Shown one piece after another: positions 1 to 29,860 of a stretch of 29,860 nt of DNA (within the stretch, counting starts at the first letter, position 1; every line of letters begins with the position of its first letter). The notes under the pieces were generated by a model. That model searched no databases and was not told the origin of the DNA. It worked only from the letters and a program-made list of their open reading frames with translations. Origin of the DNA: a virus; IMG/VR virus record IMGVR_UViG_3300048028_000119, positions 1 through 29,860 of that record. One strand, 5' to 3'. Made by a program: the position numbers and the translations under genes.

Positions 1-1
1 G

Positions 2-844
2 GACTTTGGCCTCAGCCGCTTGGTCCCGTTCCGTCAGATGGATACAGCTATGAAGCACGCCAGTATCGAGGCGGCATACGACGACTTCGTCAAGAAGGCT
101 AAGGCACCCGTAGGGTCTAAGAAGTATGAGCAACTTCTGAGTGAGTTGACGATTACGATGGGAAGAGAAGATGCCCTAAGAGCCATCTCTGATCTCAAGC
201 TTGGAAAGGCTATGGACAGTGCGTTAGTCAAGGAGGCACTACTGGCCGAGCTACTGCAACGCCAGCCGTTGACTTACTTGCAGGTGCCAGAGGGCTACCA
301 GACTGACCCGAACAAGAGACTGTTCTACAAGCTCAGTACGTTCATGCTCTTGGACCTGAACTACAACAGGCAAGAATTTATGAACGACTTGGGCGGACCA
401 GGCAAGACACTGCAGCAACGTATCGTTGCGCTTCGTAGGCTTGCGTATATGGCTACCCTGTTGACTATGTTTGGACTTCCTTCGGATCTGCTGGACGACT
501 GGATCGCAGGCAAGGATACCTATATCCCCGAGCACGTAATGAACAATATGCTTGGGATGTTTGGAATGTCTAAATACACGACTACTCGTGCACTCGAGAA
601 GGGCGCAGTCGAGAGCGCAATCCAGCGCTTCACTCCCCCTGCTATAAACATTATGATCAAGGGCGAGGAATCGCTAAGGTCCTGGGTCAAGGGTGACGTA
701 GAGTTATTTGAGATGAAGGCCTGGCGGAACTCTCCACTGTCCGACGTTTGGTACAACCGAGTCGGCGGAGGCAAGGAGCAACAGAAGAAGCTTCGCAAGG
801 AGCGACGCAAGGAAGGTGTAAAGCCTAGCATACGCAGGTCCTAA
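2..844 (+). CDS. C-terminal part of a large internal virion (ejection-type) protein, cut by the left edge
   Basis: The frame is open from the first full codon at base 2, so the gene starts outside the window; the TTG at 20 is just an internal codon. About 280 residues remain. They are mostly helical and charged, with one hydrophobic stretch in the middle (around LAYMATLLTMFGL) and a very basic Lys/Arg-rich C-terminus. That profile fits the C-terminal end of the giant internal or ejection proteins of short-tailed phages, which end the late operon. No catalytic motif is visible in this fragment. It is transcribed rightward like the internal virion genes at the right edge, so the two edges probably belong to one gene cluster in a circular or permuted genome. 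The role is inferred from position and composition. Confidence 0.6.
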   Translation, partial: DFGLSRLVPFRQMDTAMKHASIEAAYDDFVKKAKAPVGSKKYEQLLSELTITMGREDALRAISDLKLGKAMDSALVKEALLAELLQRQPLTYLQVPEGYQTDPNKRLFYKLSTFMLLDLNYNRQEFMNDLGGPGKTLQQRIVALRRLAYMATLLTMFGLPSDLLDDWIAGKDTYIPEHVMNNMLGMFGMSKYTTTRALEKGAVESAIQRFTPPAINIMIKGEESLRSWVKGDVELFEMKAWRNSPLSDVWYNRVGGGKEQQKKLRKERRKEGVKPSIRRS

Positions 845-850
845 AACAAG

Positions 851-883
851 TTTGGCCTCCCCCCAGATAAGGGAGAGGCCAAA
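851..883. terminator. Hairpin at the convergent junction, possible bidirectional terminator
   Basis: A 9-bp inverted repeat (TTTGGCCTC at 851-859 and GAGGCCAAA at 875-883) encloses a 15-base loop. It lies seven bases after the rightward stop codon and before the end of the leftward operon. On the minus strand it is followed by CTTGTTTT, a weak U-tract; on the plus strand there is none. It is well placed to stop both transcripts, but the U-tract evidence is modest. Confidence 0.5.
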
Positions 884-888
884 GGTCA

Positions 889-913
889 GGGGCTAAACTA
901 TGAAAAAAGCCCC
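889..913. other. Second hairpin in the convergent gap
   Basis: GGGGCT (889-894) pairs with AGCCCC (908-913) around an A-rich loop, immediately after the first hairpin. Neither strand has a U-tract directly after the stem. It may help separate the converging transcripts. The rest of 914-993 shows nothing recognisable. Confidence 0.35.
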
Positions 914-993
914 CTTCACATCACACACAATAACGCTACCCATTAATAGGGTGCCTAAAGTATACAGTATAAATGCAGTGCATTCAAGCATTA

Positions 994-1413
994 TCAGGTT
1001 TTACTGATGATATGCGTTTCATTTATAGGTATATCGTAGAAGTATTCACCATCTGCGATCATTCTGTTAGGAACTTCGATCAGCTTTTCGTCGGTCAGTT
1101 GCCATCCGCAGATCCTGATGGCGTGACTGTACTCCTTGTTCCAGATGTAGAACTGCACAGGCATAGTGAGCTTAGCGAACTTCTTCTTTCGTTGAGGTAA
1201 GTGCACGCTAGGCCAAGGAAACTCTGGCCCTGTCCATACGAGTTTGCACTCGCATTCAATGTAGCACAGGCCCTCTACGATTAGGTCGGCGCAATACTTG
1301 TTGGGATTGTCAACAGCCGTGTAACCCTTGCGGGATATGTATTGCTTGGTCGCTTCCCTGGCTGGGCTGTCAGTCAAGTCGAACATATCTAGGTCAAATT
1401 TTTTATGCTTCAT
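994..1413 (-). CDS. PD-(D/E)XK-type nuclease-like protein, 139 aa
   Basis: Asp43 in CADLI is followed twelve residues later by Glu55-Cys-Lys57 in YIECECK, the D...ExK signature of the PD-(D/E)XK restriction-endonuclease-like fold. A basic stretch (QRKKKF) follows. Phage proteins of this kind act as resolvases, repair nucleases or host-DNA nucleases; which one cannot be decided here. It is the last gene of the leftward operon, seven bases beyond the DnaA-like gene. The ATG at 1413 is preceded by an A/C-rich leader with repeated CTAAC followed by GCACCT and no Shine-Dalgarno site, as in many leftward genes. The fold call rests on one motif. Confidence 0.65.
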   Translation of the reverse strand: MKHKKFDLDMFDLTDSPAREATKQYISRKGYTAVDNPNKYCADLIVEGLCYIECECKLVWTGPEFPWPSVHLPQRKKKFAKLTMPVQFYIWNKEYSHAIRICGWQLTDEKLIEVPNRMIADGEYFYDIPINETHIISKT

Positions 1414-1420
1414 AGGTGCG

Positions 1421-1729
1421 TTAGTTAGTTGGGAGTTTAATGCCTGCGTGAAAGCAGGCCTTGTGCAGTGCTCGGCAGTAGACTGATTCGTCTCGATCCT
1501 CGGACCTCAGGCGAGAGTTCACTCGCTCGATGCCCTTGGTTACACTGGCTCGGTGCCTGTTGACCAGCCTAGATATTTCTTCGTGCGTGTATCCGTGCAG
1601 GTGCATTATGTATGACAGTGCGTCCCTGGCGTATGACGCCCGTCGTGTGCGTGCCTGGCCTCGGATTACGTTAGGTGTGCTACCAAATTCATTGGCGGCG
1701 ATTTCGATGAGTTGATTTTTTGTTTTCAT
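1421..1729 (-). CDS. DnaA domain IV-like DNA-binding protein, 102 aa
   Basis: Residues 27-72 align by eye with the C-terminal DNA-binding domain of DnaA: a basic helix with ARxxxxY, then a helix-turn-helix (YTHEEISRLVNRHRASVTKG) where NRHRASV stands in for the DnaA signature RDHTTV. The AAA+ domain of real DnaA is absent, so this is a stand-alone domain. It cannot load helicase by ATP-driven assembly; it might bind origin-like boxes or interfere with host DnaA. The ATG shares its A with the stop codon of the helicase gene (TAATG), so the two are probably translationally coupled and the protein made with the helicase. Domain call good, function inferred. Confidence 0.72.
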   Translation of the reverse strand: MKTKNQLIEIAANEFGSTPNVIRGQARTRRASYARDALSYIMHLHGYTHEEISRLVNRHRASVTKGIERVNSRLRSEDRDESVYCRALHKACFHAGIKLPTN

Positions 1730-3066
1730 TATTTGATGATTCCTACGCAGTGATATAGTTTGAAGATTCCACGAACGTCACGTTCGCCTTCTCGATTTTT
1801 AGCAACTGAGTATTGCAACTCAGTGTATGGTCCGACTGCGTCAACCTTCTTGGCTGACTCAACGTCCCCTCCTTGGGGCCACATAAGCACGACTGCGTCA
1901 GCGTCGTTCTCGATGTCGCCCGAATCCTTTAGGTCATACAAGGACAACCCGCTTTCACGCTTGGCCCCCTCTCGGTTGACCTGCGCTAGCAGAAGTATAC
2001 CTATGCCCAGCTCGACGGCGATCTGTTTGATCTTGTGCGAGATGGACGAGATGCCCTCGGTCTTGCCTACGTTCTTGCCGAACGGGACTAGCTGAAGGTA
2101 GTCAATGACTACCAGCTTTACCCCGTGCTTGCGCACAAGGATTCTGATTTGACTCTTAAGGTCATCGGCTCCCTGCACTGCGTGCACCGTATAGATGGGC
2201 AAGGTAGAGAGCAGTTCGTTGGCAGAGTTCACGGCCTTAATCTTTGCCTGGCTAGCTATGTTCTCCTCGATCTGGCGGAGGTTTACTCCGCTCAAGGTTT
2301 GAACCATACGCCTTGCGATTTGTTTCTGCGGCATCTCAAAGGAGAAGATACTTGTCGGGACGGCTTCGGTCTTTGCGGCACGCAGTGCAATGTTGATAGC
2401 AACTGCGGACTTACCGCAGGACGTAGGTGCCGCTATGATACAGACCTCTCCAGCCCCGATACCACCCATACCTAGCTTTTCATCTAGGTGCGGTATATGC
2501 GTGCGGACAACGTCCTTTACGAAGGTGCCCTCTTGCATCTGTTTGAACTCGTCCTTGAGTACCTCGACGGAGGCAGAGATACTCTCTATACCTGCGCCAG
2601 AGTTTACGTCTTCCCCTAGGTCGGACTCGACTGCGCCCTGGATCTCGGAAGAAGAAAGCTGTTCCGATGCGGCCTGCTCTGCGGCCAGCTTGTAAGAGCG
2701 GTGCAACCTCCTAAGGTTGCTCTTCTCTTTTACGATCCCTGCGTAGTGCTTGATCGATGTAGTTGTCTCGGCACCTTCGGTTAGCCCGAATACGCCTGCG
2801 ATCCCCCCGACTTCGTCGATGCTGTTGTTGACCTTGAGCTTCTCGACTAGGTGGATCTCATCGAGGGGCTGGCCCTCGTTGGCCAGGTCGGCTATACCTT
2901 GGTAGGCTAGCTGATGCTGAAGGGAATAGAAGTCGTCGGACTTCAGTAAATTGCTGATGCTGTCGTAGGCATCAGAGTTACCCTGCAATAAACAGCAGGA
3001 AATAACTGCGTGCTCCGCAGATAAGTTATGCGGTAGATTTGTGTCTGCTTCTAATATATTTTTCAT
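1729..3066 (-). CDS. dnaB: Replicative DNA helicase, DnaB family, 445 aa
   Basis: This is a hexameric 5'-3' helicase that unwinds the phage fork. An N-terminal DnaB domain covers about residues 12-125. The RecA-like C-terminal domain has a Walker A loop APTSCGKSA (213-221), the SIFSFEMP segment (239-246), Walker B VVIDYLQL (319-326, Asp322), the SGDIENDADAVVLM motif (382-395) and KNREG (423-427), which holds the usual arginine. Length is close to bacterial DnaB. No loader gene and no DNA polymerase are visible in the window, so the helicase probably recruits the host replisome. The start at 3066 follows a leader with three GCACT-type repeats. A minus-strand terminator-like hairpin separates it from the SSB-like gene, so it may have its own promoter. 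Confidence 0.95.
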   Translation of the reverse strand: MKNILEADTNLPHNLSAEHAVISCCLLQGNSDAYDSISNLLKSDDFYSLQHQLAYQGIADLANEGQPLDEIHLVEKLKVNNSIDEVGGIAGVFGLTEGAETTTSIKHYAGIVKEKSNLRRLHRSYKLAAEQAASEQLSSSEIQGAVESDLGEDVNSGAGIESISASVEVLKDEFKQMQEGTFVKDVVRTHIPHLDEKLGMGGIGAGEVCIIAAPTSCGKSAVAINIALRAAKTEAVPTSIFSFEMPQKQIARRMVQTLSGVNLRQIEENIASQAKIKAVNSANELLSTLPIYTVHAVQGADDLKSQIRILVRKHGVKLVVIDYLQLVPFGKNVGKTEGISSISHKIKQIAVELGIGILLLAQVNREGAKRESGLSLYDLKDSGDIENDADAVVLMWPQGGDVESAKKVDAVGPYTELQYSVAKNREGERDVRGIFKLYHCVGIIK

Positions 3067-3076
3067 AGTTTTTCAT

Positions 3077-3102
3077 AGTGCGTTAAGTGCGTTAAGTGCT
3101 TT
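3077..3102 (-). promoter_or_regulatory. Tandem leader repeat upstream of dnaB
   Basis: Read on the minus strand, AAGCACTTAACGCACTTAACGCACT contains three copies of the GCACTTAAC-type word with a 10-base period, ending just before an out-of-frame ATG and then the dnaB ATG. The same word occurs before the ERF gene (GCACTTAACGCA) and, in variant form, before several small leftward genes. It has no Shine-Dalgarno character and may be a translation-enhancer or protein-binding leader. Confidence 0.45.
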
Positions 3103-3111
3103 GAGTTATAT

Positions 3112-3146
3112 AAAAATGCCGACTGAAGATTCGGACTCCAGTCGGC
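3112..3146 (-). terminator. Intrinsic terminator for leftward transcription between the SSB-like gene and dnaB
   Basis: GCCGACTG (3118-3125) and CAGTCGGC (3139-3146) form an 8-bp stem with a 13-base loop. On the minus strand the stem is followed by ATTTTTATAT. Polarity and U-tract fit a factor-independent terminator 27 bases after the SSB-like stop codon. It would attenuate transcription from the recombination genes into dnaB. Confidence 0.72.
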
Positions 3147-3172
3147 ACGCTTGGGGCGTAGTCAAGGTTGGC

Positions 3173-3421
3173 TTAGAACGGGACGGGGTCGTCGTTCAAC
3201 GGGGCAACTCCTTCGGATACTACATCGGGCTTCGACTCCTTGGGGTCAAAGGCAACTGAAAGGAACGGCTTGCCAGCCTTGCTGGTTTTCTTCCAGCCCT
3301 TGAACCAGTATTCTTTGCCGTCGATCTCGGCTGATCCAGTGAGGTCAGGGTGCGTCTCCTTTTCCTTACGATCGTTAGGGAAGAGGGCACCGCTGTTATT
3401 GTTGTCGTATTGCTGTTGCAT
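3173..3421 (-). CDS. Small protein with an SSB-like acidic C-terminal tip, 82 aa
   Basis: The body (GALFPNDRKEKETHPDLTGS, then DGKEYWFKGWKK, then FLSVAF) reads as a small beta-rich OB-like domain of a kind common beside phage recombination genes. The last residues, NDDPVPF, closely mimic the bacterial SSB tail (DDDIPF), which recruits replication and repair partners. It is probably a single-stranded-DNA-binding or SSB-mimicking protein. Its ATG overlaps the ERF stop codon by one base (TAATG), which fits a paired annealing protein and SSB function. The OB fold is inferred; the tail is seen directly. Confidence 0.65.
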   Translation of the reverse strand: MQQQYDNNNSGALFPNDRKEKETHPDLTGSAEIDGKEYWFKGWKKTSKAGKPFLSVAFDPKESKPDVVSEGVAPLNDDPVPF

Positions 3422-3879
3422 TATATTAACCCATCCAGGGTCTGTGTTTTCTTTTGGTAGGAAGGTTCACCCTTCCCGTGAGTGTTTGTTGCATCGGCGT
3501 CCTTGGTGTCGTCGATAGCAAAAAGTCCGTTGAGCGCATACTTGCGTGCATAGGAGGAGGCCGAGCCAGTGATCTGCGCATCGTCCATACCCTTCTTGGT
3601 TTCAGCTTCACGAGCGAATCCGCTTACGTTGATTGAGTAATCATTTTCGCTGGACGCAAGTGTAGCTGTTGCCTTGACGTATACTCGACCGCCGACCTCG
3701 ACGATGTCGTCGCTGATGGCTAGAGTGCAACTCCATTTGGAGAGCAGTGGTTTCAGTGCAGTGAGGATGTCCTCGCAGGAGCGGTATTTATACCCTCCGA
3801 ATTTATTGGTCTGTCCCTTCGGCGCCTTTAGCTCCGACTGGATACCCTGTAGCTTGTGCTGTATGTTTGTATCTGTCAT
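3421..3879 (-). CDS. ERF-family single-strand annealing protein, 152 aa
   Basis: ERF proteins bind single-stranded DNA and anneal complementary strands in phage recombination and genome circularisation. The family blocks are clear: NKFGGYKYRSCEDILTALKP near the N-terminus and KGMDDAQITGSASSYARKYA with NGLFAIDDTKDAD in the second half. A longer frame begins at a GTG at 3906, but that GTG lies inside the recurring GCACTTAACGCA leader and overlaps the endonuclease gene, so the ATG at 3879 is preferred. It forms a functional set with the SSB-like gene (1-base overlap) and the Cas4/RecB-like exonuclease at 4784, the usual pairing of an annealing protein with an exonuclease. Confidence 0.9.
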   Translation of the reverse strand: MTDTNIQHKLQGIQSELKAPKGQTNKFGGYKYRSCEDILTALKPLLSKWSCTLAISDDIVEVGGRVYVKATATLASSENDYSINVSGFAREAETKKGMDDAQITGSASSYARKYALNGLFAIDDTKDADATNTHGKGEPSYQKKTQTLDGLI

Positions 3880-3896
3880 ATGTTTTATGGTTTGCG

Positions 3897-4343
3897 TTAA
3901 GTGCACTGCTTAAGAAGCGCAGTGCGGAAGGATTGTGTGCGGTCTTTAGAATTTTTGCAAGCCTTAATTTCTTCTGCGTTGCATTTTAATTCTCTTAAAG
4001 TTTTTATCTGCTCGGCCTTGGCTAGCCTGCCGAAGCGGTTGCACTTCTGGCGGAGTCCGACTGGGTGCAGTATATCGGTCCGAGCTTCCTCGAGATATGT
4101 AGCTAAGGCACGCAGTGCCTCGGGCAGTGCAAGGTCTGAATTGTTTTGGCCGAATCTCTTCCAAGAGTTTTCAATCTTACCAGCCCAGGCGTTGCTTTGC
4201 CTGTGCAATACACCTCGGACTAGGCCCGTGCTATGGCAGTGATCGACGACAGCGTCGTCAACCTTGCACTTGAAGATCGGGCACTCATTGGGGAGGTTGT
4301 CTATCCTCCACTCTTTCAGTTTACTACTCGGTAGGTATTTCAT
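3897..4343 (-). CDS. Recombination endonuclease VII-like His-Me nuclease, 148 aa
   Basis: Residues 21-51 carry the endonuclease VII signature: a Cys pair (Cys21, Cys26), then DHCHSTGLVRGVL (34-46) and Asn51. The family resolves Holliday junctions and branched DNA before packaging. Only the first zinc-binding Cys pair is evident; the second pair found in T4 gp49 is not seen, so metal binding may differ. The C-terminal half is basic and helical. The gene lies 17 bases upstream of the ERF start and overlaps the 64-aa gene before it by about 20 bases, so it belongs to the recombination operon. Confidence 0.85.
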   Translation of the reverse strand: MKYLPSSKLKEWRIDNLPNECPIFKCKVDDAVVDHCHSTGLVRGVLHRQSNAWAGKIENSWKRFGQNNSDLALPEALRALATYLEEARTDILHPVGLRQKCNRFGRLAKAEQIKTLRELKCNAEEIKACKNSKDRTQSFRTALLKQCT

Positions 4344-4518
4344 TTACGCTTAGGATTTGAACTGCGGCCTTGTGCTTGGTCCGAGTCCACCCCTTCTTGC
4401 AGGGTTTCTTCGGTGCGAAATATTTTAGTGCCTGCTCTTTTGTGTGAGCGTGCTTGATGCACTTGCCGACGTAGCTATCGGGCATCATTGAGTGCTTGTA
4501 TCTTATCTCAAATGGCAC
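4324..4518 (-). CDS. Hypothetical protein with GTG start, 64 aa
   Basis: This is a small basic protein with clustered Lys/Arg near the middle (APKKPCKKGWTRTKHK) and two Cys residues. No family was recognised. The only upstream start in frame is the GTG at 4518, three bases after the stop codon of the 86-aa gene, which suggests translational coupling. It overlaps the endonuclease VII gene by about 20 bases. Position suggests an accessory to recombination, but nothing in the sequence proves it. Confidence 0.6.
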   Translation of the reverse strand: MPFEIRYKHSMMPDSYVGKCIKHAHTKEQALKYFAPKKPCKKGWTRTKHKAAVQILSVNEIPTE

Positions 4519-4521
4519 GCC

Positions 4522-4782
4522 CTAGATGTCAGTGTATATCACGTGGAAGTGCCCGCAGTGCCCCTTGAGTCTTAAGATATTAAACTCTACCCACTCGAGG
4601 GCTTCGTCGGGTTGCATAGCGTCCCGTGTAACAAACACATCGATCAGTAACTCATAGCTATAGCAGAGAAAGCCGTCGTCGGTGACGCCCAGTATAGCGG
4701 AGTCACAACCGTCTAGCTGTATGGCTTCGTCGTCAATGTAGTAGCCCAGGTCGGACCACTTGTTAGGATTTAAATCTTTCAT
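4522..4782 (-). CDS. Hypothetical acidic protein, 86 aa
   Basis: It has an acidic N-terminal half (YYIDDEAIQLDGCDSAI), then alternating hydrophobic segments that look like an alpha/beta domain, ending in HCGHFHVIYTDI with a His/Cys cluster. No known family is recognised. The ATG follows the exonuclease stop codon by one base (TAATATG), so the two are likely co-translated. It may be a partner of the exonuclease. Confidence 0.7.
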   Translation of the reverse strand: MKDLNPNKWSDLGYYIDDEAIQLDGCDSAILGVTDDGFLCYSYELLIDVFVTRDAMQPDEALEWVEFNILRLKGHCGHFHVIYTDI

Positions 4783-4783
4783 A

Positions 4784-5545
4784 TTATTTTTTCATGCGCT
4801 TGTTCCAGTAGAGTTTCGCCATTAGCTTTGCGTTGGCGATGCCCTTCTTTACGTCGTCTGTCTTCCACTCGTGATGGAAGTGCTTCTTGGTGTCGCAGTC
4901 AATCACGACAGACCTACAGGCTGGAGTGTAAGGCAGGTCGTGCTGACGTTGAATCATAAAGGCCTCGATGGCTAACTGCTCGCAGTCCTTTTCGTATACC
5001 TTAGCCTTGCCCCGTGTGTTGGTTCGGCACTTGTAGTCCGCTAGAAAAATGTTTCCCTCTTGGTCGTATCCGACGAAGTCTACGCTACCTGCGATCTTTA
5101 GGAGTCGGTCAGCGATGATGCACTCGGTCGCTACTGGCTTGACCTGTTCCTCTTCGATCCAATCAAGGAAGGGCGTAGCCCATTCATTGTAAGGGCACTC
5201 GGCTAATTCGTGCCCGTGCAACTTGGCCTGCACTAGTTCTTCGATTCTATTGTGCACTGCAGTCCCGAAGTCTGACGATGGTATAGGCCGACCGTCAAGT
5301 GGGTGCCGCCGTGATCCGTATGTCATTCGCTCTACCTCTTGCCAAGGTAGGTGCGGGTTCTCCCGAGCGAGGTCGGTGATCATGCGGGGCTTATATATTC
5401 CGTCGAGGAACTCATCTTTGCAGATGCTTAGGACGGTGGTAACGCTGGGATAAATAGCACGGACTTTTCGAGCCTGTGCTACGGTGCTTATGTCTTCCCG
5501 AAGGAAGGCATCTAGTGTGTCATTGCAGTCATAGAAGTGAGCCAT
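4784..5545 (-). CDS. Cas4/RecB-family PD-(D/E)XK exonuclease, 253 aa
   Basis: The motif order of RecB-like nucleases is complete: FGTAVHNRIEEL with His98, AGSVDFVG with Asp156, FLADYK with Asp170 and Lys172, and EQLAIEAF with Gln190. This fold degrades or trims DNA ends, giving single strands for an annealing protein. With ERF, the SSB-like protein and endonuclease VII in the same operon, it is most likely the exonuclease of a two-component recombination system. The four-Cys iron-sulfur cluster of true Cas4 is not evident. The ATG at 5545 is the only good start; the 35-base gap upstream holds no obvious terminator. Confidence 0.87.
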   Translation of the reverse strand: MAHFYDCNDTLDAFLREDISTVAQARKVRAIYPSVTTVLSICKDEFLDGIYKPRMITDLARENPHLPWQEVERMTYGSRRHPLDGRPIPSSDFGTAVHNRIEELVQAKLHGHELAECPYNEWATPFLDWIEEEQVKPVATECIIADRLLKIAGSVDFVGYDQEGNIFLADYKCRTNTRGKAKVYEKDCEQLAIEAFMIQRQHDLPYTPACRSVVIDCDTKKHFHHEWKTDDVKKGIANAKLMAKLYWNKRMKK

Positions 5546-5580
5546 CCTAGTATTAAGAGGCTCACCCTATGCCCTGTCAA

Positions 5581-5949
5581 TCATATTTCTTCCTCGGACA
5601 TATCCATCAGGTAGTTGATGGCGTCACGGACTGAGTCTGTCCAGAGCGTCTCGACTAGTTCAGTCTTGTGCGAGTGCAGTTCGATCTCAAACTCGGTGGC
5701 ACCATCCAATAGACTTCCGATCGGGACGTGCACGACGTCGATCTGATTGTCTTCGATGAAGTTCAAGATATCCTCTGCGCTACGCTGTGGTAGCTCTTGC
5801 ATCGGGACGAAGTATCTGTCGCCGTCCTGTAGTTCTTCGATGGTGCAGTCATCGAACTTATTCAATAGGTTGAGACGTTGAACAACAACGTCCTGTCCTA
5901 GTTTCCTGGCTACCCCGCTGGGGTAAGTGCTGATCTGTATTTCATTCAT
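5581..5949 (-). CDS. Hypothetical acidic protein, 122 aa
   Basis: A longer frame starts at 6060 but overlaps the next gene by over 100 bases. The ATG at 5949 is preferred because ACCAATA followed by GCACT lies directly before it, the recurring leader of this operon. The protein starts MNEIQISTYPSG, contains a repeated acidic/hydrophobic pattern (FVPMQELPQRSAEDILNFI) and ends in an acidic tail (MDMSEEEI). No family is recognised. It resembles other small early accessory proteins of phages. Confidence 0.68.
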   Translation of the reverse strand: MNEIQISTYPSGVARKLGQDVVVQRLNLLNKFDDCTIEELQDGDRYFVPMQELPQRSAEDILNFIEDNQIDVVHVPIGSLLDGATEFEIELHSHKTELVETLWTDSVRDAINYLMDMSEEEI

Positions 5950-5953
5950 AGTG

Positions 5954-6142
5954 CTATTGGTTATTTCTTTCGTCCATGCTTTGGCAAACTTTCTCGTGCA
6001 TTGAATCTGCGATAGAGTTCCTGTGGTATCCAACGGACACGCATAGGTTGAAGAGGGCATCGACTAACTCAGTAGAGTCAAGTGCGTCGCTCTCTGTTTC
6101 GTAGGAAAATTTTTCTCCGTAGTGTTCGATTGTTATTTTCAT
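5954..6142 (-). CDS. Hypothetical protein, 62 aa
   Basis: It starts with a beta-hairpin-like segment (MKITIEHYGEKFSYET), followed by a helical acidic part (STELVDALFNLCVSVGY). No family is recognised. It sits tightly between two other small leftward genes, with 4 bases to each neighbour, which supports real coding. Its upstream sequence is one of two copies of a 30-base duplication (the other is at 6831-6860). Confidence 0.65.
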   Translation of the reverse strand: MKITIEHYGEKFSYETESDALDSTELVDALFNLCVSVGYHRNSIADSMHEKVCQSMDERNNQ

Positions 6143-6167
6143 AGGATTAAACGCAGGTGTTATTGTT
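6138..6167. repeat. 30-bp direct repeat, copy 1 (copy 2 at 6831-6860)
   Basis: The two segments match at 29 of 30 positions (beginning TTCATAGGATTAAACG). Copy 1 spans the end of the 83-aa gene (residues NNNTCV plus stop) and the start of the 62-aa gene. Copy 2 keeps the reading NNNTYV plus stop with no gene body around it, so it looks like a remnant of a duplicated gene junction. Confidence 0.7.
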
Positions 6168-6398
6168 CTTCATAAGCTCAGTCATCTGCTTGCCGTCAAT
6201 CCATACAGCCGCAGGCTCCTGCACGTCGCAGATTTCCTTCCAACGTTCGGGAGTGTATTGCTGGCAGTCAGTAATGGCTGTCTTATGTATGGCTTTAAGT
6301 TCAGCTAGCTCTCGCTCAAGTTTTCTAGCGTGCATTGCTAGTTCTGCTATGTTGTGTCGAACCTCATCTGTTCTTGGCGTGTCGCTTAGGTTTTTCAT
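6147..6398 (-). CDS. Hypothetical coiled-coil-like protein, 83 aa
   Basis: After a phage-typical opening (SDTPRTDEV) comes a helical, charged heptad-like stretch (HARKLERELAELKAIHKTAI). Similar short proteins are common in phage early regions without known function. The ATG overlaps the stop of a possible 21-aa reading frame (ATGA) and follows the AACTAACAGCACT leader. The C-terminus lies in the 30-bp duplicated segment. Confidence 0.72.
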   Translation of the reverse strand: MKNLSDTPRTDEVRHNIAELAMHARKLERELAELKAIHKTAITDCQQYTPERWKEICDVQEPAAVWIDGKQMTELMKNNNTCV

Positions 6399-6460
6399 AG
6401 TGCTGTTAGTTTGTATTTAATCCCGTCGAATTCAACGGGGTTGCCATCACAGTTCTTCAT
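6395..6460 (-). CDS. Possible 21-aa micro-ORF overlapping the next gene
   Basis: The frame MKNCDGNPVEFDGIKYKLTA plus Leu ends in a TGA that overlaps the next ATG by four bases. Its ATG is preceded by ACCAATAACC, the same ACCAATA leader found before several clear genes, which argues for translation. Against it, the middle is an inverted repeat (CCCGT at 6422-6426 and ACGGG at 6435-6439 around GAATTC), so the segment may be a structured leader instead. Treat as tentative. Confidence 0.35.
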   Translation of the reverse strand: MKNCDGNPVEFDGIKYKLTAL

Positions 6461-6478
6461 TGGTTATTGGTTTGTCGC

Positions 6479-6808
6479 TCATTTTGATTCCTCCCATTTT
6501 CCAATTATTTTCAAAAATGCCTCGGCTCGTTGTGCGGCGGTTGAATGATATATATCGAATTGTGTTCGACCTGATCCGCCCAGCGACCCATTAAGGCAAT
6601 CCGCATATTCGTGCTGTATGGGTGGATTGATCAGTAACACCTTCTCCGCCTCGTGCATGGCGTTGAGGTCGTTGCAGTAGTCGGGCAGGTGTTTTTTTAT
6701 ACCATTGCTGGGGCTGACATATGGGTGCGTATTATATGTCCCAGATGATCCGTTGAGCGTCCATCCGCACTCCTCGGCAATTGCTATTCGTTGTTCATTC
6801 TTATCCAT
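6479..6808 (-). CDS. Phage ABA-sandwich domain protein, 109 aa
   Basis: The pattern NEQRIAIAEECGW at the start, PDYCNDLNAMHEAEKVL in the middle and TAAQRAEAFLKIIGKWEE at the end is typical of a small phage family with an alpha-beta-alpha sandwich fold. Its function is unknown; it is frequent in early or accessory regions. The ATG at 6808 is preceded by a leader containing AACTAACAGCACC. A perfect TATAAT on the minus strand (6910-6915) about 100 bases upstream could give it its own promoter. Confidence 0.78.
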   Translation of the reverse strand: MDKNEQRIAIAEECGWTLNGSSGTYNTHPYVSPSNGIKKHLPDYCNDLNAMHEAEKVLLINPPIQHEYADCLNGSLGGSGRTQFDIYHSTAAQRAEAFLKIIGKWEESK

Positions 6809-6830
6809 TATTGTTCATGGTGCTGTTAGT

Positions 6831-6860
6831 TTCATAGGATTAAACGTAGGTGTTATTGTT
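6831..6860. repeat. 30-bp direct repeat, copy 2 (copy 1 at 6138-6167)
   Basis: It matches copy 1 except at one base. It lies in the 131-base gap between the 109-aa and 63-aa genes and includes the end of a 13-codon frame (minus strand, 6840-6881) that terminates like the 83-aa gene. The remainder of 6861-6939 is AT-rich, with a TATAAT at 6910-6915 on the minus strand inside the palindromic GTATTATAAAATAC. Confidence 0.7.
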
Positions 6861-6939
6861 ACGTGTTAAGTTTGATGGCATTAAGCGGTTATTGTGTTAA
6901 GTTTAATGTATTATAAAATACACAACTCCCGTCATTTTG

Positions 6940-7131
6940 CTAATTCTCTGCGTCTATCAAGTCCATCTCGATACCCCGCACAAGGTCTTCCCTTAAGAAT
7001 TCGGCAATCACTTGATCCTTGTGCGCTTCCGAGAAATAACCATCGGCGCCCCACTTATAGGCCTGTCTCTCGGATTGATCCGCCCAGTCGTTAATGTATT
7101 GAATTAGTTTTTCTGTATTTATATTTTTCAT
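6940..7131 (-). CDS. Hypothetical protein, 63 aa
   Basis: It is a helical, charged protein (YINDWADQSERQAYKWGAD, then EAHKDQVIAEFLREDL) ending in an acidic tail. No family is recognised. The ATG is directly preceded by the AACTAACAGCACT leader, identical to that of the 83-aa gene, which supports the start. It lies 34 bases downstream of the 67-aa gene. Confidence 0.68.
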   Translation of the reverse strand: MKNINTEKLIQYINDWADQSERQAYKWGADGYFSEAHKDQVIAEFLREDLVRGIEMDLIDAEN

Positions 7132-7165
7132 AGTGCTGTTAGTTTGGGTTGAATAGTTTTGATGC

Positions 7166-7369
7166 TTAAGCCTCGGCGAGGCTGGCTCCGTCTGCGATGG
7201 CCGCAGACAGCTCCCGTCCTGTCATTAAAACTCGACGATCATCGTCGGTAGACCACGTGTATAACCACGTCTCCTCTCCGTCGGATTCTCTGATGCCGAT
7301 GACCTCGCAGTCCGTGAGAGTAAACTTCCCATGACCGCCCGTTAGTGTAGTGCCTGTTTCGTATTTCAT
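7166..7369 (-). CDS. Hypothetical beta-rich protein, 67 aa
   Basis: It begins with a Gly/Thr-rich segment (ETGTTLTGGHGKFTLTDCEV), followed by a strand containing WLYTWSTDDDRRVL; it could be a small SH3-like barrel. No family is recognised. Upstream lies a 129-base regulatory gap with CCTTAAGGA palindromes and a TATAAC -10-like element, so this gene is likely the first of a transcription unit. Its last codons form a hairpin (AGCCTC with GAGGCT, 7168-7182). Confidence 0.68.
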   Translation of the reverse strand: MKYETGTTLTGGHGKFTLTDCEVIGIRESDGEETWLYTWSTDDDRRVLMTGRELSAAIADGASLAEA

Positions 7370-7398
7370 AATTTGTGCTTGACGTTGATATTAGGTTT

Positions 7399-7521
7399 GT
7401 TATAATTAAGGAATAACTCCTTAAGGAAGTGCCCCCTACAGGGGCATCTCCTTAGTAAGAAGAATCCTTAAGGAATAGGGCGAAGGTGTCAAGGATGATC
7501 AATGACCTTTCTCCTTAAGGA
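7399..7521 (-). promoter_or_regulatory. Regulatory gap with three CCTTAAGGA palindromes and a GC hairpin
   Basis: CCTTAAGGA occurs at 7419-7427, 7466-7474 and 7513-7521, exactly 47 bases apart; the last lies inside the 3' end of the next gene. Between them TGCCCC (7430-7435) and GGGGCA (7441-7446) form a hairpin. On the minus strand TATAAC (7399-7404) lies 17 bases below a CCTTAAGGA that occupies the -35 position, suggesting a regulated leftward promoter. The same elements recur before the small terminase gene. Confidence 0.55.
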
Positions 7522-7801
7522 TACTGCGCTCTAGTTGGGCGAGTGCCCTCCAAGCTACAGCGGCGTAGTCTCCCTCCAGCTGGTGCCGTATAAGGGCATC
7601 GGACTCGTCGGTAGACTTGGACTTGTCCCAGTGCAGGGGCTTGTCTGGGTGGTGCTGTTGGTTCCCCTTGTATGACTGATGTGCGACCTCGGCGAGGGCG
7701 TGCGGGAAATACTCTAGGCACCCTGTGCATACAGGGTAAGTCTTTCGTTCGCTTGCGTCATCTGGGAAGATGCCTGCTCCGTTGTGATATGCTTTGCTCA
7801 T
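7499..7801 (-). CDS. dATP/dGTP diphosphohydrolase N-terminal-like (DUF5664) protein, 100 aa
   Basis: Nearly the whole protein matches this domain's pattern: RKTYPVCTGCLEYFPHALAEV (19-39), GNQQHHPDKPLHWDKSKST (46-64), then DALIRHQLEG and AAVAWRALAQLE. The family is named after phage nucleotide hydrolases linked to nucleotide-pool editing, including those of diaminopurine phages, but the domain also occurs alone in many ordinary phages. Here only this domain is present, with no MazG catalytic part and no PurZ gene in the window, so enzymatic activity is uncertain. The ATG overlaps the previous stop by four bases (ATGA). Confidence 0.72.
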   Translation of the reverse strand: MSKAYHNGAGIFPDDASERKTYPVCTGCLEYFPHALAEVAHQSYKGNQQHHPDKPLHWDKSKSTDESDALIRHQLEGDYAAVAWRALAQLERSILKEKGH

Positions 7802-8013
7802 AGTGATTTCTCCATAGGGTCATCGAGGATCTCCTTGAGGTATTGAATGCCTGCACGGATCTGAGTTAGCTCGGCTAGTGCCAAGTGAGTGTAGCCCTGC
7901 TCCCGTATGTTAGCTTGGCGTGCGTCGCACTTGAGGATCTCCTGCAGTGCATTGTCGAGAGGCTCCAGCCACTGCTGGCTGAAGTCCGATTGTATTTCTG
8001 TATTTGTTTTCAT
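7798..8013 (-). CDS. Hypothetical helical protein, 71 aa
   Basis: The frame extends to 8169 but would then overlap the 83-aa gene almost entirely in another frame. The starts at 8013 (MKTNTEIQSD) or 8025 fit the tight packing; 8013 is preferred because MKT-type starts recur in this operon. The protein is predicted to be all-helical (WLEPLDNALQEILKCDARQ, then LAELTQIRAGIQYLKEIL). No family is recognised. Four-base overlap with the next gene implies coupling to the DUF5664-like protein. Confidence 0.62.
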   Translation of the reverse strand: MKTNTEIQSDFSQQWLEPLDNALQEILKCDARQANIREQGYTHLALAELTQIRAGIQYLKEILDDPMEKSL

Positions 8014-8026
8014 AAATGGATACATG

Positions 8027-8278
8027 TTATGGGTTGCAGTGCACCATATATTGAGCGGTGCGCTTGAGTTTGTCGAGTATATCTTGAGGGTCAACGCCTT
8101 CAGCAATCTGCAGGGCGTAGAGTATCTTGGAGTCCGAAGGGCGGCTACCCAGCTCCCGACCGAAGCCATAGCGACCGTCGGTAAAGCTGTGCCTCCCGTA
8201 TGTTATGTCGGTCAGCACCATCGGTTTGTTGTCCACGATGTATGCCTGTCCGACCTGTAGGTTTGATTCAGTTTTCAT
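8027..8278 (-). CDS. Hypothetical protein, 83 aa
   Basis: The N-terminal half looks beta-rich (NLQVGQAYIVDNKPMVLTDI) and contains a Gly/Arg/aromatic loop (RHSFTDGRYGFGRELGSR). The C-terminal part is helical (DPQDILDKLKRTAQYMV). No family is recognised. The leader before its ATG is made of CTAAC repeats (CTAACACTAACTAACT). Confidence 0.66.
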   Translation of the reverse strand: MKTESNLQVGQAYIVDNKPMVLTDITYGRHSFTDGRYGFGRELGSRPSDSKILYALQIAEGVDPQDILDKLKRTAQYMVHCNP

Positions 8279-8290
8279 AGTTAGTTAGTG

Positions 8291-8473
8291 TTAGTTATTT
8301 ATGTAGTGAGTTTCTAAGTCTCTTGCATATGCTCGCAATGCATCCACCTTCCATTCCATCTTTGATAATTCTTTGGTGGTGTATGCGCCTTCGGCTCCGC
8401 CTTCGACTATAGATTCTTCTATGCCGTCGGCTTCAAAGCGTATGTCGTCTATTCTTTTTTCTAGGTCTGTCAT
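8291..8473 (-). CDS. Hypothetical helical protein, 60 aa
   Basis: It is fully helical and strongly acidic at the start (MTDLEKRIDDIRFEADGIEE), with a Gly-rich break and a second helix (KMEWKVDALRAYARDLETHY). It could be a small helical hairpin; no family is recognised. The ATG sits six bases after ACCAATA, in the usual Shine-Dalgarno position, and the CACCTAACCAA word is repeated in tandem further upstream. Confidence 0.62.
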   Translation of the reverse strand: MTDLEKRIDDIRFEADGIEESIVEGGAEGAYTTKELSKMEWKVDALRAYARDLETHYINN

Positions 8474-8511
8474 AGTTTGTATTGGTTAGGTGTTGGTTAG
8501 GTGTTAGTTAG

Positions 8512-8931
8512 TTATTTATAGAAGATATGCCGACCGATCTTGCAAGTCTTTTGCAATGAGCTAGCCCAGTATGGGTTGCAGTAGTCAGCGTGATAGTGAT
8601 CAGCCCCGTCCGTGTAATTGGTAGGCGCTGAGTGCACGATTGCTAGTGCCTCGCTGTATCGAGGGTGCCGCTTGGCCTTGGCTAGTAGCTGGTCGATCTG
8701 GCCGCTGTTCCAACAGCTGAACTGCTTGCGCTGTAGGCACACCTGCTTGGGCGTGAGCCTGCGTTTGACAGCTCGGTTGAGTATGACCTCGTGCACCGCC
8801 TGCATCGAGCCGTAGGCGTACTCTCCGCCTGCTTCTAGGATGAGGGTAGCCGCTACGATTTCAGACGCATTGCCAGATAGGTTTGAAACTAGGCCAAGTG
8901 CAAGGGCGAATATTAGTTGTTTCGTTTTCAT
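8512..8931 (-). CDS. SleB-type cell wall hydrolase (endolysin) with signal peptide, 139 aa
   Basis: The protein degrades peptidoglycan to release progeny. A basic-hydrophobic leader (residues 1-22, cleavage likely near GNA-SE) would send it through the Sec system. The mature part carries the Hydrolase_2/SleB pattern: the likely catalytic Glu33 in LILEAGGE, AVHEVILNRA (45-54), FSCW, then GADHYHADYCNPYW (109-122) and IGRHIFY. Several Cys residues may form disulfides outside the cytoplasm. It is encoded in the leftward arm, away from the late membrane proteins at 22308-23024. The ATG follows ACCAATA by seven bases. It lies next to a possible 26-aa membrane peptide. Confidence 0.87.
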   Translation of the reverse strand: MKTKQLIFALALGLVSNLSGNASEIVAATLILEAGGEYAYGSMQAVHEVILNRAVKRRLTPKQVCLQRKQFSCWNSGQIDQLLAKAKRHPRYSEALAIVHSAPTNYTDGADHYHADYCNPYWASSLQKTCKIGRHIFYK

Positions 8932-9056
8932 GTTTGTTTATTGGTTTGTATGGTTTAAGCGTCAAAGATTTGCTTGCCGCTTGGATTAAATAGGCAAGCC
9001 CACGCAACGCACGAGTCAAATTCTGATTCGTGGTAAACTTCAAAGGCAGAATTTAC

Positions 9057-9137
9057 TTACCGATCGGGACTATAATTAAGATTAACGAGTATAATTCCAA
9101 TTAAAATACCGAACGGTAATAAATAACTTGCGTTCAT
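9057..9137 (-). CDS. Possible 26-aa single-membrane-span peptide
   Basis: The frame begins MNASYLLPFGILIGIILVNL and ends NYSPDR: one hydrophobic span of about 15-18 residues, then a short polar tail. It lies upstream of the endolysin in the same operon and its leader has ACCAATA, although 15 bases from the ATG rather than the usual 4-7. A small membrane peptide beside an endolysin could assist lysis. The same frame continues after its stop for 33 coding-like residues (see findings). Tentative because of its size. The rest of the gap to 8931 contains only that stretch. Confidence 0.42.
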   Translation of the reverse strand: MNASYLLPFGILIGIILVNLNYSPDR

Positions 9138-9170
9138 GTCTGATTATCTGTTTATTGGTTTGTGTTAGTC

Positions 9171-9222
9171 AGAGGCAGTATGCCTCTACCCGAAAAGCCC
9201 ACTAGCGAATAGCTAGCAGGCT
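9171..9222 (-). other. Two-hairpin intergenic module, copy 1 (terminator-like)
   Basis: On the minus strand a long stem made of 9212-9222 and 9196-9206 (AGCCTGCTAGC with GCTAGTGGGCT, two U-G wobbles, 5-base loop) is followed by TTTTCGGGT. A second hairpin, AGAGGC/GCCTCT with loop ATACT (9171-9187), comes next. The first stem with its U-run resembles an intrinsic terminator after the 72-aa gene; the second lies in the leader of the next frame. Confidence 0.65.
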
Positions 9223-9229
9223 GTGCTTC

Positions 9230-9448
9230 CTACATTCCGTAGGCTTCGGCGTGGTCGACGCTGTCCCAGTCGATAGTCCCGTCTGGCTCGATGAGTCCCT
9301 CCTGTACGAGGTGCTCGGCCTGGCGCCCGTAGCTACCTTGAAGGTGATTGATCGTGCCCGTCTTCACGAGATTTGAGAATAGCTCGATGATTTCGACGAA
9401 GTCTAGCTCGCCGTTTTCGTAGTCGATGATGCTGTCAATGTTTGGCAT
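9230..9448 (-). CDS. Hypothetical small phage protein, 72 aa
   Basis: The pattern ENGELDFVEIIELFSNLVKTG followed by LQGSYGRQAEHLVQEGLI is a recurrent small phage protein of unknown function, found in early regions of many phages. It is acidic and helical. The ATG lies six bases after ACCAATA. A two-hairpin module lies on each side, so the gene may be an independently processed message. Confidence 0.75.
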   Translation of the reverse strand: MPNIDSIIDYENGELDFVEIIELFSNLVKTGTINHLQGSYGRQAEHLVQEGLIEPDGTIDWDSVDHAEAYGM

Positions 9449-9473
9449 AGTTTGTATTGGTTGTATGTTAAGG

Positions 9474-9525
9474 AGAAGCAGTATGCTTCTACCCAGAAAG
9501 CCCCCTAGCGAATGGCTAGGAGGCT
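9474..9525 (-). other. Two-hairpin intergenic module, copy 2 (terminator-like)
   Basis: On the minus strand AGCCTCCTAGC (9525-9515) pairs with GCTAGGGGGCT (9509-9499) over 11 positions, with one U-G wobble and a 5-base loop, followed by TTTCTGGGT. Then comes AGAAGC/GCTTCT with loop ATACT (9474-9490). The plus strand would have a mismatch at the wobble, so the leftward RNA is the structured one. Confidence 0.68.
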
Positions 9526-9531
9526 GATGGA

Positions 9532-9726
9532 TTAACTCTTGGCGAGTCTCAATGCACTGCTGTGAACTACGCTTGCTACACCCTTGGGGTCAGCGGCGAT
9601 GCTTTGTTGGTTTGCCCAACTGATCATCGAACTGGCCAGACTGTAGAAGTCTGCTTGCGCCATTGGCTTGTCTTGGTTTAATAGGCAAGAGTTCTTGTGC
9701 TGTATGTATGCTTGTTGAATGTTCAT
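9532..9726 (-). CDS. Hypothetical protein, 64 aa
   Basis: It begins MNIQQAYIQHKNSCLLNQDK, then has a helical Ser/Ala-rich half (FYSLASSMISWANQQS). No family is recognised. The ATG is six bases after ACCAATA, within the conserved CTAACA-CAAACCAATA leader, and a two-hairpin module flanks it on both sides. It is read as one of a series of small single-gene messages. Confidence 0.62.
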   Translation of the reverse strand: MNIQQAYIQHKNSCLLNQDKPMAQADFYSLASSMISWANQQSIAADPKGVASVVHSSALRLAKS

Positions 9727-9753
9727 TATATTTATTGGTTTGTGTGTTAGTTA

Positions 9754-9803
9754 TAAGCGGAATGCTTACACCCAAAAAGCCCGCACCTTGTGGGGTGCGA
9801 GCT
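9754..9803 (-). other. Two-hairpin intergenic module, copy 3 (intrinsic terminator)
   Basis: On the minus strand AGCTCGCACC (9803-9794) pairs with GGTGCGGGCT (9787-9778), with one U-G wobble and a 6-base loop, followed directly by TTTTTGGGTG: a good factor-independent terminator 11 bases after the 77-aa gene. A second 5-bp hairpin TAAGC/GCTTA (9754-9768) follows. Sequence differs from copies 1 and 2 while the pairing is kept. Confidence 0.72.
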
Positions 9804-9813
9804 GTGTGGATTG

Positions 9814-10047
9814 TTAGTATAATATGTTTCCTTGGCAGTCGTATCGGGCAAGTTGCTCGGCTTCATCCCAGTCATCTTGGACTTCCTGCGGGACAGCTTC
9901 GAACCGAAGCTCGACTGCTTCACATTTAGGATTTCCGTTTACATCCCATCGTTCGCCATTGGCGAGCGTGACCTCGTGACCATATTGGGTCGAGTGCCAC
10001 TCTTGGATGTCTAATACTTCACCTGTTTCTGCGTTGTGATATGTCAT
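9814..10047 (-). CDS. Hypothetical protein, first gene of the leftward arm, 77 aa
   Basis: The frame opens at 10080, but the internal ATG at 10047 (MTYHNAETGEVLDIQEWHST) is preferred because the upstream codons contain GCCAATA, a variant of the operon's leader word. The protein has a beta-rich start and an acidic helical end (VPQEVQDDWDEAEQLARYD), with Cys residues in NPKCEAVE and YDCQG. No family is recognised. It is nearest to the divergent control region, so it is probably the first expressed leftward gene. Confidence 0.68.
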   Translation of the reverse strand: MTYHNAETGEVLDIQEWHSTQYGHEVTLANGERWDVNGNPKCEAVELRFEAVPQEVQDDWDEAEQLARYDCQGNILY

Positions 10048-10080
10048 AATTTTAATGCGTTGATTATTGGCACTCCCCAT

Positions 10081-10360
10081 CTATGCGGGCTTGTGACCGC
10101 CGCAGTATGCGGCTGGGTTACCAATCTATGTCCTACTACTACGTCATCGAGGGTGCTAGCACCCGCACTTCCACTTCCAGAAGTGCCATCCAAGGTATCG
10201 CCATATCGAAGGCCGAGTCGCCGTCACATATCCGCAAGTCCAAAGCTCAAGGCAGTGGGTCTTCTGAACGGTAGAGGTGCCAGCGGTCGACATCCGAGGT
10301 CGGAGTCGGTAGCGTTTTGGACTGTCAAAGAACGGGTGTTACGCATCAATTATAGCGAAT
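10081..10360. other. Non-coding leader region rich in inverted repeats
   Basis: No convincing gene is seen. Structures include GCCGC/GCGGC around loop AGTAT (10099-10113), a perfect 14-bp palindrome GGGTGCTAGCACCC (10151-10164), and GCACTTC/GAAGTGC with an 8-base loop (10165-10186) immediately after it. The segment is GC-rich compared with the AT-rich stretch that follows. It could be the structured 5' leader of the leftward transcript or a small RNA. Overlapping plus-strand frames here look spurious. Confidence 0.45.
10349..10356 (-). promoter_or_regulatory. Candidate promoter of the leftward arm (-10 element)
   Basis: On the minus strand GCTATAAT provides a perfect -10 hexamer (10349-10354). 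The same GCTATAAT word precedes two rightward genes (16561-16568 and 19730-19737). No good -35 box is visible at the expected distance, so it may rely on upstream protein sites or an extended -10 contact. Transcription would start about 300 bases before the first leftward gene, through the structured leader. Confidence 0.45.
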
Positions 10361-10455
10361 AATATGTGAATAGATATCACTATTTCTGAAACCGTGTATC
10401 CAAAATAATGAAACCATTACTACTTTCACGGCCGTAAACCCCTTATATAGTTACG

Positions 10456-10511
10456 TAAGTCGTTGATAAGAGTTTCATAAGTCGTTGATAGACTTTCGTA
10501 AGTCGTTGATA
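10456..10511. repeat. Three 13-bp iterons, TAAGTCGTTGATA, 21-22 bp apart
   Basis: Perfect copies lie at 10456-10468, 10478-10490 and 10499-10511. The 22- and 21-base spacing is two helical turns, so a protein would meet all three on one face of the DNA. An AT-rich stretch precedes them (10340-10420). This resembles a replication-initiator or repressor binding array. Between 10512 and 10662 no gene or clear repeat is seen. Confidence 0.75.
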
Positions 10512-10662
10512 ATGCTCCAAAAATGCAAAAATGAAATCGACAGCAGGGCACCTAGGAAGCCCTACAAGGCGTCCGATTTTCGACTGGCACCCTACCCCTC
10601 GCAGGCCGTCAGAAGGCCATACAGGCAAATTCGACCATTCCGAGATTCAGCCGCAGCAGGGC

Positions 10663-11002
10663 ATTAGCAAAGCTTATACAAGCCATAACCGCTCCCTTAA
10701 ATCAGTTGCACTTATGCTGGAGGATTGGATGCAATGCAAGTAGGGGAACTTATCTGGTGGATCCTTTCACTCACAGAAAAAGAAAAACTTATCTCACCTT
10801 ATCGGCCGCCCTAGGATTAGCCGAGCTTATGGATCCCCCCGCATTAGGGAATCTTATGCTGAGTCCGTCTAGAATTAGCCGAGCTTATAGCCCCGTAGCA
10901 TTAGGGGAACTTATGCTGAAGCCGTGCAGGATTAGGACAGCTTATCGACCCGCAGTATTAGCGGATCTTATGCTGGCTCGGTCTGGTATTAGCCCAGCTT
11001 AT
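10663..11002. repeat. Array of 15-bp dyad boxes ATTAG-N5-CTTAT
   Basis: Eight exact boxes start at 10663, 10816, 10843, 10874, 10900, 10931, 10957 and 10988; near matches start at 10701 (ATCAG) and 10739 (AGTAG). Each box is an imperfect inverted repeat with five free bases in the middle. From 10816 the boxes alternate between two types, with AGCTTAT and CTTATGCTG endings, spaced 26-27 and 31 bases, giving a 57-58-base superunit repeated three times. Position between divergent arms and ahead of the terminase genes suggests an origin, packaging site or operator array. Confidence 0.8.
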
Positions 11003-11090
11003 GGGGGGGCGGGGGCTTCTATTAACTAGCTATATTTTTGTGGATTTCATCAACCGCCCCTCAAAAAAATACCCCCTTCATAGGGCATCA

Positions 11091-11120
11091 GGAGAAGCAA
11101 CGCTTCTACCCGTGGCTAGG
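11091..11120. other. Partial copy of the intergenic hairpin module
   Basis: AGAAGC (11093-11098) and GCTTCT (11102-11107) form a hairpin with a 3-base loop followed by ACCC, matching the short hairpin of module copy 2. GGCTAGG after it resembles one arm of the long stem, but the other arm is missing. It is therefore a truncated fourth copy, outside the small-gene cluster. 11003-11090 contains only G and A runs and nothing else recognised. Confidence 0.55.
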
Positions 11121-11130
11121 TTCTTGTATT

Positions 11131-11234
11131 CCTTAAGGAGTGTCTTTAAGGATTCCTTTGTCCTTGGTTCCTCCTTATTTCCTTTGCCCCTACGGGGCCA
11201 GGAAACTTCTTAAGGCAAGAACTCCTTAAGGAGT
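11131..11234. promoter_or_regulatory. CCTTAAGGA palindromes and GC hairpin before the terminase operon
   Basis: CCTTAAGGA lies at 11131-11139 and, as the 14-bp perfect palindrome ACTCCTTAAGGAGT, at 11221-11234. Imperfect copies lie at 11144-11152 and 11208-11215. A hairpin GCCCC/GGGGC (11186-11198) with a TAC loop sits between them. The combination mirrors the gap at 7399-7521, pointing to a common regulator of both arms. TATAAA follows the last palindrome directly. Confidence 0.55.
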
Positions 11235-11261
11235 ATAAAAGGATTATACAGTAGTTTTTAC

Positions 11262-11290
11262 TTGACTGTCAAGTTTATTTTATAAATAAT
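11262..11290 (+). promoter_or_regulatory. Candidate promoter of the packaging operon
   Basis: TTGACT (11262-11267) and AATAAT (11285-11290) are 17 bases apart, a sigma70-like arrangement. The -35 box is embedded in the palindrome CTTGACTGTCAAG (11261-11273), which could be an operator. Initiation seven bases after the -10 would fall at the ATG of the next gene, giving an almost leaderless message. No Shine-Dalgarno site is present there, consistent with that. Confidence 0.5.
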
Positions 11291-11296
11291 TAAGAA

Positions 11297-11884
11297 ATGC
11301 TAGAGGAACCAGACAACAATTCCCCTGAAGACAAGGCTGCACTTATGCAGGAAATCCAAGGTGCAATATGGGAAGTAGCCGAGAAGAAAGAGATCGAGAA
11401 GGTCCGTAGTCTATCTAGGCACAACCCCGAGAAGGTTGCGTCCATCCTGTATCTGTATAGCACTGGCAGTAGCCAGACCCGTATCGTTAAGAAGTACGGG
11501 ATTGATAGGGAGACCGTCATCAGCGTCCTGTCGGACTACACGGATCATCTAGGGAAGTTTAAAGAGTTAAGCGGCAAGATTGCCGCAAAGAACTACCTGA
11601 ACCTCAGTAGCCTAGAAGAGGACCTGATTAACTCTGTAAGGGACGACCTAGAGTCAGGAGAGCTAAAGCCTACGGTAAGGGACCTAAAGGAGATATCGAT
11701 CTCTGTGTCCAATGCAGCGAGGCAGGCATTTACTTCACGTGGCGAGGCCACGCAGATTACAGAGGACCGCCAGGTTATTACACAGGAGGACTACGAAGAA
11801 ACTATCAAGGCGGCCCGAGACAGGATTGCCAATCTCAAGAAAGCTGAAGAAGCAGAACTAATACAGGAGGACACAGATGGGTAA
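11297..11884 (+). CDS. terS: Terminase small subunit-like protein, 195 aa
   Basis: The small subunit recognises phage DNA and hands it to the large subunit. A helix-turn-helix lies at about 58-79 (SSQTRIVKKYGIDRETVISVL), followed by a long helical, charged oligomerisation region and an acidic C-terminal tail (KKAEEAELIQEDTDG). Size and position, first in the rightward operon and 117 bases before the large terminase, fit the family; direct similarity is not strong. A repeat array lies just upstream and might contain its binding site. No Shine-Dalgarno site precedes the ATG. Confidence 0.7.
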   Translation: MLEEPDNNSPEDKAALMQEIQGAIWEVAEKKEIEKVRSLSRHNPEKVASILYLYSTGSSQTRIVKKYGIDRETVISVLSDYTDHLGKFKELSGKIAAKNYLNLSSLEEDLINSVRDDLESGELKPTVRDLKEISISVSNAARQAFTSRGEATQITEDRQVITQEDYEETIKAARDRIANLKKAEEAELIQEDTDG

Positions 11885-12002
11885 AGGATGCGCACCCCGC
11901 AAGGGGCACAACGCTGCCAAGCAGCGCAAGAACTACGACGATATCGACTGGAGCAAGAAGCCAGCGGCCCCGAAGACCGAGCAGCCGCAGAAGTCTAAGT
12001 AA
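11877..12002 (+). CDS. Small basic protein between terminase genes, 41 aa
   Basis: The sequence starts MGKGCAPRKGHNAAKQRKNY, then DDIDWSKK, and ends with a Lys/Pro/Gln-rich tail. It is strongly basic at the start. A good Shine-Dalgarno site (AGGAGG) precedes the ATG, the start overlaps the small-terminase end by eight bases, and the stop overlaps the terL start (TAATG). Such tiny GKG-PRKG proteins occur next to packaging genes in other aquatic phages; the function is unknown. Confidence 0.75.
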   Translation: MGKGCAPRKGHNAAKQRKNYDDIDWSKKPAAPKTEQPQKSK

Positions 12003-13660
12003 TGCCGATTACGTTTACAGAGCACCCTATAGTGCGGCCTCCTACAGACGAGGAGATAGTCCTGCTTGGTGAGCAGGACCCTAAGCTACTAGCTACCCTG
12101 CACGAGGCGCACGAAGGCAGAATACAGGCAGCCATCGAGGACCCGATTCGCTATGGCTTTGACCTAGCGGGCTGGGACAGGATACGTACGGGATTGCGTG
12201 CGCAGAACGAAGTCCTGGCACTAGGTGGCAACAGATCAGGGAAAACAACTGGATGCGCAAAGATGCTGATGGAGGCCGTCACCGAAAGTATGGACGGGCA
12301 TATCGTATGCTTCTCTCAGAACGCCGATACGTCCATCAAGGTGCAGCAGGCTGCAATCTGGGAGATGATGCCCAAGGAGTTCAAGCGCAAGACTAAGAGC
12401 GTAGACGGGTATATCAACTACTCTATGCAGAACGGATTCACGGCTTCTTCGTTTATCTTTCCAGATACGAGGACCCGAGTGGACTTCAAGACTTATACGC
12501 AGTACAGTAATAACCAGACGATCCTGGAAGGTTTTGAGTTCGGGTTCAAGCAGCCCAAGGGGCTGAACATCGGGGCCTGGCTGGACGAATACCTTGGTGA
12601 CGCTGCACTGGTAAACACCCTGCGCTTCCGTTTAGCTACACGGGACTCCAAGATGCTGATCGGGTTTACACCTATTGACGGCTATACACCTTTCATATCA
12701 GAGTACCTAAAGAACGCAGAGACACTTCAGACAAGGCCTGCGGCCTTACTAGAGGACAAGGTGGTCCCTATCCAGCAGTACAGCCCCAGCCGTGACGCTG
12801 CAGTAATCTACCTGCACTCCGACGAGAATCCTTTTGGCGGTTACGAACGTATAGCTAAGGATCTAGTAGGTAGGCCTGACTCAGAGATACTGGTCCGTGC
12901 CTACGGCGTACCAGTCAAATCAGCAAATGCTTTGCTTCCTTACTTCAATACAGAAGTCAACGTACTGTCTGAGGAACCCAACAAATACAAGATGCAGTTC
13001 CCCGACATTTCTGACAAGTCGCAGTTCACCTGTTACCAGGTGGTTGACCCTGCAGGCGCAAGGAACTACACCTGCATCTGGGCTGGAGTCAACGAGCACG
13101 GAGAGGTATACATCCGAAAGGAATGGCCAGACCGTGACAGCTTCGGGGAGTGGGCGATCTTCGGGGATCCCAAGTGGAGATACGGCCCAGCGTCGAAGAA
13201 GGTAGGACTCAACGTAGAAGGATACTGCGAGTTATTCAACGAAATAGAAGAGGACCTCGGCATTGAAGTCACCGAACGCATAGGGGACTCCAGGTTCTTT
13301 GCTAAAGAAAACGAGAACAACGACGACCTGTTTACTTCGTTCTATGATTTCGGTCTAAGCTTTATACCATCAAACGGAGCTATGGAAGACCAGGGCATCA
13401 CTGCACTCGACGACTGGTTCAACTATAACCCTAACGTAGGGATAGACGCAAGCAACAAGCCTCTCTGCTATATACACAAGGACTGCGGAAACCTCATAGA
13501 GAGTCTGATAAACTACAACAAGCAGGGCAAAGCAGATGAACCACTGAAGGATTTCTTCGACGTTATCCGCTATCTGCGGATGTCGAACGGAGGCGAAGGG
13601 CCAGACTTTATGTCTAATGCATCTATGCAAACAACAAGAACAAATACAGGAGGATACTAA
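12002..13660 (+). CDS. terL: Terminase large subunit, ATPase and nuclease, 552 aa
   Basis: This motor pumps DNA into the prohead and cuts it. The N-terminal ATPase has Walker A GGNRSGKT (75-82) and a Walker B-like LNIGAWLDEY (188-197, Asp195-Glu196), followed by the MLIGFTP coupling-type segment (218-224). The C-terminal RNase H-like nuclease shows the acidic triad Asp349 (VVDPAG), Asp429 (IGDSRF) and Asp520 (FFDVIRYLR). Length fits the family. It is translationally coupled to the 41-aa gene and followed directly by a Shine-Dalgarno-led small gene. Its cutting mode, cos or headful, cannot be read from the sequence. Confidence 0.95.
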   Translation: MPITFTEHPIVRPPTDEEIVLLGEQDPKLLATLHEAHEGRIQAAIEDPIRYGFDLAGWDRIRTGLRAQNEVLALGGNRSGKTTGCAKMLMEAVTESMDGHIVCFSQNADTSIKVQQAAIWEMMPKEFKRKTKSVDGYINYSMQNGFTASSFIFPDTRTRVDFKTYTQYSNNQTILEGFEFGFKQPKGLNIGAWLDEYLGDAALVNTLRFRLATRDSKMLIGFTPIDGYTPFISEYLKNAETLQTRPAALLEDKVVPIQQYSPSRDAAVIYLHSDENPFGGYERIAKDLVGRPDSEILVRAYGVPVKSANALLPYFNTEVNVLSEEPNKYKMQFPDISDKSQFTCYQVVDPAGARNYTCIWAGVNEHGEVYIRKEWPDRDSFGEWAIFGDPKWRYGPASKKVGLNVEGYCELFNEIEEDLGIEVTERIGDSRFFAKENENNDDLFTSFYDFGLSFIPSNGAMEDQGITALDDWFNYNPNVGIDASNKPLCYIHKDCGNLIESLINYNKQGKADEPLKDFFDVIRYLRMSNGGEGPDFMSNASMQTTRTNTGGY

Positions 13661-13661
13661 T

Positions 13662-14036
13662 ATGCCTAAGAAAAGACTAAAGACAATCGCTGAAGAGCAC
13701 GAAGTGCAAGTAGACTACATCGTAGAACTCGTAGAAACAAAACTGCCCGAGGATAGCATTACTGGAACTGGCTACGCCAGGTGGATTGACGAAGCTGGTC
13801 AAGCACTGCTGGCCGAAGCCGTTGACATACCAGAGCTTATGCCTAAGAGATACATAGGCGTAGTGCACTCAAAGGCGCCTAACCGAAGCTACATCTACGT
13901 GTACATCAAGGAAATCAAGAAGAAGGTCCCAGTTGCGATACCTCGAAAGCTAGAGAACTTTCTGACCGAAGGAAAGAATGTAAACGTAGAAGCAATCGAA
14001 GACGACAAGGGGGTATCGTATCGCTATGTCAGATAA
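13662..14036 (+). CDS. Hypothetical packaging-region protein, 124 aa
   Basis: The frame opens at 13617, but AGGAGG sits eight bases before the ATG at 13662, which is the clear start. The N-terminal part (KRLKTIAEEHEVQVDYIVELV) resembles small helical DNA-binding or IF2-N-like domains. The C-terminal half is a beta-rich basic domain (SYIYVYIKEIKKKVPVAIPR). No named family is recognised. It lies between terminase and portal genes and overlaps the next gene by 11 bases, so it may assist packaging or head assembly. Confidence 0.75.
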   Translation: MPKKRLKTIAEEHEVQVDYIVELVETKLPEDSITGTGYARWIDEAGQALLAEAVDIPELMPKRYIGVVHSKAPNRSYIYVYIKEIKKKVPVAIPRKLENFLTEGKNVNVEAIEDDKGVSYRYVR

Positions 14037-14235
14037 AGATGACATTACCTTAGATCCAGAATGGATCAGCGAACAGGTAAATCGTTTGGCTGGATGGGAA
14101 TACCTAAATCGTTATGTTAGGCATGAACTTGATAAGCCGATGCTTCCACAAGAATTGTGTGATAAAATTGGCGTTCACAAGGGTTACATCCATGAGATGA
14201 CGAAATCAATCCGAAAGAAACTAAATGCAAAATAA
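14026..14235 (+). CDS. Small helix-turn-helix protein, 69 aa
   Basis: After an acidic N-terminus, residues 25-67 read as a helix-turn-helix domain (YVRHELDKPMLPQELCDKIG then HKGYIHEMTKSIRKKLNAK) with a basic recognition side. It resembles sigma-region-4 or terminase-small-type DNA-binding folds, but no family is certain. It overlaps both neighbours, with the portal ATG 11 bases before its stop. It could be a late regulator or a packaging accessory factor. Confidence 0.68.
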   Translation: MSDKDDITLDPEWISEQVNRLAGWEYLNRYVRHELDKPMLPQELCDKIGVHKGYIHEMTKSIRKKLNAK

Positions 14236-16321
14236 ATCTACCTTTGAATCTTTAACTTACGTTGATGCAAGTCCCGACATAAATGCACTGCGTAATGCCT
14301 ACGACGAAACAGTAAACGAACTGGAGGCCTACTTTGATTTATGCCGCACGAGTTACGACGACCGCAGGAACTGGTGGCCAGGCAAGAGCCGTGATCACCG
14401 CAAGCACGGGGCCGATGCATTCCCCTGGGAGGGAGCGTCCGACACAGAGAGCCACGTCATTGACGAGCGTATTACACGCCTGGTGTCTTTGTTTATGTCT
14501 TCGTTGAATCGTTCCAACATTCGGGCATACCCCGTGGAATCCAGCGACATTGCTCGTGCAGAAATAGTTTCATCCTTTCTTAAGTGGATGACTACCAGCG
14601 GATATATTCCACGCTATAAGCGTGAAATGGAGCTAGGTGCTAACTACCTACTGGAGCGAGGCCTACTGATTACATACGTTGGCTGGCACATGGAGGACCG
14701 ACAATTCCTGCAGAAGCTTACGCTAGAGCAGATTGCAGAGCTGGACCCAAATATCTTTGGGGCAGTGCAGTCAGGAGAAAACGACGACGAATTAGTCTTC
14801 ATCCTGCAAAACATTTTTGAAGGGGTCACAGAAAAGCGTGCAAAGAAAGCACTGAAGGAACTCAGGGATTCAGGCGAAGCCGAGCTTCCTGTTGTTCGCA
14901 GGCAGGTCAATGCACCAGAGATCAAGACCCTAGCCCCAGACGGGGACTTCTTTTTTCCTCCGTATGTAACCGACCCGCAGCGAGCACCTTACTGCTTCTG
15001 GAGAACTTACTATACAGCTCAAGAACTGGAAAACAAGGTAGCGACATCAGGCTGGGACGCAGATTTTGTTGACTACATTATTGAGCACTACCGAGGGGTA
15101 AACATTGATAGCATTGAAAGAGAACAGGAAGGCCGCCGTAGTACTAGCCTAACCGATAACGCTTACGAAGCGAATGAACTAATAGAAATCGTGTATGCGT
15201 ACCAACGGCTGGTCGACCCTGAAGACGGATCCGAAGGGATCTACTGCACTGTATTCCACAAGGAGTACAGCGGAGACAACAACGAGGCGCCCGCCTACGC
15301 CAAGCGTGAACTGCTCAACGGCTACGAGGACTACCCAGTTGTAGTCACTAAGCTGTCTGAAGACAGCAAGCGTCTATACGATACAACAACGGTCCCAGAT
15401 CTTCTACGTGGCATACAGAACCAGGTAAAAGTAGAGCGTGACTCCCGTATCGACAGGAACAGCCTAGCGACTCTACCTCCGATTCTTCATCCCGTAGGTC
15501 AGGCACCTAGCGACTGGGGACCAGGACGTATGATCCCGTATCGCCGCAAAGGTGATCTCGACTTTGCTCCGACCCCTGCCTTCAACCAAGGGTCGATAGA
15601 AATGGAAGTGAATCAGTCTACGCAGGCTGACCGCCTGGTAGGACTCGACGAGAACTCTCAGATCTCTAGTATACGCAAGCAGTTCCTGGTGGACAAGTTC
15701 CTGCAGCACAACGCAGAGGTTATGCGGATGGCTTACCGTTGCTTCCAGCGCTTCGGACCAGACGAAGTGTTCTTCCGTGTAACTGGCATTCCTGATCCTC
15801 AGATTATGAACCGAGGTAATCCCGACGAGAACTTCGATATTACAATTAACTACGATGTCTTGAACACCGACCCCAAGTCCCAGGAAGTCAAGCTAGCTCA
15901 GATGACTCAGCTTATCCAGCTGGACCGCAACGGACGTATCGACGTTGACAAGTTGATTGCTGTTCTAGCGGGATCGGTTGATCCTATCCTGGCGGACTCT
16001 GTGCTTTCTCCTGTAGAAAACGCACAGCAGCAAGTAGTCAAGGACGTCACCGACGACCTAACCAAAATACACGCTGGCATAGAAATGCCAGCCCGTGCAA
16101 GCGGAGGTCAGATTGCTATGCAGGTCCTGCAGCAGTACGGACAACAGCCTGACATTCAGCAGAAATTACAAGAGGACGAGGCCTTCGCTGAACGCCTTCA
16201 GAAGTACGCAGGTCAGTATCAGTTCCAGATGCAGCAAATGCAGAATGCTGAGATTGGCCGCATAGGTACTACCCCTGCACAGATGGGCGAAGTACAGACT
16301 CAATCAATGCCTCAATACTAA
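14225..16321 (+). CDS. Portal protein, P22-like, 698 aa
   Basis: The portal is the twelve-subunit ring at the head vertex through which DNA enters and leaves. The length, an acidic DNA-entry-like N-terminus with the RRNWWPGKSRDHRKHGADAFP segment (40-60), the central wing and stem region (EIVYAYQRLVDPEDGS, then VPDLLRGIQNQVKVERDSR), and a Gln-rich helical C-terminal barrel (QQYGQQPDIQQKLQ, FQMQQMQNAEIG) match P22-type portals of short-tailed phages. It follows terminase as usual. The start overlaps the HTH gene without a Shine-Dalgarno site. Confidence 0.9.
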   Translation: MQNKSTFESLTYVDASPDINALRNAYDETVNELEAYFDLCRTSYDDRRNWWPGKSRDHRKHGADAFPWEGASDTESHVIDERITRLVSLFMSSLNRSNIRAYPVESSDIARAEIVSSFLKWMTTSGYIPRYKREMELGANYLLERGLLITYVGWHMEDRQFLQKLTLEQIAELDPNIFGAVQSGENDDELVFILQNIFEGVTEKRAKKALKELRDSGEAELPVVRRQVNAPEIKTLAPDGDFFFPPYVTDPQRAPYCFWRTYYTAQELENKVATSGWDADFVDYIIEHYRGVNIDSIEREQEGRRSTSLTDNAYEANELIEIVYAYQRLVDPEDGSEGIYCTVFHKEYSGDNNEAPAYAKRELLNGYEDYPVVVTKLSEDSKRLYDTTTVPDLLRGIQNQVKVERDSRIDRNSLATLPPILHPVGQAPSDWGPGRMIPYRRKGDLDFAPTPAFNQGSIEMEVNQSTQADRLVGLDENSQISSIRKQFLVDKFLQHNAEVMRMAYRCFQRFGPDEVFFRVTGIPDPQIMNRGNPDENFDITINYDVLNTDPKSQEVKLAQMTQLIQLDRNGRIDVDKLIAVLAGSVDPILADSVLSPVENAQQQVVKDVTDDLTKIHAGIEMPARASGGQIAMQVLQQYGQQPDIQQKLQEDEAFAERLQKYAGQYQFQMQQMQNAEIGRIGTTPAQMGEVQTQSMPQY

Positions 16322-16322
16322 T

Positions 16323-16538
16323 ATGGAAAAACCTCAGATAGAAGAAGACATCGAGCACCTCAAACGGCACGATTCGTTCAAGCGCTTTATTGATTTCATA
16401 AGGCAAATGCGTGAAGAGTGCATTGCAGAGATGTATGAAGCTTCGACAGACAAGATCCAACAACTTTCAGGACGCATACTTAGTTACGATCAGATCCTAA
16501 CTATGTCCACCTGGGGCAAGCATTCCCCTTCGGAGTAA
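16323..16538 (+). CDS. Small helical head-assembly region protein, 71 aa
   Basis: It is almost entirely helical and charged (FKRFIDFIRQMREECIAEMYEAS, then LSGRILSYDQILTM). Small proteins with this ending lie between portal and scaffold genes in many short-tailed phages; the function is unknown. The ATG is two bases after the portal stop codon. A promoter candidate follows its stop codon. Confidence 0.72.
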   Translation: MEKPQIEEDIEHLKRHDSFKRFIDFIRQMREECIAEMYEASTDKIQQLSGRILSYDQILTMSTWGKHSPSE

Positions 16539-16559
16539 TTTCCTAGCACGCATTTTGTG

Positions 16560-16568
16560 TGCTATAAT
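16560..16568 (+). promoter_or_regulatory. Extended -10 promoter before scaffold and capsid genes
   Basis: TGCTATAAT (16560-16568) has a perfect -10 hexamer with the TGn extension; no clear -35 box is seen at 17 bases. It would start transcription about 35 bases before the scaffold ATG, which has its own GAGGAG ribosome site. The word GCTATAAT is shared with the other promoter candidates. The unit would end at the terminator at 18736-18771, giving extra capsid message. Confidence 0.6.
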
Positions 16569-16609
16569 GCAAAACATAGCTATCGCTCGGCGTTGAGGAG
16601 TGGAATTAT

Positions 16610-17698
16610 ATGAACAACGAAGTCACAACGGGAGACGCTGAACCCGAAAACTCTACAGCGGAAAAGACAAATATAACAGCGGAGGATTTTGCGATTCAAC
16701 GCTTAGGGCAACCAGCCCCTGAACCACAGGAGGAAGAGACTGCTGAGGTTGAGGAAGAGGAGGCCAACGAAATTGCTTCTGAAGAAGAAGAAGGTACAGA
16801 GGAATCAGACGAGAGTACTGAAGACGAAGCACCTGAATCCGAATCAGACGAGCAAGTTCTTTCTCAGATTGATTTAGACGAAATGTCCGAAGAGGAACTG
16901 CGGGAACTAGCTGATAAGCTAGGCAGCCGTGCAGTAGCCCGCTTCGGAGAACTCACAGCTAAACGCAAGGCAGCAGAAGAAAAGCTAAAAGAAATTGAGG
17001 CGAAGCTTTCTGCTGATCAAAGCAATCCACTGCAACCCAAACAGGAAGTTAAGAACAATCCGTTTGCTGGCGTAGATACCCTAGAGGACCTACAGGCTAA
17101 AGCAACAGATGCGAGTAACGTCATTGAATGGGCTGAGGACATTATGTTCAACGCAGACGGATATGAAGCTGATGATGTAGTCACAGAAGTAGAAGGCAGG
17201 GAAATGACCAAGGCCGATGTCCGCAATGCTTTATTGCAGGCACGCAAGGCCAGGGACAAGTTCCTACCTGCTCGCCTAGAAGAAATCCAAAAGGTTGAAC
17301 AAAGCAAACAAATGCAGGAGCACTTACGTGCTCAAGCAGAAGCTGAGTTACCCTGGATGACTGGCGAGGACAACGATACACGGCGGGAATACGAAGCCAT
17401 TATGAGCGACCCTAGGGTTGATACATTGATGGACAACCTTCCTGCTGACGTAAAGGCTCAGATGCCATACCTACTGGCGCACGCTGCTAACAGCATCTAC
17501 GGTCGGAAAGAAGTACAAAGCGCAAAGTCTAAGGTAAGACTTAACCCTTCTAATACTTCTACTCCAAATGCCGCAAGCTCTGAAAAGCAAGTGAGCCGCA
17601 CTAATAAATCAATCAAGAACTTGAGTACTCAGTTTAAGCAATCAGGAGAAAAAGATGACTTCATTACTCTCAGAACTCTTCAACTACAAAATAGATAA
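16610..17698 (+). CDS. Scaffolding protein, 362 aa
   Basis: Scaffolds guide capsid assembly and leave the head. The N-terminal third is extremely acidic (long Glu/Asp/Ser tract, about residues 36-85), followed by a Lys/Glu-rich coiled coil (about 108-135), a helical central part, and a basic C-terminal tail that would contact the capsid protein (KVRLNPSNTSTPNAASSEKQ, then KSIKNLSTQFKQSG). Composition, length and position immediately before the capsid gene all fit. It has a GAGGAG ribosome site and its own promoter candidate. Confidence 0.85.
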   Translation: MNNEVTTGDAEPENSTAEKTNITAEDFAIQRLGQPAPEPQEEETAEVEEEEANEIASEEEEGTEESDESTEDEAPESESDEQVLSQIDLDEMSEEELRELADKLGSRAVARFGELTAKRKAAEEKLKEIEAKLSADQSNPLQPKQEVKNNPFAGVDTLEDLQAKATDASNVIEWAEDIMFNADGYEADDVVTEVEGREMTKADVRNALLQARKARDKFLPARLEEIQKVEQSKQMQEHLRAQAEAELPWMTGEDNDTRREYEAIMSDPRVDTLMDNLPADVKAQMPYLLAHAANSIYGRKEVQSAKSKVRLNPSNTSTPNAASSEKQVSRTNKSIKNLSTQFKQSGEKDDFITLRTLQLQNR

Positions 17699-17720
17699 AT
17701 TAATTCAAATATAAAATACA

Positions 17721-18719
17721 ATGGCATTCTCAAATACATTCGACACCACTAATCCTGGTTCCGCTGTTTCTAATCGTGAAGACCTCACAGATGTACTTAC
17801 CATCTTGGCTCCCGAGGAAACTCCTGTCCTTTCATCTGCTTCTAAGAAGAAGTCCAGTGCTACATTCACTGAATGGACCGTAGACGCTCTTTCTGCTCCT
17901 AGCACTGCTGGTGTAGCCGAAGGCGAAGACGTTGCTACATTCACTGATCAGTTCGCTGGTCGTGCTCGTCTTGGTAACTACGTCCAAAAGTTCCGCCGTA
18001 ACTTCAAGGTCTCTGACCTTCAAGAAGCTGTTGACAGCGTAGGCCCAGCTAAGGTTGCACAAGCTGAAGCTAAAGCTATCCGTGAACTCAAGCGTGACAT
18101 CGAAGCTACACTGATCGGTACACAAGACCGCAGCGTAGAAGACGGTGCTGGTACACCTTATGGCCTTCGTGGTCTTGGTGACTGGATCGACTCTGCTGGT
18201 CCTGCTGACGTTCCTGCTGGATTCCGCACTCCTGCGTCTTCGATCTACGACATCAGCACTTCTGGTGCATTCGGTGAAGAAGATCTTAACGACTTGATCT
18301 CTTCGATCTATCGTGAAACTGGTAGCTCCAACAACCTTATGCTTGTTGCTGACACTGGTCTTCGTCGCACAATTGCTGACTTCGCTCGTGTATCTGCTGG
18401 CGCAACCGAAAGCATCCGTGCTGTCAACTACGACGGTAACAAGGCTGAGATCAAACTCTCTGTCGAGCTTTACCAAAGCGACCACGGTATCGTGTCCATC
18501 GTCAACATGAACCCAGACACTGCTCCTGCAACTATTGCTGGCGGTACTGACTACAACGATGGCTACCTTATCAACCCTGAGTACTACGGCGTGCACGAAC
18601 TGATCCCTATGGGTTCAACTCGTCTGCCTAACGAAGGTGGAGGCGAACGTGGATTCTGCGATTGCACACTTACGCTTGGTGTATACCACCCTCAAGCGCA
18701 CGGTAAGATTACTCAGTAA
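17721..18719 (+). CDS. Major capsid protein, SU10-like (DUF5309), 332 aa
   Basis: It forms the icosahedral shell. The opening NTFDTTNPGSAVSNREDLTD and APEETPVLSSASKKKSSATF, then FTEWTVDAL and RARLGNYVQKFRRNFKVSD, match the SU10/DUF5309 HK97-fold capsid family of podoviruses. Length is typical. The gene uses many T-ending codons (gct, cgt, ctt), unlike its neighbours, as expected for the most expressed gene. The upstream leader is AT-rich with no Shine-Dalgarno site. A strong terminator follows after 16 bases. Confidence 0.92.
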   Translation: MAFSNTFDTTNPGSAVSNREDLTDVLTILAPEETPVLSSASKKKSSATFTEWTVDALSAPSTAGVAEGEDVATFTDQFAGRARLGNYVQKFRRNFKVSDLQEAVDSVGPAKVAQAEAKAIRELKRDIEATLIGTQDRSVEDGAGTPYGLRGLGDWIDSAGPADVPAGFRTPASSIYDISTSGAFGEEDLNDLISSIYRETGSSNNLMLVADTGLRRTIADFARVSAGATESIRAVNYDGNKAEIKLSVELYQSDHGIVSIVNMNPDTAPATIAGGTDYNDGYLINPEYYGVHELIPMGSTRLPNEGGGERGFCDCTLTLGVYHPQAHGKITQ

Positions 18720-18735
18720 TCTTTGCTGACATTTC

Positions 18736-18771
18736 GGGGAGCCAGATTTTTATTGTCTGGCTCCCCTTTTT
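18736..18771 (+). terminator. Strong factor-independent terminator after the capsid gene
   Basis: GGGGAGCCAGA (18736-18746) pairs perfectly with TCTGGCTCCCC (18756-18766), an 11-bp stem with a 9-base loop, followed by TTTTT. This is the clearest intrinsic terminator in the window and marks the end of the capsid transcript; some read-through must feed the downstream genes. Confidence 0.93.
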
Positions 18772-18788
18772 GCCGTAAACTCAAAGAT

Positions 18789-19094
18789 ATGTCTATAATT
18801 ACAAAAGTTCCCAAGTACTCCGACGATGAAGTCAATCAGGCTTTTATGGACGAAATTAAAAATGGTTTTCAACTGGAGAAGCGCACAGAAGCTACTCGTG
18901 TAAACCAGGCTCGTAAAGAAGCCTCGCAAGAAAAAGGAAAGGTGCACCCAGTGCTGGGCCGTTGCGTAGCAACTATTCCGCACCGTGAGTACTTTCGACT
19001 CATAAAAAAATACGGACAAGAGACAGTGCACTCCAAAGAGTTCCTGACTTATTTCCAAAAGAATTTCTCAGACCTTACACCTAACAAGCTTTAA
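18789..19094 (+). CDS. Hypothetical neck/head-region protein, 101 aa
   Basis: The frame opens at 18723, but that start would run through the terminator stem; the ATG at 18789 (MSIITKVPKYSDDEVN) after the terminator is preferred. The protein is basic and helical, with a conserved-looking block GKVHPVLGRCVATIPHREYF followed by LIKKYG and a C-terminal FLTYFQKNFSD. Related small proteins follow capsid genes in other aquatic phages. A head-completion role is inferred from position only. Confidence 0.75.
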   Translation: MSIITKVPKYSDDEVNQAFMDEIKNGFQLEKRTEATRVNQARKEASQEKGKVHPVLGRCVATIPHREYFRLIKKYGQETVHSKEFLTYFQKNFSDLTPNKL

Positions 19095-19113
19095 TGCTAA
19101 CTAATGCCAACTA

Positions 19114-19722
19114 ATGCAAGATAAAACCTACAGCGATCTATACAAACTCATAGTTGCCCTATCTGGCGTAGGTTCTTTTACCGCTGAAGAAAAGGTAAGC
19201 ATTGAGCAGTTTGTAAACCGCAGGGCATTTGAGGCATATCGTGCCAGCCCGAGCTGGCCACGCTACGCTGTAATAGGTGAAGAACGCACAGTTAGTGCAG
19301 AAGGATTGGTCCCTTACGCCGAAGCATCCCTGAATAACATTTCGGACTTCCAGCGTATTTACCGCCAGCAGCCTTTCAACAGGAACTCCGCCCTGGAGTA
19401 CGAGTTCTACGTGGACTCCAATGGTGCTCACGTATTGAACCTCATTGCTAACGACTCAGGCAAGGTTTTTGTAAACTACCAGAAAGAGCTACCTTCGTTT
19501 ACCGAGTCCTCGGAAGACATACCTCAGGAGTTCTTTTTCTTTTTAGCGCACGCTGCGTATGCAGACTTCCTAAGGATGGATGGTCAGCATAACAAGGCTA
19601 TGCAGGAAGAAGCCGTTGCAGGGACCTACCTGGCCCTGGAGCTAGAAAAAATAGACCTTCGGTCCAACAACAATACAATCAACAAAAAGTTTTCAACTTA
19701 CGTCAACCGTCAATCCAGATAG
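19114..19722 (+). CDS. Putative head-tail adaptor (neck) protein, 202 aa
   Basis: Adaptors sit under the portal and join the tail. The protein is mixed alpha/beta, with a helical first part (VSIEQFVNRRAFEAYRASPS), a beta-rich middle (ALEYEFYVDSNGAHVLNLIA, VFVNYQKELP) and a helical C-terminus (QEFFFFLAHAAYADFLRM). Position, second gene after capsid, and size match head-tail connector proteins of podoviruses. The upstream junction has three ATG-containing 10-base repeats; the third ATG starts this gene. Confidence 0.62.
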   Translation: MQDKTYSDLYKLIVALSGVGSFTAEEKVSIEQFVNRRAFEAYRASPSWPRYAVIGEERTVSAEGLVPYAEASLNNISDFQRIYRQQPFNRNSALEYEFYVDSNGAHVLNLIANDSGKVFVNYQKELPSFTESSEDIPQEFFFFLAHAAYADFLRMDGQHNKAMQEEAVAGTYLALELEKIDLRSNNNTINKKFSTYVNRQSR

Positions 19723-19728
19723 CAGTTA

Positions 19729-19737
19729 TGCTATAAT
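19729..19737 (+). promoter_or_regulatory. Extended -10 promoter with near-leaderless start
   Basis: TGCTATAAT (19729-19737) is identical to the element before the scaffold gene. Seven bases beyond the hexamer lies the ATG at 19744, so a transcript from here would be leaderless or nearly so. No -35 box is clear. It would serve the small structural and fibre genes downstream of the capsid terminator. Confidence 0.55.
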
Positions 19738-19743
19738 ACCACT

Positions 19744-20004
19744 ATGAGTTCATCCAGAAATAATACTTTAGAATTTTCCTCAGTCGGATCAGAAGTCCTT
19801 AACGCAGGTGACTCCGTCACTGGCAAACGTTATGGAGCCATCCAGGTCATTACTGATACTAACTTTTCTACACTTACTGCCAGCAATGTTGACCAGTCCT
19901 TGGCTGTCCTTACAGGTGTAGGGATAGGCGCAGGGACTATCCTTTACGGTCAGTTCAGCGCAGTAGCTGTAACTAGCGGTCTAGTAATCTGCCACAAATA
20001 CTAG
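19744..20004 (+). CDS. Small beta-rich virion-type protein, 86 aa
   Basis: A Gly/Thr/Ser/Val-rich beta sequence without charge clusters (GKRYGAIQVITDTNFSTLTA, then GVGIGAGTILYGQFSAVAVT) ends in VICHKY. Such small proteins precede fibre genes in many aquatic phages and may be decoration or fibre-associated subunits; no catalytic motif is present. The ATG is about seven bases after the -10 element, with no ribosome site. Confidence 0.65.
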   Translation: MSSSRNNTLEFSSVGSEVLNAGDSVTGKRYGAIQVITDTNFSTLTASNVDQSLAVLTGVGIGAGTILYGQFSAVAVTSGLVICHKY

Positions 20005-20005
20005 T

Positions 20006-22072
20006 ATGTTCCTAAGCCTAAAGGGTGCCCTTGGTCGTAACCCTATGCTGAATAGGGTTGGGCAGAAGCTTCTTCAATCATTTGGAGGGGCTGCTGCTGC
20101 GTATAGCCTACGCAACCTAGCAAGTAATATCGCTTCAGTTGTTCGTGTAAGACGAGCAAGTGACAACTCGGAGAGGGACTTCTCTGCAGAGGATATATCT
20201 TCTGGTGCAATGACCGAGTGGGTAAACTCTCAGATTGTTTCACCCCTGGACATCCGTGAGTTGGATGCCAATGGTGAGCGCACAGGTGACTTAGTGGAAG
20301 CCGCCGCCGCCTACAGCCTCCGTAACCTTAGCTCTAGTTTCACAGGTAACGTAGTGGACGTAAGGCGTTCTAGTGACGACGCAGAGGATTCCTTTACTGC
20401 GGCTGATGTTGCTGATGGGACGCTTGAGGATTGGGTGAATACGAATACGCTATCCACGGCTCGTAATTACACGACGCAGCCCTTTGAAACATTTACAGGA
20501 GCATCGTCATCGGGATTTACGGCGTCTAATTCATCTGCTAATGGTTTCGCTGGTTGGGACACTGACTCAGGAGTGTCGGGAAATGTAATAAAAGTTTCCT
20601 TTGATTTAAACATAACATCTGGTTCTCCTAAAATTTCACTTCGTCAAGCTTATAACAATAACATTCTAGCATCAAACGAGAATATAGAATATACTACTAG
20701 CGGAAGCTATACGGCAACTCTGACGGCTTCGGGTAACTTTAGCTTTATAGCTTTTACGGAGGGTGACATTCCATCTAGCTTTACCGTTAGCAACTTTAAA
20801 ATTTTAAGAGACGGCTTCGTATCCAAATGGTATGACCAATCAGGCAACGCCAACCACGCAACTCAAGGGACAAACGCAAGTCAGCCTAAGATTGTTGATG
20901 CTGGGGCTTTGGTAACTGGTGGGTTAGACTTTGATGGGGATGATGATTTCTTTGAGGCTACTGACCCTATAGATGGAGCAACTAGCCATACATCTATTTC
21001 CGTAATTAAGCCGTCGCAAGCTGGAAGAATAATGTCTCTCAAGGAAGATGGTAGGGCTGACGAAAATTGGCGAATGTTTGTTAGTGGAGCAAACAATGTT
21101 GCTTATGGTCTTGATGATGGCACTGCTTATGCATCTGAAACCGCAATTACATTAGGAAATAGCGCATTAGTTTTTGGGTCTTACGATGCAAGTGATTTAA
21201 AAATATCTCTCAATGGAGGCACGCCAGTAACTTCATCTGTATCTGGGTTCATATTAAACACAACAGGCGATTTAGAAATTGGTCGAAACGCTAATAGCGG
21301 AGGCAACGATTACGGCGGAAAGATTGAGGAAGTAATCATCTATGACTCCGACCAGTCGGACAACCGAACAGCCATAGAAGCTAACATCGGCGACCACTAC
21401 GACATCGACCTCCCATCTGGAGTAGACACAGGGTATGACCAAGTGGACGGCTTTGTGGAGACTTGGTATGACCAGTCAGGAAACGGCAATGATGCTGTTC
21501 AGCAGGTGTCTGGAAGTCAGCCTAAGATTGTGGATGCTGGTGTGCTTGTTAGTGATGGTATAGACTTTGATGGGGTTGATGATTTCTTTGCGGCAAATGA
21601 GGTTGCTTCATCCTTTACTGGGACAGACCAACCATTAAGTGCCTTTTCGGTTGCTACGGTTAATGTTCCTTCTAATCAATATATCTGGTCGCTGGGAAAT
21701 TCTGCTAGTGACAACGCCTTCAATGGTGTTGGTGATTCTGCGGGACAATATCGAGCACTAGAGCGAGCCGACGACCCTGCCGTGTTAGTAAACATTAACG
21801 GAGGGTCATTTTCTTCAGAGTCTTTAGTTTCTTTCGTAACGACTGGAAACAGTAGAGAGTTGTTTGCCGACTCATCTTCTATTGGTAGCAACTCAGATGA
21901 CCTAGGTGTCAAGACACTTGACAAGTTTCAAATTGGTCGATTGCTAAGAACTGCCCCAGCTGGATATTGGAATGGCACTATCCGAGAAGTAATTCTTTAC
22001 CCCTCCGACGAGTCAGCCAACCGTGCTGCCATCGAAACCAACATTAACGATCACTACGACATATACGCATAA
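20006..22072 (+). CDS. Fibre or head-associated adhesin with duplicated LamG/arabinofuranosidase-B-like modules, 688 aa
   Basis: Two N-terminal modules share AAAAYSLRNL and an RRxSD block (33-75 and 103-147). WYDQSGN occurs at 275-281 and 487-493, each followed by a QPKIVDAG...DFDG jelly-roll of about 170-180 residues (LamG-like) ending in DHYDI. The YSLR, VRRSSD and WYDQSGN blocks resemble the catalytic domain of arabinofuranosidase B, so binding or cutting of host polysaccharide is plausible, though no catalytic residue is assigned. Residues 150-268 form an extra beta domain present only before the first jelly-roll. Nucleotide identity between the two halves suggests recent duplication. It is likely a host-recognition structural protein. 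Confidence 0.75.
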   Translation: MFLSLKGALGRNPMLNRVGQKLLQSFGGAAAAYSLRNLASNIASVVRVRRASDNSERDFSAEDISSGAMTEWVNSQIVSPLDIRELDANGERTGDLVEAAAAYSLRNLSSSFTGNVVDVRRSSDDAEDSFTAADVADGTLEDWVNTNTLSTARNYTTQPFETFTGASSSGFTASNSSANGFAGWDTDSGVSGNVIKVSFDLNITSGSPKISLRQAYNNNILASNENIEYTTSGSYTATLTASGNFSFIAFTEGDIPSSFTVSNFKILRDGFVSKWYDQSGNANHATQGTNASQPKIVDAGALVTGGLDFDGDDDFFEATDPIDGATSHTSISVIKPSQAGRIMSLKEDGRADENWRMFVSGANNVAYGLDDGTAYASETAITLGNSALVFGSYDASDLKISLNGGTPVTSSVSGFILNTTGDLEIGRNANSGGNDYGGKIEEVIIYDSDQSDNRTAIEANIGDHYDIDLPSGVDTGYDQVDGFVETWYDQSGNGNDAVQQVSGSQPKIVDAGVLVSDGIDFDGVDDFFAANEVASSFTGTDQPLSAFSVATVNVPSNQYIWSLGNSASDNAFNGVGDSAGQYRALERADDPAVLVNINGGSFSSESLVSFVTTGNSRELFADSSSIGSNSDDLGVKTLDKFQIGRLLRTAPAGYWNGTIREVILYPSDESANRAAIETNINDHYDIYA

Positions 22073-22308
22073 TGAGCTACTTACTATACTCAACAGAAAA
22101 AGACGCCTGTGACCGTGCAGACGAAGAGGGCAGAGACATTGGCTTTGCTTACTGGACTGAAGGCACAGGCACACGCTGGTTGACTAAGCCAGTCCCTACT
22201 GCTGACGGTGAGTGGGCATTGGATGTTTCGGAGTATGACCTAGACGAGCTTGAGGAAGCTAGCGTAGTGGACACGTATTTACCCGTCGAACAACCAGAGG
22301 AAATCTAA
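22072..22308 (+). CDS. Small acidic protein after the adhesin, 78 aa
   Basis: It is acidic throughout (EKDACDRADEEGRDIGFAYW at the start, YDLDELEEASVVD near the end) with a Trp-rich middle. It overlaps the adhesin stop by one base and the next gene by one base, so expression is coupled. It could be a fibre-assembly chaperone or small structural subunit; no family is recognised. Confidence 0.68.
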   Translation: MSYLLYSTEKDACDRADEEGRDIGFAYWTEGTGTRWLTKPVPTADGEWALDVSEYDLDELEEASVVDTYLPVEQPEEI

Positions 22309-22472
22309 TGGAAGACATAATCTACAAATCAACAATTGGAACAGGAGGATTTATAGCCACCATTGAACTAGCACCCGTAAACGAGATACTAGGATTTGTA
22401 GTAGGTCTTGCGACCTTTATCTATATGACTGCTTCGGCCGTCAAAGTAATCAAGGAACTGAGGAACAAATGA
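22308..22472 (+). CDS. Small membrane protein, holin-like, 54 aa
   Basis: The sequence MEDIIYKSTIGTGGFIATIE is followed by one hydrophobic segment (about 27-45, ILGFVVGLATFIYMTASAV) and a basic tail (KVIKELRNK). The arrangement of a short external part, one span and a positively charged cytoplasmic end resembles small holins. AGAGGAAA before the ATG provides a ribosome site. It is the first of three consecutive membrane-protein genes and overlaps the second by four bases. Confidence 0.65.
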   Translation: MEDIIYKSTIGTGGFIATIELAPVNEILGFVVGLATFIYMTASAVKVIKELRNK

Positions 22473-22624
22473 ATGAAGTATTGCAAGTCATATCTTCTAT
22501 CACGCCAGTCTTAATTGGAATTATTACACTTATAATTGTGCTAGCTAGAATGCACTACAATATCGAAGCTCTGTCAGAAAAAGTTAAAGTCCTGTTCGAC
22601 TTCCACAATAAACGAAAGAAATAA
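22469..22624 (+). CDS. Small membrane protein with cytoplasmic helix, 51 aa
   Basis: One strong hydrophobic span near the N-terminus (about 8-26, ISSITPVLIGIITLIIVLA) is followed by a charged helix (NIEALSEKVKVLFDFHNKRK). The topology resembles small holin or spanin-like i-type proteins. The ATG overlaps the previous stop by four bases (ATGA). Function in lysis or DNA entry is inferred from context. Confidence 0.65.
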   Translation: MNEVLQVISSITPVLIGIITLIIVLARMHYNIEALSEKVKVLFDFHNKRKK

Positions 22625-22625
22625 T

Positions 22626-23024
22626 ATGACACCAGAACTAATAGCAATGCTCGGAGGAGGCGTAAGCGGTTTCGTAATGAAGCTTATTGGCGCACAGATG
22701 GAGAACCAGGCCCGTCAGTTTGAGCGTATGCTGGGCAAGCAACAGGGTGCAGATGCGTCAGCTGATGCAGCCGCAAAGCGTAATGCTGGTGTATTGGTCC
22801 GTAGGTTCTTGGTGGTATCCACCGTCTTTGCCATTGTAATAGCCCCATTCGTCTTTGCGTGGACAGACGTAGGGGTAAGTATAGGTAGAGAGACAAACGG
22901 CTTTCTAGGGCTATTCAAGGGCGTGCAATGGGACACCGTGCAGGGATTCGTCATTTTACCAGAAATTAGGCAGACTGCCTTAGCCATCGTAGGATTCTAC
23001 TTTGGTTCATCTCAAATCAAATAA
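22626..23024 (+). CDS. Putative holin-family membrane protein, 132 aa
   Basis: Pattern: Gly-rich N-terminus (MTPELIAMLGGGVSGFVMKL), an amphipathic helix with Gln/Met, an Ala-rich AADAAAKRNAG-type linker, a basic RR pair followed by a long span (FLVVSTVFAIVIAPFVFAW), a polar middle, and a C-terminal span (QTALAIVGFYFGSS). This protein type is widespread in aquatic phages, often labelled holin. The SleB endolysin is encoded on the other strand, so if this is the holin the lysis genes are split between both arms. Confidence 0.68.
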   Translation: MTPELIAMLGGGVSGFVMKLIGAQMENQARQFERMLGKQQGADASADAAAKRNAGVLVRRFLVVSTVFAIVIAPFVFAWTDVGVSIGRETNGFLGLFKGVQWDTVQGFVILPEIRQTALAIVGFYFGSSQIK

Positions 23025-23028
23025 CACT

Positions 23029-23109
23029 ATGTATATTCGAAAACCAGCAAAGGCAGGCAAAGGTTCCTGCGGAGAACGAAAAGGTTGCGGCTGCAAGGAC
23101 AAAGGATAA
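23029..23109 (+). CDS. Tiny basic Cys-containing protein, 26 aa
   Basis: MYIRKPAKAGKGSCGERKGC is followed by GCKDKG. It has three Cys residues in a Gly/Lys background and a strongly positive charge. It is first in a chain of four basic genes each joined by TAATG, so it is probably translated with them. The function is unknown. Confidence 0.6.
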   Translation: MYIRKPAKAGKGSCGERKGCGCKDKG

Positions 23110-23243
23110 TGCCCAAGGACGCCTGCTATAAGAAAGTCAAAGCCCGTTACGAGGTATTCCCATCTGCGTATGCAAGTGGAGCAATCGCTAAGTGCCGCAA
23201 GGTAGGGGCAGCTAACTGGGGTAAACGAAAGCGTGCCAAATAA
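23109..23243 (+). CDS. Small basic protein with YxVxPSAYASG motif, 44 aa
   Basis: The sequence carries VKARYEVFPSAYASGAIAKC (10-29), a motif that recurs in short phage and large-virus proteins of unknown function, then a basic tail (NWGKRKRAK). Two Cys residues flank the motif. It is coupled to both neighbours by one-base overlaps. A nucleic-acid-binding or packaging-related role is a guess from charge. Confidence 0.72.
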   Translation: MPKDACYKKVKARYEVFPSAYASGAIAKCRKVGAANWGKRKRAK

Positions 23244-23515
23244 TGTCAGTTCGGAAGACAAAGGCAGGAGCCTCTCTCAAGAGGTGGTTCAAGGAGGACT
23301 GGGTGGATGTCCGCTCGGGGAAGCCCTGCGGAAGACGCAAGGGCGAAAAGCGAGGGACACCATACTGCAGGCCGTCAAAGCGTGTAAGCAAAAAGACACC
23401 TGTCACTGCAAGCGAAATTTCATCCAGTCAAAAAAAGTCACGTATAGCCCAGAAGAAAAAACTAGGTCAACCAGCGGGTAAGCCACGTCGGGTCAAATCA
23501 ATTAAGAAAAAGTAA
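23243..23515 (+). CDS. DUF5872-like basic protein, 90 aa
   Basis: The pattern LKRWFKEDWVDVRSGKPCGR (12-31) followed by GTPYCRPSKRV matches a small family of uncharacterised proteins of phages, giant viruses and aquatic microbes. The rest is a Lys/Arg/Ser-rich tail (ASEISSSQKKSRIAQKKK). It is very basic. It is joined to its neighbours by TAATG overlaps. A longer reading of another frame at 23233 is a shadow. Confidence 0.75.
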   Translation: MSVRKTKAGASLKRWFKEDWVDVRSGKPCGRRKGEKRGTPYCRPSKRVSKKTPVTASEISSSQKKSRIAQKKKLGQPAGKPRRVKSIKKK

Positions 23516-23760
23516 TGCCAGATAAATCAAAGATGAAGTGCAACGTGCCACGCCGTGAAGTCCAGGGCGGGAAGAAGTTCGTTGTGAAAGCCTGCCAGGG
23601 CGGGAAGGAAAAGATCGTCAGGTTTGGTGATGCAAACATGAGCATCAAAAAGAATCAACCCGCCAGGAAGAAAAGCTACTGCGCACGTAGCGGAGGCATC
23701 AAGGGCAAGACTAACAAGCTATCCGCTAACTACTGGTCTCGGAGGGCCTGGAACTGCTAA
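23515..23760 (+). CDS. Small basic Cys-containing protein, 81 aa
   Basis: Blocks: MKCNVPRREVQGGKKFVVKA, then EKIVRFGDANMSIKKNQPAR, then KSYCARSGGIKGKTNKLSA and a Trp/Cys end (YWSRRAWNC). This RFGD-KKNQPAR pattern recurs together with the two preceding proteins in aquatic phages. It is strongly basic with four Cys. The stop overlaps the next large gene's ATG by one base. The role is unknown; it may be virion-associated. Confidence 0.75.
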   Translation: MPDKSKMKCNVPRREVQGGKKFVVKACQGGKEKIVRFGDANMSIKKNQPARKKSYCARSGGIKGKTNKLSANYWSRRAWNC

Positions 23761-26045
23761 TGCCTCAATATGATTCATATGGTGCCCTAGACGACCGCAT
23801 CTCCAAAGATGGCGATCGTGGGTTTATTGGGTTTAACAATCGCCTGCGCCCTGACCAGCTGCAGGCTGGTGTGCTTGCTGATGCACGCAACGTGCGCCTA
23901 GATCGTAACGGTGAAGCTCAAGTGCGTAAAGGTGTAGAGCTTATCGAAGCCCCCTTTGCTGTAGGTGGAGATGTACTGCGGCTTCCATCGGCAGTCGAGA
24001 TTGATGACGGCGTAACTTCTTTGCTGCCAACAACTATTGAGTCCGCAAGTTTAACTAGCAACGTAGTCTCTTTAACCCTTGATGACCCAGCCGTAGAGCC
24101 AGGGCATAGCTTTCAGATTGGTGACGAGGTTACAGTAGAGGGAGTTCAGTTTACCACAACGGACCCTAATGGCTTGCATACGCTCACTGGTGCTACGGAC
24201 AATGGGGATACAGTTACATTAACCTACGCCCTGACTGGAGCCAATGAAACCTACGTGACAGCCGTAGTTTTGCCAGAGGATTTACCCTTTGACATCGCAG
24301 GGGTTACGACACAAGCCGTCGTTGGCTATCAAATGGTGCTTGACCAAGGACAAGTTACGGAGGTTTATGCGAGCACGGGATTTAGCGACCCAGCTGACAA
24401 CGCAAGCCAATACATTTTGATTGCCTCCAACTTAAAGGTTGTCGCAAAAAATCTTACCACTGGGGGCACTACTGATATTGTCTACCCAACTGGGGAAACT
24501 GTTCCACCACAATCAGATATGATTCAAGCCTTTAATAAGGTTTTTATCTTCCGCAGTGGACAGACTGCCCTTGAGTGGAATGGTGACTTTTCTGGGACTC
24601 CAGCGTTCACCAAGGTGGCCAGCGGCGAGTATAGCCAGCCTAAGCGTCTGACTCCCACAAAGGTAGATATTGTAGACGGTAAAGCAACCGCAACATTTTC
24701 AACCTTAGCTGACATGAATGGCTTAGATGTAGGCAACGTATTTGTTATTGAAAGCGAGGGGAATCCATCTACCTTTACTCTAGGTTCAGAGTTTTTGGTA
24801 GCAGCCCGTGATGATACGGCATTTACAATTGATTTCTTTGTCCAGCTGGACGATGCTTCTAATGTGTCAGGTGTAGTTATTCAGCAGCACGTATCAGTAG
24901 GTCTCGGCTTCAGCCATATGCCAGCCCCACCCTTTGCAACATATCACCAGCGTAGACTGGTAATGCCATACAGGTTTGAGGTTGATGATACTGTTGACAG
25001 CTTTACCTCACGTGGTATTTTAGATGAAGTGATAGCCTCCGACATTCTGGATACGGACACATACGACCGCATATACGCACAGTATAGGTTCAATGCTGGA
25101 ACGGCGGATTACGTGGTGGGCTTGCACTCATTCGCAGAAGACAGCCTGATGGTTTTTAACCGTAACTCAATCCACCTTGTTCAGAACACGATCAACCTAG
25201 AGGCTGCTTCTACACGCTTGCTTACAAATGAAGTTGGTTGCGTGGCTCGCAAGTCTATTAGGCAGGTTGGCAATCAGGTGATATTCCTATCTGACAATGG
25301 CGTGTACGGCACTCAGTTCCTTGACGAATATAACCTTCGTGGCACAGAAACGCCCCTGTCCGAGCCGATCAACGAGACAATCAAGCGCATCAATAAAGAA
25401 GCGTGGGAGCAATCCGTAGCTGTCTATTTTGACAATCGCTACTATATCGCCGTTCCATTAGATGGTGCAACCAAGAACAATGCCATCCTCGTATACAATT
25501 TTTTAAACCAGCAGTGGGAAAGTATAGACACTACAAGCAACGTAAACTGGGACATAGAAAGTTTGATTGTTTCTGGAGATGGTTCTGACAGAGGGGTTTA
25601 CGCAATTAACCAGCTCGGCGGAATACACAGGCTTGATTATCGTGTAGACGGTGTAGATCGAATTGTTACAGCAATCGGAGAAGAATCAAAAGGTATTAAT
25701 ATTGACGCCGCTATTAGCACCCGTCAATACACCCTAGGTAGCATGGAGCGGAAGAGGTGGAAGGAGTTCGACCTGCACGTTCAATCCAGCGACACCAATG
25801 ATTCTGACCTTACTATTCAGGTTGAAACCGAGAACCCTGACGCAACTATAGCCCTAGGGACCCTGTCTTCATTTAATGGCTCTGTACTACCAGCAGGAGA
25901 GGATGTGTCTATCCGTGGTAGAATAGGTAATAAGAGAGGCTACGGCATACAATTTACATTTAACAATACAACTGGACGACCACGAATACGAGCAATTGAA
26001 GTGGACGGCTCAACCACTTTTAGATCAACAAATAAAGCAATATAA
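23760..26045 (+). CDS. Large tail-nozzle-like structural protein, 761 aa
   Basis: The opening (GFIGFNNRLRPDQLQAGVLA followed by DARNVRLDRNGEAQVRKGV) has the layout of podovirus nozzle or tail-tube-B proteins (T7 gp12, P22 gp10 class), which begin with a similar NNR..G..A.N.R..G...R.G stretch. The rest is beta-rich with segments typical of propeller-type proteins (QQWESIDTTSNVNWDIESLI, VYAINQLGGIHRLDYRVDGV) and ends in a beta domain. Its size matches gp12. It is likely the closing part of the short tail. The family assignment is by layout, not strong motif. Confidence 0.72.
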   Translation: MPQYDSYGALDDRISKDGDRGFIGFNNRLRPDQLQAGVLADARNVRLDRNGEAQVRKGVELIEAPFAVGGDVLRLPSAVEIDDGVTSLLPTTIESASLTSNVVSLTLDDPAVEPGHSFQIGDEVTVEGVQFTTTDPNGLHTLTGATDNGDTVTLTYALTGANETYVTAVVLPEDLPFDIAGVTTQAVVGYQMVLDQGQVTEVYASTGFSDPADNASQYILIASNLKVVAKNLTTGGTTDIVYPTGETVPPQSDMIQAFNKVFIFRSGQTALEWNGDFSGTPAFTKVASGEYSQPKRLTPTKVDIVDGKATATFSTLADMNGLDVGNVFVIESEGNPSTFTLGSEFLVAARDDTAFTIDFFVQLDDASNVSGVVIQQHVSVGLGFSHMPAPPFATYHQRRLVMPYRFEVDDTVDSFTSRGILDEVIASDILDTDTYDRIYAQYRFNAGTADYVVGLHSFAEDSLMVFNRNSIHLVQNTINLEAASTRLLTNEVGCVARKSIRQVGNQVIFLSDNGVYGTQFLDEYNLRGTETPLSEPINETIKRINKEAWEQSVAVYFDNRYYIAVPLDGATKNNAILVYNFLNQQWESIDTTSNVNWDIESLIVSGDGSDRGVYAINQLGGIHRLDYRVDGVDRIVTAIGEESKGINIDAAISTRQYTLGSMERKRWKEFDLHVQSSDTNDSDLTIQVETENPDATIALGTLSSFNGSVLPAGEDVSIRGRIGNKRGYGIQFTFNNTTGRPRIRAIEVDGSTTFRSTNKAI

Positions 26046-26048
26046 TAT

Positions 26049-26663
26049 ATGGCTATTTTATCAACAGGAAATACATTCGGTGCTACTGACACCGTAACAA
26101 ATACCAAGCTTAATAACATTGCGGACGCAGCAACATTTGATGATCCAGTTGATAACTCAACACTGGAGTTGCATACCGATGGCAAGCTAAGAATTAAAGA
26201 CGCAGGGGTAACTGCATCTAAATTAGCAACAGATGCCTTAGAGTTAGCATATCCAGTGGGTTCTATTTATATGAACGCCAGCGATGCAACCAACCCTGCT
26301 ACACTGTTAGGGTTCGGGACATGGGTAGCCTTTGGTGCTGGTCGTGTACCCGTTGGTATTGATTCAGGGGACACGGACTTTGACACAGCAGAAGAAACTG
26401 GTGGTGCTAAGACGCATACGCTTACGTTGGATGAAATGCCCGCCCACGACCACGTCCCCAACAGAAATACTTATGGAACCAATAATATTTTACTCAGACG
26501 AAATGCTAATGGTGTAAATTCAACAAACGGTTTGGACAATACAGTAGGAGAACCAGATATAAGTGGGGCCAATCTTGGTTTGCCACAAATAGAGGGTTCA
26601 GACAACCCCCACAACAATCTCCAACCTTACATCGTAGTCCATATGTGGAAACGAACAGCTTAA
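26049..26663 (+). CDS. Tail collar-type fibre protein, 204 aa
   Basis: The C-terminal half is the collar/gp10-C type domain: YPVGSIYMNASDATNPATLL, GTWVAFGAGRVPVGID, ETGGAKTHTLTLDEMPAHDH and NNLQPYIVVHMWKRTA. The His-rich MPAHDH is typical of metal-binding trimeric receptor tips. Residues 1-62 form an attachment domain nearly shared with the next fibre (TKLNxxxD-ATF, then KDxGxTxSKL). The ATG is preceded by an AT-rich leader without a ribosome site. Confidence 0.88.
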   Translation: MAILSTGNTFGATDTVTNTKLNNIADAATFDDPVDNSTLELHTDGKLRIKDAGVTASKLATDALELAYPVGSIYMNASDATNPATLLGFGTWVAFGAGRVPVGIDSGDTDFDTAEETGGAKTHTLTLDEMPAHDHVPNRNTYGTNNILLRRNANGVNSTNGLDNTVGEPDISGANLGLPQIEGSDNPHNNLQPYIVVHMWKRTA

Positions 26664-26667
26664 TCTT

Positions 26668-27588
26668 ATGGCAATTATAAACAAAGGAAAGTCCTTCTCT
26701 AACGGCGAGCAATTAACAGCCGACAAGTTAAATCAAGTTATTGATGATGCTACGTTTACGACAAGTGCCGTGGACAATGTAAGCACGCAAATTTCTGGCG
26801 GCGGAATCATTGTTAAAGATGGTGGTATTACTCCCTCCAAGCTTTCTACGGGTGCTCCTCAATGGGATAGCAATGGAAAACTAAAGACAGGAAAAGATAC
26901 TGGCGATGGTTTTCCAAGAACTCATATAACAGCCTCTAGGGTAGGCATTACAGATACCCTAGAATTGTCTGCTAATGATGCAATAATTTTTAAAACCACC
27001 TACCCTAATGAGCATGAAAGGATGCGGATAAACAATCAGGGTATTGTACTGGTAGGAACTACCGACATAAATCCTTATGATAATGCGACTTCTGCAGGAA
27101 TAGCCCTTCACGGGGCTGGCTCTTCGCAAGCTGGCCTAATTACTTCGGCGAGAGTAAACTCCACAGCGGCTGCTTTTAATCGCATAGGAACGAATGGTAG
27201 TGTTGTTAATTTTAGGAAGGACGGGTCAAGTGTAGGAAGTATCTCAGTTACCGCATCCTCAACAGCCTACAACACTTCCTCCGACTATCGCCTCAAAGAA
27301 GACATTATCGAATTAGACGACAGCACTGAACGACTCAAAACGCTCAAGCCTTGCAACTTTCGATGGAAAGCCGACGGTACTCGTGTCGATGGTTTCATTG
27401 CTCACGAAGCTCAGGAGGTAGTTCCAGAAGCCGTCACAGGAACCAAGGATGCAGTCGATGAAGAAGGCAATCCAGATTACCAAGGCATTGACCAGTCCAA
27501 ACTTGTTCCGCTTCTGACTAAAGCCCTCCAAGAAGCCGTAGCCAAAATTGAATCCCTGGAGGCACGGGTAACTGCGCTTGAATCCTAA
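26668..27588 (+). CDS. Tail fibre with S74 intramolecular chaperone domain, 306 aa
   Basis: N-terminal dock (1-62) as in the preceding fibre, a beta-rich shaft (about 63-200) and a C-terminal peptidase S74 domain starting at Ser205-Asp206 (NTSSDYRLKEDI, with Lys210), through GFIAHEAQEVVPEAV, to a coiled coil (LLTKALQEAVAKIESLEARV). S74 domains fold the trimer and then cut themselves off before Ser; the Ser-Asp and Lys residues needed are present. It follows the collar fibre by four bases. It probably recognises host surface sugar or protein. Confidence 0.88.
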   Translation: MAIINKGKSFSNGEQLTADKLNQVIDDATFTTSAVDNVSTQISGGGIIVKDGGITPSKLSTGAPQWDSNGKLKTGKDTGDGFPRTHITASRVGITDTLELSANDAIIFKTTYPNEHERMRINNQGIVLVGTTDINPYDNATSAGIALHGAGSSQAGLITSARVNSTAAAFNRIGTNGSVVNFRKDGSSVGSISVTASSTAYNTSSDYRLKEDIIELDDSTERLKTLKPCNFRWKADGTRVDGFIAHEAQEVVPEAVTGTKDAVDEEGNPDYQGIDQSKLVPLLTKALQEAVAKIESLEARVTALES

Positions 27589-27591
27589 TCA

Positions 27592-27636
27592 ATGAATTCT
27601 GCTGGTCCAGTATATTTCCAGGCAGTCGGATACTAA
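27592..27636 (+). CDS. Possible 14-aa micro-ORF
   Basis: MNSAGPVYFQAVGY ends in a TAA overlapping the ATG of the 160-aa gene (TAATG). It starts three bases after the fibre stop and fills the gap exactly. It may be only a translational bridge; nothing else supports a product. Confidence 0.3.
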   Translation: MNSAGPVYFQAVGY

Positions 27637-28118
27637 TGAACCCTCTCCTGCAATCAGTACAACTAGCGTTGCAAAACGCTACGCAAAAAGAAGCCCTTGT
27701 TTTCATCGACAAGGTAGTGGACTTCTGTATTGAAAAGGAGAATGGCAAGGTACTGGACGGGTGGCCCCGTGACTTAATACAACTCCTTGTGGCTTATCAT
27801 ATGGCCAAGGATACCTTTATTGCAGAGCAGGACGCAGAGGGTAAAATACTAGGGGTCTTTATGTGGTATAATTGCGACGAGGAAGATGACTGGTTCTTTG
27901 TTAAGAACTGGGAAGCTGACAAGCCAGATGGCAATGCCATCTTTATGGCCTTTTTATTCGCAACAGACAATCAAACTTTTAAACGAATGACACATGACTT
28001 CATTATTAAATGCCCTGAAGTTATGCACAAAAAACTATTGGGCATACGACACAGAAATGGTGCTCCTGCCCGAGTGGTATACAGCACTAAACTATTCAAC
28101 AAAATCTTAGGAATATAA
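27636..28118 (+). CDS. Hypothetical protein, weakly GNAT-like, 160 aa
   Basis: A helical start (ALQNATQKEALVFIDKVVDF) precedes a central part with EGKILGVFMWYNCDEEDDWF and KNWEADKPDGNAIFMAFLFA that resembles acyltransferase-type beta strands, then FKRMTHDFIIKCPEV and a basic end. The resemblance to acetyltransferases is only a fold impression; no acetyl-CoA loop is clear. It lies between fibre and internal-protein genes, so it may modify or assist virion proteins. Moderately uncertain. Confidence 0.72.
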   Translation: MNPLLQSVQLALQNATQKEALVFIDKVVDFCIEKENGKVLDGWPRDLIQLLVAYHMAKDTFIAEQDAEGKILGVFMWYNCDEEDDWFFVKNWEADKPDGNAIFMAFLFATDNQTFKRMTHDFIIKCPEVMHKKLLGIRHRNGAPARVVYSTKLFNKILGI

Positions 28119-28122
28119 TACT

Positions 28123-29316
28123 ATGGGAGGCGGAAAAGGCGGATCAAAAGCACCACCACCTATTGACCCTGGCGAGTCAATGGGCGAATACTTATTTGGT
28201 AAAGGCTTCAGTAGTCAATACCAAGGCATCACGGACCCTCGATTGCAAGAGCGATTGATTGGTGCAGAGCGGACTTACCGTCCGCAATACACTGCACTGG
28301 AGCTTGCGGACATTGGCGTAATGGCCAGAGGCCTTGAAGCTGGTTCAGAGAACCCTGAGTACGCACGTTTGCAAGCGGAGCTAGCTGGTTTAAAAGCTGG
28401 TCAAGAAGTCCAAGGTTCACGCACAAGGGAAGACATTGAAGCTGAAGCAAAAAAACTTTACCCTGACACCGAGTCACCAGGTCGGAAACGATCTGGACTC
28501 GGAAAAGATGGTGCTATTACTGGACAGCGATTGCGTGAAGCTTTCCTCAACGCCGTTGGAGATCCAGGTAAAGATCGTGCTGCACGTATAGCAGAGATCG
28601 AGACACAGATGGAAGGTATGTCTCCAACACTGAAGGCTACACCTGGACTGTTCGACCTCTTAGAGGAGCAGTCAACCCGTGCAGGTGCATTACAGCGTGA
28701 GCAGTTGCAGTTGCAACGTGAAGCAGACGTAGGAGCTTTGCAGGAGTTTGCACCTCAAGTTGTAGAGGCTTATCGTGCTGCTGACCCATATAGCGCAGGA
28801 CTTGCAGACTTATCTCAACAGCAGGCCGAAACACTGTATGCCGAAGGCGAAGGGGAACTATCCCCAGAACGGCGTAGAATGGCCGAGCAGGCTGCCCGTA
28901 TGGGTTCCCTAGCTCGTGGTCGTATTGGTGACGAAAGCTCCGTAGCGGCTGAATTACTTGGACGTGAGCAGGTTCGTAGTGGACTACGTGCAGAAGCACG
29001 CCAGGCAGGTGGGCAGGCTTTCGGTATGCAGCGTCAACTGGCAGGGGATGTTGGTATGACCTTGCTTGGTCGTCCTTCGGCAGCAATCGGTCTTGGTGGT
29101 TCAATGCTCGGGCAGGCACAGCAGGGCGCAGCAGGCCCTATGGGGCCTCAGCTGTTCGATCCTAACGTAGGTATCAATATGGCCTTGCAACAGCGAGGGC
29201 AGGACGTTACGTTCCAAGGAATGCAGGCTCAGGCTAAGGCAGCTGGGCAGGCTGGAATAATGGGTGGAATTGGAGCCATTGGTGGTGGACTACTAGGTAA
29301 CGCAAGCTTATTTTAG
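28123..29316 (+). CDS. Internal virion (ejection-type) protein, 397 aa
   Basis: After a Gly/Lys/Pro-rich start (MGGGKGGSKAPPPIDPGESM) comes a long helical, Ala/Gln/Glu-rich body with an intrinsically charged insert (about 100-135), and a C-terminal end that is Gly/Ala/Ile-rich and hydrophobic (AAGQAGIMGGIGAIGGGLLG). Such proteins are packed in the head or tail and ejected with the DNA through the envelope. It opens the internal-protein cluster, followed 15 bases later by another of the same kind. Confidence 0.75.
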   Translation: MGGGKGGSKAPPPIDPGESMGEYLFGKGFSSQYQGITDPRLQERLIGAERTYRPQYTALELADIGVMARGLEAGSENPEYARLQAELAGLKAGQEVQGSRTREDIEAEAKKLYPDTESPGRKRSGLGKDGAITGQRLREAFLNAVGDPGKDRAARIAEIETQMEGMSPTLKATPGLFDLLEEQSTRAGALQREQLQLQREADVGALQEFAPQVVEAYRAADPYSAGLADLSQQQAETLYAEGEGELSPERRRMAEQAARMGSLARGRIGDESSVAAELLGREQVRSGLRAEARQAGGQAFGMQRQLAGDVGMTLLGRPSAAIGLGGSMLGQAQQGAAGPMGPQLFDPNVGINMALQQRGQDVTFQGMQAQAKAAGQAGIMGGIGAIGGGLLGNASLF

Positions 29317-29331
29317 AAAGATTAAATAATT

Positions 29332-29860
29332 ATGGCATTTCAAGCAGGAACACAGATTCGCCCAGAGTTGGGCAACGCAGACTACAGCGGCTTTGCAAGA
29401 GCCGCAGAGATACAAGGGCAGGCAATAGCTAACCTTGGTGCACAGATCGGCGAAGGCATCGAGAAGCACTACAAAAAGAAAAAGGATGCAGACGACAAAA
29501 GAGCTTCGTTTGAGTTCCTCAAACAAACTGGAGCATTTGGAAATGTTTCAGACGAGGCTTTACAAGCTGGAATAAATGCCGTGGGTGCAGGTAATATAGT
29601 AAACCTGTACCAGGGGGTACTAGCCAACCAAGCAACTAGGCAAGCTACAGAGCAAGCGGCAGAAGCATTTCCTTTGCAACAACAAGTTACTCAGGCTCAA
29701 CTAGAGGGTATGACTGCAGGTCAAGCTCGAGCGCAAGAACTATTTCCGTTTCAGTTGGAGTCCTTGCAGGCACAGACTGCTGCTACCGAGCAAGGAACAG
29801 AGGCATCTAAGGCAGGCTTAACTATGGCGGATCGCAAACAAAAGTTATCTGAAGAGATAG
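29332..29860 (+). CDS. Internal virion protein, cut by the right edge
   Basis: The N-terminal 176 residues start MAFQAGTQIRPELGNADYSG and continue as a helical Ala/Gln-rich protein with a basic cluster (KHYKKKKDADDKR) and repeated AT-xQ-type heptads. That matches podovirus internal or ejection proteins. The frame runs off the window. The upstream leader is AT-rich with no ribosome site. The remaining part could lie before the fragment at the left edge, directly or with other genes between. Confidence 0.7.
   Translation, partial: MAFQAGTQIRPELGNADYSGFARAAEIQGQAIANLGAQIGEGIEKHYKKKKDADDKRASFEFLKQTGAFGNVSDEALQAGINAVGAGNIVNLYQGVLANQATRQATEQAAEAFPLQQQVTQAQLEGMTAGQARAQELFPFQLESLQAQTAATEQGTEASKAGLTMADRKQKLSEEI

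Follow-up and report, generated by a model that had tools for sequence, protein, structure and literature searches.

Results

The window analyzed here, taken at its full length, is a virus record of 29,860 bases (IMG/VR IMGVR_UViG_3300048028_000119). Replication genes and small genes lie at 1 to 10 kb and are read leftward, and packaging, capsid, and tail genes lie at 11 to 29 kb and are read rightward. A repeated two-hairpin module had been proposed in three gaps between small leftward genes by a first-pass annotation made from the letters alone, and this was borne out: each of the three gaps carries a complete module on the minus strand, which is also the strand of the genes (Table 1). Read along that strand, every copy consists of a GC stem of 10 to 11 bp, a U-run, GGGT, a short hairpin, an A/C-rich leader, and the ATG of the next gene. 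Folding of the minus-strand RNA of the three modules gave z scores of −4.0 to −4.3 relative to shuffled sequence, and a covariance model built from 85 relatives retrieved exactly these three copies from the window, with scores of 77, 67, and 57 bits and the next best match at 13.9 bits.

The leaders of the three modules are A/C-rich and have no Shine-Dalgarno sequence, which is also absent from most early genes on the minus strand of the window. The CTAACA..AACCAATA leader described by the first-pass annotation is present at all three copies, but the motif is a separate element that also stands before genes without a module. Both CTAACA and AAACCAATA precede early ATGs with or without a module on the minus strand of the window (genes 8278 to 9726 and others). 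Downstream of copy 1, there is a 26-amino-acid open reading frame (ORF), MNASYLLPFGILIGIILVNLNYSPDR (window 8957 to 9137, minus strand), and beyond its TAA an open stretch of 33 codons follows in the same frame.

Table 1. Features of the leftward operon in the window, in the order of transcription, and tmRNA-like elements in related records
Feature	Position	Strand	Remark
Promoter −10 box TATAAT (10349-10354) and boxA-like GTTCTTTGACA (10323-10333)	10323-10354	−	Putative 5' end of the leftward transcript, placed by position from relatives
RAGATH-24 structured RNA	10128-10328	−	Head of the leftward transcript; 46.9 bits on the long span; gathering score, 45.3
Twister-P1 ribozyme	10067-10124	−	Equivalent slot ahead of gene 1; 54.2 bits, E 9e-11, model positions 1-68 of 68; below the Rfam gathering score of 67.2
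First small gene of the operon	9814-10047	−	77 aa
Terminator stem-loop, copy 3	9778-9803	−	End of gene 9814-10047
GGGT (9770-9773) and short hairpin (about 9753-9769; GTAAGC-ATTCC-GCTTAT), copy 3	9753-9773	−	5' element of gene 9532-9726
Leader AACTAACACACAAACCAATAAATATA	9727-9752	−	No Shine-Dalgarno sequence; before the ATG at 9726
Second small gene	9532-9726	−	64 aa; no family match
Terminator stem-loop, copy 2	9499-9525	−	End of gene 9532-9726
GGGT (9491-9494) and short hairpin (9474-9490; AGAAGC-ATACT-GCTTCT), copy 2	9474-9494	−	5' element of gene 9230-9448
Leader of gene 9230-9448	9449-9473	−	ATG at 9448
Third small gene	9230-9448	−	72 aa; DUF7417, phrog_3908
Terminator stem-loop, copy 1	9196-9222	−	End of gene 9230-9448
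GGGT (9188-9191) and short hairpin (9171-9187; AGAGGC-ATACT-GCCTCT), copy 1	9171-9191	−	5' element of the 26-aa ORF starting at 9137
tmRNA-like elements	L130 11453-11519; L006 5446-5512; L013 10052-10119	−; −; +	Plus 7 further records

The module forms a family in related uncultured phages

A search with a pattern of 19 fixed bases returned 24 IMG/VR stretches, 23 of which have the same spacing and anatomy (the single exception lies in unrelated sequence), and a second pattern search returned 90 stretches. The fetched relatives contain 234 occurrences of the core GGCTTTNNGGGT, whose invariance is partly a matter of construction, since the related contigs were retrieved by a search that required it; the core variants TTTCTAGGT, TTTTTTGGT, TTTTTGAGT, and TTTTGTGGT occur as well. 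A stem of at least 7 bp precedes 227 of the 234 cores, so that a GC-rich stem-loop is directly followed by a U-run, as in an intrinsic terminator. The U-run reads TTTYT with a length of 3 to 5, and the U-tract of the module is weaker than that of other terminators at the same loci (4.6 versus 6.4 T in the first 8 nucleotides [nt]). We count 227 distinct module copies in related uncultured phage contigs, where module sequence counts are not independent events. Where open frames flank the module on either side (225 copies), the distance from the stop codon to the core is mostly 30 to 35 nt and that from GGGT to the ATG is mostly 41 to 45 nt (about 42 nt). Perfect hairpins directly after GGGTR were found 141 times with the terminator core versus 8 times without it, and at least one of these eight still shows a module-like leader and an ATG.

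The TerL proteins of the module-bearing contigs are 50 to 100% identical to that of the window, and the phages that carry the module are probably mostly marine, judging from relatives. Outside this group, no match to any family in Rfam 15 was obtained at the gathering score, and no module was found in isolate phages: a megablast search with the region and a blastn search with one module against 50,697 phage records gave nothing useful, and the module is absent from isolate phage C75C1, a capsid relative (68%). When 84,980 bacterial and archaeal genomes were scanned for the pattern, only two matches came up, both of which lie inside genes and were judged to be due to chance. In records L031, L041, L044, L046, and L047, the last module bears a different long element after GGGT (AGCAGGGCTATCCTAGCACTCGCAACC...GCCGTACAGCGGC...) and before the ATG.

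Both helices covary, and the long stem shows a strand bias

Covariation in a wider alignment had been set as a check on the first-pass annotation, and both helices were found to covary strongly. In an alignment of 85 copies, which were chosen partly for a paired hairpin 2, 95.9% of the cells were paired (67.7 ± 1.1 after shuffling) and 236 double changes were counted (81 ± 6 after shuffling); when the partner columns were slid by 1 to 3 positions, pairing fell to 34 to 48%. More weight is carried by an unselected and structure-blind test, a mutual-information scan of 202 distinct segments, in which the hairpin-2 pairs 4-14 and 6-12 ranked first.

The 92 distinct long stems contain 758 Watson-Crick pairs, 137 G-U pairs, and 4 other pairs, a G-U ratio that is somewhat flattered by a stem search admitting G-U but not A-C, and at the third pair C-G and U-G alternate at 49:43. 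Such G-U pairs in the sense strand argue for selection on the sense RNA. The earlier claim that pairing is complete only in the leftward RNA thus holds for the long stem (137 G-U pairs versus 4 nonpairs) but not for the short hairpin, where departures to G-U in the sense strand are roughly as frequent as those to A-C, so that no sense-strand bias is seen. The ATACT loop, noted at first pass as kept in two copies, is not conserved among the relatives, in which the loop is mostly A followed by four free bases and in some copies is well over 10 nt long. With loop sequence and length both free, the stem and its position appear to matter more than the loop sequence. ATACT had also been a candidate for a loop recognized by a protein, which we rejected because the loop sequence is not conserved.

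Ribozymes and tmRNA-like elements stand in the place of the module

At the head of the leftward operon of the window, RAGATH-24 is followed 3 nt on by the twister-P1 ribozyme and then by gene 1. Among 48 module-bearing records, RAGATH-24 is present in 27 and twister-P1 in 26, nearly always adjacent to each other; a literature search on RAGATH-24 found nothing. Two records (L013 and G015) lack the twister and have a terminator-hairpin module in the interval from RAGATH-24 to gene 1 instead. The G015 record retains GGTAAC of the 5' edge of the twister. The first genes of G015 and G004 are homologous, and in G004 a twister-like sequence before gene 1 was recognized by eye and with a loose pattern, not by covariance search. 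In a second phage group, the operon head carries a different structured RNA, and the module lies before gene 1.

Two further elements occur at such positions. Record L010 has a type II hammerhead (Hammerhead_II; 7255 to 7318, plus strand) between two small early genes. Cleavage there would give the message downstream a 5'-terminal hairpin. A tmRNA-like element of 66 to 68 nt was found in 10 records and, in L130, sits directly after GGGTgaac. It matches only the tRNA-like domain of tmRNA, has no space for a tag reading frame, and was not called by ARAGORN; the acceptor stems of the three copies read each contain a G3-U70 pair. Ribozymes set RNA ends by cutting, and tmRNA-like elements are RNase P substrates in bacteria. 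A variant, TTTTTTGGTAGACAAGGCTACG...GTAGCATTCAAACGAGACTGC, was seen in L006, L011, L022, L120, L123, L125, and other records, in several of which it lies directly upstream of the tmRNA-like element.

Promoters and RNA polymerases

At the operon head, boxes of the TTGACA/CATACT type lie at a fixed offset from GTTCTTTnnCAGT. This sequence is kept in relatives at a fixed place after the promoter and before two different structured RNAs, and it resembles boxA when judged by eye against a remembered consensus. Within the modules, sigma70-like promoters were not detected above the level of shuffled sequence. A search for T7-type RNA polymerase (PF00940) gave no match in 18 records, and the control genomes gave no match either; the giant proteins sampled had no RNA polymerase match in Pfam or the PDB. 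Single giant ORFs of 2,000 to 2,800 amino acids lie in the virion region of L105 (C75C1), G001, G003, G005, G006, G012, and G016; two ORFs of this size were scanned and showed no RNA polymerase match, and one of them has DUF7178. Beside the leftward promoter, the window contains three direct repeats of GTAAGTCGTTGATA with a spacing of 21 to 22 bp (10445 to 10512), which are also present in G001 and might be operator sites or origin iterons.

The module is shared between unrelated genes

In 43 pairs of copies, the two modules are near-identical although the genes on either side are unrelated, and the module therefore looks like a cassette boundary, a junction where cassettes join. Nearly the same terminator is kept in 50% of the pairs that share the upstream gene, versus 3% for unrelated genes; the terminator thus looks as if it tends to travel with the gene that precedes it.

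Discussion

We lean toward reading the module as a message separator and cassette boundary within an early operon, in which a leaky terminator and a protective 5' hairpin would split one transcript. A single sigma70-type promoter at the operon head would give rise to a long leftward RNA. The first hairpin with its short U-run would act as a leaky intrinsic terminator, so that the upstream message receives a protected 3' end. The 5' end of the next message could come from polymerase that reads through, perhaps aided by the RNA at the operon head, or from a cut in the single-stranded UUUYUGGGU linker, and the second hairpin would close this 5' end about 42 nt before an ATG without a Shine-Dalgarno sequence. 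We infer from the sequence that termination is partial, where exactly the 5' end lies, that a nuclease or read-through produces it, and that the messages are protected.

What the module does can be read from what replaces it at the same slot. A natural swap between a ribozyme and the terminator-hairpin at one and the same place suggests that either one has the job of setting an RNA apart from the message that follows. Replacement by twister-P1, a hammerhead, and a tmRNA-like element accordingly backs the separator reading together with the conserved geometry, the covariation of both helices, the constant sense orientation, and the reuse between unrelated genes. Two points weigh against it: the ribozymes cut themselves, whereas for the hairpin version cutting is presumed, and the non-Watson-Crick pairs of the short hairpin are not biased toward the sense strand. 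The first-pass suggestion that the module ends one message and begins the next is well supported by covariation, orientation with the gene strand, constant spacing, and slot sharing with ribozymes and tmRNA-like elements, but its proposal of a protein-binding site is weakened by the free sequence and length of the loop.

The module could alternatively be a terminator joined to a promoter, as in PeaT cassettes, with a phage-modified or otherwise unrecognized alternative promoter in GGCTTTYTGGGT, transcription from GGG onward, and a primary transcript whose 5' end is the hairpin. That GGCTTTYTGGGTR is the only strongly conserved primary sequence of the module fits such a promoter, and a start on GGGU followed by a hairpin would be a classical protected 5' end. 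Yet the box is invariably joined to the terminator and hardly ever occurs by itself, it has the variants TTTCTAGGT, TTTTTTGGT, and TTTTGTGGT, its place can be taken by ribozymes, and neither sigma70-like promoters above shuffled sequence nor, in the 18 records, a T7-type RNA polymerase were found (a search that was equally blank in the control genomes), and we regard this explanation as unlikely. Rather improbable in our view is an array of terminators under processive antitermination, where the boxA-like GTTCTTT and RAGATH-24 or another structured RNA at the head would load Nus-type factors or act like the put RNA of HK022, and the modules would be conditional stops. The fixed place of GTTCTTTnnCAGT after the promoter and before two different structured RNAs speaks for it, as does the precedent of rrn operons, at whose start, after the promoter, boxA with NusB/S10 drives antitermination (PMC10250234). 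The resemblance to boxA rests on a remembered consensus, however, and antitermination would account for read-through but not for the second hairpin; it is compatible with the separator reading rather than exclusive of it.

We consider it very unlikely that the module is purely a recombination target, conserved only as shared sequence for the swapping of cassettes. Near-identical modules between unrelated genes would be expected of such a target, but the covariation disfavors it, as the arms change together while the sequence drifts, which exchange driven by homology does not need. Hardly any credence is due to a DNA-hairpin promoter for an N4-like virion RNA polymerase, in which the short inverted repeat would be extruded in the template strand: loops reading A..C do allow a seventh G-T pair and a 3-nt loop in that strand, but the loops differ in sequence and in length (some well over 10 nt) where a fixed short stem with a 3-nt loop is called for, the giant-protein sample gave no match to an RNA polymerase family, and the adjoining long stem, with its G-U pairs in the sense strand, is an RNA terminator.

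The separator reading can be extended to a more general scheme, to which we give slightly less than even chances. Interchangeable separators (terminator-hairpin, twister, hammerhead, and tmRNA-like) would serve as mobile boundaries of early genes, and an RNA at the operon head (boxA-like sequence and RAGATH-24) would let the polymerase pass, so that one transcript becomes separate messages with protected ends. What is surprising is that ribozymes and a tmRNA-like element change places with the module. This exchange suggests a biological role for the twister ribozymes of phages and for RAGATH-24, whose functions are largely unexplained, and shows a way in which early genes may be exchanged without loss of expression control. 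In addition, the RNA family serves as a marker of gene boundaries across a large group of uncultured phages and aids the finding of very small genes.

Bacterial messages can carry stabilizing stem-loops at the 5' terminus, as in ompA, with the stem beside a short unpaired 5' end. The module resembles these in the stem next to a short unpaired 5' end and differs in that its hairpin is repeated, mobile, and fused to the terminator of the previous gene. Twister-P1, hammerhead II, and tmRNA of Rfam share its slot in sister phages, and the module itself has no match to them. The closest known concept is the PeaT cassette, reportedly a mobile regulatory element of T4-type phages (Arbiol et al., 2010, cited in PMC4177764). 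The resemblance is that small early genes are shuffled as cassettes and that a terminator stem-loop marks where they meet. The same element lies between unrelated genes, as found here for 43 pairs of copies. For the early promoter beside the stem-loop of a PeaT cassette, no sigma70-like counterpart above shuffled sequence was found in the modules, where a second, covarying hairpin appears to take its place. Start-associated sequences and inverted repeats of unknown role are found upstream of starts in actinobacteriophages (clusters K, EF, O, and EG); like the module, they recur within one phage, each time at a set distance from the start of a small gene. Their sequence is conserved, and their position is at or close to the ribosome-binding site (PMC7302621). 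The stem sequence of the module, in contrast, is free and covaries, and a terminator precedes it.
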